From contig NZ_CP041687.1 in the NCBI RefSeq assembly GCF_007362475.1, positions 2,666,001-2,730,000 of the forward strand: a stretch of DNA of 64,000 nucleotides, read 5' to 3'. This DNA is from Chryseobacterium sp. SNU WT5 (GTDB lineage: Bacteria; Bacteroidota; Bacteroidia; Flavobacteriales; Weeksellaceae). Below the pieces are notes generated by a model. It ran no database searches. It was given only the letters and a program-made list of their open reading frames with translations, and was not told the origin of the DNA. Made by a program: the position numbers and the translations under genes. Below, piece by piece: positions 1-64,000 of the stretch (within the stretch, counting starts at the first letter, position 1; each line of letters starts with the position of its first letter).

Positions 1-2
1 AT

Positions 3-86
3 ACCCATTTCGCAAGCGGAATGTCTTTCGTGAGTAGCGGTTTCAAAATCGATAGCGCAGAAATCAAGCATTTTACTACTTTTTAA
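3..86 (+). CDS. C-terminal end of an unidentified protein
   Basis: An open frame enters from the left edge and ends at a TAA at 84-86, giving a 27-residue tail that ends in KHFTTF. The other two forward frames hit stops within about 36 bases, so this is the only forward frame that could carry a gene end. The tail shows no motif I recognise. About 170 bases without coding signal follow before the end of the next gene, which is on the opposite strand, so the two genes would converge. Confidence 0.35.
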   Translation, partial: THFASGMSFVSSGFKIDSAEIKHFTTF

Positions 87-256
87 AAGAGGATTGGTTA
101 ATTAAGGGAAATAATATTTATAAAAATAGAGGAGTGATCCAATTGCTAGAACCACTAAACAATGTGCTGCTTATAAGATAGGAATCAATTTCTATAAATA
201 TCTTATAAATGTAGTTAATTTAAATGTTAAATCGGAAGCGGTTAAAATTTTTAATG

Positions 257-1219
257 TTAAAGAAAATTTTTAAAAACTAACCATTTCTCTTGGTAGAATT
301 TTGAAATTTGGCTTTTCTGGCGGAGCTTTATCGTTTCAGGTATTTGTTTGTAAAATGAAAAATGAGCCCTAATGACTGCCCAGAAGTGGGATATTCCATT
401 TTGATATCCAAAGTAAATTCCAGCAAATGCGTCTAGTACCAATCGAAATGGAAGCAGCCAAAGTAACGTAGAAATGGGACTGTTTTTCAAAATCATCGAA
501 AAATTATTTCGGATATTTAAAAAAGTTTTTTGAGGACTTTGTTTGTTTAGTGTTCCCCCGCCAACATGATAAACAGTTGATTTCCCAGTGTAAAAAATCT
601 TCTTGTTGCTATTTTTCAACCGCCAGCATAAATCAATTTCTTCCTGATGGGCAAAAAAGCGCGCATCAAAACCATTCTGTGTCCAAAAATCTTTCGATCG
701 AACAAAAAAACAACAACCTGATGCCCAGAAAATTTCTGTTTCATCATTATATTGACCATTATCTTTTTCTATATTTTCGAAAACTCTGCCCCGACAGTAT
801 GGAAAACCGAGATTATCGATAAGACCACCACCAGCGCCCGCGAATTCAAAATGAGTTTTCTTGTTGTAGTCTAATATTTTTGGTTGGATAGCGGCGATAT
901 TGGAGTCATGTTTAAATAAAATGGCAACCGGGGTAATCCAGTTTTCAGTGACTTCAACATCTGAGTTCAGAAGACAGTAGAATTCATGTTGAATATTTTT
1001 CAAACCTTCATTATAACCTCCAGCAAATCCAAAATTGGTTTTGTTTTGTACGATGCTAACATTCGGGAAATTAGTCTCTATAAAAGAAATAGAATCGTCG
1101 GTCGATGCATTATCAATCACATATATCACTGATTCGTCCGAATGCTCAATAACATTGGGGAGAAATTTTTCTAACCATGACTTTCCGTTCCAGTTAAGGA
1201 TGACAATTGCTAAATCCAA
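257..1219 (-). CDS. family 2 glycosyltransferase
   Basis: A 320-residue GT-A fold glycosyltransferase of family 2, of the rhamnosyltransferase-like type that works on cell-surface polysaccharide. The N-terminus has the typical VILNWNGK start, the nucleotide-binding VIDNASTDDS around residue 36, and an LLNSDVEV segment around residue 85 that stands for the metal-binding DxD. The C-terminal third is hydrophobic enough to sit on the inner membrane. There is no in-frame ATG: the frame opens with a TTG at 1217-1219, only ten codons after an in-frame stop. It lies 32 bases downstream of the acyltransferase gene on the same strand and is probably co-transcribed with it. Donor and acceptor sugars cannot be read from the sequence. 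Confidence 0.9.
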   Translation of the reverse strand: MDLAIVILNWNGKSWLEKFLPNVIEHSDESVIYVIDNASTDDSISFIETNFPNVSIVQNKTNFGFAGGYNEGLKNIQHEFYCLLNSDVEVTENWITPVAILFKHDSNIAAIQPKILDYNKKTHFEFAGAGGGLIDNLGFPYCRGRVFENIEKDNGQYNDETEIFWASGCCFFVRSKDFWTQNGFDARFFAHQEEIDLCWRLKNSNKKIFYTGKSTVYHVGGGTLNKQSPQKTFLNIRNNFSMILKNSPISTLLWLLPFRLVLDAFAGIYFGYQNGISHFWAVIRAHFSFYKQIPETIKLRQKSQISKFYQEKWLVFKNFL

Positions 1220-1251
1220 TTTTGTGAATCTTATTTTTATAAAAAATTATA

Positions 1252-2127
1252 TTAATCTTCCATAACCTTTATAGCACTTTGATATTTCCACCTTCTGTGA
1301 GACCATAAATAATTATCAGGTTTTTTATTGATCGTATTTTCAAGAAGATCGTAAAATTTTCTTACTACTTCATGCTCAACGAATTTCTCGCCATCTGGAT
1401 AAATTCTGTAATAATTAATTTGATAAAATCCGCGTTTTACCTTTTTCATATCACAGAATACAAATGCAAAATCCATTCTTGTTGCAAGTTTGTCATAACC
1501 TACAAAAGCGGGAGTTTTTTGATTAAGAAAGTTTAACCCATAAGTAACTTCGGAATGATGGGGAGTTTGATCTGCCACAAACATATAAACAGAATTACCA
1601 TCATTAGGATTTTTGAAAATATGTTTGATAACTTCTCTGGCTTCCAAAGGGTGGTTTCCGAATCTGTTCCGAAGGCTTTTTATCTTCTCTTCCCAAAAAC
1701 CACTTTGTACTTTTCGGTAGACCGGAAAACTATTTTGCTGTGGAACAATTGTAGCGAGCGCATTATACCACTCCCAGTTGAAAATATGTCCCGCCAGTAA
1801 GATCACATTTTTATTTTCAGCTTTCGCTTCGTGAAAGATATCCTGATTCAGATGTTGAACTCGAACTCGTAATTCGTTTGAGGAGATAGTGAATGATCGA
1901 AAAGTTTCTACAATGTAATCACAAAAATTGATGTAGAATTTCTTTTCAATCTTTTTGCGTTCTTCTGGGCTCTTTTCAGGGAAAGAATGCTGTAAGTTTT
2001 CTGCTACTACCTTTCTCCGATATCCTACTATATAATAAATGGTAAAAAATATCAGATCAGAAATCAAATATAGAAACCGCAGTGGTATGCGTGAAAAAAA
2101 CAATATAAATTTAAATAGAAGTTTCAT
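1252..2127 (-). CDS. LpxL/HtrB-type lipid A acyltransferase family protein
   Basis: A 291-residue membrane-anchored acyltransferase of the lysophospholipid/lipid A late-acyltransferase family. Residues 1-35 are strongly hydrophobic (membrane anchor) and are followed by a basic GYRRK segment. The catalytic HX4E motif is visible as H114-IFNW-E119, and the C-terminal YLWSHRRWK is typical of the family. In lipid A synthesis these enzymes add secondary acyl chains on the cytoplasmic side of the inner membrane. In Bacteroidetes a paralogue makes aminolipids, so the exact acceptor is open. A reverse TAAATTTG box at 2145-2138 lies just upstream of the start. The downstream glycosyltransferase shares its operon. 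Confidence 0.88.
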   Translation of the reverse strand: MKLLFKFILFFSRIPLRFLYLISDLIFFTIYYIVGYRRKVVAENLQHSFPEKSPEERKKIEKKFYINFCDYIVETFRSFTISSNELRVRVQHLNQDIFHEAKAENKNVILLAGHIFNWEWYNALATIVPQQNSFPVYRKVQSGFWEEKIKSLRNRFGNHPLEAREVIKHIFKNPNDGNSVYMFVADQTPHHSEVTYGLNFLNQKTPAFVGYDKLATRMDFAFVFCDMKKVKRGFYQINYYRIYPDGEKFVEHEVVRKFYDLLENTINKKPDNYLWSHRRWKYQSAIKVMED

Positions 2128-2210
2128 AAATAACTTGCAAATTTAACAATAATTACCATTATGATTGGCTCTAATTTTGTTTATTTGTATTGTACATCAA
2201 TTATAATCAT

Positions 2211-2804
2211 ATGAAAAATAAAAATAATTTAAAAATTTTCGGTTTTGCATCATTGTTAATTACAAGCTTAGCCTGTTCTCAAAAAACGGAAGATACGAAA
2301 GCTAAAGAAGTTATAGTAGATACTTCTTTGACGGTAAAAACTGATAGTAGCGCTGCCTTGGAAGTAAAGAAAAAAATGGCCGCAGAAGAAAAAGCAAAAC
2401 TTCCGAAACCTTATAATGATAAAGAAAATGCTGAAGCTAAAATTGCAGAATTGGTAAAACAAGCACAAGCAGAAAATAAAAACATTATTCTTCAAGCTGG
2501 CGGTAACTGGTGCATATGGTGTTTGAGATTCAACAATTACGTGCAGACAACGCCAGAATTAAAGAAATTGGTTGATGATAATTATCTTTATTATCATTTG
2601 AATTACTCTCCTGAAAATAAGAACGAAAAAACTTTTGCGAAGTATGGAAATCCTGGAGATAAGTTTGGGTATCCTGTTTTTGTAGTTTTAGACAAGAATG
2701 GAAAATTAATTCATACTCAGGACAGCGCAGTTTTAGAAGATGGAAAAGGGTACAGTTTAGAAAAGGTCAAAGCATTCTTTACCGAATGGGCGCCGAATTC
2801 ATAA
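2211..2804 (+). CDS. thioredoxin-fold lipoprotein
   Basis: A 197-residue exported lipoprotein. The second ATG, at 2211, gives a normal lipoprotein signal: Lys-rich start, hydrophobic core, then the lipobox SLAC with Cys22. An ATG seven codons earlier would add a polar stretch in front of the signal. A charged Lys/Glu-rich linker leads to a thioredoxin-like domain with a WCIWC redox motif in the place of WCxxC, followed by FVVLDKNGKLI. This resembles DsbD-gamma/DUF255-type thioredoxins that keep periplasmic cysteines reduced. A TAATTTTG box at 2172-2179 may be its promoter. The gene is transcribed alone and ends at a shared terminator. Confidence 0.85.
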   Translation: MKNKNNLKIFGFASLLITSLACSQKTEDTKAKEVIVDTSLTVKTDSSAALEVKKKMAAEEKAKLPKPYNDKENAEAKIAELVKQAQAENKNIILQAGGNWCIWCLRFNNYVQTTPELKKLVDDNYLYYHLNYSPENKNEKTFAKYGNPGDKFGYPVFVVLDKNGKLIHTQDSAVLEDGKGYSLEKVKAFFTEWAPNS

Positions 2805-2814
2805 AGCAAAAAAA

Positions 2815-2842
2815 TCTCGTCAATTAATGACGAGACTTTTTT
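2815..2842. terminator. bidirectional terminator
   Basis: Perfect 8-bp arms TCTCGTCA / TGACGAGA (2815-2822, 2828-2835) around a 5-base loop. An A-run lies before and a T-run after, between two convergent genes, so the hairpin can end both transcripts. Confidence 0.85.
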
Positions 2843-4204
2843 TTATAATAATTTTTTAATCCAATTGAGTTTTTTATCTGAGTAAGGCGGATACTTTAAA
2901 TCTGGTTCGCCCCAAGTTACCCGGTCTAAAATGGCTTTCTGATGAGAAAATGCTTCAAATCCATATTTCCCATGATAATTTCCAATTCCTGAATTTCCAA
3001 CTCCACCGAATGGCAGATAGTCATTACTTAAATGCATGACCACATCATTGATGCAACCTCCACCGAATGAGATTTGAGAAATGAATTTTTCTTTTTCCTC
3101 CGATTCATCTGTAAAAAGATAGGCTGATAATGGTTTTTCGTGTTCTCCTATTTGAAGCAAGGCTTCGTTGAAATTGTTGAAAGTCAAAATAGGTAGAATC
3201 GGTCCAAAAATTTCTTCCTTCATCACTGCATCGTCCCAAGTTACATTATGAAGAATTGTAGGTTCTATATATTTTTTAGAAGAATCTGTTTTTCCACCAA
3301 AGAATATTTTTTCCTGATCGATTAATTTTGTCAATCGGTCGAAATTTCTTTCATTAATAATCCTGGTGTATTGTTCAGCTTCAGGTCCGTATTCAAATTT
3401 TTGAATATAAGATTTTAAAGAATCCAAGAAACTGTCTTTTACTTTTTCATCAACTAAAATATAATCAGGCGCCACGCAGGTTTGTCCGGCATTCAGAAAT
3501 TTCCCCCAAACGATTCTTTTAGCAGCAACTTCGAAATTAGCAGAAGAAGTTACAATTGCCGGGCTTTTTCCACCTAATTCTAAGATAACTGGCGTCATAT
3601 GTTTTGCTGCCGCTTCGTAAATGATTTGTCCAACTTTCGGACTTCCTGTGAAAAATATTTTATCGAATTTTAGTTTTAGAATTTCAGTTATTTCTTCCAC
3701 ACCTCCTTCTACAACATATAAATATTCTTTGGGGAAATTTTCATTAATGATTTTCGCCATTGCTTTCATCGTATTTTCTGCGATCTCACTCGGTTTTAAT
3801 ATACAAGTATTTCCCGCGGCCAACGCTGCAACAACTGGAGAGAGCGAAAGTTGATAAGGATAATTCCACGCACCGATGACCAGCGTACAGCCTAAAGGTT
3901 CAAGATAAATTTTACTGGATCCGAGCTGATTAGCTAGATTTGTTCTAACTCTTTTAGGTTTTGATAGCGATTTCAGATTATTCAAAAAATAATCGATGTC
4001 TTTAAGAACAAAAGAAATTTCGGTGGTAAAAGTATCAAATTTTGATTTTCCAAAATCCAGATAGATCGCTTCATATAATAAATCTTCATTTTTAATGATG
4101 ACTTCTTTCAATTTCTCCAAATAGATTTTCCGGAAATTAATATTTTTTGTTTTTTGACTATTAAAAAATTCTCGTTGTTGAGTTAATATTTCTTGAAAAT
4201 TCAT
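2843..4204 (-). CDS. aldehyde dehydrogenase (class 3-like)
   Basis: A 453-residue NAD(P)-dependent aldehyde dehydrogenase that oxidises aldehydes to acids. The length and overall pattern fit the short class 3 (ALDH3/YwdH-like) group. The cofactor loop FFTGSPKVG is at about 185-192, the general base Glu209 lies in ELGGKSP, and the catalytic Cys243 in AGQTCVAPDY. The start is taken at the ATG whose product begins MNFQEI. A longer frame to 4246 would add a non-conserved hydrophobic leader. The C-terminus SGIGNYHGKYGFEAFSH is the conserved family end. It is divergent from the next gene and shares a terminator with the thioredoxin gene. The substrate is unknown. Confidence 0.93.
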   Translation of the reverse strand: MNFQEILTQQREFFNSQKTKNINFRKIYLEKLKEVIIKNEDLLYEAIYLDFGKSKFDTFTTEISFVLKDIDYFLNNLKSLSKPKRVRTNLANQLGSSKIYLEPLGCTLVIGAWNYPYQLSLSPVVAALAAGNTCILKPSEIAENTMKAMAKIINENFPKEYLYVVEGGVEEITEILKLKFDKIFFTGSPKVGQIIYEAAAKHMTPVILELGGKSPAIVTSSANFEVAAKRIVWGKFLNAGQTCVAPDYILVDEKVKDSFLDSLKSYIQKFEYGPEAEQYTRIINERNFDRLTKLIDQEKIFFGGKTDSSKKYIEPTILHNVTWDDAVMKEEIFGPILPILTFNNFNEALLQIGEHEKPLSAYLFTDESEEKEKFISQISFGGGCINDVVMHLSNDYLPFGGVGNSGIGNYHGKYGFEAFSHQKAILDRVTWGEPDLKYPPYSDKKLNWIKKLL

Positions 4205-4332
4205 TACTTTATTTATTAAAATTAGAGAGTGCAGTATGCATTGCATTAGGATCCTTGAGTTATTTCTTCTAAAACCATAACAAGTTTTAATCCAAACAAA
4301 TTTACCTTAAAAATAATTTACATATTTGCAAT

Positions 4333-5139
4333 ATGGATTTTAAAAATAAAATAGTTCTCATTACCGGAGGTTGTTCCGGTATCGGAAAAATAATGGCAAG
4401 AAAATCATTGGAACGTGGTTGCCAAAAGTTGGTCATTTGGGACATTAACGAAGAAGGTTTATCCCAAACTAAAGAAGAATTTTCCAAAATGGGAGGTGAA
4501 ATTTTCACTTTTAAAATTGATGTTTCCAGTTTGGACGATATTAAAGTGACTGCTCAACGCGTAAGGACAGAAGTGGGTTCTGTGGATATTCTTATCAATA
4601 ATGCTGGAATTGTGGTCGGAAAATATTTCCATGAGCATACTCATGAGCAGATTGACAAAAGTATTTCGATTAACACAACTGCTTTAATGCACACGACTTT
4701 AGAATTTCTACCAGGAATGATTGAAAAAAATTCTGGTGCGATTTGTAATATTGCTTCTTCTGCGGGGTTAATTTCTAATCCAAAAATGTCAGTATACGCT
4801 TCATCAAAATGGGCCGTAATCGGTTGGGGTGATAGTGTTCGACTGGAAATGAATCAGGTAAATAAAAAAGTTTCTGTAACGACCATTATGCCGTTCTTTA
4901 TTAATACAGGCATGTTCGATGGTGTGAAATCGAAAGTATTGCCGATTTTAGAACCTGAAAAAACTTCGGAAAGAATAATGAATGCGATAGAAAAAGAAAC
5001 GAAGATGTTGGCAATGCCTCTTCCTTATTGGTTTATTCGTCTTTCTCAAGGGCTTTTACCAATTCCAGCATTTGATTGGGTGATGAAAAATGTGTTTGGA
5101 GTTTATGATACCATGAAAGAGTTTACTGGAAGAAAATAA
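4333..5139 (+). CDS. SDR family oxidoreductase
   Basis: A 268-residue classical short-chain dehydrogenase. The cofactor motif TGGCSGIGK is at residues 11-19, the NNAG motif at 89-92, the catalytic Ser143, and YASSK gives Tyr155/Lys159. After the fold, the C-terminal 50 residues are hydrophobic (MPLPYWFIRLSQGLLP), as in DHRS7/retinol-dehydrogenase-like members that bind membranes. The acidic residue at the end of beta-2 (WDINE) suggests NAD rather than NADP. Its start is about 130 bases from the divergent aldehyde dehydrogenase start, and the two could act on related alcohols and aldehydes, but that is only inferred from position. Confidence 0.9.
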   Translation: MDFKNKIVLITGGCSGIGKIMARKSLERGCQKLVIWDINEEGLSQTKEEFSKMGGEIFTFKIDVSSLDDIKVTAQRVRTEVGSVDILINNAGIVVGKYFHEHTHEQIDKSISINTTALMHTTLEFLPGMIEKNSGAICNIASSAGLISNPKMSVYASSKWAVIGWGDSVRLEMNQVNKKVSVTTIMPFFINTGMFDGVKSKVLPILEPEKTSERIMNAIEKETKMLAMPLPYWFIRLSQGLLPIPAFDWVMKNVFGVYDTMKEFTGRK

Positions 5140-5163
5140 GTTTTATTGCTGAAATATTTTCCT

Positions 5164-5171
5164 TAAATTTG
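5164..5171 (+). promoter_or_regulatory. candidate -7 box for purB
   Basis: TAAATTTG matches the Bacteroidetes -7 consensus TAnnTTTG and lies 28 bases before the purB start. The nearest upstream TTG (5146-5148) leaves a spacer of only 15, shorter than usual, so the assignment is tentative. Confidence 0.4.
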
Positions 5172-5198
5172 TGTTTTTAAAAAGTAAAAATACAAAGA

Positions 5199-6626
5199 AT
5201 GAATTCCTATAAAAATCCGCTTGAGGAACGTTATTCGAGTGAAGAAATGCTTTATAATTTCTCGCCGAATAACAAATTTCGAAATTGGCGAAAATTGTGG
5301 ATTGCACTTGCTGAAATAGAAAAAGACCTCGGTCTGGAAATTTCTGAAGAGCAAATTACTCAATTGAAAGAAAACGCCGAAGAAATTGATTATGAAAAAG
5401 CTGCGGAATATGAAAAGAAATTCCGTCATGATGTGATGGCGCACGTTCATACTTATGGTGACGCTGCACCTTTGGCAAAAGGAATTATACATTTAGGTGC
5501 TACATCTGCTTTTGTTGGTGACAATACTGATTTAATTCAGATGCGAGACGGCCTTTTACTCATCAGAAAACAATTGGTGAATGTCATTAAAGATCTGTCT
5601 CAATTTGCACTGCAATACAAAGATTTACCGACATTAGGTTTTACCCATTATCAACCTGCGCAATTAACGACTGTTGGAAAACGAGCAACTTTATGGTTGC
5701 AGTCTTTAATTTTGGATTTCGAAGAATTGGAATTTTTCCTAGAAACTTTAAGATTTAGAGGCGTAAAAGGAACTACCGGAACTGCCGCAAGTTTTCTTGA
5801 GTTGTTTGATGGTGATTATACCAAAGTAAAACATTTAGATAAAGAACTTTCAAGTCGTTTTGGCTTCGAAAAAGTATTTGGAGTTTCCGGACAAACTTAC
5901 GATCGGAAAATTGACGCAAAAGTGGTGGCATTGCTATCGAACATTGCACAATCTGCACATAAGTTTACCAATGATTTAAGATTATTGCAGAATTTAAAAG
6001 AAATTGAAGAACCTTTCGAGAAAAATCAAATCGGTTCTTCGGCAATGGCTTACAAAAGAAATCCAATGCGTTCAGAAAGAATCGGAGCCTTGGCGAAATT
6101 TGTAATGTCACTTTCTACAAGTTCCGCAATGGTTGCTTCTACCCAGTGGTTTGAAAGAACTTTGGATGATTCAGCCAATAAAAGATTAACGATTCCACAA
6201 GCGTTTTTAGCGGTTGATGCGATTCTATTGATTTGGAATAATATCATGAACGGAATCGTCGTTTATGAAAATAGAATTCAGAAACATATTATGGATGAAC
6301 TTCCGTTTATGGCCACTGAATATATTATTATGGAAGAAGTGAAAGCTGGCGGTGACCGTCAGGAAATTCATGAGACCATTCGTGTTCATTCCATGGAAGC
6401 GAGTAATAAAGTGAAAATGGAAGGTAAGGAAAATGATTTGATTGAAAGAATCATGAATGATACGACCTTGAAGATGGATAAATCTAAAATCATGGAAGTC
6501 CTCGATCCGAAAAACTTCATTGGTTTCGCGCCAATTCAAACGCAGGAGTTTATTGAAAATGAAGTCAATCCAATATTGGAGAAATACGCCGACCTAATCG
6601 GATTAAAAGCCGACCTTAAAGTATAA
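5199..6626 (+). CDS. purB: adenylosuccinate lyase
   Basis: A 475-residue enzyme of the fumarase/aspartase superfamily. It acts twice in purine synthesis: it splits SAICAR to AICAR plus fumarate and adenylosuccinate to AMP plus fumarate. The signature loop with the catalytic serine is visible as GSSAMAYKRNP (Ser280/281), and GFTHYQPAQ holds the conserved His150. The GATSAF segment near 100 is the first conserved region. The length fits the family. It opens the purine cluster: purL follows 124 bases later on the same strand, with a short hairpin and a palindromic repeat between them. Confidence 0.96.
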   Translation: MNSYKNPLEERYSSEEMLYNFSPNNKFRNWRKLWIALAEIEKDLGLEISEEQITQLKENAEEIDYEKAAEYEKKFRHDVMAHVHTYGDAAPLAKGIIHLGATSAFVGDNTDLIQMRDGLLLIRKQLVNVIKDLSQFALQYKDLPTLGFTHYQPAQLTTVGKRATLWLQSLILDFEELEFFLETLRFRGVKGTTGTAASFLELFDGDYTKVKHLDKELSSRFGFEKVFGVSGQTYDRKIDAKVVALLSNIAQSAHKFTNDLRLLQNLKEIEEPFEKNQIGSSAMAYKRNPMRSERIGALAKFVMSLSTSSAMVASTQWFERTLDDSANKRLTIPQAFLAVDAILLIWNNIMNGIVVYENRIQKHIMDELPFMATEYIIMEEVKAGGDRQEIHETIRVHSMEASNKVKMEGKENDLIERIMNDTTLKMDKSKIMEVLDPKNFIGFAPIQTQEFIENEVNPILEKYADLIGLKADLKV

Positions 6627-6632
6627 ATAATT

Positions 6633-6660
6633 AATGCAGTCTTTTTGGCTGCATTTCTTT
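6633..6660 (+). terminator. weak terminator after purB
   Basis: Arms AATGCAG (6633-6639) and CTGCATT (6649-6655) enclose a 9-base loop and are followed by TCTTTT. The T-tract is short, so termination may be partial and read-through into purL is possible. Confidence 0.5.
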
Positions 6661-6691
6661 TATAGGTTATGCTAACTAATTGAATTTTATA

Positions 6692-6737
6692 AAGTCCTAA
6701 AAGGACGCTTTAACAAAGAGTAGGATGAAGTCCTATT
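6692..6737. repeat. twin-hairpin palindromic element
   Basis: Two small hairpins stand side by side: GTCCT-AAA-AGGAC (6694-6706) and TAGGA-TGAAG-TCCTA (6721-6735). AAGTCCTA occurs in both, and the linker reads TTTAACAAAGAG. The arrangement looks like the short intergenic palindrome families of Flavobacteriia that vary in stem sequence but keep the linker. This resemblance is from memory and untested here. It fills most of the purB-purL gap. Confidence 0.5.
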
Positions 6738-6750
6738 ATAAAAAGTAATA

Positions 6751-9700
6751 ATGAAAAAAAGAATCTTCGTAGAAAAAAAAGGAATTTTCGATGTTGAAAG
6801 TCCTCAAGTTTTTAATGAAATAAAAAATATCGTTCCGACGATTAAAGATGTCAAAGTCTATAATATCTATGATGTTTTCGGGGTTAATGATAATGAGTTT
6901 TCAAAAGTCATCAACAATACTTTTGTAGATCCAGTGACCGATATTCTTCATGAAGATAATCCGGCAAAAGGTATTCATTTTGCGACCGAATTTTTACCAG
7001 GACAATATGATCAGCGAGCAGATTCTGCACAACAATGTATTGTCTTGTTGACTGGAAATGAGAACGGTAAAGTAAGAAGTGGAAAACTGATCGAATTATT
7101 TGGAGTTTCTGAAAGCGAAGTCGAAGCTATTAAAAATCATTTGATTAATAAAGTGGAATCCCAAGTGAAGGATTTATCCAAGTTCGAGATTCCAGCTGAA
7201 GAAACACCAGATCCAGTTTTAGTTCATAAAGGTTTCAATGAGTTTTCTGCGGAAGAATTAAAAGCATTTTATGACGATCATGGTTTTGCTTTAGATATTG
7301 ATGATTTAGAATTTATTCAAAATTACTTTAAAACGGAAAATAGAAATCCAACTGAAACCGAGCTTAAGGTTTTAGATACGTACTGGAGCGACCATTGCCG
7401 ACATACCACTTTCGAAACTGAACTGACAGATATTCAGTTTAATGATGCTTTTAAATCGACTCTACAAACGATTTTTAATGATTATCTAGAAAAGAGAAAG
7501 TTTTTAGGCAGAGAACTGAAACCGATTTCTCTAATGGATTTAGCTACGGTTTGTGCAAGATATTTCCACAAGACCGGTAAATTGGAAAACCTTGTTGTTT
7601 CCGATGAAATCAATGCTTGTACGATTGAGATCGAAGCAGAATTCGATGGTAAGAAAGAACCTTGGTATTTATTATTTAAAAATGAAACCCATAATCACCC
7701 AACAGAAATTGAACCTTTTGGTGGTGCGTCAACTTGTTTAGGTGGCGCAATTCGTGATCCTTTGTCTGGACGTGCATTTGTATATCAAGCGATGCGTTTG
7801 TCAGGAGCAGCAAATGTTTTAGAACCAATTTCTGAAACGTTAGCTGGGAAACTTCCACAAAGAACAATTACAAAACAAGCTGCAAATGGTTATTCTTCTT
7901 ATGGAAATCAAATTGGTTTAGCCACAACTTCAGTCAATGAAATTTACCACGATGGGTACAAAGCAAAACGAATGGAAGTTGGTTTTGTCGTTGGTGCCGT
8001 GAAAAAAGATTGGGTTAAAAGAGAGCAACCACAAAATGGTGATCTTGTTATTTTATTAGGTGGCGCAACTGGAAGAGACGGAGTTGGTGGAGCAAGTGGA
8101 AGTTCTAAAGTTCAGGACGAAACCTCAATTCATACTTTGTCAACCGAGGTTCAGAAAGGAAATGCAGTTGAAGAACGTAAAATTCAAAGACTCTTTAGAA
8201 ATCCTGAAGTAACGACCTTAATTAAAAAATCAAATGATTTTGGAGCGGGTGGAGTGTCAGTTGCGATTGGCGAAATTGCTGATTCACTGGAGATTAACCT
8301 CGATATATTACCTTTAAAATATGAAGGTTTAAATGGAACTGAATTGGCGATTTCTGAATCGCAGGAAAGGATGGCGGTTGTTATTGAAGCGAAAGACAAA
8401 GAAAAGTTCATCAGATTCTGTGAAAAAGAAAATATAAAAGCGGTAGAAGTTGCCAAAGTAACCGATTCCGGTAGAATGCAAATGTTTTGGCAGGGAAATA
8501 AAATCGTTGATTTAAGCCGGGAATTTTTAGATACCAATGGTTGTGCAAAAACCCAGCATGCTGAAGTTTCACACTTGCAACCAGTTGAAAATCAGAATAT
8601 AAAGTTTAGTGAAGAGAATTTCTTCAATATACTTTCCAGTAAAAATGTGGCTTCCCAAAAAGGATTGGCTGAAATGTTTGATGCTTCTGTTGGCGGAACG
8701 TCTGTTGCAATGCCGTTTGGAGGAAAACATCAGTTGACCGAAATGGAAGGAAGTGTGCAAACGCTGCCGATTTTAAACGCTAAAAACATCGAAACAGTGT
8801 CTTTGGCAAGTTGGGGATTTGATGCCGATATATCGTCGCAGAACTCTTTAGTTGGTGCAGCGAATGCCGTGGTTGAAAGTGTTGCCAAGATTGTTGCGAT
8901 GGGTGGAGATTACAAAAACATTCGTTTGAGTTTCCAGGAGTATTTTGAGAAGCTAGGAAATCAACCTGAGAAGTGGGGGAAACCTTTAGCTTCCTTACTT
9001 GGAGCGTATGATGCGCAAATGAATTTCGAACTGGCTGCAATTGGAGGTAAAGATTCAATGAGTGGAAGTTTCCAGGATATTCACGTTCCACCGACGTTGA
9101 TTTCATTTGCTTGTGCGAATGGAGAAAAGAAAAATATCATCTCACCCGAGTTTAAAAAAGCAGGAAATAAATTATACTTGTTCAACCATATTTCGCAAGA
9201 AAATGGAATGCCGAATTATCAAGATCTCAAACAGATTTTCGATTATCTTTTTGAAAATATTAAGTCGAAAAAGATTGTTTCGGTGAAGACGATCAAAGAG
9301 GGTGGAGTTGCAGTTGCTCTAGCAAAAATGAGTTTTGGTAATCACCTTGGAGCAGAAATTAAGTTAGATGAACATTTACTTTTAACCAAGAATATTGGGA
9401 GTTTAATTATAGAAAGTTCAGAGGATTTAGAAAATGATTTACTTCAAGTTATTGGTGAGGTTAATAATTCTAATATTTTGAAAATGAGTTGTTTTGAATG
9501 CAGTATTGAAAAATTACTTGAAGTGTGGGGAGGAACTTTTGAAGAGCTTTTTCCAACGAAAGAAAATTCGAAAATGGTTGTTGAAATTGATTCAAAATTG
9601 AATTCTACTCAACCGAGAACGATTCATATCAATAAACATCAATTAGCAAAACCGAAAGTTTTTGCACCGATCTTTCCGGGAACCAATTGTGAATATGAAA

Positions 9701-10440
9701 CGCAAAATGCCTTTAGAAAAGAAGGTGCTGAAGTTTCAGGATTGCCATTAATTAATCTCAATCATCAATTGTTAAATGAAAGTATAGATGCCTGGATTTC
9801 GGAAATTAATCAGTCTCAGATTTTAGTTTTATCGGGTGGTTTTTCCGCCGGAGATGAGCCAGATGGTTCGGCAAAATTTATTGTCAATGTTTTGAAAAAC
9901 GAAAAGATGAAAAATGCGGTTCATCAATTATTGGAACGTGATGGAATGGTTCTCGGAATTTGTAATGGTTTCCAGGCCTTAGTAAAATCTGGATTATTGC
10001 CTTATGGTGAGATTCGGGATTTAAATGCAGATTCACCGACTTTAGCGCATAATGCAATTGGTCGTCATATTTCTCAAATGGTTGATGTGAAAGTGATCAA
10101 TGATGATTCTCCTTGGTTAAAAGGAATGAAAGACCAAGTTTATACCATTCCAATTTCACATGGTGAAGGTCGATTTATGGCGTCAGAAAAGGTGATTCAG
10201 GAATTGTACGAGAATGGTCAGATTGCAACTCAATACATTGATCACGACGGAAACATCGCACACGGAATGCCGTTTAACCCAAATAACTCCTTATTCGGGA
10301 TTGAAGGTTTAACTTCAAAATCAGGGAAAATATTTGGTAGAATGGGACATCCAGAGCGTTATGCAGAAGGGTTAATGAAGAATATTCCAACGGCAAATTA
10401 TCATAACATCTTTAAAAACGGAGTTGAGTATTTTAAATAA
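6751..10440 (+). CDS. purL: phosphoribosylformylglycinamidine synthase (large, fused type)
   Basis: A 1229-residue FGAM synthase of the long single-chain type found in proteobacteria and Bacteroidetes, so no separate purQ/purS is needed. It makes FGAM from FGAR, glutamine and ATP. An N-terminal PurS-like region (about 1-170) is followed by two halves of the synthetase domain; FKNETHNHPTEIEPFGGA around residue 310 is the conserved ATP-site segment and GGKDSMSG around 770 lies in the second half. A class I glutaminase domain begins near APIFPGTNCEYET (about 975), with the nucleophile Cys1071 in LGICNGFQ and the conserved GHPERYAEG near the end. It shows no defects. Confidence 0.97.
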   Translation: MKKRIFVEKKGIFDVESPQVFNEIKNIVPTIKDVKVYNIYDVFGVNDNEFSKVINNTFVDPVTDILHEDNPAKGIHFATEFLPGQYDQRADSAQQCIVLLTGNENGKVRSGKLIELFGVSESEVEAIKNHLINKVESQVKDLSKFEIPAEETPDPVLVHKGFNEFSAEELKAFYDDHGFALDIDDLEFIQNYFKTENRNPTETELKVLDTYWSDHCRHTTFETELTDIQFNDAFKSTLQTIFNDYLEKRKFLGRELKPISLMDLATVCARYFHKTGKLENLVVSDEINACTIEIEAEFDGKKEPWYLLFKNETHNHPTEIEPFGGASTCLGGAIRDPLSGRAFVYQAMRLSGAANVLEPISETLAGKLPQRTITKQAANGYSSYGNQIGLATTSVNEIYHDGYKAKRMEVGFVVGAVKKDWVKREQPQNGDLVILLGGATGRDGVGGASGSSKVQDETSIHTLSTEVQKGNAVEERKIQRLFRNPEVTTLIKKSNDFGAGGVSVAIGEIADSLEINLDILPLKYEGLNGTELAISESQERMAVVIEAKDKEKFIRFCEKENIKAVEVAKVTDSGRMQMFWQGNKIVDLSREFLDTNGCAKTQHAEVSHLQPVENQNIKFSEENFFNILSSKNVASQKGLAEMFDASVGGTSVAMPFGGKHQLTEMEGSVQTLPILNAKNIETVSLASWGFDADISSQNSLVGAANAVVESVAKIVAMGGDYKNIRLSFQEYFEKLGNQPEKWGKPLASLLGAYDAQMNFELAAIGGKDSMSGSFQDIHVPPTLISFACANGEKKNIISPEFKKAGNKLYLFNHISQENGMPNYQDLKQIFDYLFENIKSKKIVSVKTIKEGGVAVALAKMSFGNHLGAEIKLDEHLLLTKNIGSLIIESSEDLENDLLQVIGEVNNSNILKMSCFECSIEKLLEVWGGTFEELFPTKENSKMVVEIDSKLNSTQPRTIHINKHQLAKPKVFAPIFPGTNCEYETQNAFRKEGAEVSGLPLINLNHQLLNESIDAWISEINQSQILVLSGGFSAGDEPDGSAKFIVNVLKNEKMKNAVHQLLERDGMVLGICNGFQALVKSGLLPYGEIRDLNADSPTLAHNAIGRHISQMVDVKVINDDSPWLKGMKDQVYTIPISHGEGRFMASEKVIQELYENGQIATQYIDHDGNIAHGMPFNPNNSLFGIEGLTSKSGKIFGRMGHPERYAEGLMKNIPTANYHNIFKNGVEYFK

Positions 10441-10471
10441 TATCAACATTTATTAGGTAAAGAGAACTAAA

Positions 10472-10491
10472 TATAAGTTAATTTACTTATA
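10472..10491. promoter_or_regulatory. operator-like palindrome, site A
   Basis: TATAAG-N8-CTTATA. Extended by one base on each side, the arms ATATAAGT / ACTTATAT pair over 8 bp. It is the first of four sites with the same geometry in front of the SatD-family gene. Confidence 0.6.
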
Positions 10492-10500
10492 TGTAACGAT

Positions 10501-10520
10501 TATTAGTTAATTAGCTTATA
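10501..10520. promoter_or_regulatory. operator-like palindrome, site B
   Basis: TATTAG-N8-CTTATA, one mismatch from a perfect inverted repeat. Its centre is 29 bp from that of site A, with a 9-bp gap between the two sites. Confidence 0.55.
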
Positions 10521-10547
10521 TTCTAAAATAAAATTTAAAAATTAAAA

Positions 10548-10567
10548 TATTAGGTATTTGCCTTATA
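10548..10567. promoter_or_regulatory. operator-like palindrome, site C
   Basis: TATTAG-N8-CTTATA, with the right half identical to the other sites. The inner bases extend pairing (GG...CC). Its centre is 47 bp from site B. Confidence 0.55.
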
Positions 10568-10576
10568 TTATCGATT

Positions 10577-10596
10577 TATAAGGATTATTGCTTATA
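10577..10596. promoter_or_regulatory. operator-like palindrome, site D
   Basis: TATAAG-N8-CTTATA with perfect arms, centred 29 bp from site C (again a 9-bp gap). It ends 8 bases before the start codon and overlaps the TATATTTG box, so a bound protein would block the promoter. Confidence 0.6.
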
Positions 10597-10600
10597 TTTG
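10593..10600 (+). promoter_or_regulatory. -7 box of the SatD/DUF3307 operon
   Basis: TATATTTG is an exact match to TAnnTTTG and lies only 4 bases before the ATG at 10605. Transcription starting the usual few bases downstream would give a leaderless mRNA. No TTG lies at the normal distance upstream, as may be expected of a regulated promoter. Confidence 0.5.
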
Positions 10601-10604
10601 TAAC

Positions 10605-11210
10605 ATGATTGCGATTATCACTGGAGATATCATTAATTCTCAAAAATCAGATGCTGAACTATGGCTTCCAAAATTGAAAAATTTATTGGGTTCATGGTCT
10701 GTAACACCAGGAAATTGGGAAGTATACCGAGGAGATGAATTTCAATTAAAGTGTAGTGTTGGTGAAGTATTTCATAAAGCTCTACTTTTAAAATCACTCA
10801 TCAGAACATTTGAAAATTTAGATGTACGTATTGCAATTGGTATCGGTAATGAAGTATTTCTTTCCGAAAAAATAACGGAATCAAATGGTTCTGCTTACGT
10901 AAATTCTGGCCGGCTATTAACAGAGATTACCGCTCAAGGAAAGACGTTAGCCATACAAACGGAAAATGAAAAAGTAAACCGGGATTTGAATATACTTTTC
11001 AAGTGGGCATCTATAGATTTCGATAATTGGACTGCAGCTACCGCAGAAATTATTCATCAGTTATTAGGTAACTCAGAATTAACTCAGGACGAATTAGCGA
11101 AAGAGCTTAATATAAGCCAGTCTTCAGTAAGTCAAAGGCTTAAGAGAGCTAATTTTGATTTATTACAAGAAACCGATCAATATTTCAGAAAGAAAATATC
11201 AGAATTATAA
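10605..11210 (+). CDS. SatD family protein: cyclase-like domain with C-terminal HTH
   Basis: A 201-residue soluble protein of the SatD family, whose biochemical role is unknown. Residues 1-145 begin ITGDIINSQ (Asp8), then have YRGDEFQL (Asp44), VRIAIGIG (74-81) and GSAYVNSGRL (95-104). The order and spacing recall class III nucleotidyl cyclases (two metal-binding Asp, then the VN..AR motif), which is my inference. Residues 160-181 form a helix-turn-helix (ELAKELNISQSSVSQRLKR), so the protein probably binds DNA. Four palindromic sites directly upstream make autoregulation likely. Its stop codon abuts the ATG of the DUF3307 gene, so the two are made together. It sits between purL and purC without an obvious purine link. 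Confidence 0.8.
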   Translation: MIAIITGDIINSQKSDAELWLPKLKNLLGSWSVTPGNWEVYRGDEFQLKCSVGEVFHKALLLKSLIRTFENLDVRIAIGIGNEVFLSEKITESNGSAYVNSGRLLTEITAQGKTLAIQTENEKVNRDLNILFKWASIDFDNWTAATAEIIHQLLGNSELTQDELAKELNISQSSVSQRLKRANFDLLQETDQYFRKKISEL

Positions 11211-11912
11211 ATGATTTTTACTTCACTCATATTAGCACATCTATTAGGAGATTTTATTCTTCAGCCTAATTCTTGGGTCGCTGATAAAGAGAAGAAAAAA
11301 GGAGGTAGCATCTATTTGTACCTTCATGTAGCGCTACATATGGCACTCGTTCTAATATTTTTATGGGATCTTAATCTTTGGTGGATTGCTTTAATTATTG
11401 GTAGTACCCACCTAATAATTGATTGGGCAAAACTTTATTTTCAGAATCCTAAAACCACAAGAACTTGGTTCTTTGTAGATCAGGCTGCACATATTTTGGT
11501 AATTATTGCTTTGTCAATGATTTACTTTCCTTATTTTAAATGGGAGGATTTCTTTAATGCTGATAGTCTGCAATTGATTACTGCAGTCGTTTTCCTTACA
11601 GTTCCCTCTTCAATCCTAATCAAAACGGTGATCTCCTTTTGGACACCAGTTACGGTTGATCACAGCAAATTACAGACAGAATCCCTGGTCAATGCTGGGA
11701 AATACATTGGTATTCTCGAGCGTCTCCTGGTATTTGTTTTCATATTGGTGAACCATTGGGAAGGCGTAGGATTTATGATCGCTGCAAAGTCGGTTTTCAG
11801 ATTTAGTGATCTAGCAGAAGCAAAACAGCGTAAGCTGACTGAATATGTTTTAATAGGAACCTTGCTAAGTTTTGGCATCGCAGTTCTTACAGGTATTTTT
11901 GTAAAAATTTAA
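11211..11912 (+). CDS. DUF3307 domain membrane protein
   Basis: A 233-residue integral membrane protein. It opens with the DUF3307 signature LAHLLGDFILQPNSWVADKEKKKGG: a first membrane helix that carries an Asp and a Gln, then a basic loop. HLIIDWAKLYF (about 65-75) and WFFVDQAAHILVI (about 85-97) contain further conserved polar residues within helices. I count about six to seven hydrophobic segments in all. No function is established for the family. Its ATG follows the stop of the SatD-family gene with no gap, so translation is coupled and the pair looks like one regulator-plus-membrane-protein unit. Confidence 0.82.
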   Translation: MIFTSLILAHLLGDFILQPNSWVADKEKKKGGSIYLYLHVALHMALVLIFLWDLNLWWIALIIGSTHLIIDWAKLYFQNPKTTRTWFFVDQAAHILVIIALSMIYFPYFKWEDFFNADSLQLITAVVFLTVPSSILIKTVISFWTPVTVDHSKLQTESLVNAGKYIGILERLLVFVFILVNHWEGVGFMIAAKSVFRFSDLAEAKQRKLTEYVLIGTLLSFGIAVLTGIFVKI

Positions 11913-11941
11913 TATAGATATAAAATTTAATAAACAGTAAA

Positions 11942-12661
11942 ATGACAAAAGGAGCAATGCTTTATGAAGGAAAGGCAAAGCAGGTTTTCGAAACCGATAA
12001 TCCAAACGAGGTGATTGTCCGTTTCAAAGATGATGCAACAGCTTTCAACGCACAAAAGAGAGGAAATTTTGACCTCAAAGGTGAAATGAATAACGCCATC
12101 ACCACCTTAATTTTTGAATATTTGAACACCAAAGGAATTCCTACTCACTTCATTCAAAAATTAGATGAAAGAGAGCAATTGGTACAGAAAGTAAGCATCA
12201 TTCCACTGGAAATGGTGGTTCGTAACTATGCAGCAGGAAGCATGGCGCAGAGATTAGGAGTGGAAGAAGGTATAAAGTCACCAGTCACCATTATTGATAT
12301 TTGCTACAAAAGAGATGATCTGGGTGATCCATTAATTAATGATCATCACGCCGTTTTCTTGGGCGCTGCAACCTATGATGAGCTGAAGGAAATGTACAAA
12401 TTGACTTCTGAAATTAATGATATTTTAATTGACCTTTTTGATCGAATGAATATTATTTTGGTAGATTTTAAAATTGAATTAGGTAAAACTGCAGATGGAA
12501 AAATTATTCTAGCTGATGAGATCTCACCAGATACTTGTCGTCTTTGGGATAAAGACACGATGAAGAAACTTGACAAAGATCGCTTTAGAAGAGATTTGGG
12601 CGAAGTGACAGAAGCGTACGTAGAAATTTATGAGCGATTAAAAAAAGTTCTTCAAAAATAA
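11942..12661 (+). CDS. purC: SAICAR synthase
   Basis: A 239-residue phosphoribosylaminoimidazole-succinocarboxamide synthase. It joins CAIR to aspartate with ATP, giving SAICAR, the substrate of the PurB encoded 7 kb upstream. Family motifs are clear: [11 protein letters not shown] at the N-terminus (ATP-binding loop), [18 protein letters not shown] [15 protein letters not shown] in the middle, and [15 protein letters not shown] near residue 190. The length fits the short bacterial form. purF follows 18 bases downstream of the stop, so the two are probably co-transcribed. Confidence 0.97.
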
Positions 12662-12679
12662 TTTTTGGGAAAACTAAAG

Positions 12680-14170
12680 ATGAAAAATTTACAACAAGAG
12701 AGAGAAGATTATTTAAATCAATTTAAAGATAATGTTTACGGCAGAAACCTGCTGAAGACAGAAGATCCGTTTGATGCACCTTCAGAAGAATGTGGAATTT
12801 TCGGACTTTATTCGGACCATGATTTAGATACCTTTTCTTTGTCTCAATTTGGGCTTTTTGCCTTACAGCATCGTGGTCAGGAAGCATGTGGTATTTCTGT
12901 GATGAACGATGGTAAAATCTTTAATATTAAAGATGAAGGTCTGGTATTAGATGTGTATAAAGAAATCCGTAATCCTGAGACTTTCATGGGGAATTCTGCG
13001 ATCGGACATACAAGATATACCACTGCAGGAGATAAAAAGAAATACAACTTTCAACCTTTCTTTGCTAAGAATGAATATGATCAAATCATTCTTTCTATCG
13101 CTCACAACGGAAATTTAACCAATGCCGTTGCATTAAAAAAAGAACTTGAAGCAGAAGGTGTAGTTTTTAAAGCGACCTCTGATTCAGAAGTTATTTTGCG
13201 TTTGATCCAGAAGCATTTGGATCTAGGTTTGCGTGCTGCAATTAAGACCACAATGGAAAAAATTGAAGGGGCTTATTCTGTAGTTGGAATGACCAGAAAT
13301 AAATTTTTTGCCTTTCGGGATTTTCATGGAATTCGTCCGTTGGTTTTAGGTGCAATTGATGAAAAAACATATGTTGTAGCATCAGAATCTGTCGCATTGG
13401 ATGCTGTGGGAGCTCAATATGTAAGAGATATTTTACCCGGTGAAATTGTTTATACCAACGAAAATGAAACTGGTTTACAAAGCTTTTTAGTGAAAGAAGA
13501 TTGTGAAAAAAGAACATGCTCATTTGAGTATATCTATTTCGCCCGACCAGATTCAATTATGGAAGGAATTAATGTTCACGAGATTCGAGAAAAATCCGGA
13601 GCTAAAATTTGGGAACAGGCTCCTGTAGAAGCAGACATCGTAATTGGTGTTCCGGATTCTGGCGTTCCGGCTGCAATTGGTTTTTCTATCGCATCGGGTA
13701 TTCCTTTTCGTCCAGTTCTGATTAAGAATAGATACATAGGTAGAAGTTTTATTGTTCCTACTCAAGAAATGAGAGAAAGGATTGTAAATCTTAAACTGAA
13801 TCCTATTGTTTCTGAAATTAAAGGAAAGAGAGTAGTGATCATTGATGATTCCATTGTTCGTGGGACCACTTCGAAACGTCTGGTAAAAATTCTGAAAGAT
13901 GCAGGGGTAAAAGAGATTCACTTCCGTAGTGTATCGCCACCCATTATTGCACCTTGTTATTTAGGAATTGATACTCCCACAAAAGATGATTTGATTTCCG
14001 CTAACATGACGGTGGAAGAACTAAGGAAATACTTAGGAGTTGATTCTCTTGAGTTCTTAAGTATGGATAATTTGAGGAGTATATTAGGAAGCTCGAACCA
14101 TTGTTTTGGTTGCTTTACTGAAGAATATCCAGTTCCTGCAGGACCAAACCCTGATTTTACAGATAAATAA
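12680..14170 (+). CDS. purF: amidophosphoribosyltransferase
   Basis: A 496-residue enzyme of the first committed purine step: PRPP plus glutamine gives phosphoribosylamine. The start is the ATG at 12680 (MKNLQQ); a TTG five codons earlier also exists. The N-terminal nucleophile is Cys38 in EECGIFGLY, preceded by a 37-residue stretch that must be removed, longer than the 11-residue propeptide of Bacillus. LQHRGQEACG and GHTRYTTAG belong to the Ntn-amidase domain. VVIIDDSIVRGTTSKRLV is the PRPP-binding loop of the C-terminal phosphoribosyltransferase domain. CFGCFTEEYP near the end holds closely spaced cysteines. A strong terminator follows. Confidence 0.97.
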   Translation: MKNLQQEREDYLNQFKDNVYGRNLLKTEDPFDAPSEECGIFGLYSDHDLDTFSLSQFGLFALQHRGQEACGISVMNDGKIFNIKDEGLVLDVYKEIRNPETFMGNSAIGHTRYTTAGDKKKYNFQPFFAKNEYDQIILSIAHNGNLTNAVALKKELEAEGVVFKATSDSEVILRLIQKHLDLGLRAAIKTTMEKIEGAYSVVGMTRNKFFAFRDFHGIRPLVLGAIDEKTYVVASESVALDAVGAQYVRDILPGEIVYTNENETGLQSFLVKEDCEKRTCSFEYIYFARPDSIMEGINVHEIREKSGAKIWEQAPVEADIVIGVPDSGVPAAIGFSIASGIPFRPVLIKNRYIGRSFIVPTQEMRERIVNLKLNPIVSEIKGKRVVIIDDSIVRGTTSKRLVKILKDAGVKEIHFRSVSPPIIAPCYLGIDTPTKDDLISANMTVEELRKYLGVDSLEFLSMDNLRSILGSSNHCFGCFTEEYPVPAGPNPDFTDK

Positions 14171-14174
14171 ATAC

Positions 14175-14205
14175 AAAAGGTTGGGAATTTATTCCCAACC
14201 TTTTT
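14175..14205. terminator. bidirectional terminator after purF
   Basis: Fourteen-bp perfect arms (AAAAGGTTGGGAAT and its complement, 14175-14188 and 14191-14204) with T-tracts on both sides. It lies between convergent purF and the outer-membrane protein gene. Confidence 0.9.
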
Positions 14206-14225
14206 AGTTATATCAATTTCTGTTA

Positions 14226-14882
14226 TTAGAATTTGTAAGCCAATCCAACTTGGAATACGTTATTCTTAACTGAATCAGATCCACTTGGTCTGTCTTTCGC
14301 AATGTCAGTCAATCCTGCAACATATCTTGCGGTAATTCCAACATTTGGTGTGAAATAATATCCTGCACCTAGACCTAAACCAAAGTTAAAAGTATTTAAG
14401 TTGTCTTTAATATCTACACTTGCTGAAGCAGATGTGCTTGAAGAAGTTCCTCCACTAGTTGTAGTAGTAGTAACTCTATCTCCTTTTGATTTACCACTAA
14501 CCATCAGTCCAAATTCTGGACCTGCTTCTAAGTAGAATGCTGGAGTTGCGTTGTATTGGAACATTACAGGTAAAGTAACATAATCTAAATTAGTAGACCC
14601 TGAAGTTTTTGTCGTAATTGTACTTCCTCCGATAGTTGAAGTAGATGTGGTTGTTGCTTTATTACCCATCTGAGAATACAATAATTCAGGTTGAATGCTG
14701 AAATTCTCTGCTAAAGGAGCATTCATAAAAACTCCCGCGTTGAAACCAATTTTTGATTTAGCATCGTCCATGGAAGCATCTTTTGATAATGAAGATACGT
14801 TCATTCCTGCTTTAACTCCAAATTGTTGTGCAAATGTCAATGTACTCATTGCTACTGCTGCACCTAAAAATAACTTTTTCAT
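14226..14882 (-). CDS. outer membrane beta-barrel protein (PorT-like)
   Basis: A 218-residue protein with a Sec signal peptide (MKKLFLGAAVAMSTLTFAQ, cleavage after AQ). An 8-strand barrel of the PorT/OmpA-like type follows: alternating hydrophobic strands such as FGVKAGMNVSSL, FSIQPELLYSQMG, FYLEAGPEFGLMV and FGLGLGAGYYF. It ends in the aromatic LAYKF typical of barrels inserted by Bam. Two Ser/Thr-rich loops (about 75-95 and 135-155) would face outside. Such genes are numerous in Flavobacteriia and mostly of unknown role. It is transcribed alone. About 300 bases upstream show no clear promoter box or other feature. Confidence 0.85.
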   Translation of the reverse strand: MKKLFLGAAVAMSTLTFAQQFGVKAGMNVSSLSKDASMDDAKSKIGFNAGVFMNAPLAENFSIQPELLYSQMGNKATTTSTSTIGGSTITTKTSGSTNLDYVTLPVMFQYNATPAFYLEAGPEFGLMVSGKSKGDRVTTTTTSGGTSSSTSASASVDIKDNLNTFNFGLGLGAGYYFTPNVGITARYVAGLTDIAKDRPSGSDSVKNNVFQVGLAYKF

Positions 14883-15181
14883 AATCTTAAATTTTTCTGA
14901 TTAATTTTTTGTTTTCAATAATTTGGATTATGTAATTTCTAAAAATTAATTTTTGTCATTTTAAAAATTGACTAATCCTCGTTACCGTTACATTTTTAAT
15001 TTTGTTTTACGCTTGGAGTACTTTCAAATGCTGTGCCAAAACTCACTAAGAATATAAAAAATTAAACAATAGTTTAAAATTATAAAAGTATAATAAATTG
15101 TTAAACAGTTAGTTGTGATATTTAAAATTAATGATATCCTAAGATTGGTAAGGACTTAAATATTGATTAACAAAGAGGTTT

Positions 15182-16222
15182 TTAATCTAAATTTTGATAA
15201 TAATGCAATGCATAATTAACGTTTTCAGTACTTACGGAGGAATCGAAAGTTGCCTCCCCGATATTTTTAATCAAGGAAAAACTGATGTTTCCGAACGAAT
15301 TCTTTTTATCATTCTTCATCAAATGTAAAATCTCTTCAGAAGAGAAACCACTAATGTCCAAAGAAGGAAAGAATCTTCTTACATTTAAAATGATGCTATC
15401 TGCAGTTTCTTTTGAAATTAAATGTTCTAAAAAAGAAATACGCGTTTCACAAATCATTCCCAGCGCCACCGCTTCACCATGAAGAATGGGTTTCCCTTTT
15501 TCTAAAAATAAACTTTCTATCGCGTGACCAATTGTATGGCCAAAATTCAGTGTTTTTCGGATATTCTGTTCTGTGAAATCTTTTTTCACCACATTTAATT
15601 TGATCTTCATCGAATTTTCAATTAAATGAAAAATTTGCTCAGCATTTAACTCTTTAATTGAGATTAAATCATTCCAATGGTTGGCATCAGCGATTAAGCC
15701 ATGTTTTAACATTTCAGCGAAACCGCTTCTAAGTTCTACAAAAGGTAAGGTGTTTAGAAACTCTGGAAAAACGAAAATTTTCTGTGGATTTGCAAAAGTT
15801 CCAATAATATTTTTTAAAAACTGATGATCGATCCCCGTTTTTCCTCCAATTGAAGCATCACACATACCTAAAAGGGTAGTTGGGATATTGATGAAAAGAA
15901 TTCCTCGTTTGTAAGTAGATGCGATAAATCCACCCATATCGGTGATGACTCCACCTCCTAAATTGATCATTAATGCCTTTCTGTCAGTTTCAAACTCGGT
16001 CAAAATTTCCCAAAGTTGGGTTGCTGTTTCCAGAGTTTTCAGTTCTTCACCGGCTTCAATCTCAATAATTTCAAATGGCGTCTCGGTTTCTAAATTTCCT
16101 AAAAGAATGGGAAGGCAGTGTTCATGGGTGTTCTCATCAACTAAAATAAGAAGTTGAGTAGGGTTTACTTCTTTTAAATAAGCATTAAGCTGAGAAAAAC
16201 TAGGATCTAATATAGATATCAT
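15182..16222 (-). CDS. aroB: 3-dehydroquinate synthase
   Basis: A 346-residue NAD- and metal-dependent enzyme that converts DAHP to 3-dehydroquinate in the shikimate pathway. The NAD-binding core reads LGGGVITDMGGFIASTYKRG around residues 95-115, followed by NIPTTLLGMCDASIGGKTGID. The metal ligands lie in the SGFAEMLKHG and LNFGHTIGHAIE segments, with a later LHGEAVALGM. The length fits the bacterial family. No other aro gene is adjacent. The promoter reads on the minus strand just upstream. Confidence 0.96.
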   Translation of the reverse strand: MISILDPSFSQLNAYLKEVNPTQLLILVDENTHEHCLPILLGNLETETPFEIIEIEAGEELKTLETATQLWEILTEFETDRKALMINLGGGVITDMGGFIASTYKRGILFINIPTTLLGMCDASIGGKTGIDHQFLKNIIGTFANPQKIFVFPEFLNTLPFVELRSGFAEMLKHGLIADANHWNDLISIKELNAEQIFHLIENSMKIKLNVVKKDFTEQNIRKTLNFGHTIGHAIESLFLEKGKPILHGEAVALGMICETRISFLEHLISKETADSIILNVRRFFPSLDISGFSSEEILHLMKNDKKNSFGNISFSLIKNIGEATFDSSVSTENVNYALHYYQNLD

Positions 16223-16240
16223 TAGGACTGAAATTTATCA

Positions 16241-16270
16241 CAAAATTAAACTTTAATTTAGTTTTATCAA
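16241..16270 (-). promoter_or_regulatory. aroB promoter
   Basis: On the minus strand, TTG (16270-16268), a 19-base spacer and TAATTTTG (16248-16241) match the Bacteroidetes consensus TTG-N19-TAnnTTTG exactly. The -7 box ends 18 bases before the aroB start. Confidence 0.65.
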
Positions 16271-16311
16271 TTCAAGTAGTATCATTAAATTTGTTGATCT
16301 TAATAATTACT

Positions 16312-17481
16312 ATGAGTATTTTCAATAACACACAAATTGCCTTCGCAGATAAGACAGATTCTCAACTGAAAAAAGCTTACTGGATGTTCAAAGCAATTGA
16401 GCAGCCCATGATTACAAATCTGGGGATCTCTGCTCTGAACTTCACCGTGAAGAATGACTTCCCGTTTGTAACTGATATTGTGAAAAATACTTTGTTTGAG
16501 CAATTTTGTGGTGGGGAAACTCATGAAGAAAGCATGAAAGTAGTTAAACAGATGTTTAAGCATCATGTAGGAAGTATTTTCGATTATGCGATTGAAGGAA
16601 AAGCCGAAGAGAAAGTTTTTGATGATACTTGTGCAGAAATTAAACAGAACATCAAGTTTGCCGAAGGAAATCCTGCTATCCCATTTGTTGTTTTTAAGCC
16701 AACTGGTTTTGGTAGAATTGAAATCTACGAGGAAATAGGTAAAAAGATAGAACTCACCAATTCGCAAAAAGAAGAGTGGGCGAGAGTTGTAAAAAGATAT
16801 GAAGAGGTTTGCCAGATGGCATTTGATCGCAATGTGGTTATTATGATCGATGCGGAAGAAACCTGGATGCAAGATTCAACTGATCGTTTGGTGAATGAAA
16901 TGATGGAGAAATTCAACAAACAAAAAGCAATTGTTTGGAATACAGTGCAGATGTACCGAACTGGCAGATTGGAATATCTGGCGGAGGATTTACAAAGAGC
17001 AAAAGAGAAAAATTATTTTCTGGGATATAAATTCGTACGTGGTGCTTATATGGAAAAGGAAAGAGCACGTGCGGCAGCCATGAATTATCCAGATCCCATA
17101 CAGCCAACTAAACAAGCATCGGACGATAATTATAACGCCGCAATTGATTTTGTTTTAAATAACCTGGATACCGTTTCTGGCTTTTTTGGAACCCATAACG
17201 AAAAATCACATGAACTCGTGATGGACAAGATGAAAGCAATGGGACTGCCGAACGACCATTCTCAAATTCATTTTGGGCAACTGTATGGAATGAGTGACAA
17301 TATCACCTATTTTCTGGGTGCCGAAAAATATAATGTTTGTAAATATCTTCCTTATGGGCCGGTAAAAGATGTCGTTCCGTATCTAACGAGAAGAGCGCAG
17401 GAAAATACTTCTGTAGCCGGACAAACAGGTCGGGAATTAGGTTTGATTCAGAAAGAATTAGACAGGAGAAGAGGTAAGTAA
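16312..17481 (+). CDS. proline dehydrogenase
   Basis: A 389-residue monofunctional FAD-dependent proline dehydrogenase that oxidises proline to pyrroline-5-carboxylate. The chosen start is the ATG at 16312 (MSIFNN). A TTG seven codons earlier would add only hydrophobic residues. The TIM-barrel motifs are present: VVIMIDAEETW around 170, the conserved KFVRGAYMEKER near 250, GTHNEKS, and the C-terminal YLTRRAQENTS, whose arginines bind substrate carboxylate. The second enzyme of proline breakdown is not nearby. A TAAATTTG box overlaps 16286-16293. The gene is divergent from aroB and followed by a terminator. Confidence 0.93.
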   Translation: MSIFNNTQIAFADKTDSQLKKAYWMFKAIEQPMITNLGISALNFTVKNDFPFVTDIVKNTLFEQFCGGETHEESMKVVKQMFKHHVGSIFDYAIEGKAEEKVFDDTCAEIKQNIKFAEGNPAIPFVVFKPTGFGRIEIYEEIGKKIELTNSQKEEWARVVKRYEEVCQMAFDRNVVIMIDAEETWMQDSTDRLVNEMMEKFNKQKAIVWNTVQMYRTGRLEYLAEDLQRAKEKNYFLGYKFVRGAYMEKERARAAAMNYPDPIQPTKQASDDNYNAAIDFVLNNLDTVSGFFGTHNEKSHELVMDKMKAMGLPNDHSQIHFGQLYGMSDNITYFLGAEKYNVCKYLPYGPVKDVVPYLTRRAQENTSVAGQTGRELGLIQKELDRRRGK

Positions 17482-17512
17482 AATTCTGGTTTCTTAAGAA
17501 ATACCGATATCA

Positions 17513-17545
17513 AAGGATTGGATTTATTCCCATCCTTTTTTTTAT
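17513..17545 (+). terminator. terminator after proline dehydrogenase
   Basis: The imperfect hairpin AAGGATTGG ... CCCATCCTT (17513-17521, 17529-17537, one mismatch) is followed by an uninterrupted T-run. Confidence 0.75.
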
Positions 17546-17637
17546 TAAATAGGAGTGCTCTGGTTTTAGCAGAAATATATTTATAAATTTGTACTAGACT
17601 TCAAGATATCATTAAATCACTGAATCATTCTATTAAA

Positions 17638-20085
17638 TTGACTTTCGCACAAGTTATTCTTCCCTTAAATTTAAAAGGAACTTTTACCTATAAAGTTCCC
17701 GATGAACTTTTGAATTCAATACAGATCGGAATGCGTGTCTTAGTTTCATTTCGTGGTAAAAAGATCTATACCGGAATTGTTTTTGAAATTCATGATCAAG
17801 AATCTGAAACATTTGTCCCTAAAGAAATCATTAATATTTTAGATGATTTTCCCATTCTGCCAAAGGAACAAATTCAATTCTGGAATTGGCTGTCGAACTA
17901 CTATCTCTGTAATCTGGGTGATATTTATCGCTTTTCCTTTCCAGGATCTTTGAAATTAGAAAGTGAAACATATTTAAAATTAAGACCAAATGTTATTGTT
18001 GATTTTGAGAATTTAGATGTGAATGAAATGTATCTGATTCAGGCTTTAGAAGTTCGACAACTCATTAATCTGACGGAGATAGAAGCTTTCATCGCTAAAA
18101 AAGATATTGTAAAAACCATCAAATCGATGATTGATTTACAGTACATAGAAATTGATGAGAAAATATCAGAAAAATATAAATCCAAGGAGGTTGCTTATCT
18201 AAAGATTAATGAGGAAAAGGTAAAAAATGCCCATCTCCCAGAAATTCTTTTACTATTAAAACGTTCTCCAAAACAACAAGAATTATTTCTTTCCATTCTC
18301 GAAAAACAAACTGAAAGTCCCGAGAGGCCAATTAAAAAATCCTCTGTTTTAGAAGAAGGAAATTTTGCACACGCCCAATTAAAATCTTTAATTGAAAAAG
18401 ATCTGGTGCTGGAATATTACTTGCAAAAAGATCGATTGGAAAGTTATGAAGGGGAAACTGAAGAGCTGGAAAAACTAACCGAAATACAACATCAAGCAAA
18501 AAATGAGATTGATGAAGCTTTCGAAAAGGGAAAGAATGTTTTGTTGCACGGCGTCACTTCTTCTGGGAAAACCCATCTTTATTTAGAAAAGATCGATGAA
18601 ACTGTGGCAGATGGAAAAAATGTTTTATTCCTACTTCCGGAGATTGCGTTAACTAAACAGATTGTACAGCGTCTAGAAAAGAATTATGGCAAACAACTTG
18701 GCTTTTATCATCAGAAATTAACAGATTTTGAAAGAGTGGAGGTATGGCGAAGAATTAAAAATAATGATATTAAAATCCTGATCGGAACAAGGAATGCACT
18801 GTTCCTGCCGTACCAAAATCTAGGATTGGTTGTGGTAGACGAAGAGCATGATTCGAGTTACAAACCACGTGAGATCGCTCCTTTTTTTAATGCGAAAGAT
18901 GCAGCGCAGGTTTTAGCCAATTTCTACAATGCTCATGTTATATTAGGCTCGGCAACTCCTTCTGTAGAGTCCTATTACGCGGCAAAGAAGGATAAATTGA
19001 AATATATTTACATAAGTGAACGTTTTGGAAATGTAAAAATTCCGCAGTTTGAGTTGATTAATTTTAAAGAAGCGCAGGATTCTAAAAAAATCGTAGGTAA
19101 TTTTTCGCTACAACTGATCGATGAAATCCGACAGCAACTTGAACAGAAAAAACAAACCATGGTCCTCCATAACCGAAGAGGTTATGCAAACGTGGTAGAA
19201 TGTGAAAGTTGTGGTTATGTGAATTATTGTTCAAACTGTGATGTGGTGATGACTTATCATAAGTTTTCGAACGAAATGAAATGCCATTATTGTGGGCAAA
19301 AAGCAGCTAAGCCCCAAACGTGTCCAAAATGTAATTCTGAGCATTTAAATGTAAAAGGAGTAGGAGTGGAGCAGATTCATGAAGAGATGACAAGGATATT
19401 TCCGGAATCAGAAGTGGACAGAATGGATGTAGATTCCATGCGCAGAAAATTTGCCTATGAGAAATTGTATGAAAAAATTGAAGAAGGAGAAACCGATGTT
19501 ATTGTAGGTACTCAAATGATTTCCAAAGGTTTAGATTTTGAAAATATAGAATTAGTAGCGATTCCAAAAGCCGACTCCTTATTATATGTTCAGGACTTCC
19601 GTGCAGAAGAACGAGCCTTTCAGTTAATAACTCAAGTTTCCGGCAGAGCGGGAAGAATTTCAGGAAATGGGAAAGTGCTCATCCAGACTTATAATCCACA
19701 GCATTCTATTTTCCAATTGCTTAAAGATCAAGATACTGTAAAAGTTTATGAACATTTATTAACGGAAAGAAAGAAATTTCTATATCCTCCTTTTGTGAAG
19801 TTGATCATGATCGAATTAAAACATAGAAGAGAAGATAAAGTTAATCGTGCCTCTCAGTTTCTAGGTTCTATTCTACGGAAGTATTTACCTGAAGAATGTA
19901 TTCTCGGTCCGGAAAAATCACCGATCGGAAAGCTTAATTTAATGTATCAATATCAACTTTTACTTAAATTACCACGTGGTAAAAAGTATTCTGATTATAA
20001 AGAGATTGTGAATAAAAGTTTAGAAGAATTTGACGAAATAAAATCGTATCAATCGATCAAAAAGCTGATTTTTGTCGATTTTTAA
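17638..20085 (+). CDS. priA: primosomal protein N' (replication restart helicase)
   Basis: An 815-residue superfamily 2 DNA helicase that reloads the replisome at stalled forks. The frame opens with TTG (MTFAQVILPL), and that sequence is the normal N-terminus of the family, so TTG is accepted as start. Residues 1-110 are the 3'-end-binding domain. Walker A GVTSSGKTH lies at about 305-313 and the DEEH box at about 401. The zinc-binding insert carries CESCG...CSNCD and CHYCG...CPKCN (eight cysteines in four pairs), followed by helicase motifs V and VI (GTQMISKGLDF, QVSGRAGR). It is a single gene between two terminators. Confidence 0.96.
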   Translation: MTFAQVILPLNLKGTFTYKVPDELLNSIQIGMRVLVSFRGKKIYTGIVFEIHDQESETFVPKEIINILDDFPILPKEQIQFWNWLSNYYLCNLGDIYRFSFPGSLKLESETYLKLRPNVIVDFENLDVNEMYLIQALEVRQLINLTEIEAFIAKKDIVKTIKSMIDLQYIEIDEKISEKYKSKEVAYLKINEEKVKNAHLPEILLLLKRSPKQQELFLSILEKQTESPERPIKKSSVLEEGNFAHAQLKSLIEKDLVLEYYLQKDRLESYEGETEELEKLTEIQHQAKNEIDEAFEKGKNVLLHGVTSSGKTHLYLEKIDETVADGKNVLFLLPEIALTKQIVQRLEKNYGKQLGFYHQKLTDFERVEVWRRIKNNDIKILIGTRNALFLPYQNLGLVVVDEEHDSSYKPREIAPFFNAKDAAQVLANFYNAHVILGSATPSVESYYAAKKDKLKYIYISERFGNVKIPQFELINFKEAQDSKKIVGNFSLQLIDEIRQQLEQKKQTMVLHNRRGYANVVECESCGYVNYCSNCDVVMTYHKFSNEMKCHYCGQKAAKPQTCPKCNSEHLNVKGVGVEQIHEEMTRIFPESEVDRMDVDSMRRKFAYEKLYEKIEEGETDVIVGTQMISKGLDFENIELVAIPKADSLLYVQDFRAEERAFQLITQVSGRAGRISGNGKVLIQTYNPQHSIFQLLKDQDTVKVYEHLLTERKKFLYPPFVKLIMIELKHRREDKVNRASQFLGSILRKYLPEECILGPEKSPIGKLNLMYQYQLLLKLPRGKKYSDYKEIVNKSLEEFDEIKSYQSIKKLIFVDF

Positions 20086-20129
20086 CAAACTTTAACAGTG
20101 ATTCAACATTTTTTAGTATTGTTAAACCC

Positions 20130-20158
20130 TTGTCACTCAACAATATTTTATATTTTTG
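20130..20158 (+). promoter_or_regulatory. dacB promoter
   Basis: TTG (20130-20132), an 18-base spacer and TATTTTTG (20151-20158) fit the Bacteroidetes promoter consensus. The untranslated leader would be about 70 bases. Confidence 0.6.
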
Positions 20159-20236
20159 ACCGTTTCAAAGAAGTTTGTAAAAATAACAAGTTCATTTTTA
20201 ACTTACTTTAAATAGATAATCAAATAATAAAATTAA

Positions 20237-21691
20237 ATGATTAACATCAAAAAAATATTGGTTTCGTCGGCAATTGCAGTTTCTTCTTTTGCATTTAGTC
20301 AAGGAACCTATGTATCTTCAAATTATCCTCAATCATACGAAAGCCAAAATTCAAATAAATATTCAGAGTCTTCCGAAAAATTACTCAGTGCCAAAGAGCT
20401 TTTAGATATTAATCTGAATGCAATGGTGAACGATCCTGTTCTTCGAAATGCAAATTGGGGTTTTGTAGTGTATGATCCGAAAACTAAGAAAATCATTAGT
20501 TCCTATAATGAACAGGCCTCACTGATTCCCGCTTCTACAACCAAATTGTTGACCACAGAAACCGCGATGAATCTTTTAGGAGAGCGCTTTAAGTGGATTA
20601 CTCAACTCGAATATTCTGGCAACATCGACCATGACGGAAATCTAGAAGGTAATCTTTATATTGTTGGAAGTGGCGATCCCTCTTTGGGAACTAATAAAGC
20701 AGGAGCCTATTCTTATCGGGAAATTGTTTCTGATTTTGTAACTGCGATAGCAGAGAAAGGAATCAAAAAAATAAAAGGGGATATCATTATTCAAACGGGG
20801 GTATTTAAAGCAAATAAATCCCAGAGATTACCGGAGAATATTGTTTGGTTAGAAAATGGTAATTATTATCTGCCGGCAGGGACGACCTATGAAATTAATC
20901 CACAGAATGAAAAACTGATTGCAAAAAAATCAAATCCTTTTTCGGAAAGTAAAAATTATTATTACATTTCACCTTATGTGAACCAAATGGTGTACGCGGA
21001 TGAATTTAAAGGAGGGTATCTGACCACAAAATTACCGGACGCACCTTCTTATTTAGCCAATACTTTGCGGGCAACGATGATTAAAAGTGGTTTGCCTATT
21101 TCAGGAAAGGTAGTAACTAAGTTAACTGAAGTTCAACCCGAACCCAGAGAGTTCATTACCTCTTATCAATCTCCGGCGTTATCAGAGATTATCATGTATA
21201 CCAATCAGCATAGTGATAATGCTTTAGCAGAAGCAACCTTGAGAATGGTTGGATTTCAAAAATACGGAGACCAAACAATTGAGGCAGGTAGAAATGCGGT
21301 AATGAATCATCTAAAGACAGCGTCTTTCGAAACAGATGGTCTTAATTATTATGATGGTAGCGGATTATCTAGAAATAACGTGGTTACTCCCATAGCACAA
21401 GCAAAGTTTCTTTCGAACTTGATGCAGGAAAAATATTTTAATTCTTTTTTTGAAAGTTTACCAATTGGCGGACAGACAGGAACTTTAAAAAGAATGTTTA
21501 ATACGACAGGTTATGGACAAATTAATGCAAAAACCGGAACTTTAAATAAAGTGAAAACTTTGGCTGGGTATATGAAAACCAATTCCGGGAAAACTTTAGT
21601 GTTTTCTTTATTGATTAATAATTATGCAGGTTCTGTTGATATGGTAAAAGCAAGAATGGAACGAATTCTCGAACCAGCATTAAATCTGTAG
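20237..21691 (+). CDS. dacB: D-alanyl-D-alanine carboxypeptidase/endopeptidase (PBP4 type)
   Basis: A 484-residue periplasmic class C penicillin-binding protein that trims or cuts peptidoglycan peptides. A signal peptide (about 1-21, ending SFAFSQ) precedes the domain. The active-site tetrad SxxK is Ser100-Thr-Thr-Lys103 in IPASTTKLL. The SxN motif is SDNALAE (near 335) and the KTG motif is AKTGTLNKV (near 430). The large insertion between SxxK and SxN is the PBP4 signature. The gene is monocistronic, with its own promoter and terminator. Confidence 0.92.
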   Translation: MINIKKILVSSAIAVSSFAFSQGTYVSSNYPQSYESQNSNKYSESSEKLLSAKELLDINLNAMVNDPVLRNANWGFVVYDPKTKKIISSYNEQASLIPASTTKLLTTETAMNLLGERFKWITQLEYSGNIDHDGNLEGNLYIVGSGDPSLGTNKAGAYSYREIVSDFVTAIAEKGIKKIKGDIIIQTGVFKANKSQRLPENIVWLENGNYYLPAGTTYEINPQNEKLIAKKSNPFSESKNYYYISPYVNQMVYADEFKGGYLTTKLPDAPSYLANTLRATMIKSGLPISGKVVTKLTEVQPEPREFITSYQSPALSEIIMYTNQHSDNALAEATLRMVGFQKYGDQTIEAGRNAVMNHLKTASFETDGLNYYDGSGLSRNNVVTPIAQAKFLSNLMQEKYFNSFFESLPIGGQTGTLKRMFNTTGYGQINAKTGTLNKVKTLAGYMKTNSGKTLVFSLLINNYAGSVDMVKARMERILEPALNL

Positions 21692-21713
21692 AAATTCACG
21701 GTCTTAAATAACA

Positions 21714-21745
21714 AACCTTTCAATTTTAATTGGAAGGTTTTTTTA
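21714..21745 (+). terminator. terminator after dacB
   Basis: Arms AACCTTTCAATT / AATTGGAAGGTT (one G-U pair) at 21714-21725 and 21728-21739, followed by T6. Confidence 0.85.
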
Positions 21746-21771
21746 TATCTTTATCGCTAAAACATTAAACG

Positions 21772-23703
21772 ATGAAAAAAATTTATGTCTTGTTGATGCT
21801 GAGTGTCTTAACACAGGTATTCGCACAAAATGAAGAGGCAGAAAGAAAAAGTATGATCAATAATGAAAGTCGGCAATATGCAAAAATGATTGACTTCAAT
21901 GTCAATCCCAATACTTTAAATTATGATCTTAAATACCAGAGATTAGATTTGGATTTAGATCCAGCTCAACATTTCGTGAGTGGAACAGTAACAAGTCATT
22001 TTATTCCAAACGCAAATCTATCCAGGATGTACTTTGATTTTTCCAATGTTCTTGTGGTTTCGGAGGTGATATATCAAGGATCCAAATTAAGTTTTGAGCA
22101 GTTACCATCCAAAGAACTTAAAATAGATTTCTCATCCACTCTTACTGCAGCTACGTTGGATTCTTTATCAATCAAATATTCGGGTTCGCCTGATACTTCT
22201 GGTAGTGCTGGTGATGCTTTTACGGTCTCTACACAAGGTGGGACACCAGTTTTATTTACTCTTTCCGAACCTTATGGTGCCCAGGAATGGTTTCCAACAA
22301 AGCAGAGTATGAATGATAAAATAGATAAAGTAGATATCAAGATTACCACGCCTTCTCAATATAACGTTGCTTCTAACGGTAAATTGTTTTCTGAAACGAT
22401 ATTACCGGGAAATAAAAAATTGACATTTTGGCAAACTAACTATCCAATTTCAGCTTATTTAGTTGCTTTGGGAATTACGAATTATACTAAATTTAATGAT
22501 ACGATGGGAACGCCACCTTTCCCATTTGTGAATTATGTGTATCCGTCTACGGCAGCCAACTCAGCAACGATGGCGACCATCAATTGGACGAAGGATATAA
22601 TGGATGTCTTTGAGCAGTATTTTGGTGCTTACCCTTACAGAAATGAAAAATATGGGCACATGCAATTTGGCTGGGGTGGTGGAATGGAGCATTCTACAAT
22701 GTCGTCCATGGGAGGATTTAGTAAATCGCTTATCGCTCATGAACTTGCCCATCAATGGTTTGGAGATAAGGTAACCACTGGATCGTGGAATGATATATGG
22801 CTCAATGAAGGTTTTTCAACTTTCGGAGCTCATCTTGCCAATGAAAAGTTATTGATGACTAATACCCAGTTTATGTCTTTCCTTTCAAATGAAATTACTC
22901 TTGTTACCAGCAATGCTGGGGGAAGCGTGTACGTTTCAGATGCTAATTTAGGAAATACAAATGCTATTTTTAGCAGCAGATTGTCTTATTCTAAAGGGGG
23001 TTATGTGGTACGAATGTTGAAATGGATTTTAGGTGATGCTGCTTTTTATCAAGCCGTAAAAGAGTATCATTCAAGACCAAATCTTGCATACAGTTATGTA
23101 ACAACAAATGATTTAAAAAATTCTCTGTTATTGAGCACAGGAAAGGATTTTACCGAATTTTTTAATGATTGGATCTATGGTGAAGGATATCCAACTTACC
23201 AGATAAAATGGAACCAGACACCAGATAAAATTTTAAGATTTAACATAGGCCAAACCCAAAGTCATTCGTCGGTGAATTTCTATGAAATGCCATTGCCAAT
23301 TAAGGTTACCGGAACCAATAACGAAATTGCTTATCTGGTTTTAGATCATACCACCAATAATCAGGTGTTCGCGAAACCACTGACTTTTAATGTGGCTTCG
23401 ATTCAGTTTAATTATGAAAATCAAATTCTTACAAAAAATGCAAATGTTGTAAAAGATCCTTCTATCCTTTCGACTGGTGATGTTGCTAAGAATACTTTCA
23501 AAATTTACCCTAATCCAGTTAAAGAACAACTTTCTGTAAACGGAATAAATAAAGATGAACCTTTCGAAATTTTCAGTGTAGATGGAAAGATGGTAAAATC
23601 AGGACTTCTTTCAGTTAAAAAATCAATTAATGTGAACAGTCTTCCAAAAGGAGTTTACTTTTTGAAAATTACGGAGAGAAATTTGAAATTTATTAAAGAA
23701 TAG
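21772..23703 (+). CDS. secreted M1 family metallopeptidase with type IX sorting domain
   Basis: A 643-residue secreted aminopeptidase. A signal peptide (MKKIYVLLMLSVLTQVFAQ) is followed by an N-terminal beta domain and the gluzincin catalytic domain. The substrate motif reads GGGMEH, the zinc motif HELAHQWFG has His323, Glu324 and His327, and the third ligand Glu is in WLNEGF about 18 residues later. Residues from about 575 (IYPNPVKEQLSVNG) to the end form a type A C-terminal domain of the type IX secretion system. The product should therefore cross the outer membrane and lose this tail. It lacks the ERAP1-like C-terminal half of long M1 enzymes, as usual for this group. Confidence 0.94.
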   Translation: MKKIYVLLMLSVLTQVFAQNEEAERKSMINNESRQYAKMIDFNVNPNTLNYDLKYQRLDLDLDPAQHFVSGTVTSHFIPNANLSRMYFDFSNVLVVSEVIYQGSKLSFEQLPSKELKIDFSSTLTAATLDSLSIKYSGSPDTSGSAGDAFTVSTQGGTPVLFTLSEPYGAQEWFPTKQSMNDKIDKVDIKITTPSQYNVASNGKLFSETILPGNKKLTFWQTNYPISAYLVALGITNYTKFNDTMGTPPFPFVNYVYPSTAANSATMATINWTKDIMDVFEQYFGAYPYRNEKYGHMQFGWGGGMEHSTMSSMGGFSKSLIAHELAHQWFGDKVTTGSWNDIWLNEGFSTFGAHLANEKLLMTNTQFMSFLSNEITLVTSNAGGSVYVSDANLGNTNAIFSSRLSYSKGGYVVRMLKWILGDAAFYQAVKEYHSRPNLAYSYVTTNDLKNSLLLSTGKDFTEFFNDWIYGEGYPTYQIKWNQTPDKILRFNIGQTQSHSSVNFYEMPLPIKVTGTNNEIAYLVLDHTTNNQVFAKPLTFNVASIQFNYENQILTKNANVVKDPSILSTGDVAKNTFKIYPNPVKEQLSVNGINKDEPFEIFSVDGKMVKSGLLSVKKSINVNSLPKGVYFLKITERNLKFIKE

Positions 23704-23743
23704 TAAACTCAAAGGTAACATAACTTTGAAACAGCAAAAAAAT

Positions 23744-23772
23744 AAAAGCCTTCCGAAAGAGGGCTTTTTTTC
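23744..23772 (+). terminator. terminator after the M1 peptidase gene
   Basis: Stem AAAAGCC / GGCTTTT (23744-23750, 23762-23768) with an 11-base loop, then a continuing T-run. Confidence 0.75.
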
Positions 23773-23800
23773 TTAAATTAGCCATTCAAAATAAAAAATT

Positions 23801-24994
23801 ATGATATCTACCAAATACCTGGAGAATTTACAGAACGAACTTCAAAATATTAAGAATGATGGCCTCTATAAAACAGAAAGAATTATCACTTCGCAGCAGT
23901 CTGCTGTCATTGAAGCAAATGGTAAAACACTTTTGAATTTCTGTGCCAATAATTATTTAGGTTTATCAAATAATAAAGAGGTGATGAAAGCTTCCCAAGA
24001 CATGATTGAAAGTCATGGATACGGAATGTCTTCCGTACGTTTTATCTGTGGAACTCAGGATATTCATAAAGATTTGGAAGCTAAAATATCTAAATTCCTA
24101 GGTTTAGAGGATACTATTCTATACGCTGCCTGTTTTGATGCGAACGGTGGAGTTTTCGAACCATTGTTTACCGATCAGGATGCGATTATCTCCGATGAAT
24201 TAAATCATGCTTCAATCATTGATGGAGTGCGTTTATGTAAGGCAGCACGATACCGTTACAAGAATAATAATATGGCCGATTTGGAAGAACAGCTCATTGA
24301 AGCTTCCAAAAAAGACCACCGATTTAAAATCATCGTTACAGATGGTGTATTCTCAATGGACGGGATTGTCGCAGACTTAAAAGGTGTTTGCGATTTGGCA
24401 GATAAATATGATTGTTTGGTAATGGTTGATGATTCGCACGCAACAGGATTTATTGGTAAAACGGGAAGAGGAACACATGAAGCCAATGAAGTAATGGGCA
24501 GAGTAGATATTATCACCTCCACTTTAGGAAAAGCTTTAGGAGGTGCGCTTGGAGGATTTACTTCTGGGAAGAAAGAAATTATTGATATGTTGAGACAACG
24601 TTCAAGACCTTATTTATTTTCGAATTCCTTAGCTCCTGGTATTGTGGGTGCAGCGATTAAAGTTTTGGATATGATTTCCGACGATACTTCTTTGAGAGAT
24701 CAAGTGATGCAAAATGCAGAATATTTTAGAAAAGAAATGAAAGCCAAAGGTTTTGATATTCCAGACGGAGATGCAGCTATTGTTCCAGTCATGTTATACG
24801 ATGCACCTCTCGCTCAAAAGATGGCAGAACACTTAATGGATGAAGGAATCTATGTAATCGGTTTTTTCTTCCCGGTAGTGCCAAAAGGAAAAGCAAGAAT
24901 CAGAGTTCAGCTTTCTGCGGCGCATACTAAAGAACAGTTGGATAAAGCTATTGCAGCTTTTGAAAAAGTTGGGAAAGACTTAGGAGTAATTTAA
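23801..24994 (+). CDS. kbl: glycine C-acetyltransferase
   Basis: A 397-residue PLP enzyme of the alpha-oxoamine synthase family. The close match in length and sequence to KBL points to 2-amino-3-ketobutyrate CoA ligase, which cleaves aminoketobutyrate from threonine breakdown into glycine and acetyl-CoA. The N-terminus GLYKTERIITS and LNFCANNYLGLS are typical. VDDSHATGFIGKTGRGTHE contains the PLP-ring Asp and His, and the Schiff-base lysine lies in STLGKALGG. 8-Amino-7-oxononanoate synthase or serine palmitoyltransferase are less likely because the family-specific C-terminus (FPVVPKGKARIRVQ) is that of KBL. The partner threonine dehydrogenase is not in the window. Confidence 0.9.
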   Translation: MISTKYLENLQNELQNIKNDGLYKTERIITSQQSAVIEANGKTLLNFCANNYLGLSNNKEVMKASQDMIESHGYGMSSVRFICGTQDIHKDLEAKISKFLGLEDTILYAACFDANGGVFEPLFTDQDAIISDELNHASIIDGVRLCKAARYRYKNNNMADLEEQLIEASKKDHRFKIIVTDGVFSMDGIVADLKGVCDLADKYDCLVMVDDSHATGFIGKTGRGTHEANEVMGRVDIITSTLGKALGGALGGFTSGKKEIIDMLRQRSRPYLFSNSLAPGIVGAAIKVLDMISDDTSLRDQVMQNAEYFRKEMKAKGFDIPDGDAAIVPVMLYDAPLAQKMAEHLMDEGIYVIGFFFPVVPKGKARIRVQLSAAHTKEQLDKAIAAFEKVGKDLGVI

Positions 24995-24999
24995 ATTAC

Positions 25000-25437
25000 A
25001 TGAAACGGAATTATCTTTTACTGCTTTTGATTTTTGGTATTACTTCTTGTAGTATCTCAAAAATTAATCAGTATGTAAAAGATGGTAAGGTGCAAAGAAG
25101 AGAGGGTAGATGGGTTGAGGAAAATTCATCAGAAGAAGGAATTTTTATTTCTAAAGGAAGGTATCGTGACGGTGAAAAGATAGGGATCTGGAGAACCAGC
25201 CTCAACGGAAATCGTTATCAGAGAGAAGCCTTCCGAAAAGATCTTATTAAAACCAAATTCTACTATCCTAATGGAAGAATAAAGGAAAAAGGACAGTCTA
25301 AAATGGAACGTGATGATGATTTTAGACATTGGTTTTACATGGGAGATTGGACGCATTATAATAAGAGCGGACAACTAATGTATATTAAAACTTATCATAA
25401 AGATAAAAAGGCGGATAGTGTCGCGGTTAGACAGTAG
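25000..25437 (+). CDS. small lipoprotein with MORN/YwqK-like repeats
   Basis: A 145-residue protein with a lipoprotein signal (hydrophobic LLLLLIFGI, lipobox ITSC with Cys17). The mature part shows repeats of the MORN/YwqK type, as in SKGRYRDGEKIGIWR, YYPNGRIKEKG and GDWTHYNKSGQLMYIKTYH. Such proteins are common surface lipoproteins in Flavobacteriia, but no function is established. It starts 5 bases after kbl and probably shares its transcript. Confidence 0.75.
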   Translation: MKRNYLLLLLIFGITSCSISKINQYVKDGKVQRREGRWVEENSSEEGIFISKGRYRDGEKIGIWRTSLNGNRYQREAFRKDLIKTKFYYPNGRIKEKGQSKMERDDDFRHWFYMGDWTHYNKSGQLMYIKTYHKDKKADSVAVRQ

Positions 25438-25493
25438 CTACTTATTCAATTTTATTGAAGGGAAAATTTTCAAAAACGTATTTCGTATTAAAA

Positions 25494-25922
25494 ATGTTCA
25501 GTAAGCAGGAAGCACAGCAAATCAGAAAGGAATTCTGGATCGCGTTTGGAAAAAGCTTTCCTAGAAAGTGGATTTTATACAATACGAAAATCAAAGATTT
25601 CTCCTTTAAATTCAATGCTGATCCTAAAAAAGCGGAAGTTTCTCTAGATATAGAGATGACTGATGAACTTTATCGAAATGCTTATTTTGACAAAATCTGG
25701 TCTTTGGAATCTATTTTAGAAGAAGAGATTGGAGCAGTTCAGAAAGATGAATTTTATACTTTGGATAATGGAAAAGTGATTTCTAGATTTTGGGTAACCA
25801 AAGAAAATGTTTCCGTTTATAACAAAAGCACATGGTCAGATATATTTGCATTTTTTATAGAGAAAATGGAAGGCTTTGAAAGGGTGTTTTATGAATACGA
25901 AGATTTCATTAAAGATGTATAA
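25494..25922 (+). CDS. DUF4268 domain-containing protein
   Basis: A 142-residue cytoplasmic protein whose family has no assigned function. I chose the ATG at 25494 (MFSKQEAQQIRKEFW) because the family normally begins there; a TTG 13 codons earlier is possible. It has a compact alpha/beta pattern: a basic N-terminal helix, a FNADPKKAEVSLDIE strand pair, and a C-terminal acidic helix. DUF4268 is also found attached to restriction or DNA-repair proteins in other bacteria, but here it stands alone. Confidence 0.75.
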   Translation: MFSKQEAQQIRKEFWIAFGKSFPRKWILYNTKIKDFSFKFNADPKKAEVSLDIEMTDELYRNAYFDKIWSLESILEEEIGAVQKDEFYTLDNGKVISRFWVTKENVSVYNKSTWSDIFAFFIEKMEGFERVFYEYEDFIKDV

Positions 25923-25951
25923 TCCCATTTATTGTTTCCTATTTGGTCAAA

Positions 25952-25985
25952 AAAAACCTTCAAGATCTAATTCTCGAAGGTTTTT
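25952..25985. terminator. bidirectional terminator
   Basis: Outer arms AAAAACCTTC / GAAGGTTTTT (25952-25961, 25976-25985), with inner AGA/TCT pairing, lie between the convergent DUF4268 gene and gldG. Confidence 0.85.
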
Positions 25986-25988
25986 CTT

Positions 25989-27644
25989 TTACTGAAATTT
26001 CTTTTTTCGCCACCAGTAGAAAATTCCGCCTAAGAGACCAATAATTAGAAGAGGAAATAACAGATTAAACCATTGCCAATTGCTTTTTTCATCATCAATT
26101 CTCTGTCGGTCAAGTAATCGAGCTTCTATATTTCTGTTCCTTAATTCCATTAAATTGGAATCATCCAGCAGGTAATCCAGCGCATTTCTAAGAAATTGTT
26201 CATTTCCGTATGCTTGTTTGGTGAGTAGATCTTCGCCCAATGGTAATGCTTTGCCCTTATAGATTTGATTTCTACCTACATCACCATCGGCAATAACAAT
26301 CATTCTGTTGTTTGCACTTTGCGCCTTAAATTGAGGGTACATTTTTCGTTCGCTTCTTGCAACGTAGGCAGAATTAAATTTCCCCTCTAAACTAACTGCA
26401 AAAATTTTAGGCGAAGTAGGTTGTTCTAATTCACCTGGCGCATCTGCACTCACAATTTCGGTCAATGAAACGTAATTCGGTACTTGCTTCACAGTTGTTC
26501 TGTTACTGGACTCAAACAAAATATTAGTTTTAATGTTTTTTCGTCCTAAAGTATCAATAGAAGTTGGAAATTCGAATTTTACAGGATTGATGTTTTTAGT
26601 AATTGGATTTTTATTTTCAGAAATCCCTAAAGGAAAATAAGGCCACAGAAAACTGCTGTATTGCGGGTTTCCGGCAACTTCACCCGAGACAATTCTAATT
26701 AACGCACTTTTTTGCATATCCTTTACCAAACCAGCGTTCAGACGAATTCCGTAATTGAAAAAGAAGTCAGTTAAATTTAAGTCCTGTGGGTAGGCCATGA
26801 TTTTTTTTGACTGAAAAAGCGTATCCATTTCCGCATTTACTGCATCGACCATCCACAGCGTTTTTCCTCCATTCATGATATATTGGTCAATGATGACCTT
26901 TTCATTCTCTGTAAAAGGTTTCCTTGGTTTTGCGATGACTAATGCATCCATTTTAGTTAATAATGGAACATCAGCATAAGTTAATTCCGTTTGGTTTTGA
27001 GGAATTACGGGTCCTGCATTATAATTTTCGGAAGCTATTTTCATGAATCCTTCAAATTCCTGCGGACGGAGTTCATCTTGATTAATTAAAACCCCGATGT
27101 TTTTTTTACGAATTTGAGTGCTGTTTTTGATATTTGAAACCAAATTATATTCTAAGTTTTCAATGGATCTATTCAGTTGTTCAGATGCGTCTATTCCCGT
27201 TTGGTTGATGATTAAAGGAACTGATGTACCGTGGCGGTTATATTTAATTGTCGCATAGGGGAAAATAACAATTTCAGATATTTTACCTTCTTTCATGTCA
27301 GGTAAAATTGAAGGTTCCAGTCCCATGGCCGCCAAAGTATCTTTTGACATCTTTGTTTTAATGGGATCAATAAACCGGTAATCAATTTTCGAATTTACTT
27401 TTCGAAACTCTTCCAGCATAAATCTTGTTTCGTTTTGTAACTGACGGAAACTGGCAGGGAAATCTCCCTCTAAATATACGTCGACCATCAATGGTTTCTT
27501 CACAGATTCCAAAACTTTGATCGTACTTTCGGATAGCGTGTATCTTTTCTCCTGTGTTAAATCAAAACGTTTGGAGAACATCCCAAATACACCCAAAAAT
27601 AATCCAAGGACAAGAATAATATAAATACTATTTTTTTTATTCAT
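25989..27644 (-). CDS. gldG: gliding-motility ABC transporter component GldG
   Basis: A 551-residue membrane protein of the GldG family. One N-terminal helix (about 5-25) and one C-terminal helix (about 525-545, WFNLLFPLLIIGLLGGIFYWW) flank a large periplasmic domain of the ABC_transp_aux type, visible in VDYRFIDPIK-like sequence and NIGVLINQDE. GldA, GldF and GldG form an ABC transporter needed for gliding in Flavobacterium johnsoniae. Many non-gliding Weeksellaceae keep the genes. It is last in the minus-strand set hemJ-gldF-gldG. gldA is not in the window. Confidence 0.93.
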   Translation of the reverse strand: MNKKNSIYIILVLGLFLGVFGMFSKRFDLTQEKRYTLSESTIKVLESVKKPLMVDVYLEGDFPASFRQLQNETRFMLEEFRKVNSKIDYRFIDPIKTKMSKDTLAAMGLEPSILPDMKEGKISEIVIFPYATIKYNRHGTSVPLIINQTGIDASEQLNRSIENLEYNLVSNIKNSTQIRKKNIGVLINQDELRPQEFEGFMKIASENYNAGPVIPQNQTELTYADVPLLTKMDALVIAKPRKPFTENEKVIIDQYIMNGGKTLWMVDAVNAEMDTLFQSKKIMAYPQDLNLTDFFFNYGIRLNAGLVKDMQKSALIRIVSGEVAGNPQYSSFLWPYFPLGISENKNPITKNINPVKFEFPTSIDTLGRKNIKTNILFESSNRTTVKQVPNYVSLTEIVSADAPGELEQPTSPKIFAVSLEGKFNSAYVARSERKMYPQFKAQSANNRMIVIADGDVGRNQIYKGKALPLGEDLLTKQAYGNEQFLRNALDYLLDDSNLMELRNRNIEARLLDRQRIDDEKSNWQWFNLLFPLLIIGLLGGIFYWWRKKKFQ

Positions 27645-27667
27645 TTTTTAACAGCAATAAAAGTTGT

Positions 27668-28396
27668 TTACTTTTTTTTAGTGACAAAAGCTTTCGCAAT
27701 AAATAGACAGGTGATTATAACTGCAATAAAATAGAAAACATCTCTGGTGTCTATTAAACCTCTCGTAAAAGAAAGAAAATGCTGATAAAATCCAAGCTTC
27801 GAAAGAAGATAATCAACACTGCCTAACAATTTGTAACTGGCTAACTGTTCAATGCCGAAATACATAATGAAGCAAAGAAAAAGACCAAGTAAGTAAGCTA
27901 TCACCTGATTTTGAGATAAAGAAGAAGCCAAAATTCCAACTGCCGAAAATGCGGCTGTTAAAATAATCAAACCGAAGTAACTGCCGGATGTTGCGCCTAA
28001 ATCAATATTCCCTTCCGGAACTCCCAAGATATAAACGGTATACAAATAGACCAAAGAGGGAACCAGACAAAAAATACCCATAACCCAAACTGCCAGAAAT
28101 TTACCGATAACTAATTCAGAAATTTTTATAGGCTGTGAAAATAGCCAGCTTAAAGTTCCGGAATGTTGTTCTTCTGCCAATGATTTCATAGAAATTGCAG
28201 GAATTATAAACAATAATAGCCATGGCACAAGAACAAAATAACTCTGCAAACTTGCAGATCCTATATCAAAAATATTAGAATCGTTTTCAAAGAAAAATAA
28301 AAATAAAGTTCCAATTAAACTGAAAGCGGCCATAATTAACCACGCACTCCAATTTCCAAGATAGGTCCAAATTTCTTTTTTAAATAGTGCAAACAT
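27668..28396 (-). CDS. gldF: gliding-motility ABC transporter permease GldF
   Basis: A 242-residue ABC-2 type permease with six hydrophobic segments. The family usually begins MFA.FKKEI, matching MFALFKKEIWTYLG at 28396, so I use this start. A longer frame to 28462 adds 22 residues of non-conserved sequence. The segment SMKSLAEEQHSGTLSWLFSQP is the cytoplasmic loop characteristic of ABC-2 permeases of this group. gldG follows 23 bases downstream, and the two subunits are expected to form the membrane part of one exporter powered by GldA encoded elsewhere. Confidence 0.92.
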   Translation of the reverse strand: MFALFKKEIWTYLGNWSAWLIMAAFSLIGTLFLFFFENDSNIFDIGSASLQSYFVLVPWLLLFIIPAISMKSLAEEQHSGTLSWLFSQPIKISELVIGKFLAVWVMGIFCLVPSLVYLYTVYILGVPEGNIDLGATSGSYFGLIILTAAFSAVGILASSLSQNQVIAYLLGLFLCFIMYFGIEQLASYKLLGSVDYLLSKLGFYQHFLSFTRGLIDTRDVFYFIAVIITCLFIAKAFVTKKK

Positions 28397-28468
28397 ATAA
28401 TTAGGTTGTATGGAATAGGTTTTTGGTTTTAGATTGAAAAAACTATCATTTACAAATGACATTAACCA

Positions 28469-29014
28469 TTAAGATTTTTTCTTGTTTACCAATTTTACTG
28501 TCATCATTATCAGAAATACCAAAACGATAAATCCAACAATTAATTGCCACCAATATTCAATGACCATCGATTTTAGGATTACTGTAAAAACGACTAAAAA
28601 TAAAATGAACGTTGCGATTTCATTGGCTTGACGAAGCTTAATATTGGCGATAGGTAAAATGTTTCCCTGAAGATTTTTAATTTGCAAAATCCTTTTCCAA
28701 CACCAGTAATGATAGAGTGCTAAACCTAGCAAAAAAGTTAGTTTTAAATGAAACCAAGGAGTTTTCATCAAACCGAAGTTGAGGAAAATCATGGTGAGGC
28801 CTGTGATTAACATGATTGTGCCGGCGGGTACCGTAATAATATTCCATAGCCTTCTCGCCATGAAAACATATTGCTCTCGAAGAACTTGCCTTTTATTTTC
28901 ATCAAATTCATCAGTGTCTTTATAATACACGAAAAGTCGAACAAGGTAAAAAATACCTGCGAAATAACTGACCATGAAAATGATGTGAACCGCTTTGATA
29001 ATGGTGTAAAGCAT
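28469..29014 (-). CDS. hemJ: protoporphyrinogen IX oxidase HemJ (CopD family)
   Basis: A 181-residue membrane protein with four to five helices. The conserved His10 lies in IKAVHIIFMVSYFAG, and LMKTPWFHLKLTFLLGLALYHYW carries the second conserved His/Lys region. HemJ oxidises protoporphyrinogen IX to protoporphyrin in the heme pathway of bacteria lacking HemG/HemY. A reverse CAAAGATA box (TATCTTTG on the minus strand, 29038-29031) lies 17 bases upstream of the start. It leads the transcript that continues into gldF and gldG. I see no reason to link heme synthesis to gliding beyond shared transcription. Confidence 0.87.
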   Translation of the reverse strand: MLYTIIKAVHIIFMVSYFAGIFYLVRLFVYYKDTDEFDENKRQVLREQYVFMARRLWNIITVPAGTIMLITGLTMIFLNFGLMKTPWFHLKLTFLLGLALYHYWCWKRILQIKNLQGNILPIANIKLRQANEIATFILFLVVFTVILKSMVIEYWWQLIVGFIVLVFLIMMTVKLVNKKKS

Positions 29015-29077
29015 GTAAAGAATTTAGATGCAAAGATAATAGATTAAAATCAGAAAAATTTACCTTTAGTAGATGAT

Positions 29078-29100
29078 AAATGCAAAATGAAACTGCATTT
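29078..29100 (-). terminator. possible terminator after the SAM hydrolase gene
   Basis: Arms AAATGCA / TGCATTT around a 9-base loop lie 20-40 bases beyond the minus-strand stop at 29120. The T-run is poor, so termination would be weak. Confidence 0.35.
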
Positions 29101-29119
29101 TACAGACAGTAAATGTTTT

Positions 29120-29947
29120 TTACGCGAACTCAATAATGATTTTCTCGCCCACCTGCAATCCGAAAAGCGTTTTAGCACCATTTTCACCGTTTCCCTTGTA
29201 TATCGTTAGTTCCAGCAATCCAGCGTCATTAAAAACCGCTGCTGCTTTCCCATGAAATTCATGTTCAATTTTCCAGTCGGGTACCAGATCTGTATATTGA
29301 TTGTAAATTTTCGATAATGCTAAATTTCTGAACTTGACTAAGAAACTTTCAAAACCAATAGCGGTTTTTTCAAAAAATTTCTGGGTAATATTAGAAACTA
29401 CATTTCCAAAATTATCAATGTACATAATTTCACCGATCAGTAATTTTTCACTTTCGTTGAAAACAGCCCGCGGAAAAGAAAGTTGTTTCGGTGTTTTGTA
29501 TTTTCTGCCAATCACTTCTGGTAAACCCCCATTTTGCAGATGTACCGCTACTGGAGCAAAAATATCTGTCGAAGTGAAACTTACTTGATCATCAAAACGA
29601 TTGTTGAAGGTGATCTCATATACATCTTCCGGTTTGATATCGTAGAATATTAAACTTAGAACACCGTTGTCTGCTGCTATAAAATAATGTCCATCTGCTT
29701 TGTATAAAATGGATTTTCGCTCTTTGTTGAAGAAACTGTCTACAGAAATAATATGAACGGTTCCTTTGGGGAAATAAGAATAGGAATTTCTAACAATATA
29801 TGCGGTCTGCAATAAATTATAAGCCTGAATTTGATGAGAGATATCGACGATGGTTACCTCTTCTTTTAAAGTCAAAATTGATCCTTTCACCGAGGCAACC
29901 CGGTGATCAACTAATCCGTAATCTGAAGTAAAAGTAATAACTGACAT
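29120..29947 (-). CDS. S-adenosyl-L-methionine hydrolase (DUF62/fluorinase family)
   Basis: A 275-residue member of the SAM hydroxide adenosyltransferase family, related to fluorinase and chlorinase. It uses water to split SAM into adenosine and methionine. The N-terminal domain starts MSVITFTSDYGLVDHRVASVKG, where the Asp binds ribose, and HIISVDSFFN plus ADNGVLS are further active-site segments. The C-terminal beta domain includes YIDNFGNVVSNIT. The bulky halogen-specific insertion of fluorinase is not evident, so I expect the hydrolase. A reverse TAAATTTG box (29974-29967) lies upstream. It is divergent from phoH. Confidence 0.92.
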   Translation of the reverse strand: MSVITFTSDYGLVDHRVASVKGSILTLKEEVTIVDISHQIQAYNLLQTAYIVRNSYSYFPKGTVHIISVDSFFNKERKSILYKADGHYFIAADNGVLSLIFYDIKPEDVYEITFNNRFDDQVSFTSTDIFAPVAVHLQNGGLPEVIGRKYKTPKQLSFPRAVFNESEKLLIGEIMYIDNFGNVVSNITQKFFEKTAIGFESFLVKFRNLALSKIYNQYTDLVPDWKIEHEFHGKAAAVFNDAGLLELTIYKGNGENGAKTLFGLQVGEKIIIEFA

Positions 29948-30075
29948 GTCTGTTTTTAGGAAAGTACAAATTTAGTTTAAAAAAAATATTTTGAGCAGTA
30001 TTGTGGAAAAGTAAGCATGATATTTGATTTAAAATTGATACTTTTAAGAAAAATATAAATATAAGCAACAATTAT

Positions 30076-31035
30076 ATGTTTGAATTAAACTACGAAATTT
30101 CCGGCATTGAGTCTAAAACTTTTTACGGAGTTAATAATCAATATTTTAATTTACTGAAATCTAAATTTCCTACTTTAAAAATTACAGGTAGAGATCATTA
30201 CGTATTTGCAAAAGGAAATCAGGAGGCGCTCGATATTTTAAAGGAAAAAATGGACGATGTTGTTCAGTTTGTATCCAGAAATAATTCCATTACGTTAAAA
30301 GATTATGAAAGTATTTTGAACTTGAAAGATGATAACGAAAAACATTTGGTTTTTGATCAGGATATTATTGTAAAAGGAGTCAACGGCAAAATCATCAAAG
30401 CAAAAACAACCAACTTAAAAAAACTGGTAAAAGCTACGGATACTAAAGATATGGTTTTTGCAATTGGACCCGCTGGAACTGGAAAAACGTATACCAGTGT
30501 TGCTTTGGCAGTAAGAGCTTTACGTGATAAAGAAGTAAAGCGAATTATTTTAACCAGGCCAGCAGTAGAAGCAGGGGAGAGTTTAGGATTCTTGCCTGGC
30601 GATTTGAAAGAGAAGTTAGATCCATACTTACAACCACTTTACGACGCGCTTCGAGATATGATTCCACACGAAAAACTCGAGGGATTAATAGAAAAAAATG
30701 TAATCGAAGTCGCACCACTTGCTTTTATGAGAGGCAGAACTCTGGATGAAGCTTTTGTAATTCTAGATGAAGCTCAGAATACAACGCATGCTCAAATGAA
30801 AATGTTTTTAACGAGAATGGGAATGAATGCGAAGTTTATTATTACCGGTGATCCTACTCAAATCGATTTACCCATGAGACAGAAATCTGGTTTAAAGGAG
30901 TCCATGAGAATATTAGAAAATGTAGATGAAATTGGTTTTGTTTATCTTACGGAAGAAGATGTAGTGCGACATCCCGTGGTTAGGAAAATTATTGCAGCAT
31001 ATAGTAAAGAGGATGAAAGACAACGAGAGGAATAA
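30076..31035 (+). CDS. PhoH family ATPase
   Basis: A 319-residue cytoplasmic PhoH-like protein. A short N-terminal region resembles a KH-type fold (about 1-90). It is followed by the P-loop domain with Walker A GPAGTGKTY at about 131-139, the Walker B region FVILDEAQNTT, and the conserved TRPAVEAGESLGFLPGDLKEK. PhoH proteins bind ATP and are linked to RNA metabolism; in many genomes they sit next to ybeY. Here neither neighbour is ybeY. Confidence 0.93.
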   Translation: MFELNYEISGIESKTFYGVNNQYFNLLKSKFPTLKITGRDHYVFAKGNQEALDILKEKMDDVVQFVSRNNSITLKDYESILNLKDDNEKHLVFDQDIIVKGVNGKIIKAKTTNLKKLVKATDTKDMVFAIGPAGTGKTYTSVALAVRALRDKEVKRIILTRPAVEAGESLGFLPGDLKEKLDPYLQPLYDALRDMIPHEKLEGLIEKNVIEVAPLAFMRGRTLDEAFVILDEAQNTTHAQMKMFLTRMGMNAKFIITGDPTQIDLPMRQKSGLKESMRILENVDEIGFVYLTEEDVVRHPVVRKIIAAYSKEDERQREE

Positions 31036-31203
31036 ATATTTATTTCAACGCTTTTAATCACCGATAATTTTAGCCGAAAAAGAAATTTTTTCCGATTAAA
31101 ATTGATAAATATGAAAAATATCAGTTATTGAAAAAATACGCCTTGATTTTTAGTTAGTAATCGACTGTTTATTTAGTTTTGCCGAAGAATTAAATAAATA
31201 AAC

Positions 31204-31857
31204 ATGAAAAAATTATTTTTAGCAAGTGCAATCGCACTTTTCGCAACAGTAAGTGCACAGGAATTCAAACCTGCAGCAGGTGATGTAACTGTAGACTTAG
31301 GAGTATCTGGAGGTTTAGGAAACACATCAATCGGCTTGGCAGATGGTGGTGCAGCTTTCAAAGTAAGATATTTCAAAACTGACAAATTAGCTTACAGATT
31401 CACTATGGTATTGGCTAATAACAGCGATACTGACAATTCTGTAACAAATGTTGTTAGTAAGGATAATGATTTCGCATTAGGTTTAGGATTTGGTGCTGAA
31501 AAACATTTCACAGGAACAGACAGATTGTCTCCATATGTAGGAGGTGATATCATGATCGGATATGCTTCTCAAAGTTCAAAAAGTACTTTCACACCAACTA
31601 GTGGAACAGCAGTTGTAAGTGAAGTAAAAGGTCCAAACACTTTTGGAGCAGGAGTAAGAGGTGTATTTGGTGCTGATTATTATTTTGCAAAAAGAGTATT
31701 CTTAGGAGTTGAAGCAGGTTTATCTTTGATGTATTCGTCAGAAGGTGACACAACAACTTCAGTTACAGGATCTCCAGATGTAACTGTAAAAGGTGGAAGT
31801 AATTTCAATATTTCTCCATCAGTTGTTACAGGAATCAGAATTGGTTATGCATTCTAA
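31204..31857 (+). CDS. outer membrane beta-barrel protein, copy 1
   Basis: A 217-residue protein. The signal peptide MKKLFLASAIALFATVSAQ is followed by an 8-strand barrel: VTVDLGVSGGLGN, AFKVRYF, YRFTMVLAN, FALGLGFGAEKHF, LSPYVGGDIMIGYA, FGAGVRGVFGADYYF, VFLGVEAGLSLMY and a terminal TGIRIGYAF. The last residue is Phe, as expected for Bam substrates. The role is unknown. It differs from copy 2 only at residues 21 (Phe against Tyr) and 187 (Val against Leu). A TAGTTTTG box at 31174-31181 is its likely -7 element. It is first of five barrel genes in a row. Confidence 0.88.
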   Translation: MKKLFLASAIALFATVSAQEFKPAAGDVTVDLGVSGGLGNTSIGLADGGAAFKVRYFKTDKLAYRFTMVLANNSDTDNSVTNVVSKDNDFALGLGFGAEKHFTGTDRLSPYVGGDIMIGYASQSSKSTFTPTSGTAVVSEVKGPNTFGAGVRGVFGADYYFAKRVFLGVEAGLSLMYSSEGDTTTSVTGSPDVTVKGGSNFNISPSVVTGIRIGYAF

Positions 31858-31880
31858 TTAACAATAGTTATATAATTGAA

Positions 31881-31912
31881 GAGGTCGGTATTTTTACTGA
31901 CCTCTTTTTTTG
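31881..31912 (+). terminator. terminator of barrel gene copy 1
   Basis: GAGGTCGGTA / TACTGACCTC hairpin with one G-U pair near the middle, then a T-run. It is copied with the gene. Confidence 0.85.
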
Positions 31913-32015
31913 TGGATTAATTAAAACACTGACTTGATTTTTTTAATAATTATTATGTTAAATGATTGACTTTTAAATAAGATAATCCGGTTTTGTTTTT
32001 TTTATATGTTAATTG

Positions 32016-32046
32016 TTGTTAATTTAAATAATATTATATACATTTG
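32016..32046 (+). promoter_or_regulatory. promoter of barrel gene copy 2
   Basis: TTG (32016-32018), a 20-base spacer and TACATTTG (32039-32046), followed by CAC. It resembles the promoter of the third barrel gene and not that of copy 1. Confidence 0.65.
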
Positions 32047-32069
32047 CACACCTTAAAAAAGGCAATATT

Positions 32070-32723
32070 ATGAAAAAATTATTTTTAGCAAGTGCAATCG
32101 CACTTTTCGCAACAGTAAGTGCACAGGAATACAAACCTGCAGCAGGTGATGTAACTGTAGACTTAGGAGTATCTGGAGGTTTAGGAAACACATCAATCGG
32201 CTTAGCAGATGGTGGTGCAGCTTTCAAAGTAAGATATTTCAAAACTGACAAATTAGCTTACAGATTCACTATGGTATTGGCTAATAACAGCGATACTGAC
32301 AATTCTGTAACAAATGTTGTTAGTAAGGATAATGATTTCGCATTAGGTTTAGGATTTGGTGCTGAAAAACATTTCACAGGAACAGACAGATTGTCTCCAT
32401 ATGTAGGAGGTGATATCATGATCGGATATGCTTCTCAAAGTTCAAAAAGTACATTCACACCAACTAGTGGAACAGCAGTTGTAAGTGAAGTAAAAGGTCC
32501 AAACACTTTTGGAGCAGGAGTAAGAGGTGTATTTGGTGCTGATTATTATTTTGCAAAAAGAGTATTCTTAGGAGTTGAAGCAGGTTTATCTTTGATGTAT
32601 TCATCAGAAGGTGACACTACAACTTCACTTACAGGATCTCCAGATGTAACTGTAAAAGGTGGAAGTAATTTCAATATTTCTCCATCAGTTGTTACAGGAA
32701 TCAGAATTGGTTATGCATTCTAA
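32070..32723 (+). CDS. outer membrane beta-barrel protein, copy 2
   Basis: A 217-residue protein, 215 of 217 residues identical to copy 1, with the same signal peptide and barrel strands. The differences are Tyr21 and Leu187. Four of the six base changes are silent, so both copies appear to be kept as functional genes or were homogenised very recently. The promoter differs from that of copy 1 and carries the TATATACATTTG signature shared with the next gene downstream, which suggests different expression of the two copies. Confidence 0.88.
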   Translation: MKKLFLASAIALFATVSAQEYKPAAGDVTVDLGVSGGLGNTSIGLADGGAAFKVRYFKTDKLAYRFTMVLANNSDTDNSVTNVVSKDNDFALGLGFGAEKHFTGTDRLSPYVGGDIMIGYASQSSKSTFTPTSGTAVVSEVKGPNTFGAGVRGVFGADYYFAKRVFLGVEAGLSLMYSSEGDTTTSLTGSPDVTVKGGSNFNISPSVVTGIRIGYAF

Positions 32724-32746
32724 TTAACAATAGTTATATAATTGAA

Positions 32747-32777
32747 GGGGTCGGTATTTTTACCGACCTCTTTTTTT
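32747..32777 (+). terminator. terminator of barrel gene copy 2
   Basis: GGGGTCGGTA / TACCGACCTC hairpin. Compared with copy 1 one G-U pair became G-C and one A-U became G-U, so the stem is kept. Confidence 0.85.
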
Positions 32778-32876
32778 GTGAATATATTATTTATTTTAAA
32801 TTTAACTAATAACACTATAAGTTAAGTTGGTTTTTTTACTTTGATTTTTAGACTGAGTTAATTTCATATGTTAAAT

Positions 32877-32908
32877 TTGGTTAATTGCAATAAAATTATA
32901 TACATTTG
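32877..32908 (+). promoter_or_regulatory. promoter of the third barrel gene
   Basis: TTG (32877-32879), a 21-base spacer and TACATTTG (32901-32908) in the context ATTATATACATTTGTGCAC, nearly the same as in front of copy 2. Confidence 0.6.
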
Positions 32909-32929
32909 TGCACTTTAAAAAAATAAATT

Positions 32930-33442
32930 ATGAAAAAAGTATTTTTAGTTGGTGCTTTAGCACTATTCGCTGGAGTTAATGCCCAAACTGGGAATTTCAA
33001 ATTAGGAGCTCATGTTGGATTACCAGTAGGTGATGCAGGTGATACAACTAGTGTACTAATTGGAGCAGATGTGGCATACATGTGGCCAGTTTCTGCAGAT
33101 TTAAAAGTCGGAGTTGCTTCAGGCTATTCAGCTTGGGTTGGTAAATCTGTTACTACTACTGTTTTCGGACAGACATTTACTTATGATGTTCCCACAGTGA
33201 GTATGGTACCAGTTGCTGCTACCGCTCAATATATGCTTGCACCTCAATTTAGTTTAGGTCTTGATCTGGGATATGGTTTCCTGTTTACTTCTGATGCTAA
33301 TGATGGTGGTTTTTATTATCAGCCAAAAGCTGCTTACCACTTCGGACCAAGTGAGCTTTACTTAGGTTATTTAGGCTTGACTAAAGATGGAAATTCTGTA
33401 AGTGCTATCAATTTAGGTTATGCTTACACTTTTGGAAAATAA
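32930..33442 (+). CDS. outer membrane beta-barrel protein, third in cluster
   Basis: A 170-residue small barrel with signal peptide MKKVFLVGALALFAGVNAQ. It has strands FKLGAHVGLPVGD, VLIGADVAYMWPV, LKVGVASGYSAWVG, TAQYMLAPQFSLGLDLGYGFLF and SAINLGYAYTFGK. It differs in sequence from the first two but has the same size class and terminal pattern. The function is unknown. Confidence 0.82.
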   Translation: MKKVFLVGALALFAGVNAQTGNFKLGAHVGLPVGDAGDTTSVLIGADVAYMWPVSADLKVGVASGYSAWVGKSVTTTVFGQTFTYDVPTVSMVPVAATAQYMLAPQFSLGLDLGYGFLFTSDANDGGFYYQPKAAYHFGPSELYLGYLGLTKDGNSVSAINLGYAYTFGK

Positions 33443-33464
33443 TTTTTCCTATTCAGTATAAATT

Positions 33465-33489
33465 AATCCCACTTTTTAGTGGGATTTTT
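33465..33489 (+). terminator. terminator after the third barrel gene
   Basis: Perfect arms AATCCCACT / AGTGGGATT with a T4 loop, then T-run. Confidence 0.9.
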
Positions 33490-33570
33490 CTGTATATAGA
33501 AATATCGTACTTCGTCTGATCGAGTTGATTTTATTAAGCAAATACCAGTGGGTGTAAAAGAAAAATATTC

Positions 33571-33578
33571 TATTTTTG
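33571..33578 (+). promoter_or_regulatory. -7 box of the fourth barrel gene
   Basis: TATTTTTG, followed by CAC as in the two promoters upstream, 20 bases before the start codon. No well-placed TTG is evident. Confidence 0.45.
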
Positions 33579-33598
33579 CACATTAATAAATAAACAAT

Positions 33599-34114
33599 AT
33601 GAAAAAATTATTTTTAACGGCCTCAATCGCACTATTTACCACATTAAGTGCTCAAAAAGCCAATTTTGGAGTTAACGCTGGATTGTTATCTGCTTTTGCG
33701 AAAGTAAAAACACCGGTGGCAAGTGATGCAAATTCTGAAACTGGATTTTATGTTGGGTTTTTCGCAGAAATTAATGCAGGAAGTAAAGTAAAAGTTCAAC
33801 CGGCAGTCAATTATGCAAATATTCAAAATGGTAGTGCTTTACAAATTCCTATCATGGTGAAGTATTATGTTGATCCGAAGTTTAATCTACAAGTTGGACC
33901 TCAGTTTACTTTTGATTTTGAAGAAAATCCGCTGCCAGATTATTATAATCCAACAAATATAGGAATGGCTTTAGGAGCTGCTTATGATTTTAGTTCTAAA
34001 TTTTTTGTAGAAGGTAGATATGCTTTTCAATTAAATAATCATCTGAAGAATATGCCGAGCGGTTATAGCGCAAAAATTAATTTTTTGAATGTAGGCCTTG
34101 GATATAAATTCTAA
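33599..34114 (+). CDS. outer membrane beta-barrel protein, fourth in cluster
   Basis: A 171-residue PorT-like barrel. The signal peptide MKKLFLTASIALFTTLSAQ is close to that of copies 1 and 2. It is followed by FGVNAGLLSAFA, GFYVGFFAEINAG, VKVQPAVNYANIQ, LQIPIMVKYYV, FNLQVGPQFTFDF, GMALGAAYDF, FFVEGRYAFQLN and the terminal FLNVGLGYKF. This pattern of QPAVNY / PIMVKYY / VGPQ is the outer-membrane beta-barrel domain 2 (PorT) type. The function is unknown. Confidence 0.84.
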   Translation: MKKLFLTASIALFTTLSAQKANFGVNAGLLSAFAKVKTPVASDANSETGFYVGFFAEINAGSKVKVQPAVNYANIQNGSALQIPIMVKYYVDPKFNLQVGPQFTFDFEENPLPDYYNPTNIGMALGAAYDFSSKFFVEGRYAFQLNNHLKNMPSGYSAKINFLNVGLGYKF

Positions 34115-34135
34115 TAGTAATCAAACTCTATTATT

Positions 34136-34162
34136 ATCCTGAGCACTGCTCAGGATTTTTTC
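34136..34162 (+). terminator. terminator after the fourth barrel gene
   Basis: Perfect 10-bp arms ATCCTGAGCA / TGCTCAGGAT around one base, then T6. Confidence 0.9.
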
Positions 34163-34381
34163 TTTTGTAATAAAGAAGTTTTTTAGTGTGGGGTAAATTC
34201 AACTGTTAAATTTATGAGTCTTTTTTTATTATTTGCTTAAAATTTATTTGAAAGTCGTCGGCAATTTATCTTTTGAATTAAAAGGTACTCATAATTTTTA
34301 GTTTAAGGCCCGTTTTTTGTATAAATATTAACATCATCACAATTTCGTTAATAGAAATTATAAACATAAAAATTATATATT

Positions 34382-34948
34382 ATGAAAAAGTTATTGATTA
34401 CAGGTGCAGTTGCTTTATTAGGAATTACAGCGCAAGCACAGTTACAAAAAGGAAACTGGATGGTTGGTTCACAAGTAGCCAACGTAAAATTCACTAATGG
34501 TTTCAGTATGAACCTAACTCCAAATTTAGCTTATTTTGTGCAGGACAGATGGGCAGTTGGAGCGCAAGTAGGCCTTAATGTAGTTAGTCCACAAGGAACT
34601 AGTGCTACACAAACCGACTGGAGCATTGCACCTTTCACAAGATATTATTTCACTTCTAATGAAATTGATAACTTGTTGAACAACGGCGCATTTTTCGCAG
34701 AAGGTAGTGCTGGATTTGGTGGAAATAACTCAAGCACAGGAAGTTCTACTAATGGAGTAGACTTAGGAATTGGGGCAGGTTATGCATATTTCATTACTCC
34801 AAGTGTAGGATTAGAAGCGCTACTAAAATATAAAGGTCTTGTAGGAGGTGGAAATACTACCGCTCAAGGTAATTTATATTTAGGGGTTGGTTTCCAGATT
34901 TATTTGCCAAACTCTAAAGCAAAAGCTGCATTAAGAGACAATCAATAA
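34382..34948 (+). CDS. outer membrane beta-barrel protein, fifth in cluster
   Basis: A 188-residue protein with signal peptide MKKLLITGAVALLGITAQAQ and barrel strands WMVGSQVANVKF, FSMNLTPNLAYFV, WAVGAQVGLNVV, WSIAPFTRYYF, GAFFAEGSAGFGG, VDLGIGAGYAYF, VGLEALLKYKGL and NLYLGVGFQIYL. Unlike the others it ends with an 11-residue polar tail after the last strand. It is preceded by 267 bases with no clear promoter box. The role is unknown. Confidence 0.82.
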   Translation: MKKLLITGAVALLGITAQAQLQKGNWMVGSQVANVKFTNGFSMNLTPNLAYFVQDRWAVGAQVGLNVVSPQGTSATQTDWSIAPFTRYYFTSNEIDNLLNNGAFFAEGSAGFGGNNSSTGSSTNGVDLGIGAGYAYFITPSVGLEALLKYKGLVGGGNTTAQGNLYLGVGFQIYLPNSKAKAALRDNQ

Positions 34949-34968
34949 GGTTTTTGCTCTAATAACAT

Positions 34969-34999
34969 AGACTGTTTTACTCACGTAAAGCAGTCTTTT
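34969..34999 (+). terminator. terminator after the fifth barrel gene
   Basis: Arms AGACTG / CAGTCT at 34969-34974 and 34991-34996, with inner TTTAC/GTAAA pairing, then T4. Confidence 0.75.
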
Positions 35000-35084
35000 A
35001 CATTTACGTAAATAGATTTAAAATTATCATTGATAAAAAATTTTAGAATTTATTTTCTTAAGAATTGCAATACAGAATTTATAA

Positions 35085-35113
35085 AAAAGAAAACCCCGAG
35101 TTTCCTCAGGATT
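35085..35113 (-). terminator. terminator of ffh (minus strand)
   Basis: Arms AACCCCGAG (35092-35100) and CTCAGGATT (35105-35113) pair with two G-U pairs in the minus-strand RNA, followed by a T-rich tract on that strand. Confidence 0.75.
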
Positions 35114-35137
35114 TTCTTTTTATATTGTCGAGTACAG

Positions 35138-36508
35138 TTATCTTCCAAATAGATTGCCACCTGGCATTCCTGCCCCTTTCGGCATTCCTTTGCTCATCAT
35201 TTCCATCATCTGTTTTCCTTGTGGTCCTTGCATCATCTTCATCATTTTGCCCATTTGCTCGAATTGTTTCATTAAAGCGTTTACATCTTCAATTTTTCGG
35301 CCGGCTCCTTTTGCAATTCTGTTTTTTCTCTGCGTATTAATGATAGAAGGTCTTCTTCTTTCTTCTGGTGTCATCGAATGAATGATCGCTTCAATATGTT
35401 TAAAAGCGTCATCCTGAATATCAACATCTTTAATGGCTTTGCCAACTCCTGGAATCATGCCCATCAAATCTTTCATATTACCCATCTTTTTGATCTGATT
35501 GATTTGTTTTAAGAAATCATCAAAACCAAACTCATTTTTGGCAATTTTTTTATGAAGTTTTTTTGCTTCCTCTTCGTCAAACTGTTCTTGTGCTCTTTCA
35601 ACTAAGGAAACAACATCACCCATTCCTAAGATCCGATCCGCCATTCTTTCCGGATAGAAAACATCGAGTGCTTCCATCTTTTCTCCAGTGGAGATAAATT
35701 TAATCGGTTTTTCTACTACAGAACGAATTGTTAGAGCAGCTCCACCTCTTGTATCACCATCTAATTTGGTCAGAACAACTCCGTCGAAATTCAAGGCATC
35801 GTTAAAGGCTTTTGCAGTATTCACGGCATCTTGTCCGGTCATGGAATCTACAACGAACAGCGTTTCTTCGGGTTTGATGAAATAATGGATTGATTTAATC
35901 TCGTTCATCATCGCTTCATCAACTGCCAAACGTCCGGCAGTATCCACGATCACCACGTCGTGACCATTTTCTTTCGCAAACTTCACTGCATTTTCTGCAA
36001 TAGAGGAAGGATTTAAGGCGCCTTCTTCTGTGTAAACAGGAATGCCTGTTTGTCCACCTAGTACTTTTAACTGTTCAATTGCAGCTGGACGATAAACATC
36101 GCACGCCACCAAAAGGGGTTTCTTGCTTCTTTTTTGCTTTAAATAATTGGCTAATTTTCCAGAGAAAGTTGTTTTACCGGAACCTTGCAAACCAGCAATT
36201 AAGATCACACTTGGTTTCCCAGAAAGATTGATTCCTTCGTGGGTGCTTCCCATTAACGTCACCAATTCGTCATGAACGATTTTGGTCATTAACTGTCCCG
36301 GTGTTAAACTCGTCAGTACATTTTGACCAAGCGCTTTGTCCTGAACTCTCTTGGTAAGGTCTTTCGCTACTTTGTAATTAACATCGGCATCAACCAACGC
36401 ACGGCGAATTTCTTTTACCGTTTCTGCAACGTTAATTTCTGAAATCTTCCCGCGCCCCGAAATATTCTGAAGCGCTTTATCTAATTTATCCTGTAAGCTA
36501 TTGAACAT
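35138..36508 (-). CDS. ffh: signal recognition particle protein Ffh
   Basis: A 456-residue SRP54 GTPase that binds signal sequences on ribosomes and 4.5S RNA. The N domain (1-90) is followed by the G domain with GLQGSGKTT near residue 105, DVYRPAAIEQL, DTAGR and TKLDGDTRGG. A methionine-rich M domain from about 320 ends in a flexible tail rich in Met, Gly and Lys. RRPSIINTQRKNRIAKGAG is close to the RNA-binding GSG-type segment. The minus-strand -7 box TATTTTTG lies at 36535-36528. It is a single gene between the barrel cluster and the divergent atp operon. Confidence 0.97.
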   Translation of the reverse strand: MFNSLQDKLDKALQNISGRGKISEINVAETVKEIRRALVDADVNYKVAKDLTKRVQDKALGQNVLTSLTPGQLMTKIVHDELVTLMGSTHEGINLSGKPSVILIAGLQGSGKTTFSGKLANYLKQKRSKKPLLVACDVYRPAAIEQLKVLGGQTGIPVYTEEGALNPSSIAENAVKFAKENGHDVVIVDTAGRLAVDEAMMNEIKSIHYFIKPEETLFVVDSMTGQDAVNTAKAFNDALNFDGVVLTKLDGDTRGGAALTIRSVVEKPIKFISTGEKMEALDVFYPERMADRILGMGDVVSLVERAQEQFDEEEAKKLHKKIAKNEFGFDDFLKQINQIKKMGNMKDLMGMIPGVGKAIKDVDIQDDAFKHIEAIIHSMTPEERRRPSIINTQRKNRIAKGAGRKIEDVNALMKQFEQMGKMMKMMQGPQGKQMMEMMSKGMPKGAGMPGGNLFGR

Positions 36509-36609
36509 AATTTTTCTTTAAGAGTTGCAAAAATAAGGAATTTTTTGATGTGTTCTAAATAACAAGGGTCCAATTTGCGATATTCGAGGCTTTTTTTGTT
36601 TTAAAGTCG

Positions 36610-36617
36610 TACTTTTG
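36610..36617 (+). promoter_or_regulatory. -7 box in front of the atp operon
   Basis: TACTTTTG fits TAnnTTTG and lies 14 bases before the start of the atpZ-like gene. No TTG lies at the usual distance. Confidence 0.45.
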
Positions 36618-36631
36618 CCAAAAGTTTACAA

Positions 36632-36904
36632 ATGGCTGAAGAAGACTTTAATAATGATAAGGAAGTTCCCATCAATACAGAAAAAAAAGCCTCTTGGGGC
36701 ATGCGTCAATACGGCGTTTATTCCACGGTAGTTTTTCAAATATTGGCAACCATGGGTTTAGCCTTTTGGGGAGGTAAAAAAATAAATGATTATTTTGAGG
36801 TTAAGTCCAATTTGCTCACCTTGGCCATAGGCCTCACAGGAATGGCTTTGGCATTTTACAATTTATTGAGACAACTAAAAGAAATTCAGAAAGATGAAAA
36901 ATAA
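36632..36904 (+). CDS. AtpZ/AtpI family protein
   Basis: A 90-residue membrane protein with two helices (about 28-46 and 57-75) joined by the short GGKKINDYF loop. It is the AtpZ/AtpI type that precedes F0 genes in many operons and helps c-ring assembly or divalent cation uptake. The charged N-terminus is cytoplasmic. Its end overlaps the next gene by 11 bases. The position in front of atpB supports the call. Confidence 0.85.
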   Translation: MAEEDFNNDKEVPINTEKKASWGMRQYGVYSTVVFQILATMGLAFWGGKKINDYFEVKSNLLTLAIGLTGMALAFYNLLRQLKEIQKDEK

Positions 36905-37262
36905 TTACCTGTATATCGTATTGTATTTTTTAATGTTCATTGCGCATTTTTTTCTTTTTAAGTATTTAGAAAATTGTTGTGAGATCATTTTCATTAAATA
37001 TTACTTGTTTTTAACCATACTCTTTATGATGGTGATCACCGTAATTTCTATTTGTAAAAAACTATATCCTGACTATTTGGGTTTTATTTTCATGGGAATT
37101 GTGATGGTGAAATTGGCGTTAATGTTTTTGATCATGAATAAGTTAAATTTGAGCGAGGTGCCGAACTATAAATTACATTTCATCATTCCTTATTTAATCT
37201 CTTTGTTGTTGGTAACTCTTTACAGTGTGAACATCATTCAAAAAGATGAAAAAAATCATTAA
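36894..37262 (+). CDS. DUF6168 family membrane protein in the atp operon
   Basis: A 122-residue protein with four hydrophobic segments (about 5-22, 32-52, 58-80 and 93-112). It is a DUF6168-type protein of the kind found between atpZ and atpB in Flavobacteriia. The function is unknown. Because it overlaps the atpZ-like gene and precedes atpB, a role in F0 assembly like that of AtpI is a reasonable inference. Confidence 0.72.
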   Translation: MKNNYLYIVLYFLMFIAHFFLFKYLENCCEIIFIKYYLFLTILFMMVITVISICKKLYPDYLGFIFMGIVMVKLALMFLIMNKLNLSEVPNYKLHFIIPYLISLLLVTLYSVNIIQKDEKNH

Positions 37263-37292
37263 TCGTGGTTTTTTTATTCTGATTATTTATTC

Positions 37293-37300
37293 TATTTTTG
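37293..37300 (+). promoter_or_regulatory. possible internal -7 box before atpB
   Basis: TATTTTTG followed by CAAAAC, 23 bases before the atpB start. It could give the structural genes a second promoter. Confidence 0.4.
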
Positions 37301-37323
37301 CAAAACTTTAAAAAGACATACCA

Positions 37324-38430
37324 ATGCTTAAGAGAGTTCTACTTCTACTCAGTTTTCTATCTACGTTTACCCTTTCAATGGCTCAGGATGGAGCGATTTC
37401 CACCGATTCAGCAGTGGAGACACCTGTTTTAACCACAGCTTTAAGCGAAGGAGAACAAGTGAAAGCTGAAAATCAGGAGTTCATTAGACATCACCTTTTA
37501 GATGCCCATAGTTTTGATGTTATGGTTACAAAAGATGGTCATCATTTGGGATTCCCTTTGCCTGTTATCTTTTATGATCAGGAAAATGGCCTACATACCA
37601 TGATGAGTTCTGCATTTGAACACGGTGAAAAGGTTGTAGAAAGCAAAGGTGGTTTTTATGTGCTACACCACGAAAAAATTTACAAAACAGACGCAGCAGG
37701 AACTATTACAACTGATGCTGATCATTTTACTACCAACGAAAAAGTAATCGATTTTTCTATTACCAAAAACGTGTTTATGATCTTGCTGACCGTTTTGATT
37801 CTCTTCCTGATCTTCGGAAGTATGGCTAGAAATTATAAAAAATCCTTAGTTCCCTCTGGAGTAGGAAAGTTATTTGAACCTTTAATTATCTTCGTAAGAG
37901 ATGAAATTGCTATTCCAAATGTTGGGAATAAATATAAAAAATACATAGGTTATCTTTTAACGATCTTCTTCTTTATTTTATTCTTAAATATCTTTGGTTT
38001 AATGCCTTTTGGAGTGAATGTTACAGGAAATATCGCAATTACGACCTCTTTGGCTTTGTTTACTTTTATTCTTGTACAATTTACCGCAAACAAAAACTAT
38101 TGGAAACATATTTTCTGGATGCCGGGATTACCTTGGCCAATGAAAATTATTTTGATGCCGATTGAAGTTCTTGGAATGTTCATCAAACCATTTGCACTTT
38201 TAATACGTCTTTTTGCAAATATGACTGCTGGACACATTGTAGTGATGTCGTTAATAGCAATGATTTATTACTTTAAAAATGTTATGGCAGGTATCGCTTT
38301 CCCTGCATTGACTTTGGTATTATACCTTCTTGAGATTCTAGTAGCTTTCCTTCAGGCATATATATTTACGATGCTTTCTGCAGTGTATTTCGGTATGGCA
38401 AATGAGGAGCATCACGAAGAAGCTCATTAA
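37324..38430 (+). CDS. atpB: ATP synthase F0 subunit a (with N-terminal extension)
   Basis: A 368-residue subunit a, over 100 residues longer than the E. coli protein. It begins with a signal peptide (MLKRVLLLLSFLSTFTLSMAQ) and a His-rich extracytoplasmic region of about 130 residues (HHLLDAHSFDVMVTKDGHH). The first core helix is at about 155. The essential Arg lies in LLIRLFANMTAGH, and the last helices contain LEILVAFLQAYIFTMLSAVYF. The long N-terminus is usual in Bacteroidetes. Subunit a forms the proton half-channels against the c-ring. atpE follows 50 bases later. Confidence 0.95.
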   Translation: MLKRVLLLLSFLSTFTLSMAQDGAISTDSAVETPVLTTALSEGEQVKAENQEFIRHHLLDAHSFDVMVTKDGHHLGFPLPVIFYDQENGLHTMMSSAFEHGEKVVESKGGFYVLHHEKIYKTDAAGTITTDADHFTTNEKVIDFSITKNVFMILLTVLILFLIFGSMARNYKKSLVPSGVGKLFEPLIIFVRDEIAIPNVGNKYKKYIGYLLTIFFFILFLNIFGLMPFGVNVTGNIAITTSLALFTFILVQFTANKNYWKHIFWMPGLPWPMKIILMPIEVLGMFIKPFALLIRLFANMTAGHIVVMSLIAMIYYFKNVMAGIAFPALTLVLYLLEILVAFLQAYIFTMLSAVYFGMANEEHHEEAH

Positions 38431-38480
38431 TTAAAAAAAAGCAAATCAAATTTTAAACTAATTTTTTAAATTATATTATT

Positions 38481-38675
38481 ATGGAAATTCCAAAACTAGT
38501 AGGTGCAGGTTTAGTGGTAATCGGAGCAGGTTTAGGTATCGGTAAGATCGGTGCTGCTGCTTTAGAAGGTATGGCTCGTCAGCCAGATCAAGCTGGTAAA
38601 CTACAAACAGCGATGCTTATTGCTGCTGCACTAGTGGAAGGTCTTGCATTTGCTGCATTATTCGCAGTAAACTAA
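38481..38675 (+). CDS. atpE: ATP synthase F0 subunit c
   Basis: A 64-residue hairpin protein with two helices. The glycine-rich first helix is GAGLVVIGAGLGIGKIG, the polar loop is ARQPDQAG, and the second helix carries the ion-binding Glu53 (AALVEGLAF). The residues after Glu53 (Gly, Leu) do not match the Na+ type, so proton coupling is expected. Eight to fifteen copies form the rotor ring, so it is needed in excess over its neighbours. A strong stem-loop follows the stop codon. Confidence 0.96.
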   Translation: MEIPKLVGAGLVVIGAGLGIGKIGAAALEGMARQPDQAGKLQTAMLIAAALVEGLAFAALFAVN

Positions 38676-38693
38676 GACTTACCCTAAAAAATT

Positions 38694-38737
38694 ACCACTA
38701 ATCGTGAACGGTTGGTTACCGATTAGTGGTTTTATTT
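38694..38737 (+). promoter_or_regulatory. stem-loop between atpE and atpF
   Basis: Perfect 11-bp arms ACCACTAATCG / CGATTAGTGGT (38694-38704, 38720-38730), an inner CGGT/ACCG pairing and a TTTATTT tail. It looks like a terminator but lies inside the operon, so partial termination or protection of the upstream atpE message from 3' decay are both possible. Confidence 0.65.
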
Positions 38738-38774
38738 AAAAAATTAAATTAATAGTATATAATATATTACATAT

Positions 38775-39275
38775 ATGGGAGCCTTATTAGAACAATTTTC
38801 ATCAGGTCTATTTATTATTCACTCACTTATTTTTCTTGCATTATTATTTCTTTTGCAAAAATTTGCGTGGAAACCAATTTTAGCTGCGATCAATGAGAGA
38901 GAAGTTACCATAGTTGATTCTTTGAATCAAGCGAAATTGGCTAAACTTGAAGTTGAAAACTTGAAAGCAGAAAACGAAATCATCATCCGTGAAGCAAAAG
39001 TAGAGCGTGATCAGATTTTGAAAGAAGCAAGAGAGATTAAAGATCGAATCGTAGGTGAAGCTAAAGATGTTGCAAAAACGGAAGGTGATAAAATGATTGA
39101 GTCTGCAAGACAAACGATTCAAGCTGAAAAATCAGCGGCGGTTGCTGATATTAAAAGTCAAATTGGTACACTATCCGTGGAAATTGCAGAATCTATTTTG
39201 AAACAAAAATTAGATAATGACGGTGCTCAAAATGCTTTAGTAGCAAATATTCTTAATTCTTCTAACTTAAACTAG
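38775..39275 (+). CDS. atpF: ATP synthase F0 subunit b
   Basis: A 166-residue peripheral-stalk subunit. One N-terminal membrane helix (about 10-28, FIIHSLIFLALLFLLQKF) is followed by a long charged helix (about 35-150) that forms the coiled-coil dimer. The conserved WKPILAAINER segment connects them. Only one b gene is present, so a homodimer is expected. Its stop is separated from the atpH start by a single base. Confidence 0.95.
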   Translation: MGALLEQFSSGLFIIHSLIFLALLFLLQKFAWKPILAAINEREVTIVDSLNQAKLAKLEVENLKAENEIIIREAKVERDQILKEAREIKDRIVGEAKDVAKTEGDKMIESARQTIQAEKSAAVADIKSQIGTLSVEIAESILKQKLDNDGAQNALVANILNSSNLN

Positions 39276-39276
39276 G

Positions 39277-39816
39277 ATGCGTACAGGTAAAGTTGCAAAA
39301 AGATATGCGCAAGGTTTACTAAATTTCACGCAGGAATCAGGAAGTACAATTTCTGTCTTTGCTGAAATGAAAGACCTCGTTAATACCATCGAAAAATCAA
39401 AAGATTTGCAGAGTTTTTTTAAGTCTCCAATTATTGCGATCAAAAAAAAGATTAGCGTTTCTGAAGAGATCTTCAAAAGTTTCTCTCCAATCTCCAGAAA
39501 TTTGATTCAATTAGTAATCAAACATGGGAGAGAAGGTCAGTTAGGAAATATCGGACAGGAATTTATTAACAAAGTAGAAGACTTAAATGGAGTTCAAAGA
39601 ATCACTTTAACTTCAGCGACAGCTCTTTCAGAAGAAAATATTCAAAGTATTTTGAAATCCAGCAGCCTTGTTAATCATCAAAAGCAATTTGAGGTAAAAT
39701 CCATTATTAATCCTGAGATATTAGGTGGTTATATACTAAGAGTGGGAGATCAGCAGATTGACGCTTCGGTAAAGTCGAAATTAGCCCGATTACAAAAAGA
39801 ATTTCAATTAAACTAA
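39277..39816 (+). CDS. atpH: ATP synthase F1 subunit delta
   Basis: A 179-residue subunit that links the b dimer to the top of the alpha3beta3 hexamer. The N-terminal helical domain begins KVAKRYAQGLLNF, and the C-terminal GGYILRVGDQQIDASVKSKLARL is the conserved signature. It starts one base after atpF, suggesting coupled translation, and atpA follows after 18 bases. Confidence 0.95.
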   Translation: MRTGKVAKRYAQGLLNFTQESGSTISVFAEMKDLVNTIEKSKDLQSFFKSPIIAIKKKISVSEEIFKSFSPISRNLIQLVIKHGREGQLGNIGQEFINKVEDLNGVQRITLTSATALSEENIQSILKSSSLVNHQKQFEVKSIINPEILGGYILRVGDQQIDASVKSKLARLQKEFQLN

Positions 39817-39834
39817 GACAAAAACAACCATAAA

Positions 39835-41412
39835 ATGGCAGAAATAAATCCGGCAGAAGTATCTGCAATTCTAAAACAGCAGCTCGCTAACTTCGAGACA
39901 CAATCAAATGTAGAAGAAGTGGGAACGGTATTAACCATCGGTGATGGTATCGCTTTGGTGTACGGTTTGGAAAATGTTCAGTACGGTGAATTGGTAAAAT
40001 TCCAAAGCGGCGTTGAAGGAATCGTTCTTAACCTTGCAGAAGATAATGTTGGGGTCGCTCTTTTGGGTGAGTCTAAATTGGTAAAAGAAGGAGATACAGT
40101 TAACAGAACTCAAAGAATTTCATCGATCAAAGTTGGTGAAGGAATGTTGGGTAGAGTAGTGGATACCTTAGGTAATCCAATTGATGGGAAAGGACCGATT
40201 GCTGGTGAAACGTATGAGATGCCTTTGGAAAGAAAAGCTCCAGGAGTAATTTTCAGACAGCCGGTAACTGAACCATTACAAACGGGTATAGTAGCAATCG
40301 ACTCGATGATTCCTGTAGGAAGAGGACAAAGAGAATTAATTATTGGTGACCGTCAAACAGGTAAAACTGTTGTAGCGATTGATACTATTATTAATCAAAG
40401 AGAATTCTATGATGCAGGGGAGCCTGTATTCTGTATATATGTTGCAATTGGACAAAAAGGGTCGACTGTAGCACAAATTGTTAAAACATTAGAAGATAAA
40501 GGAGCTTTAGCATATACTGTAATTGTTGCAGCAAACGCCTCTGATCCGGCACCAATGCAAGTTTACGCGCCAATGGCCGGAGCTGCAATTGGAGAATTCT
40601 TCCGTGATACGGGTAGACCAGCTCTTATTGTTTATGATGATTTGTCAAAACAAGCAGTTGCTTACCGTGAGCTTTCTCTACTATTAAGAAGACCACCGGG
40701 CCGTGAAGCTTATCCAGGAGACGTTTTCTACCTTCACTCCAGATTATTGGAGAGAGCAGCAAAAGTGATCAAAGATGATACGATTGCAGCACAAATGAAT
40801 GATTTACCAGATTCATTGAGACCTTTAATTAAAGGGGGTGGTTCATTAACTGCATTACCAATTATTGAAACTCAAGCAGGTGACGTTTCTGCATATATCC
40901 CAACCAACGTAATTTCGATTACAGATGGTCAGATTTTCTTGGAAACAGACTTATTTAACTCCGGAGTTCGTCCTGCAATTAACGTAGGGATCTCGGTGTC
41001 TCGTGTTGGAGGTAATGCTCAGATTAAATCAATGAAGAAAGTTTCAGGTACTTTGAAACTGGATCAGGCACAATATAAGGAACTGGAAGCGTTTGCAAAA
41101 TTTGGTTCGGACTTAGATGCATCAACTCAAGCAGTTATTTCTAAGGGAGAAAGAAATGTAGAAATCTTGAAACAACCTGTTAACTCTCCACTACCGGTAG
41201 ATAGCCAAGTTGTTATGATTTATGCAGGAACAGAAAACTTATTGAGAAATATCCCTGTTGAGAAGGTTAGAGAATTTCAAAAAGAATACGTTGCGTTTTT
41301 GAGATCAAAACATCCAGAAACGATGGCGGCGATTAAATCTGGTAAAATTGATAGTTCAATTACAGATGTTTTGAAACAAGCTGCTACAGAATTAGCTTCT
41401 AAATACAACTAA
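39835..41412 (+). CDS. atpA: ATP synthase F1 subunit alpha
   Basis: A 525-residue non-catalytic nucleotide-binding subunit. The beta-barrel N-domain is followed by the P-loop GDRQTGKT (about 172-179), the conserved [13 protein letters not shown], and the arginine-finger region ISVSRVGG. Three copies are used per complex. A perfect 12-bp stem-loop lies in the 71-base gap to atpG. The catalytic beta subunit gene atpD is not adjacent. Confidence 0.97.
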
Positions 41413-41425
41413 AAAAACACTTAAT

Positions 41426-41471
41426 ATTCAGTATTCATCATGTTAAATTTTGAATACTGAATTTTTAATTT
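41426..41471 (+). promoter_or_regulatory. stem-loop between atpA and atpG
   Basis: Perfect 12-bp arms ATTCAGTATTCA / TGAATACTGAAT (41426-41437, 41451-41462) around 13 bases, followed by TTTTAATTT. The structure is terminator-like but lies inside the operon, directly before the atpG start. Confidence 0.65.
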
Positions 41472-41483
41472 CGATTTCAAAGA

Positions 41484-42341
41484 ATGGCAAATTTAAAGGA
41501 AATACGAGGAAGAATTACTTCGATCTCTTCGACAATGCAAATTACGAGTGCAATGAAAATGGTTTCGGCAGCGAAACTAAAGAAGGCAACCGATGCTATT
41601 GTCATGTTGAGACCTTACTCAGAGAAATTGCAGGAAATTATAGAAAATGTAAGTTCTACAACCGATCTTGAAGGAATTTCTGAATATACAGAACAAAGAG
41701 AAGTTAAAAAAGTACTATACATTGTTGTGACTTCTAATAAAGGATTGGCAGGAGCTTTTAACTCGTCCATAATTAAGGAGTTAAATAATACAATTGCAAA
41801 TTCCAGTCACGAGATAGAAATTCTTGCTGTTGGTAAAAAAGTTTATGACGCAGTTAGAAGAGGTAGAAAAGTATACGACAATCAAAGTGCAATCTTTGAT
41901 GGAATGAGCTTCGAAGTGGTTGCTAATTTCGTTGAAAATGTGATGAGAGATTATCGTGAAGGTACTTTTGACAAGGTATATGTTATTTACAACAAGTTCA
42001 TCAATGCTGCAACTCAGGAAGTACAAATGGAGCAGGTATTGCCTATTTCTCTACCGGAGAAAAAAGATACGGTAAATACAGACTACTTATTTGAGCCGAA
42101 TGCAAAAAATATTTTAGGAGTTTTAATGCCTAAGTCGATTAAAACTCAAGTTTATAAAGCAATTCTTGATTCCGTAGCTTCCGAACATGGAGCTAGAATG
42201 ACGGCGATGCACAAAGCAACCGATAATGCTGAATCGTTGAGAAATGATCTGAAGATATTTTATAACAAAGCGAGACAAGCTGCAATTACCAATGAAATCT
42301 TGGAGATCGTAGGTGGTGCAGAGGCTTTGAAAAATTCTTAA
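41484..42341 (+). CDS. atpG: ATP synthase F1 subunit gamma
   Basis: A 285-residue central rotor shaft. The N-terminal helix MANLKEIRGRITSISSTMQITSAMKMVSAAKL and the C-terminal helix with NARQAAITNEILEIVGGAEAL-like sequence form the coiled coil. The middle domain includes TSNKGLAGAFN. It is the last gene of the operon. A strong palindromic terminator follows, and atpD/atpC are absent from the window. Confidence 0.96.
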   Translation: MANLKEIRGRITSISSTMQITSAMKMVSAAKLKKATDAIVMLRPYSEKLQEIIENVSSTTDLEGISEYTEQREVKKVLYIVVTSNKGLAGAFNSSIIKELNNTIANSSHEIEILAVGKKVYDAVRRGRKVYDNQSAIFDGMSFEVVANFVENVMRDYREGTFDKVYVIYNKFINAATQEVQMEQVLPISLPEKKDTVNTDYLFEPNAKNILGVLMPKSIKTQVYKAILDSVASEHGARMTAMHKATDNAESLRNDLKIFYNKARQAAITNEILEIVGGAEALKNS

Positions 42342-42382
42342 ATGTAATATTGAAGAATTAATTTCTTCTCAGGATAAATGTA

Positions 42383-42408
42383 AACACCGAAGCTTCGGTG
42401 TTTTTTAT
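42383..42408 (+). terminator. terminator of the atp operon
   Basis: A perfect 20-bp palindrome, AACACCGAAG plus its complement (42383-42402), is followed by T4 and ATTT. Confidence 0.88.
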
Positions 42409-42493
42409 TTTTAGTATCGTGTAGCAGCAATAATAAATAAATATTAGTTGCTAAATTTATGTATCTTTGTAACAATATTTTTTAAATTTTTAA

Positions 42494-43852
42494 ATGGACT
42501 CGGACATAGTCAAGCTCTTGTTAGCTTTATTTTTAGTAGTACTGAATGGTTTTTTCGTAGCCGCAGAATTCTCTATCGTTAAAGTTCGTTACTCTCAAAT
42601 CCAAATTAAAGCTGCCGAAGGTCATTCGATGGCGAAACAAGCAGAGCACATCATCAAGCATCTTGATGAATACCTTTCTGCTACTCAATTAGGGATTACC
42701 TTGGCATCACTAGCTTTAGGTTTCGTAGGTGAAAGTGCGCTTCACCATATCTTTGAGAATATTTTCAATTATTTTAATTTGGCAGTAGCAGCTACCACAA
42801 TTACTACGGTTTCATTGGTATCTAGTTTTCTGTTAATTACCGTAATGCATATTGTATTTGGAGAATTAATTCCAAAATCGATTGCTATTAGAAAATCAGA
42901 AGCAACTTCCATGTTTATTGCAATGCCTTTACGGGTTTTTTATACTGTTTTTAAACCTTTTATTTGGACTATGAATCAAATGTCTAATGGGTTTTTACGT
43001 TTGATAAAGATCCATCCGGCTTCTGATCAGGAAATCCACTCTACGGAGGAACTCCAGCTGTTAGTTAAGCAATCCGCAGATTCAGGAGCGATTGAAGAGG
43101 AAAATTACGAGATTATTAAGAATGCTTTTGATTTTACAGATCACTCGGCAAAACAAATCATGATTCCACGTCAAAATATTGCTTCAATTGATATTGAAGA
43201 GCCAGTGGAAGATATCATCAATATCATTATGGATGGCGGCTATTCAAGGCTTCCTGTCTATAAAGATTCAATAGATAATATTATAGGGATTTTTTATGCT
43301 AAGGAAATCATTCGCGAATATGTAAAGAGGAAAGGCGAGATCGATCATGATGATTTAAAAGAACTCATGAGAGATGCATTTTTTGTCGTTGGAAGTAAAA
43401 AGATCTCTGACTTACTTAAAGTTTTCCAACAAAAAAAGCAACATTTAGCAGTTGTTATTGATGAATTTGGAGGGACAGAAGGGATTGTAACTCTTGAGGA
43501 TATCTTAGAAGAATTGGTAGGCGAGATTCAGGATGAAGAAGATGACGAGGAAAAAATTGTTGACAAAGTTGGAGAGAATGTTTTCTGGGTGAAAGCTACG
43601 CAGCCTTTGGATGAGATTAATGAAAAATTACCTAAAATGTTTCCTATTTCAGAAGATGGGGAATACAATACTTTAGCCGGTTTTATCTTGCATGAACTTG
43701 AGGATATTCCAGGTGAGAATCATGAATTTGAAATCAACGATTATCAGATTAAAATTCTGAAAATGAAAAATAAAAGTGTGGATCTGGTTGAGCTTGTTTA
43801 TGAAGAGCCCAATATTCTGACTGATCTTACAAATGAATTAGGAGAAATTTAA
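42494..43852 (+). CDS. hemolysin family protein (CNNM, CBS and CorC domains)
   Basis: A 452-residue membrane protein. The N-terminal DUF21/CNNM domain has about four helices (residues 1-150, with FFVAAEFSIVKVR and ELIPKSIAIRKSE). Two CBS domains (about 215-340, including RLPVYKDSIDNIIGIFYAKE and VIDEFGGTEGIVTLEDI) are followed by a C-terminal CorC_HlyC domain (about 365-440). Relatives export Mg2+ (MpfA, CorB/C). The hemolysin label is historical. A TATCTTTG box lies at 42462-42469. clpS follows 32 bases later. Confidence 0.92.
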   Translation: MDSDIVKLLLALFLVVLNGFFVAAEFSIVKVRYSQIQIKAAEGHSMAKQAEHIIKHLDEYLSATQLGITLASLALGFVGESALHHIFENIFNYFNLAVAATTITTVSLVSSFLLITVMHIVFGELIPKSIAIRKSEATSMFIAMPLRVFYTVFKPFIWTMNQMSNGFLRLIKIHPASDQEIHSTEELQLLVKQSADSGAIEEENYEIIKNAFDFTDHSAKQIMIPRQNIASIDIEEPVEDIINIIMDGGYSRLPVYKDSIDNIIGIFYAKEIIREYVKRKGEIDHDDLKELMRDAFFVVGSKKISDLLKVFQQKKQHLAVVIDEFGGTEGIVTLEDILEELVGEIQDEEDDEEKIVDKVGENVFWVKATQPLDEINEKLPKMFPISEDGEYNTLAGFILHELEDIPGENHEFEINDYQIKILKMKNKSVDLVELVYEEPNILTDLTNELGEI

Positions 43853-43884
43853 TTTAAAGAATTTATTTTTAAAATTAAAGATTT

Positions 43885-44202
43885 ATGGGATTACATTATA
43901 ATATTCCTTTGAATATTAGGGATTACGAAAATCCACAGCGGGAGTATGAAGAAGAAGTTGCCCTTCTTGAAAAAGAGGATGATGTTTATAAAATTGTTTT
44001 ATGGAATGACGATGTTAATACCTTTGATGATGTTATAAATGCACTAGTTGAGATTTGTGAACATACCTTCGAACAGGCAGAGCAATGTACAATTCTTGTG
44101 CATTACAAAGGAAAATGTACCGTAAAAACCGGGAGTTTAGAAAAACTAAAACCAATGCATGAAAAATTACTATCCCGAAGTTTAACTTCAGAAATAGTTT
44201 AA
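43885..44202 (+). CDS. clpS: ATP-dependent Clp protease adaptor ClpS
   Basis: A 105-residue N-recognin that brings substrates with destabilising N-terminal residues to ClpAP. After a flexible acidic N-terminus the core reads YKIVLWNDDVNTFDDVINALVEIC, with the Asn-Asp-Asp motif that binds the N-terminal amine. A helix follows with the conserved AEQCTILVHYKGKCTVKTG. The partner ClpA or ClpC is not in the window. Confidence 0.93.
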   Translation: MGLHYNIPLNIRDYENPQREYEEEVALLEKEDDVYKIVLWNDDVNTFDDVINALVEICEHTFEQAEQCTILVHYKGKCTVKTGSLEKLKPMHEKLLSRSLTSEIV

Positions 44203-44207
44203 AAACC

Positions 44208-44236
44208 AAGTTTCGGTCTCCGAAACTTTTATTTTG
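44208..44236 (+). terminator. terminator after clpS
   Basis: Perfect arms AAGTTTCGG / CCGAAACTT with loop TCT (44208-44228), then TTATTTTG. It ends only ten bases before the rhomboid start, so it may be partial. Confidence 0.65.
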
Positions 44237-44245
44237 TTATAAATT

Positions 44246-44902
44246 ATGAGTCCAGTTTTATTGATTATCATTGCAGCTACGGCCATTATCAGTTATATTG
44301 CTTTCAGTAATCACGCGATGTTCGAAAAATACAAGTTCAATGTCGGTGCAATTGTGCGCAACAAAGAATATGTGCGTTTAATTTCTGCCGGTTTTTTACA
44401 CGCAGATTTAATGCATTTATTTTTCAATATGTTTACGTTGTATATCTTTGGGCCTATTGTGGTAGAAGCGTTTGGAGCATTTGGATTTTTACTCGTTTAC
44501 TTCGGTTCCATCCTTTTAGGAAATGTATTTTCACTTTATCTTTACAAAAACCAATCCTGGTATTCTGCAATTGGCGCGAGTGGTGGAGTTTCAGGGATTT
44601 TATTTGCCTCGATTGCCATGATTCCGGATTTAGGTTTATATTTGTTCTTTATTCCGATCGCAATTCCAGGTTATATCTTTGGAGTCGTTTATTTCGGTTA
44701 TTCAGTTTACATGATGCTGAATCCAAAACAGAATGACAATATCGGCCATGCCGCACATTTAGGTGGCGCTTTTTTCGGTCTAGTTTACGCCGTTGCTGTG
44801 CAGCCCGAAAGAGCCATGCACAATGCTTTATACTTAGGGATGATGTCGCTGCCTTTGATTTATATGGCTTATATGGTTTTCGTGAAAAAGAGAATTGGCT
44901 AG
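44246..44902 (+). CDS. rhomboid family intramembrane serine protease
   Basis: A 218-residue six-helix membrane protease. The catalytic Ser112 is in IGASGGVSG and His171 in GHAAHLGGAFFG. The L1-loop region FLHADLMHLFFNMFTLYIFG contains the conserved HxxxN. It cleaves transmembrane segments of substrate proteins; the substrates are unknown. It converges with prmC, 23 bases apart. Confidence 0.93.
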   Translation: MSPVLLIIIAATAIISYIAFSNHAMFEKYKFNVGAIVRNKEYVRLISAGFLHADLMHLFFNMFTLYIFGPIVVEAFGAFGFLLVYFGSILLGNVFSLYLYKNQSWYSAIGASGGVSGILFASIAMIPDLGLYLFFIPIAIPGYIFGVVYFGYSVYMMLNPKQNDNIGHAAHLGGAFFGLVYAVAVQPERAMHNALYLGMMSLPLIYMAYMVFVKKRIG

Positions 44903-44925
44903 AATTTTTAGAAGCAACTCGATTT

Positions 44926-45792
44926 TCACTCAAAATTTAAAAGAGTATTCTTCCTTCCCCAAACAATCCTCTCATTCCCTGACAGATCTTTCAACAACTC
45001 AACTTCCTCTAAAACATCAACAAAAAGTTCCAAAGTATCCTTTCCTAATTTCTGATTAATTTCCAGAAAAACTAATCCGTTTTCAGCCAAGTGACTTTTG
45101 CAGTCTTCTGCGATTTTTTCATAGAAAATCAGAGCATTTGAAGTCGGCGAAAACAAAGCCATTTTCGGTTCAAATTCTTTCACCGAATCAGCAATCTCTT
45201 CTTCTTCCTCAATACCAATATACGGCGGATTCGAAATAATAACATCATACATTTCAGTCAAGTTCCCCTTAAGATAGTCCTGATGGATAAAATTAATATC
45301 AATGTTGTGGAAATCTGAATTTCTTTGTGCGGTTTTCAAAGCATTTTCAGAATAATCAATCGCTGAAACTTGCGCTGCAGGAAAGTGTTTCTTCAACACA
45401 ATCGGAATAATCCCAGATCCAGTCCCGATATCTAAAATTTTGAAATCTTTCTTGCCTAAACCTTTAATTTTTCCTATCGCCAATTCCAGCAATTCTTCTG
45501 TTTCTGGTCTTGGGATTAAAACATGTTCATCTATAAAAAATTTCAAACCATAAAATTCGGTCTCACCCAAAATCTGTTGGAATGGCTTTCCGGTTTTTAG
45601 TTCTTTAATGATATTCTGAAGTTTTATTAATAAAGAATCTTCTATTTCGCTGTTAATCCGCTGTCTCATTTCGAATTGGTTCCAGCCATTAAAGTGCTGA
45701 ATAATAATATCTATCAATGTTGCACTTTCAGAATCTGTATAGATGGTTGAAAGTTGCTTTTTGAAACAGCTTTTATATTCTTGATAGGTCAT
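44926..45792 (-). CDS. prmC: release factor N5-glutamine methyltransferase
   Basis: A 288-residue SAM-dependent methyltransferase that modifies the GGQ glutamine of RF1 and RF2. The N-terminal helical domain is followed by a Rossmann fold with ILDIGTGSGIIPIVL. The substrate motif NPPYIG follows VIISNPPY, and the IPRPETEEL segment precedes the SAM site, as in PrmC. HemK is the old name. It is divergent from the NlpC/P60 gene. Confidence 0.95.
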   Translation of the reverse strand: MTYQEYKSCFKKQLSTIYTDSESATLIDIIIQHFNGWNQFEMRQRINSEIEDSLLIKLQNIIKELKTGKPFQQILGETEFYGLKFFIDEHVLIPRPETEELLELAIGKIKGLGKKDFKILDIGTGSGIIPIVLKKHFPAAQVSAIDYSENALKTAQRNSDFHNIDINFIHQDYLKGNLTEMYDVIISNPPYIGIEEEEEIADSVKEFEPKMALFSPTSNALIFYEKIAEDCKSHLAENGLVFLEINQKLGKDTLELFVDVLEEVELLKDLSGNERIVWGRKNTLLNFE

Positions 45793-45903
45793 TATACTGG
45801 TTATTTTTTCAATTTTTTAAATATAAATCCTTTTTTTTAATTAGAAAGAAGATGTAAGGTGATAATTGAGCATAACAAAATCTTAAGATGAATATATTTT
45901 CAC

Positions 45904-45911
45904 TATTTTTG
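45904..45911 (+). promoter_or_regulatory. -7 box of the NlpC/P60 lipoprotein gene
   Basis: TATTTTTG, 19 bases before the start codon in the divergent gap. No TTG at the expected distance. Confidence 0.4.
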
Positions 45912-45930
45912 AAAAAATTGGCAAAATAGA

Positions 45931-46470
45931 ATGAAAAGATATCTTTTAATGGTGTTTACCGCAATGATTTTAGTTTCTTGTGGATCTTCAAAAAATGTGG
46001 TTGCAAAAAGAGAAACTCCCACAAAGACAGTTAAGAAAGCAAGTAATCTTAAAACGCTTGAATCAAATTATTCAGGTAGAAATTCCTCACTCGTAGATGA
46101 ACTTTTAAAAGACGCGCGAAAATATTTAGGTGCTCCGTATAAATACGCGGGAAATACGTCCGCTGGTTTTGATTGTTCTGGTTTAATTTGTAAAGTATTT
46201 GATGAAAATAGTTATAAGCTGCCAAGAAGATCAGAAGATCAATCGAATAAAGGAAAAGAAATCAAAATTAAAGAAGCTAAGCCAGGTGATCTCGTCTTCT
46301 TTGCGACTTCCGGTGGATCAAGAGTTACCCACGTTGGAATTGTTCATGATATAGGAAATGATGGAGAAGTGAAATTTATCCATTCGTCTACATCCAAAGG
46401 CGTGATCATTTCGTCGCTCAACGAGAAATACTGGAACAATGCTTATCTTTTCGCCAGAAGAGTTTTGTAA
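45931..46470 (+). CDS. C40 family (NlpC/P60) cell-wall peptidase lipoprotein
   Basis: A 179-residue lipoprotein (lipobox LVSC, Cys17) with a C-terminal NlpC/P60 domain. The catalytic Cys lies in AGFDCSGLIC, the His in RVTHVGIVHD, and the third polar residue in KFIHSSTSKG. It probably cuts peptide cross-links of peptidoglycan on the outer membrane's inner face. The short linker rich in Lys/Thr separates lipid anchor and domain. dapD, which supplies meso-diaminopimelate for the same wall, follows 35 bases later. Confidence 0.92.
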   Translation: MKRYLLMVFTAMILVSCGSSKNVVAKRETPTKTVKKASNLKTLESNYSGRNSSLVDELLKDARKYLGAPYKYAGNTSAGFDCSGLICKVFDENSYKLPRRSEDQSNKGKEIKIKEAKPGDLVFFATSGGSRVTHVGIVHDIGNDGEVKFIHSSTSKGVIISSLNEKYWNNAYLFARRVL

Positions 46471-46505
46471 ATTTGTATTCTTTCTTAAATTAAAAATAAT
46501 CAATA

Positions 46506-47318
46506 ATGATATTACAGCAAACCATTGAAAATATTTGGGACAATAGAGAATTGTTGCAAAATGAAGATAGTAAAAAATCGATTCGCGAAGTAATCCGACA
46601 ATTAGATTTAGGAAAACTTAGAGTCGCTGAACCAACTGCAGATGGCTGGAAAGTAAATGAGTGGGTGAAAAAAGCAGTGGTGATGTACTTTCCGATTCAA
46701 AAGATGGAAACCATTGAAGTAGGACCGTTTGAGTTCCATGACAAAATGCCGTTGAAAAAAGGGTATGCCGAAAAAGGTGTTCGTGTTGTACCGCATGCAG
46801 TTGCGAGAGAAGGTGCTTATATCGCTCCTGGAGTTATTTTGATGCCTTCTTATGTAAATATTGGTGCGTATGTCGATTCCGGCACCATGGTCGATACTTG
46901 GGCAACAGTTGGTAGTTGTGCCCAAATTGGAAAAGATGTTCACCTAAGTGGTGGAGTAGGAATTGGTGGAGTGTTAGAACCATTACAGGCAGCACCTGTT
47001 ATTATAGAAGATAATGTTTTTGTGGGTTCCAGATGTATCGTTGTAGAAGGTGTTCATGTCGAAAGAGAAGCTGTTTTAGGAGCAAACGTCGTTTTGACTG
47101 CTTCCACAAAAATTATCGATGTAACTGGTGATTCGCCGGTGGAAATAAAAGGAAGAGTACCGGCACGTTCTGTTGTGATTCCTGGTAGTTATACCAAGAA
47201 GTTCCCAGCAGGCGAGTTTCAGGTTCCTTGTGCTTTGATTATTGGTCAGCGGAAAGAATCCACAGATAAGAAGACGTCTCTTAATGATGCGTTGAGAGAA
47301 AATAATGTCGCAGTTTAA
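46506..47318 (+). CDS. dapD: tetrahydrodipicolinate N-succinyltransferase
   Basis: A 270-residue left-handed parallel beta-helix enzyme of the lysine/diaminopimelate pathway that transfers succinyl from succinyl-CoA to tetrahydrodipicolinate. Hexapeptide repeats are visible in YIAPGVILMPSYVNIGAYVDSGTMVDTW and later VFVGSRCIVVEGVHVEREAVLGANV. The helical N-terminal domain (1-95) and the C-terminal FPAGEFQVPCALIIGQR are as in known DapD. Its presence indicates the succinylase branch. Confidence 0.95.
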   Translation: MILQQTIENIWDNRELLQNEDSKKSIREVIRQLDLGKLRVAEPTADGWKVNEWVKKAVVMYFPIQKMETIEVGPFEFHDKMPLKKGYAEKGVRVVPHAVAREGAYIAPGVILMPSYVNIGAYVDSGTMVDTWATVGSCAQIGKDVHLSGGVGIGGVLEPLQAAPVIIEDNVFVGSRCIVVEGVHVEREAVLGANVVLTASTKIIDVTGDSPVEIKGRVPARSVVIPGSYTKKFPAGEFQVPCALIIGQRKESTDKKTSLNDALRENNVAV

Positions 47319-47357
47319 TAATTTCGAAACTAGCTAATTATTTTACACTAGAAACTA

Positions 47358-49247
47358 ATGATAAAGTCTATCTTTAAAATTCATATTTTATCTCTCGTTA
47401 TTTTCAGTATTTTTCGATTTATATTACTGTTTTCAAATAGTTCGCACTGGAATTTTAATATGTCTGATTTAGCGCGGGCATTGATGATGGGTGTTCGTTT
47501 TGATATGGTTATCAGCTGCTATATTTTAGCATTACCAACCTTAATTTTCCTCATTTTTTATATTTTTAAAAGGAAAAATCTATTAGTAAACAGAATTCTC
47601 TATTTCTATTGCGCAATTCTTTACACCATTGCATTTCTTATAAGTGCAGTGGATATTCCTTATTTTAATCAATTTTTTTCTCGGTTAGATAAAGGAATTT
47701 TCCAATGGATCGAAAATCCTGCCTTTATCACCGAAATGATTGCAAAAGACTTTAAGTTATGGGGATTTGTTTTTCCTTTTCTTATATTATTATTTATATT
47801 CCAATATTTTTTAAAGAAGATTTTTATTCTAATTAATAAACTTGAAATTTCTAGATTAAATTTTGTGCCAAGAATTATTTTGTCTTTTTTCATACTAGGA
47901 ATAACCTTTGTAGGAATTAGAGGCAGGATTGAAGCAAAATCACCAATTAGGGTAGGAACGGCGTATTTTTCAGAAAATGCATTTTTGAATAAAATCGGTT
48001 TGAACCCGAATTTTACTTTTATTCATAGTTTGCTTCAGAAAAGTGTTACTTGGTCAGATTTAATGGATGACAGAAGAGCTTTTTCTATTGTGCAAGAACA
48101 GATGAATATCAAAGTTCAGCATGACAAATTTTCTTTAAAACACCCTATTTCCCTAGCTTCCGAAAATTTGGGAAAACCTAATATTGTATTGGTGTTAATG
48201 GAAAGTATGACTGCAGATAATATGAAATACTTTGGTAATACGAAAAATTTAACTCCGGTCTTAGATGATTTAATTACGAAAAGTATATTTTTTGAAAATA
48301 CTTATTCAGAAGGTATTCACACCTTTAATGGAATTTACGGTACATTAACCTCTTTTCCTGCTCTTTGGAATCAGCATCCAATGAAATCAATTCAAAATTA
48401 CACAACATTTACCACCCCTTTAAAAAAGGCGGGATACGAAAATGTATTTTTTACAACACATGATTCACAGTTTGATAATATGGAAGGATTTTTATATGCT
48501 AATGATTTTCAAAAAGTGTACTCGCAGAAGGATTATCCTTCATCTGAAGTTAAAAGTAATTTGGGTGTATCAGATGATTATCTTTTCCGTTTTGGTATTG
48601 AAAAAATTAATGAAATGCAACAAAAAAGGAAGGCTCCATTTTTCACTTCGTTTTTAACTTCTAGTAATCATAGCCCTATTATAATTCCAGATTATTTTAA
48701 ATCCAATAATCCAAGTCAGGAAGAAAAGGTAATTCAGTACGCAGATTGGTCTATAGGACAGTTTTTAAAAGAAGCAGAAAAACAGAGTTGGTACAAAAAT
48801 ACTATTTTCGTCTTTCTTGCAGATCATGGCTCTGGATACGAAAGAACCTACGAAATGTCTCTTAGCTACAATCATATACCATTGTTTTTTTATGCTCCAC
48901 ATCTCCTTAAGAATACTGGAATTAGAAAAGATTTTGTTAAGCAAATTGATGTTATTCCAAGTATAATGGGACTAACTGATATTTCATATATTAAAAATAA
49001 TTTGGGGATTAATGTGTGGACGCAGAAGCGCGAATTTGCATACTTTGGTGCAGATGATAAAATAGGCGTAGTAAACCAAGATTATTTCTTAATCTATAGG
49101 AAGGATGGTCATGAAGCTTTGTATAATTATCGCACGAAAGATTTGAAGAATTACGTAAAAGAATATCCAGTTTTAGTGCAGAAAATGAAAGAATATGCTT
49201 TTTCTAATCTTCAAGTTGCTCATTCCATCAAAAAGAAATTAAAATAG
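47358..49247 (+). CDS. LTA synthase/sulfatase-like membrane phosphotransferase
   Basis: A 629-residue protein with about five N-terminal helices (residues 1-190), then an extracytoplasmic alkaline-phosphatase/sulfatase-fold domain. NIVLVLMESM provides the first metal ligand (Glu), the likely nucleophile is Thr322 in GIHTFNGIYG, and LADHGSGYERT carries the Asp-His metal pair. In Gram-positive bacteria such enzymes polymerise lipoteichoic acid. In Gram-negative bacteria relatives add phosphoglycerol or phosphoethanolamine to glycans or lipids. The family 4 glycosyltransferase 10 bases downstream suggests a joint job in envelope glycolipid decoration. Confidence 0.87.
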   Translation: MIKSIFKIHILSLVIFSIFRFILLFSNSSHWNFNMSDLARALMMGVRFDMVISCYILALPTLIFLIFYIFKRKNLLVNRILYFYCAILYTIAFLISAVDIPYFNQFFSRLDKGIFQWIENPAFITEMIAKDFKLWGFVFPFLILLFIFQYFLKKIFILINKLEISRLNFVPRIILSFFILGITFVGIRGRIEAKSPIRVGTAYFSENAFLNKIGLNPNFTFIHSLLQKSVTWSDLMDDRRAFSIVQEQMNIKVQHDKFSLKHPISLASENLGKPNIVLVLMESMTADNMKYFGNTKNLTPVLDDLITKSIFFENTYSEGIHTFNGIYGTLTSFPALWNQHPMKSIQNYTTFTTPLKKAGYENVFFTTHDSQFDNMEGFLYANDFQKVYSQKDYPSSEVKSNLGVSDDYLFRFGIEKINEMQQKRKAPFFTSFLTSSNHSPIIIPDYFKSNNPSQEEKVIQYADWSIGQFLKEAEKQSWYKNTIFVFLADHGSGYERTYEMSLSYNHIPLFFYAPHLLKNTGIRKDFVKQIDVIPSIMGLTDISYIKNNLGINVWTQKREFAYFGADDKIGVVNQDYFLIYRKDGHEALYNYRTKDLKNYVKEYPVLVQKMKEYAFSNLQVAHSIKKKLK

Positions 49248-49257
49248 TTAAATTCTT

Positions 49258-50361
49258 ATGAAAATTGCTTTCGATGGTAAACGCTTCTTCAATAATTCTT
49301 CGGGTTTAGGAAATTTCTCCCGCGATTTAGTTAGGATCTTGGCCAATTGTTTTCCTGAAAATAATTATATTCTTTTCAATGAAAATAAATCTGAAAAAGG
49401 AAAGGATATTGTAGACTTACCCAATGTTTCATTTGTAGAAACTTCAAAAGGAACAATGTCCCGGCAATTTAAAATGGGAAAAGATGCCCAACAAATTAAT
49501 GCCGATATTTTCCATGGGCTTTCCGGCGAATTACCTTTAAAATGGAACGATAAACCGATTAAGAAAATAGTCACGATTCATGATTTAATATTCATGAGAT
49601 TTCCGCAATATTATTCTTTTTTCGATCGAAAAATTCACTTTTGGAAGTTCAAAAAAGCTGCAGAACAGGCTGATTTGATTATTGCAATTTCTGAGCAAAC
49701 AAAACGCGATATTATTCAGTTTCTAAAAGCTCCAGAATGCAAAATAAGGGTGGTTTATCAAGGCTGCCATCATGCTTTTAAAGAAAATCAAAGCGCAGAT
49801 TTTTTAGCTTCAGTAAAAGAAAAATTTAATTTACCTGGAAGATTTATTCTGAATGTTGGAACGATCGAAAAACGCAAAAATTTATTAAATATCGTGAAAG
49901 CGATTACTGGAACAAATATTCCTTTAGTTGTCATTGGTAAAAAAACAAAATACTTTAATAAAGTCAAGAAATATATAACTAAAAATAAATTAGAAAGCCA
50001 TGTTCACGTTCTGGAAAATGTTTCCATGGAAGAATTGGCAGCAATTTATAAACTCGCGGATATTTTCGTTTATCCGAGCCTTTTTGAAGGTTTTGGAATT
50101 CCGGTTATTGAAGCGCTTTTTTCTAAAAGCCCTGTAATTACAAGTAATCTCAGTTGCCTTCCAGAAGCGGGTGGTAAAGATTCTCTTTATATCGATCCGC
50201 ATAATTTCAAAGACCTAAAAGCCAAAATCTTATTTCTTTGGAACAATGAATCTGAAAGAAAACGCAGAGCAGAAAAAAGTTTAGAATTTGTTCAGAAATT
50301 TAATGATAACCAAATTGCTGAAAATTTATATTCTGTTTATCAGGAAGTTATGTTAAAATAA
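49258..50361 (+). CDS. family 4 (GT-B) glycosyltransferase
   Basis: A 367-residue glycosyltransferase of the mannosyltransferase-like GT4 type. The N-terminal acceptor domain begins KIAFDGKRFFNNSSGLGNFSR with the glycine-rich loop. The C-terminal domain shows NVGTIEKRKNL, binding the donor phosphates, and the EX7E motif EGFGIPVIE around residue 280. It is cytoplasmic and membrane-associated. It follows the LTA-synthase-like gene by 10 bases. The sugar is unknown. Confidence 0.9.
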   Translation: MKIAFDGKRFFNNSSGLGNFSRDLVRILANCFPENNYILFNENKSEKGKDIVDLPNVSFVETSKGTMSRQFKMGKDAQQINADIFHGLSGELPLKWNDKPIKKIVTIHDLIFMRFPQYYSFFDRKIHFWKFKKAAEQADLIIAISEQTKRDIIQFLKAPECKIRVVYQGCHHAFKENQSADFLASVKEKFNLPGRFILNVGTIEKRKNLLNIVKAITGTNIPLVVIGKKTKYFNKVKKYITKNKLESHVHVLENVSMEELAAIYKLADIFVYPSLFEGFGIPVIEALFSKSPVITSNLSCLPEAGGKDSLYIDPHNFKDLKAKILFLWNNESERKRRAEKSLEFVQKFNDNQIAENLYSVYQEVMLK

Positions 50362-50371
50362 AAAATATTTC

Positions 50372-50403
50372 TTGCAGGTTAATTTTTTTATTAGATATAT
50401 TTG
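50372..50403 (+). promoter_or_regulatory. his operon promoter
   Basis: TTG (50372-50374), a 21-base spacer and TATATTTG (50396-50403), a full match to TAnnTTTG. The leader peptide start follows 15 bases later. Confidence 0.7.
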
Positions 50404-50418
50404 CAAAGTTAAAAGAAC

Positions 50419-50475
50419 ATGAAAAATACAATCGCTTTATTCCATCATTATCATCTCATCCAAAAGACGAGTTGA
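50419..50475 (+). CDS. hisL: histidine operon leader peptide
   Basis: An 18-codon frame, MKNTIALFHHYHLIQKTS then TGA. It has three His codons and one Tyr within four codons (50443-50454), far above chance for so short a frame. It lies between a good promoter and a terminator hairpin in front of hisG. Stalling at the His codons when charged tRNA-His is low would control the terminator. The segment AGACG (50465-50469) repeats part of the terminator's right arm and could pair with CGTCT in its left arm. Confidence 0.8.
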   Translation: MKNTIALFHHYHLIQKTS

Positions 50476-50510
50476 TTATTTATGGCTATAAGCAAATAAA
50501 AATATTTAAA

Positions 50511-50538
50511 AACCGTCTGAACAGAGACGGTTTTTTTT
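50511..50538 (+). terminator. his attenuator terminator
   Basis: Perfect 8-bp arms AACCGTCT / AGACGGTT (50511-50518, 50525-50532) with a 6-base loop and T6. It lies 35 bases after the leader stop and 48 bases before hisG. Confidence 0.85.
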
Positions 50539-50585
50539 GTGTTTAACATCAAAGCATTTGTTCAGACCCAACCTCAAAATTGAAT

Positions 50586-51443
50586 ATGAACAAATTAAAG
50601 ATCGCAATACAAAAAAGTGGCAGACTCAGCGAAAAGTCCCTTGAACTTTTAAAAGAATGTGGCATTAAAATTCCAGATTTTAAAAGCAAACTCAAAAACT
50701 CAGCAACCAATTTTCCTTTAGAAATTCTTTTCCTTCGCGATGATGATATTCCAAAATATGTAGAACAGGGAATCGTCGATATCGGTATTATTGGGGAAAA
50801 TGAAGTTTTAGAACAAAACAAGAACGTGGATTTTGTAAGAAAACTCGGTTTTGCCAATTGCAGTCTTTCATTAGCAATTCCGAAAGATCAGGACTATTCA
50901 GATCTCAGCTTTTTTCAAGGAAAGAAGATTGCAACTTCCTATCCGACAATCGTTAAAAATTACTTTGAAAAAAATAACATCAGTGCAGAAATTGTTGAGA
51001 TTTCCGGAAGTGTGGAGATTGCTCCAAGTATCGGATTAGCAGATGCGATCGCTGATTTAGTAAGTTCTGGAAGTACACTTTTACACAATGGTTTGAAAGA
51101 AGTTGAAGAAGTTTTAAAGAGTGAGGCTGTTTTGATTTCGAGCAGAAATCTTCCCGATGGTATTTCAATAATTCTTGAATCTTTTCTTTTTAGAATTCAA
51201 GCGGTGATCAATTCCAGAGAGAATAAATATATTTTGTTGAACGCTCCAAATGAGTCCATTGAAAAGATCATTAATATTTTACCAGGCATGAAATCCCCAA
51301 CTGTTTTACCACTCGCTGAAACAGGATGGAGTAGTATTCACTCCGTAGTTCGTGAAAATAAATTCTGGAAAATTATTGATGAGTTGAAAAAGTTTGGAGC
51401 AGAGGGAATTCTCGTAATTCCAATTGAAAAAATGGTTTTGTAA
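50586..51443 (+). CDS. hisG: ATP phosphoribosyltransferase (long form)
   Basis: A 285-residue enzyme of the first step: ATP plus PRPP gives phosphoribosyl-ATP. The start is the ATG at 50586 (MNKLKIAIQKSGRL); a TTG two codons earlier is less likely. Catalytic domains occupy 1-210. The C-terminal ACT-like regulatory domain (from about 215, with VLPLAETGWSSIHSVV) marks the long form that is inhibited by histidine and needs no HisZ. The phosphate loop region ISGSVEIAPSIGLADAIADLVSSG is intact. It is first in the his operon; hisD follows after 199 bases. Confidence 0.95.
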   Translation: MNKLKIAIQKSGRLSEKSLELLKECGIKIPDFKSKLKNSATNFPLEILFLRDDDIPKYVEQGIVDIGIIGENEVLEQNKNVDFVRKLGFANCSLSLAIPKDQDYSDLSFFQGKKIATSYPTIVKNYFEKNNISAEIVEISGSVEIAPSIGLADAIADLVSSGSTLLHNGLKEVEEVLKSEAVLISSRNLPDGISIILESFLFRIQAVINSRENKYILLNAPNESIEKIINILPGMKSPTVLPLAETGWSSIHSVVRENKFWKIIDELKKFGAEGILVIPIEKMVL

Positions 51444-51451
51444 AGTAGACC

Positions 51452-51479
51452 TTAGAGGTTAGAAGTTAGATGTTAGAAA
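51452..51479 (+). repeat. four tandem heptamers TTAGANG
   Basis: TTAGAGG, TTAGAAG, TTAGATG and TTAGAAA follow one another directly after the hisG stop. Non-coding. Confidence 0.6.
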
Positions 51480-51592
51480 TCAGTATAAAACAATGTACAA
51501 TATAAACGTACTAACAAGAGGTAATAGGCCTTTGCTTAGTCAAACGCCTTTGCGATGGTAATTGATTAACAGAATAATAAAATTCCTTATCG

Positions 51593-51610
51593 TCCCGATG
51601 GCTATCGGGA
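51593..51610. repeat. short palindrome in the hisG-hisD gap
   Basis: TCCCGAT-GGCT-ATCGGGA: 7-bp arms and a 4-base loop, with GC content far above the surrounding gap. I recall similar palindromes dispersed in Flavobacteriia genomes, but cannot test that here. Confidence 0.6.
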
Positions 51611-51642
51611 TTGCGTTAAAAATAAGTCTATAAAAAGTAAAA

Positions 51643-52938
51643 ATGAAAAATATATTTAAATATCCAGCACAAAATACGTGGGAAACACTCTTGAAAAGGC
51701 CAGCTCTTGAAAAGAAAGATTTAAGAAATACCGTTCAGGATATTTTCTTAAAAGTAAAAGAAGATGGTGATGCTGCTTTGAAGGAGTTTGCGATAAAATT
51801 TGATCAGGTAAGCATTGCTCAATTATTAGTTTCGAAAGGAGAAATAGAATTTGCCGTCGCCCAGGTTTCACGAGAATTAAAGGCTGCGATCGATCAGGCG
51901 AAAGAAAATATTTTCAAATTTCACGCTGCTCAAAAAGAGCAATCCACTGAAATTGAAACCACTGAAGGAGTTATTTGTTGGCAAGAATCCAGAGCAATTG
52001 AAAAAGTAGGATTGTATATTCCGGGTGGAACGGCGCCACTTTTTTCTACCGTTTTAATGTTGGCTGTTCCGGCTCAAATTGCCGGATGCAAAGAAGTAAT
52101 GCTTTGTACGCCACCACAAAAAGACGGATCAATCAATCCTGCGATTTTGTATACCGCGCAATTGTGTGGAATTACCAAAATTTTTAAAGTCGGCGGCGCT
52201 CAGGCAATTGCTGCTTTAACTTTCGGTACTGAAACAATTGCTAAAGTTGATAAGATTTTCGGTCCTGGAAATCAATACGTGACGCAAGCAAAACAATTGG
52301 CGATGGAATATAATGTCGCCATCGATCTACCAGCGGGTCCAAGTGAAGTTTTAGTGATCGCTGATGAAGAAGCAAAACAAGAATTTTGCGCGGCAGACTT
52401 ATTATCACAAGCCGAGCACGGAACGGATTCTCAAGTGATTTTTATTTCAACAGATGAAATTGTTTTTAATGACACTTTAAAGGAAATTGAAAAACAATTA
52501 CTAGAACTTCCACGTAATGAAATTGCAAAGCTTGCTTTAGAAAACAGTCGTTTTGTTCTGATGAGAACTATTGATGAAGCGCTTGAAATGAGCAATTTCT
52601 ACGCTCCTGAACATTTAATTTTAGCAGTAGAAAATCCTAGAAATTATATTGGGAAAATTACCAATGCCGGTTCTGTTTTCCTCGGAAATTATACGCCTGA
52701 ATCAGCCGGCGATTATGCGAGCGGAACGAACCACACTTTGCCAACCAACGGATTTGCAAAAAATTACAGTGGCGTTTCCCTCGACAGTTTTGTGAAAAAA
52801 ATCACCATTCAGGAAATTTCAAAAACCGGCCTTCTAAATATAGGAAAAATCATCGAATTAATGGCCGCTGCAGAAGGTTTGGATGCTCACAAAAATGCAG
52901 TTTCACTTCGCTTAAAATCTTTAGAAAATGGAATTTAA
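51643..52938 (+). CDS. hisD: histidinol dehydrogenase
   Basis: A 431-residue Zn- and NAD-dependent enzyme of the last two steps (histidinol to histidinal to histidine). VGLYIPGGTAPLFSTVLMLAVPA around residue 125 is the NAD/substrate region. DLPAGPSEVLVIAD and LSQAEHGTDSQ hold zinc ligands. SGTNHTLPTNGFAKNYSGVS contains the catalytic His pair region. The end overlaps hisC by 11 bases. Confidence 0.96.
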   Translation: MKNIFKYPAQNTWETLLKRPALEKKDLRNTVQDIFLKVKEDGDAALKEFAIKFDQVSIAQLLVSKGEIEFAVAQVSRELKAAIDQAKENIFKFHAAQKEQSTEIETTEGVICWQESRAIEKVGLYIPGGTAPLFSTVLMLAVPAQIAGCKEVMLCTPPQKDGSINPAILYTAQLCGITKIFKVGGAQAIAALTFGTETIAKVDKIFGPGNQYVTQAKQLAMEYNVAIDLPAGPSEVLVIADEEAKQEFCAADLLSQAEHGTDSQVIFISTDEIVFNDTLKEIEKQLLELPRNEIAKLALENSRFVLMRTIDEALEMSNFYAPEHLILAVENPRNYIGKITNAGSVFLGNYTPESAGDYASGTNHTLPTNGFAKNYSGVSLDSFVKKITIQEISKTGLLNIGKIIELMAAAEGLDAHKNAVSLRLKSLENGI

Positions 52939-53956
52939 TTTAGAACAAACAATCAGACCACATTTGGTGGGAATGAAATCCTATTCAGCGTCGCGACCGA
53001 GTGACGACAAAGACCAGTTTATTTTGTTGGATGCCAACGAAAATCCGTTCGGAAATTACAACCGTTATCCCGATGCTGAAAATGTTCAGCTCAAAAGAAA
53101 ACTGGCGGAGATCAATAAAATAGACGCATCTAATTTATTTTTAGGAAATGGCAGCGACGAGTTGATCGACTTATTGATGCGAATATTTTGTGATCCTGAA
53201 AAAGATTCGATCATGGTATTCAATCCGAGTTTTGTGATGTACGAGATTTATGCAAAAATGAATAATGTAGCGGTTGAAAAACTGCAGTTAAATTTAGATT
53301 TTCAATTGAATAAAACGGAGTTTGAAGACGCGCTAACAAAAACGAAGGCTAAAATTTTGTTCCTCTGTTCGCCTAATAATCCAACGGGAAATTCCATCGA
53401 CGATTTAGAATTTTATATTCAAAGCTTTAATAGAATCGTAGTGGTGGATGAAGCGTATATCGAGTTTTCTCCAGAAGAATCAGCTGTTCGTTTATTAAAA
53501 AAATATCCGAATTTAATTGTTTTAAAAACCTTATCCAAAGCGTACGGAATGGCAGGATTAAGAATCGGCGTTGGGATTTCTGCACCAGAAATTGCTTCCT
53601 TTATTAATCGGTTCAAACCTCCTTATAATATCAGTTCAGAAAGCCAAAGACTGGCTTTACGGCAATTACAAAACGAAAAAGAACAGGCGGAAAATATCCA
53701 AATAATTTTATCAGAGAAAGATAAATTGAAGAAAGGTTTGACAGAAAATAAAGAGGTAGTGAAGATCTATCCATCTGACACCAATTTCTTTTTGATCGAA
53801 TTTAAAGATGCCGAAAAGGTTTATCAAAAATTACTTCAGGCCAACATCTGGACAAGTCTTCGTCATCCGGCTTTAAAAAATTGCCTACGCTTAAGTGTCG
53901 GGAAACCTGCCGAGAATTTAAAAGTTTTAAACGTATTATCAGAAATTAAATCATGA
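52928..53956 (+). CDS. hisC: histidinol-phosphate aminotransferase
   Basis: A 342-residue PLP-dependent aminotransferase that converts imidazole acetol phosphate to histidinol phosphate. [17 protein letters not shown] is the typical N-terminal segment, CSPNNPTGN holds the PLP-binding Asn, [10 protein letters not shown] the Asp and Tyr, and [14 protein letters not shown] the Schiff-base Lys. The stop overlaps the hisB start (ATGA), so translation is coupled. Confidence 0.96.
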
Positions 53957-55047
53957 AAAAAGTATTATTCATCGACCGCGACGGAACTTTAATTTTAGAA
54001 CCACCCATAGATTTTCAGGTAGATTCTTTAGAGAAATTAGAATTTTATCCCAAAGTGATTCAGAATTTAGCCAGGATCGTGATCGAACTCGATTATGAAT
54101 TGGTGATGGTAACCAATCAGGACGGTTTGGGAACCGATTCTTTTCCGGAAGAAGATTTCAGAATTCCACAGGACAAAATGCTGAAAACTTTTGAAAATGA
54201 AGGAGTCGTTTTTTCTGATCTTTTAATTGATGACAGTTTTGAATCCGATAATTCGCCGAATAGAAAACCGAGAACGGGTTTACTTCAAAAATATATCCAC
54301 GGAAATTACGATCTGAAAAATTCTTTTGTTATTGGTGATCGTAAAACAGATGTTGAATTAGCGAAAAATTTAGGATCACAATCTATTTTTATCGGAAAAG
54401 AAAATTTGGAAGAAGCCACTTTAACCACACAAAGTTGGGACGAGATCTACCAATATTTAAAGAAAATCCCTAGAAAAGCGAAAGTAAACCGTAAAACAAA
54501 AGAAACCGAAATTACGGTTGAATTGAATTTGGATGGAAGCGGGAAATCGAATATCAATACCGGTTTGGCGTTCTTTGATCACATGCTGGAACAAATCTCA
54601 AAACACGGAAATTTTGATTTGGAAGTAAATGTTAATGGAGATTTAGAAGTTGATGAACATCACACGATCGAAGATACGGCGTTGGTTTTGGGAACCTGTT
54701 TTGAGCAGGCTTTAGGTTCGAAAAAAGGAATAGAAAGATATGCATTTGCTTTGCCTATGGATGATTGTTTGGCGCAGGTCGTTTTGGATTTCGGCGGTAG
54801 AAATTGGTTGGTTTGGAATGTTGATTTTAAAAGAGAAAAAATCGGTGATGTGCCGACTGAATTGTTTTACCACTTTTTTAAATCATTCACCGATACCGGA
54901 AAATGCAATCTCAATATTCAGTGTGAAGGTGACAATGAACACCACAAGATCGAATCGATTTTCAAAGCTTTTGCCAAGGTGTTGCGCGATGCCGTGAAGC
55001 AGGATCAAAACAATTTTTCCATCCCAAGTACCAAAGGAATTTTATGA
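53953..55047 (+). CDS. hisB: bifunctional histidinol-phosphatase/imidazoleglycerol-phosphate dehydratase
   Basis: A 364-residue fusion. Residues 1-165 are a HAD phosphatase (DxDxT as DRDGT near residue 9, later [12 protein letters not shown]) that dephosphorylates histidinol phosphate. Residues 175-364 are the dehydratase with two metal-binding repeats, [14 protein letters not shown] and [13 protein letters not shown]. The fused form is shared with enterobacteria and many Bacteroidetes and completes the pathway without a separate hisN. It overlaps hisC and hisH by 4 bases each. Confidence 0.96.
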
Positions 55048-55625
55048 TAGCGATCATTGATTATGGCGCGGGAAATGTAAAATCCGTGGAAAATGCCGTC
55101 AGAAGATTAGGATTCGAAACAATCACTACATCAGATTTTGAGGAAATAATAAATGCTGAAAAAGTGATTTTTCCTGGAGTTGGAGAAGCTTCCACGGCGA
55201 TGAAATATTTAAAGCAGCGAAATTTAGATACTTTGATCCCAACATTGAAACAGCCTTTTTTAGGAATCTGTCTCGGACAGCAATTGTTGTGTGATTTTTC
55301 GGAAGAAGGAAATACACAATGTCTTGGAATATTTAATTTGAAGGTAAAAGAATTTCCAGCCACAGATATTGTTCCGCACATGGGTTGGAATAATTTACAA
55401 GAAATTAAAGGCGATCTTTTAGACGGAATTTCTGCAGGTGATAATTTCTATTTCGTCCATAGTTATTATTGTGAAGTCGGAGCAAATACGACGTCCGAAT
55501 GTGATTATATTTTGTCGTTCTCTGCGACTTTGCAAAAAGATAATTTTTACGGTACGCAGTTTCATCCGGAAAAATCTGGAGATGTTGGCTCTAAAATCCT
55601 TGAAAATTTTCTAAAACTAAAATAA
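55044..55625 (+). CDS. hisH: imidazole glycerol phosphate synthase glutaminase subunit
   Basis: A 193-residue class I glutamine amidotransferase that feeds ammonia to His[19 protein letters not shown] is the usual start, the nucleophile Cys is in [11 protein letters not shown], and the His-Glu pair in [10 protein letters not shown]. Translation is coupled to hisB. A 455-base repeat-filled gap separates it from hisA. Confidence 0.96.
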
Positions 55626-55633
55626 CAAACTTT

Positions 55634-56063
55634 AACCACAAAAGGCACAAAAGTAAAAGTTGAAATTTGATCTCTTTAAAGTTGAAAAAAGGAATGTGTT
55701 TAGACCCATTCTTTGATGGACTTTTGAGTTTCTTTAGAGAGTGAAAATTTTTTTAAAACTATAATAATTTAACCACAAAAGTCACAAAAGTAAAAGTTGA
55801 AATTTGATCTCTTTAAAGTTGAAAAAAGGAATGTGTTTAGACCCATTCTTTGATGAACTTTTGAGTTTCTTTAGAGAGTGAAAATTTTTTTAAAATTATA
55901 ATAATTTAACCACAAAAGTCACAAAAGTAAAAGTTGAAATTTGATCTCTTTAAAGTTGAAAAAAGGAATGTGTTTAGACCCATTCTTTGATGAACTTTTG
56001 AGTTTCTTTAAAGAGTAAAAAATCTTTTGTGACTCCTGCCTGTCGGCAGACAGGCTTGTGGTT
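55634..56063 (+). repeat. 137-bp tandem repeat (three units) with terminal inverted repeats
   Basis: Units start at 55634, 55771 and 55908, each with AACCACAAAAGnCACAAAAG, and share the same 137-base pattern apart from a few substitutions. The third unit changes after about 115 bases and ends in the reverse complement of the start, CTTTTGTGACT ... TTGTGGTT (56024-56034, 56056-56063), split by a 21-base palindromic insert. The period is not a multiple of three and no long frame runs through. It looks like a non-autonomous mobile element whose left part was amplified. Confidence 0.85.
56038..56055. repeat. short palindrome inside the right inverted repeat
   Basis: GCCTGTC-GGCA-GACAGGC: perfect 7-bp arms with a 4-base loop, GC-rich in an AT-rich gap. 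It has the same 7-4-7 design as the palindrome at 51593. Confidence 0.65.
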
Positions 56064-56080
56064 TTAAAAATAATATAAAA

Positions 56081-56794
56081 ATGAAAATAATCCCAGCCAT
56101 AGACATCATCGACGGAAAATGCGTGCGACTCTCCAAAGGAGATTATGATACCAAGAAGATCTACCACGAAAATCCTTTGGATATTGCCAAAGAATACGAA
56201 GCCCACGGAATCCAATATCTCCATTTGGTGGATCTCGATGGTGCGAAAGCAAAAACCATTAAAAATTTAAAGACTTTAGAAATGCTCGCTTCTCAAACCA
56301 ATCTAATTATTGATTTTGGAGGTGGAATAAAAACACGCGAAAGTTTAGAAAGTGCTTTCAATGCCGGAGCAAATCAAGTGACGATCGGAAGTATTGCGGT
56401 AGAAAACTCGCAATTGTGTGAAGAATGGATCACTGAATTTGGCGCTGAAAAATTAATTTTAGGTGCAGATTGTTTAGACCGAAAAATAAAAACTTCTGGT
56501 TGGTTGACCGATTCTGATCTGGATGTTTTGGACTTTATTCAATCTTACCAAAGTAAAGGAATTAAGGAAGTAATTTGCACTGATATTTCCAAAGACGGAA
56601 TGCTCGAAGGACCTTCTTTTGAATTGTATCAGGAAATTTTGAAACAGTCAGAAATGGCTTTAATTGCAAGTGGCGGAATTTCTTCCGTGCAGGATTTGGA
56701 GGATTTAAAAAAGGTCGGCTGTTCCGGAGCGATTATCGGAAAAGCCATTTACGAAGGAAAAATAAGTTTAAAGGAACTTCAAAAATTTGATTAA
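56081..56794 (+). CDS. hisA: ProFAR isomerase
   Basis: A 237-residue TIM barrel enzyme (phosphoribosylformimino-AICAR-phosphate ribotide isomerase). It begins [21 protein letters not shown] with the catalytic Asp. The phosphate sites IDFGGGIKT and [11 protein letters not shown], and the second Asp in [13 protein letters not shown], are present. The stop shares one base with the hisF start (TAATG). Confidence 0.96.
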
Positions 56795-57546
56795 TGTTAA
56801 AGAAAAGAATTATTCCGTGTTTGGATATCAAAGACGGAAAAACGGTGAAAGGAATCCAGTTTGAAGATCTAAGGATTGCCGGAGATCCTGTGGAACTTGC
56901 CAAGAAATACCTCAAAGACGGAGCTGATGAATTGGTTTTCCTTGATATTACGGCAACTTTAGAAAACAGAAAAACGTTGATCGAGCTCGTTGAAAAACTG
57001 AGTTTAGAAATTAATATTCCTTTTACCATCGGTGGCGGAATTTCATCTGTTCAGGATGTAGAAGCTTTATTAAAGGCTGGCGCAGATAAAGTTTCAATTA
57101 ACTCAGCGGCAGTTCGACGTCCGGAACTGGTTCGTGAAATTGCCCAACAATTCGGAAATCAATGTGTTGTTGTCGCTATCGACACAAAAAATGTCAACGG
57201 TGAAGATTACGTTTTCATTAATGGTGGAAAAATTCAAACGGAATTGAAAACTTTAGATTGGGTAAAAACGGTTAATGATTTAGGAGCTGGAGAAATATTA
57301 CTGACTTCCATGGATTTTGACGGCACGAAAAACGGTTTCGATATCCGGATGTTACAAAATGTTTCCGAGGTTTGCCAACTTCCGATCATCGCTTCTGGTG
57401 GTGCGGGGAAAATGGAAGATTTCACTGAAGTTTTTACGGAAACAAAAGTAACCGGAGCTTTGGCTGCGAGTATTTTTCACTTCAATGAAATTAAAATAAC
57501 GGACTTAAAAGAGAATTTAAAACAAAATAAAATATCCATAAGATGA
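56794..57546 (+). CDS. hisF: imidazole glycerol phosphate synthase cyclase subunit
   Basis: A 250-residue TIM barrel that makes imidazole glycerol phosphate and AICAR with ammonia from HisH. The catalytic Asp is in IPCLDIKDG, the second in [14 protein letters not shown], with phosphate loops [10 protein letters not shown] and [10 protein letters not shown]. The start overlaps the hisA stop. The AICAR released re-enters purine synthesis, the pathway at 5-14 kb. Confidence 0.96.
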
Positions 57547-57602
57547 AATCGCCATTAACAAGTTTACCAATAAACACGAATCAGTTTGATGAGATTGCGT
57601 AG
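57543..57602 (+). CDS. possible 19-residue micro-ORF coupled to hisF
   Basis: An ATG overlaps the hisF stop as ATGA and opens a 19-codon frame ([19 protein letters not shown]) ending in TAG 27 bases before hisIE. It could be a real small peptide, a relay that keeps ribosomes moving to hisIE, or a remnant of a deleted gene. No other evidence supports it. Confidence 0.25.
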
Positions 57603-57629
57603 AATATTTAAAAGATTAAAAAATTACAG

Positions 57630-58220
57630 ATGAAATTAGATTTTGAAAAAGGAAATGGATTGGTTCCCGTAATTATCCAGGACGACCGCTCACAGCAGGT
57701 TTTAATGTTGGGTTACATGAACGAAGAAGCTTTGGAATTAACGCAAAAAGATGGACGTGTTCATTTCTTCAGCCGCACCAAAAACCGAATTTGGCTGAAA
57801 GGCGAAACCTCTGAAAATTACCTTTATGTAAAAAGAATTCAACAAGATTGTGATTGTGATGCTTTATTAATTCAGGTAAAACCGGCGGGCAATGTTTGTC
57901 ACACTGGAACTTTTAGTTGTTTTGAAGAGAAAAAATCAAAAGGATTTTTATATGAACTGGAGGAAACCATTTCGGAACGAATCGATCAGAAAGTAGAGAA
58001 GTCTTACACTTACGATCTATATCAAAGAGGCATCAATAAAGTGGCGCAGAAAGTAGGAGAGGAGGCTGTAGAATTAGTCATCGAAGCCAAAGATAACAAC
58101 GCCGATTTATTCAAAAATGAAGCGGCAGATTTACTCTATCACTTTTTAATCCTGTTGAAAGCAAAATCGTTCCAATTAAATGATATTGAGGCAATTTTAA
58201 TGAAAAGAAGTGGAAAGTAA
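57630..58220 (+). CDS. hisI: bifunctional phosphoribosyl-AMP cyclohydrolase/phosphoribosyl-ATP pyrophosphatase
   Basis: A 196-residue HisIE fusion for steps two and three. The N-terminal HisI domain (1-105) carries QQDCDCDALL and GNVCHTGTFSCF, the Zn/Mg cysteines. The C-terminal HisE domain (about 110-196) is an all-helical MazG-like pyrophosphohydrolase, with KVGEEAVELVIEAK and EAADLLYHFLILL metal sites. It is the last gene of the operon and completes all ten reactions. A bidirectional terminator follows. Confidence 0.95.
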   Translation: MKLDFEKGNGLVPVIIQDDRSQQVLMLGYMNEEALELTQKDGRVHFFSRTKNRIWLKGETSENYLYVKRIQQDCDCDALLIQVKPAGNVCHTGTFSCFEEKKSKGFLYELEETISERIDQKVEKSYTYDLYQRGINKVAQKVGEEAVELVIEAKDNNADLFKNEAADLLYHFLILLKAKSFQLNDIEAILMKRSGK

Positions 58221-58238
58221 TGATACCATTCTATAATT

Positions 58239-58269
58239 AAAAAAGCCTGAACACTGTTCAGGCTTTTTC
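58239..58269. terminator. bidirectional terminator after the his operon
   Basis: Arms AAAAGCCTGAACA / TGTTCAGGCTTTT flank one base, with A- and T-runs outside. It serves hisIE and the convergent M28 gene. Confidence 0.9.
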
Positions 58270-58283
58270 TATGAATCGATTAG

Positions 58284-59474
58284 TTATTTTTTAATAATAA
58301 ATTTCTTGGTAGTGCTCTGGCCATCTTCAACTACAGTCAATAAATAGACTCCAGTTTTTAATTTAGAAGTATTAATAGTCTGCTCATCTTTCGAGTTGAT
58401 AAGCGTACGGCCGGACATATCTGTTACTGTAGAATTATAACCTTTACCATCAATTCCTATGTTGATAAAGTCATTCGCAGGATTCGGAAAAATACTAACG
58501 CGGTCTTTAAGTTCTTTTTTCACATCGGTTGTTCCAAGAACTGTTGTACTTGCTCCCGCAAAATGCTGCAAACCACCAATGGCTCCTTGTGCTACTTTTA
58601 AAAGATAAACTGGATCCATATTAACGACAGTATCCCCAGAAGTATGCGGTCTTGCACTTTCTATGGTTTCGTATAAACCAGTAAATATCTCTCCATTCTT
58701 ATCAAAAGGTATATAATCAGTTCTTTCTCCATAGAATAAAGAAGCGGTAAGCGGAGAATACAGCTCCATACAAGTCTTCAATTGGTTTGAAACTACAACA
58801 GATGCTGCATTATTACTAGAAGGATAACCAGGGTACATGCCATTTGGACTGTACGGAGTATCATCGTAGTCCACTGTGATATTTGTATTATTTGCTCCAG
58901 CTTTTCCTCCTACTTGATCAATATTAAATACTAATTTTATATCCATTTTTGGGTTGGTAGCATTCACAACATTTGTCACATATGATTGACTACCTAGTAA
59001 CCCTTGCTCTTCACCTGAGAAATTGATGAATTTAATGGAATATTCGGTTGGTACATTTTTTAAGATTCTCGCTGCTTCTAAAATGATAGAAACACCACTA
59101 CCATTATCATTTGCGCCAACTCCTCCAACAGTATCGTAATGCCCACATATAATAATAAATGTGTTAGGATAAGTAGTACCCGTTTTGGTTACAATAATAT
59201 TTTTAGTACTATTTCCATTATAAGTAAAATTTTGTGTTGTAATTTCCGAGGCGGTATATCCAAAACTACTGTATTCGCTTTGCAGCCATGCAGCAGCATT
59301 ATTATTCGCTGTTGTTCCCGTTTTCTTAATACCGTAACTTGCAAAATTGCTAAGATGAGTATTAATATTAGCTTGAGTGACTAATTGTGCTCTTGTTTTG
59401 TACGCTTGTATAAAAGTCTGAGAATATCCTAGAGATGCTATTAATAACATAGGAATTAGTAAAGTACTTTTCAT
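58284..59474 (-). CDS. secreted M28 family aminopeptidase with type IX sorting domain
   Basis: A 396-residue exported zinc peptidase. A signal peptide (1-18, LLIASLGYSQ) precedes the M28 domain with zinc-ligand segments ICGHYDTVGG, GANDNGSGVS, NFSGEEQGLLGS (catalytic Glu-Glu) and FNIDQVGG, plus a later YDDTPYSPN region. From about residue 325, VSIFPNPANDFINI to the end forms a C-terminal type A sorting domain ending in KKFIIKK, directing the enzyme through the type IX system. It is the second such cargo in the window. Confidence 0.93.
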   Translation of the reverse strand: MKSTLLIPMLLIASLGYSQTFIQAYKTRAQLVTQANINTHLSNFASYGIKKTGTTANNNAAAWLQSEYSSFGYTASEITTQNFTYNGNSTKNIIVTKTGTTYPNTFIIICGHYDTVGGVGANDNGSGVSIILEAARILKNVPTEYSIKFINFSGEEQGLLGSQSYVTNVVNATNPKMDIKLVFNIDQVGGKAGANNTNITVDYDDTPYSPNGMYPGYPSSNNAASVVVSNQLKTCMELYSPLTASLFYGERTDYIPFDKNGEIFTGLYETIESARPHTSGDTVVNMDPVYLLKVAQGAIGGLQHFAGASTTVLGTTDVKKELKDRVSIFPNPANDFINIGIDGKGYNSTVTDMSGRTLINSKDEQTINTSKLKTGVYLLTVVEDGQSTTKKFIIKK

Positions 59475-59492
59475 ATTATGATTAATTTTTTA

Positions 59493-59500
59493 CAAATATA
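59493..59500 (-). promoter_or_regulatory. -7 box of the M28 peptidase gene
   Basis: The minus strand reads TATATTTG (59500-59493), 18 bases before the start codon. No TTG at the right spacing is evident. Confidence 0.4.
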
Positions 59501-59503
59501 AAG

Positions 59504-59532
59504 GAAAATCCTAAACAATGTTTAGGATTTTC
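59504..59532 (-). terminator. terminator of the rpmI-rplT transcript
   Basis: Perfect arms GAAAATCCTAAAC / GTTTAGGATTTTC with a 3-base loop, 26 bases beyond the rplT stop. Confidence 0.82.
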
Positions 59533-59557
59533 AAATTGATAACAAAAAATTTTACAT

Positions 59558-59902
59558 TTATTTTACTTGGTCAACAATCGCTTTGAACGCTTCAGGATGA
59601 TTCATTGCTAAATCAGCTAAAACTTTTCTGTTCAATTCGATGTTGTTCGTTTTTAGAGCGCCCATAAACTGGGAGTAAGACATTCCATGTTCTCTTGCAC
59701 CCGCGTTGATACGCATGATCCATAAAGATCTGAAACTTCTCTTTTTCTCTTTTCTACCGCGGTAAGCATATTGCATTGCTTTTTGTACGGCATTTTTTGC
59801 TACGGTCCAAACATTTTTTCTTCTACCGAAAAAACCTTTCGCTAGCTTAATTACTTTTTTTCTGCGAGCTCTGGAAGCTACTGCATTTACTGATCTTGGC
59901 AT
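59558..59902 (-). CDS. rplT: 50S ribosomal protein L20
   Basis: A 114-residue 23S rRNA-binding protein needed early in large-subunit assembly. It begins [30 protein letters not shown] and contains [23 protein letters not shown], the classic signature, and ends with the small globular domain. In other bacteria L20 represses the rpmI-rplT mRNA. It lies 117 bases after rpmI, a wider gap than usual that could hold a leader structure. Confidence 0.97.
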
Positions 59903-60019
59903 AATTAAATTTGTTTTTTTGAAAAGGGCGGTAAATTATTTCATTACACTTTTTTGCACCGTTTCAGGGTTAAATTTTCTGAATTTGTTAATTCTTATAA
60001 ACCGGTTGATTTATAAAAA

Positions 60020-60217
60020 CTATTTTAAAGCTAATTGACGTAAAACGCTCTTTTTGTCCACTTCTGCAACATAAGAAGTCTGCGTAAGATTTCTCTTTTG
60101 CTTCGTTTCTTTTTTGGTCAAGATGTGGCTTTTGAAAGCACCTTTTCTTTTAATCTTCCCCGTTCCGGTAAGCTTAAAACGCTTCTTAGCACCTGATTTA
60201 GTTTTTAATTTTGGCAT
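60020..60217 (-). CDS. rpmI: 50S ribosomal protein L35
   Basis: A 65-residue very basic protein starting [26 protein letters not shown], the full family signature. It has its own promoter about 85 bases upstream. infC is 1.24 kb upstream instead of the usual short distance. Confidence 0.97.
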
Positions 60218-60302
60218 TTTGCTTAATTTTATCTATTTGTTATCAATCTCTTTTTACGTCATGTGTACCCACTTTACAGCATTCTACACATTTTTCAGAC
60301 TG

Positions 60303-60331
60303 CAAAAGTACGAAATTTCAATGAATTACAA
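60303..60331 (-). promoter_or_regulatory. rpmI-rplT promoter
   Basis: On the minus strand TTG (60331-60329), an 18-base spacer and TACTTTTG (60310-60303). This would let rpmI-rplT be transcribed apart from thrS-infC. Confidence 0.6.
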
Positions 60332-60398
60332 AAACATATTACCACCGAATATCACTAAAGGTTCACACCTCTTATATTATTGCTCAATTTAGAATTTA

Positions 60399-60551
60399 GG
60401 CGAGCCCTTTTGTCTTTCATTAGTGCGCGATTCCGAATAATCGTGATCGCACAATCATTCACTTCTTTTGGTCGGGCTCTTCGCTCATACTTCTTAAGCC
60501 AGGCTTCCCACCATCTATTCTGGGGAAACCGCTGCGATTCCTTACGCGGGA
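60399..60551 (-). repeat. structured non-coding repeat-like element
   Basis: A GC-rich island in an AT-rich gap. The minus strand reads GCGTAAGGAATCGCAGCGG, then GGTGGGAAGCC, GAGCGAAGAGCCCGACC, and ends GGGCTCGCC. A hairpin at 60423-60452 pairs GTGCG-CGATT with AATCG-(TGAT)-CGCAC. I recall very similar sequences in many intergenic regions of Flavobacteriia, with no known function. That memory is not tested here. A 62-codon frame on the plus strand through the island looks accidental. Confidence 0.55.
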
Positions 60552-60628
60552 AAGTTTTGGTAAACTGATAATTTGGTTAATGAAATAATCATTAGCAAGG
60601 TAACTGATTATTTATTGTAATTTTTCCA

Positions 60629-60717
60629 CTGCGAAAACTCTCGGATTTTGAACCGAAAAAATTAACAATTTTATTTCTGATAATTTTCTTTATTCGATTT
60701 CTAACTGAGTTTCGCAG
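60629..60717. repeat. long-range inverted repeat
   Basis: CTGCGAAAACTC (60629-60640) and GAGTTTCGCAG (60707-60717) are complementary except for one extra A. They enclose 66 bases with a small TCGG/CCGA hairpin. Nothing coding lies inside. Confidence 0.45.
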
Positions 60718-60781
60718 GATCCTACAAAACAGGTCTAATTCTAAAATATTTGTAAGAATGTAATTTTTCGCGTTTTTAAAT

Positions 60782-60789
60782 TATTTTTG
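60782..60789 (+). promoter_or_regulatory. -7 box of the acetyltransferase gene
   Basis: TATTTTTG, followed by a leader of about 55 bases. No TTG at the right spacing. Confidence 0.35.
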
Positions 60790-60847
60790 TGGAGAGATTA
60801 GCAAAAATCTGCTTTATAGAAAATGATTAAATCTACCTTCAAAAACC

Positions 60848-61317
60848 ATGATCCCAAATAAAATAGAAATCATACCTTATTCCAAAGACCTAAAAGAAGC
60901 CATCAAAATACTCAATTACGGATGGCTTGAAAAATATTTTAGGGTGGAGCAAAGTGATATTCAGTCGCTCTCCAATCCAAAAGAAGACATCATCGATAAA
61001 GGAGGATTTATCTTTTATGCAAAACTCAATGATGAAATCGTTGGCACCGTTTCCCTTTTAAAGAAAACAGAAACCATTTTTGAATTAGGAAAAATGGCCG
61101 TCGCTGAAAAAGCTCAAGGTCACAAAATCGGAACACTTTTATTAGAACATTGCTTAGATTTTGTAGAACAAAAACATGTTAAAACTTAATTTTATACTCC
61201 AACACACAATTAGAATCTGCTCTTCATCTTTACCGCAAATACGGTTTCTCAGAAATTAAACTGGATCAAGGACTTTACGAAAGAGCAAACATTAAAATGG
61301 AGAAACATCTTTTCTAA
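60848..61317 (+). pseudogene. GNAT acetyltransferase, frameshifted
   Basis: The first frame gives 113 residues: MIPNKIEIIPYSKDLKEAI, a strand region FIFYAKLNDEIVGTVSL, and the acetyl-CoA loop AVAEKAQGHKIGTLLLEH. It then stops at 61187-61189. Reading back one base from 61186 continues as LILYSNTQLESALHLYRKYGF, the expected C-terminal part of the fold, to a TAA at 61315-61317. Together they make a normal 156-residue GNAT protein, so one T is missing near 61186. It may be a recent inactivation or a sequencing error. It lies between infC and rpmI on the opposite strand. Confidence 0.8.
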
Positions 61318-61402
61318 GAGTTAAGATTATAATTGGTGCCGAATCTTTAATAAATAAATAGGATAACGCGTGAAATTAAATCTCTTATTTACTAAAAAGA
61401 AA

Positions 61403-61428
61403 AAAAGAGACTCCAAAGAATCTCTTTT
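61403..61428 (-). terminator. terminator after infC
   Basis: Arms AAAAGAGA / TCTCTTTT (61403-61410, 61421-61428) around 10 bases, with a T-run on the minus strand. It ends the thrS-infC transcript and keeps it apart from rpmI-rplT. Confidence 0.7.
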
Positions 61429-61455
61429 ACATTATACTTTATAAAAATGTAATTT

Positions 61456-62019
61456 TTATTTAGCAGGTTTTTTAGGGCTCATCATCATAATCATTCTTTT
61501 ACCTTCTAATTTCGGTAATTGATCAACTTTTCCAACGTGCTCTAATTCCTGTGCTAATTTTAAAAGAAGAATTTCTCCTTGATCTTTAAATATAATAGAA
61601 CGTCCTTTAAAGAAAACATAAGTCTTTAATTTAGAACCTTCTTCTAAGAATTTTTCGGCGTGTTTCTTTTTGAAATCGTAATCATGCTCATCGGTTTGAG
61701 GACCGAATCTGATTTCTTTTACGACAACTTTAACTTGTTTCGCTTTTAACTCTTTCTGTTTTTTCTTTTGCTCATAAAGAAACTTTTTATAATCCAGAAT
61801 TCTGGAAATAAAAGGTTCTGCTTTATCTGAAATAACCACTAAATCCAATTCTTGATCTTTAGCTATTTCTAGAGCTTTTTCTAGCGGATAAACGCCAGGT
61901 TCCACATTATCACCTACCAAACGAACTTCTCTCGCACGGATCTTTTGATTGATCTGGTGCAAATCTTCTTGAACTCGTCTCTGTGGACCTCTACCTCTGT
62001 AATGAAATTTTTGTGCTAT
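61456..62019 (-). CDS. infC: translation initiation factor IF-3
   Basis: IF-3 blocks subunit joining and checks start codons on the 30S subunit. The N-domain ([29 protein letters not shown]), the linker ([20 protein letters not shown]) and the C-domain ([18 protein letters not shown]) are complete. No ATG opens the frame. A TTG at 61960-61962 would give 168 residues but cuts off [19 protein letters not shown], which reads as a normal basic N-terminal tail. I prefer the ATA at 62017-62019 (187 residues), since infC in other bacteria uses AUU-type starts for self-control. thrS ends 34 bases upstream. Confidence 0.85.
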
Positions 62020-62053
62020 GGTGTCTTTTTTTAATTGGTTAAATTCTAATTTT

Positions 62054-63973
62054 CTATATCGTTGCTTCTTTTTTGAAGTAAGTGATAAAGTCCTCTACGC
62101 TCATTGCGCCTAAGTCACCTTCACCTCTTCTTCGGACAGAAACTGTTCCTTCAAGTTCTTCATTCTCTCCGACGATAAGCATGAATGGCAGTTTTTTTAA
62201 TTCCGCATCGCGGATTTTTCTACCAGTCTTCTCACTTCTTTCGTCAATCAGTCCACAAATATCGTGATTTTCCAGCAATTGTGAAACTTTTTTTGCATAA
62301 TCCGCATATTTTTCACTAATCGGTAAAATGATGAATTGATCCGGAGCCAACCATAATGGGAAATCTCCCGCGGTATTTTCCAACAGAATCGCTATAAACC
62401 GCTCCATAGAACCGAACGGCGCCCTATGAATCATTACTGGTCTGTGTTTTTCTCCATCATTTCCGGTGTACCATAGATCAAATCTTTCCGGTAAGTTATA
62501 ATCAACCTGGATTGTTCCTAACTGCCATTTTCTACCTAATGCATCTTTGACCATGAAATCGAGTTTCGGTCCGTAGAATGCAGCTTCACCGTATTCTACA
62601 ACATAGTTCAGTCCTTTTTTAATGGCGGCCTGAACGATGGCATCTTCTGCTTTTTTCCAGTTTTCGTCGCTCCCGATATATTTTTCTTTATTGTCAGGAT
62701 CTCTTAACGAAACCTGAGTTACAAAATCTTCAAAACCTAAAGATTTGAAAACATATAATGTTAAATCAATGACATTTTCGAATTCCGACATTAACTGATC
62801 TGGTGTGCAGAAAATATGAGCGTCATCTTGAGTAAATCCACGAACCCTTGTTAATCCATGAAGCTCTCCTGACTGTTCGTAACGGTAAACAGTACCGAAT
62901 TCTGCAAAACGTTTTGGTAGATCACGGTACGACCATTGACCAACTTTGTAAATTTCACAATGGTGTGGACAGTTCATCGGTTTCAACATAAACTCTTCAC
63001 CTTCGTTCGGTGTTTTGATGGGTTGAAAACTGTCGGCGCCATATTTATCCCAGTGACCGGAGGTAACATACAATTCTTTAGATCCGATATGTGGCGTCAT
63101 TACGAATTCGTATCCTGATTTTTTCTGTGCTGCGGAAAGAAATTCTTCTAATTTTTTTCGCAGTGCCGTTCCTTTCGGTAACCACAATGGTAAACCTGCA
63201 CCCACTTTTTCGGAGAATGCATAAATTCCTAATTCTTTACCTAGTTTTCGGTGATCACGTCTTTTTGCTTCTTCTAAAAGTTCTAAATATTCAGTCAGAT
63301 CTTTTTGTTTAGGGAAAGAGATCGCATAAACTCTGGTAAGTTGTTTGTTTTTCTCATCACCTCTCCAATAGGCTCCGGCTGCGTTTAATATTTTTACGGC
63401 TTTTACAATTCCTGTAGCAGGAAGGTGACCGCCACGGCATAAATCCGTGAAATTATCATGGGTACAGAAAGTAATTTCGCCATCATTTAGATTGGATATT
63501 AATTCTGTTTTGTATGGATTGTCGGCATATTCTTTTAAAGCATCGGCTTTAGAGACTGGATAAAGACTGAAGGTTGCATTTTTCTTCGCATTCTCCAACA
63601 TTTTCTTTTCAATCTTTTCAAAATCTTTTTCAGATAATGTTTCCTCACCGAAATCTACATCATAATAAAAACCTTGTTCGATTGCAGGTCCAATGGTTAA
63701 TTTTGCTTCTGGATAAAACTCCATTATGGCCTGCGCCAAAAGGTGAGCCGAAGAATGCCAAAAAGCTTTTTTTCCCAAATCATCATTCCAGGTGAGCAAC
63801 TGAACCGTGGCATCTGTTGTAATCGGCGTGGTGTTTTCCACCTGCGTTCCGTTTACTAAAGCAGAAATAACATTTCTTGCTAAACCTTCACTAATTGATT
63901 TTGCGACTTCAAGCGGAGTAACTGATCCTTCAAATTCTTTAATACTTCCATCTGGAAGAGTGATTTTAACCAT
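62054..63973 (-). CDS. thrS: threonyl-tRNA synthetase
   Basis: A 639-residue class II synthetase. A TGS domain (1-60) is followed by the editing domain with [10 protein letters not shown] and the CRGGHLP segment (zinc-like HxxxH/C site). The catalytic core contains [14 protein letters not shown] (zinc Cys and His), motif 2 with [22 protein letters not shown], motif 3 [11 protein letters not shown], and a C-terminal anticodon-binding domain from about 535 ([15 protein letters not shown]). It is first in thrS-infC. The start is 27 bases from the window edge, so only part of the promoter is visible. Confidence 0.97.
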
Positions 63974-64000
63974 TTGTAACTAAAAATTTAAGTTGCAAAA

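Follow-up and report, generated by a model that had tools for sequence, protein, structure and literature searches.

Four palindromes of one form stand in front of a pair of adjoining genes in Chryseobacterium sp. SNU WT5, and the locus raises the question of which protein occupies them and to what effect. The genome is Kaistella-like, its nearest relatives with a name being members of Kaistella and Chryseobacterium. The window, by which we mean the whole stretch of DNA analysed here (64,000 nucleotides), carries on its forward strand satD (10605-11210; 201 aa; Pfam PF16264), directly after whose stop codon begins the gene of a membrane protein, its partner (11211-11912; Pfam DUF3307). The pair is flanked upstream by 6751-10440 and downstream by 11942-12661, which from their translations we take to be purL and purC, respectively. 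The window SatD matched PF16264 with 44.8 bits (cut-off 29), residues 2-186 covering profile positions 2-199 of 211, and the partner matched PF11750 with 98 bits, the one Pfam family for which it passed the cut-off. The original prediction for this locus was that the first gene encodes a helix-turn-helix (HTH) protein that binds the palindromes and cooperatively represses its own leaderless transcript.

The SatD family corresponds to the sat genes of Streptococcus mutans, for which a link to acid tolerance is cited in PMC11323703; in its passage on satD, the same source describes the gene of S. pyogenes as essential in the tested strains though it occurs in 178/249 genomes. For Fusobacterium nucleatum, the relevant passage of PMC10326533 names a SatD-family protein and says no more about it. 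Among the top matches of longer lists in open-access full text, we found no description of a SatD operator, of DNA binding by SatD or of a palm fold in this protein.

The four sites in front of satD

The four sites were all found with the geometry that had been predicted, namely as TATWAG-N8-CTTATA within 125 bases, with CTTATA as the right half of each and with centre spacings of 29, 47 and 29 bp. Site A (TATAAG-N8-CTTATA, an exact pattern match) lies at 10472-10491, site B (TATTAG-N8-CTTATA) at 10501-10520, site C at 10548-10567 and site D at 10577-10596, none of them being assigned to a strand. The gap of 47 bp between B and C falls 11 bp short of two 29-bp steps (58 bp), a deficit close to one turn of the helix. 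A -7 promoter box, TATATTTG, is located on the forward strand at 10593-10600, which is -12 to -5 from the ATG; its first 4 bases are common to site D, and 4 bases separate its end from the ATG at 10605, again as predicted. Directly upstream of site A, the segment 10450-10471 (TTATTAGGTAAAGAGAACTAAA) resembles a degenerate half-site region and is off the 29-bp lattice.

A scan of the whole 3.04-Mb genome revealed these four sites as the only ones without a mismatch, so that no exact site elsewhere pointed to a wider regulon. With one mismatch or none, the exact sites included, there were 14 matches on the forward and 17 on the reverse strand, where the reversed pattern gave 104 and 94, respectively, and none of the matches away from satD was arranged in rows of 28 or 29 bp. 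In a scan of rows from the genus with the pattern TAT[AT]AG-N8-CT[AT]ATA, one change being allowed, a site was present at -57 from the ATG (the position of C) in 28/38 rows and at -28 (the position of D) likewise in 28/38, the window counting among them in both cases. These rows, together with the 28/29-bp period of the family described below, confirmed that the window sites are real and beyond chance.

One part of the original prediction did not hold. It had read A/B and C/D as a duplicated two-site module at an offset of 76 bp, and we reject a recent duplication of this kind because the likeness of the two segments is limited to the half-sites (22/24 bases alike), the bases outside them agreeing at 13/32 positions where composition predicts 36%.

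A palm-type domain and a helix-turn-helix

The structure model of the window SatD (pLDDT 91.6, pTM 0.89) shows a beta-alpha-beta-beta-alpha-beta-alpha-beta domain and then a C-terminal HTH, in keeping with the predicted DNA-binding motif. By profile and model, the N-terminal domain comprises residues 1-140 (10605-11024, forward strand), and the model places the predicted recognition helix at residues 172-181 (11118-11147, forward strand), with the codon of Q177 at 11133-11135. In VIA-align, the best 50 rows were all palm or nucleotidyl-cyclase folds, among them Cmr2/Cas10 (9.6), GTP cyclohydrolase III (9.6; 107 residues, 2.8 A), Rv1625c (9.1) and GGDEF (8.9). Among the best 50 of 759 Foldseek matches nearly all were of the same superfamily, with one Y-family DNA polymerase, and a single match of the 759 had an E value of 0.001 or better. 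The profile of the N-terminal domain (153 proteins) aligned with 26 class III cyclases at P 1.9e-6, as against 0.16-0.2 for reversed profiles and 0.36 for the partner family; the 26 cyclases were chosen with a class III motif pattern, a selection that may have tilted the comparison towards the metal motifs, and hhalign against an earlier, partly mis-framed cyclase alignment gave a P of only 0.002. Sequence matches of the domain in the PDB were weak (1ybt, E 0.011, the best; Ma1120, 0.13-0.23; 3mr7, 0.55). Taken by the model and the profiles, SatD is a palm/nucleotidyl-cyclase-fold domain joined to a C-terminal HTH.

The conservation of the protein was examined over three subfamilies, which we labelled TGD, LMGD and LIGD from their N-terminal motif. 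D8, S12 and D44 are invariant in 153/153 SatD proteins from all subfamilies, and G43 and G95 are kept in 152. SatD thus combines the palm fold with two aspartates of the metal-binding type (D8 and D44), as class III cyclases do, and lacks a conserved transition-state Asn/Arg pair: N100 was found in 57/109 and R103 in 74/109 TGD proteins, and R103 in 1/19 and 3/17 of the other two subfamilies, the alignment being locally uncertain here. Because the transition-state arginine is not conserved, we call SatD a palm-domain protein and not a cyclase.

How this domain serves the regulator bears on the first alternative to be weighed. The palm domain might have lost any dealings with nucleotides and serve as an inert scaffold for dimerisation, in which case SatD would be a constitutive autorepressor that sets the level of its partner; the erratic distribution of R103 speaks for this. 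We nevertheless regard it as possible and somewhat doubtful, since D8 and D44 have stayed invariant across the subfamilies while no column of the HTH exceeds 85% conservation. In the reading that we prefer, a nucleotide is probably bound, or was formerly synthesised, by the palm domain with its invariant pair of metal-type aspartates, and the assembly of SatD on DNA would be under the control of that nucleotide.

A constant spacing of 28 or 29 bp

We collected 174 SatD-family loci, of which 154 remained without exact duplicates, and a program took as start codon of each the ATG closest to the beginning of the domain. Requiring less than 70% ungapped identity over 150 bp left 121 non-redundant promoters of Bacteroidota, a number that is an upper bound on independent cases because the filter misses relatives shifted by indels. 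Without any motif as input, the 200 bp before each start were scanned for two palindromes of like sequence, with halves of 6 bases, a gap of 3-14 and a spacing of 22-39. The best pair had a spacing of 28 or 29 bp in 112/121 promoters, compared with 12.6% of 2420 dinucleotide shuffles and 25/203 (12.3%) control promoters, which were taken from in front of other genes in these loci. A pair score of at least 33 was reached by 62% of SatD promoters, 0.5% of shuffles and 0.5% of control promoters. The same spacing prevailed in every subfamily grouping (72/78, 17/19, 17/17 and 6/7) and in held-out loci (30/31), and the matching of promoters with themselves peaked at lags of 28 and 29 and then at 56 and 58. 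The half-site letters vary widely, and what is conserved is the spacing.

The array is also found with copies carried by plasmids. Among 14 plasmid matches, H7-H9 were left out and H3, near-identical to H1, is not among the 10 loci scored; 8 of these 10 had a spacing of 28/29 bp, and for each of the 8 none of 200 shuffles was as good. The bacterial cases, which belong to proteobacteria and Bacteroidota, come from Agrobacterium, Sphingomonas parapaucimobilis, Vibrio, Pseudoalteromonas and Segatella, and the archaeal ones from Haloplanus and Halorientalis, whose copies are near relatives of each other, and Natronosalvus. The same scan found no 28/29-bp array for the plasmid copies of Arthrobacter and Sphingomonas insulae. 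On haloarchaeal plasmids, SatD pairs (L276, L277 and L280) are accompanied by arrays of TTCGCC or ACAACC at 29 bp.

A chain of sites was then fitted to each of the 121 promoters. It contained only one site in 10 of them, leaving 111 arrays that reach up to about 200 bp upstream; the gap counts of this fit are not evidence for the period, because the fit itself forces a spacing of 28/29 bp. Whether a promoter uses 28 or 29 bp covaries best with the palm-domain residues L105/T106, which, lying within residues 103-106, may be at a contact between dimers; since the spacing class is bound to clades and hence confounded by phylogeny, we take this covariation as a lead only.

In 28-bp arrays with N8 palindromes a half-site recurs every 14 bp, and by arithmetic three steps amount to 84 bp, or eight turns at 10.5. 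This rhythm suggests two alternating contacts, one between HTHs on a palindrome and the other between palm domains of successive palindromes.

Promoter layout and the sign of regulation

In Flavobacterium psychrophilum, the -7 box recognised by sigma-A occupies positions -12 to -5 from the start site, and 5.5% of the mRNAs examined are leaderless, according to the data cited from PMC9723704; for B. thetaiotaomicron, PMC7366714 gives about 3.7% of leaders as shorter than 10 nt. Counted from the ATG, the window box occupies exactly these positions, so that the transcript is predicted to start at the A of the ATG and to be leaderless. A TAnnTTTG box within 90 bp was present in 65/111 arrays, and in 38 of these 65 it ended exactly 4 nt before the ATG; the 46/111 arrays that have no box indicate that the leaderless layout is not family-wide. 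The box overlapped a fitted site in 53/65 cases, which we rejected as evidence of repression because the coverage of the arrays predicts about as much (76%). In this count the window is scored as having no overlap, because the chain fit took only sites A and B, and site D does overlap the box.

We consider it likely, from the sequences and the structure model, that a chain of SatD dimers cooperatively represses its own leaderless operon, the palm domain serving as a second contact and nucleotide control being possible. What the analysis establishes is the array, its conservation over the phylogeny, its covariation with the recognition helix, the linkage of the two genes and, from prediction together with homology, the fold; the mechanism that we infer comprises direct binding, repression, cooperativity, a defined oligomer geometry, co-transcription, nucleotide control and, possibly, toxicity of the partner. 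The C-terminal HTH would bind the palindromic half-sites as a dimer, each dimer would touch the next through a further contact made by the palm domain, and in this way SatD would assemble along the DNA in a fixed step of 28 or 29 bp and shut the -7 box at the last site. The leaderless transcript would carry satD and the membrane partner, whose genes lie back to back. The operon would remain off until the nucleotide signal changes, and the partner would then act at the membrane.

SatD could also bind the array as an activator, or as activator and repressor at once, with the upstream sites recruiting polymerase and the last site alone blocking it. Arrays that extend up to about 200 bp upstream reach further than the blocking of one box requires, and the -7 box is not covered by the last fitted site in every array. 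We judge this improbable all the same, as in the clade of the window the last site shares bases with a -7 box 4 nt from the ATG, a typical blocking position. By analogy, the finding that S. pyogenes satD is essential though accessory, as described in PMC11323703, would also fit lost repression of a harmful gene better, and is expected if loss of the repressor frees a harmful partner; a partner that is harmful when unrepressed could thus explain it.

Half-site letters follow the recognition helix

Within one subfamily the half-sites include TATAAG, TATTAC, TATTCC, TATCGG, TATCTG, TATATG and TATCGT, and other subfamilies have 19-bp palindromes such as GTTTCA-N7-TGAAAC or TTTAAC-N7-GTTAAA. The covariation of protein and site was measured as the mutual information between 187 usable SatD columns and half-site bases 4-6 in 43 proteins of less than 75% identity (46 minus three rows outside the TGD subfamily). 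Residue 177, in the recognition helix, ranked first of the 187 columns (z 10.0) and retained a partial r of 0.56 after overall identity was removed, the next best column having 0.32; for base 5 alone it was third, behind L186 and E45. On a tree of the N-terminal domain only (67 of 107 proteins), pairs joined by disjoint paths differed in half-site in 6/7 cases where residue 177 differs and in 3/23 where it is the same (Fisher p 9e-4). For example, L156 and L150, which are 73% identical in the N-terminal domain, combine E177 with TATCTG and Q177 with TATTAG, respectively, and K177 is paired with TATTCC in L075 and again in L084, which belong to different clades.

A rule based on residue 177, set from these proteins, was right in 14/15 rule-covered held-out proteins of more than 47% identity, the held-out fit giving a small bonus to halves that begin with TAT. 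Of 15 held-out proteins below 47% identity, 11 had a rule residue; the script set aside 4 K177 proteins whose half-site does not begin like TAT, though it ends in C, and the rule was right in 1/7 scored. We therefore reject it as a universal code, and its failure below 47% identity indicates that recognition depends on the context of the helix.

Because the half-sites track residue 177, SatD very probably binds its own array. The motif had been expected upstream of orthologues; arrays are indeed present there, and a different motif goes with a different recognition helix. The proposal that the SatD HTH acts on these sites and autoregulates a leaderless operon is thus strengthened by the orthologue arrays, the covariation of the helix and the position of the -7 box, and its repressive and cooperative parts stand as the proposed mechanism. 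It is very unlikely that the array is bound by some other regulator encoded elsewhere, with SatD as no more than a target. A regulator inherited together with SatD could in principle produce covariation across genomes, but the best covarying SatD column lies in its own recognition helix, L156 and L150 differ in both features together, the genome holds no other exact site, and arrays also accompany the plasmid copies in other phyla. That the repeats are a structural or recombination feature, such as the debris of tandem duplication or an AT-rich periodicity, is scarcely credible, for although this part of the window is rich in A and T and individual shuffles occasionally score 30-33, likeness stops at the half-sites (13/32 outside), the arrays recur on haloarchaeal plasmids and the half-sites follow the protein.

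The membrane partner and the distribution of the pair

A gene of the DUF3307 type adjoins satD in 146/154 rows, usually overlapping or abutting its stop codon. The invariant part of the partner is its C-terminal module and not the Pfam domain: E170 and K193 are kept in 146/146 partners, R197 in 145/146 and G216 in 146/146. In the window this module (residues 159-224, containing these four positions and kept in all SatD subfamilies) is encoded at 11685-11882 on the forward strand. In the LMGD subfamily, 16 partners of about 111 aa consist of little beyond it, and all 9 plasmid partners tested, archaeal ones included, matched the partner-protein profile at E 1.6e-14 or better. The module, a membrane segment of the form IG.LER ... 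AAKS..RF ... EY.LIGT..S, lies outside the Pfam coverage of DUF3307; from its sequence it may be an undescribed domain. The partners of L126, L139, L275, L278 and L280 show it, some with little else.

satD was found in 36/36 genomes searched in the genus, that of the window included, and in 4/24 of other relatives, and it is patchy in wider samples (59/296 genomes of the order and 77/395 of the phylum). Two SatD genes occur in one genome (L264 and L265 in G535), and eight genomes had two matches. Phage records contained no match to SatD or DUF3307, and the search of viral contigs returned no relatives for A1 and one weak partial match for A2. On the Sphingomonas insulae plasmid (L202, 944-8434), the surroundings of the SatD/DUF3307 pair include genes for a TIR-domain protein and an ImmA/IrrE protein as well as a Pycsar cyclase with its effector, the latter, as annotated, matching PycTM; this neighbourhood is possibly a defence island, as a single case in which the SatD copy shows no array. 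The original prediction did not include the palm fold at the N terminus of SatD, the constancy of the 28/29-bp period or the occurrence across two domains of life.

Relation to known systems

Lrp/AsnC (FFRP) regulators form oligomers that wrap DNA at regularly phased sites, and SatD resembles them in combining an HTH with an alpha/beta domain and in the regular phasing of its sites. The order of the domains in Lrp is the reverse of that in SatD; the window SatD matched no RAM family among the best 25 of 30 Pfam rows, and the AsnC HTH scored 21.4 bits against a cut-off of 27. In type II toxin-antitoxin operons the antitoxins autorepress. The SatD pair is likewise a small two-gene operon of abutting or overlapping genes whose first gene would be an autorepressor, and the essential-where-present behaviour of S. 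pyogenes satD described in PMC11323703 may be a further analogy. Palm domains are also those of class III adenylyl cyclases, GGDEF and Cas10, and the transition-state arginine of the cyclases is not conserved in SatD.

The closest analogue of the SatD pair is Panoptes, in which a palm enzyme (OptS/mCpol) restrains a membrane effector (OptE/2TM-beta), as summarised in PMC12657230 and PMC12657218. Both are two-gene operons that combine a small protein of palm fold with a protein of the membrane, and OptS (9mnr) appears in the Foldseek list of SatD at E 0.035. SatD differs by its added HTH and operator array, and its partner belongs to PF11750, with no other Pfam family above cut-off; a 2TM-beta effector was not found here. 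In PADLOC 2.0.0, the window SatD gave weak matches only (best E 0.0038) and the partner none.

Tentatively, we go one step further and suggest that SatD may be a nucleotide-controlled repressor that polymerises on DNA through alternating palm and HTH contacts into a helical chain in which each dimer takes up 28 or 29 bp. It would guard a membrane effector, and the module, dispersed through both Bacteria and Archaea, would be a regulatory relative of the palm/effector defence of the Panoptes type, its operator sequence drifting freely while the protein polymer holds the step. The arrays on haloarchaeal plasmids imply that the regulator would there operate with archaeal transcription machinery. 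For the SatD/DUF3307 pair, for which we found no molecular function described, the analysis offers a testable role, that of a self-binding repressor, together with predictions about the recognition code, the transcript start and the partner module. Through its palm domain this regulator would be connected with the fold of the enzymes that act in immune signalling by cyclic nucleotides, and the family, with its spacing fixed and its sequence free, constitutes a natural experiment in the co-evolution of protein and DNA.
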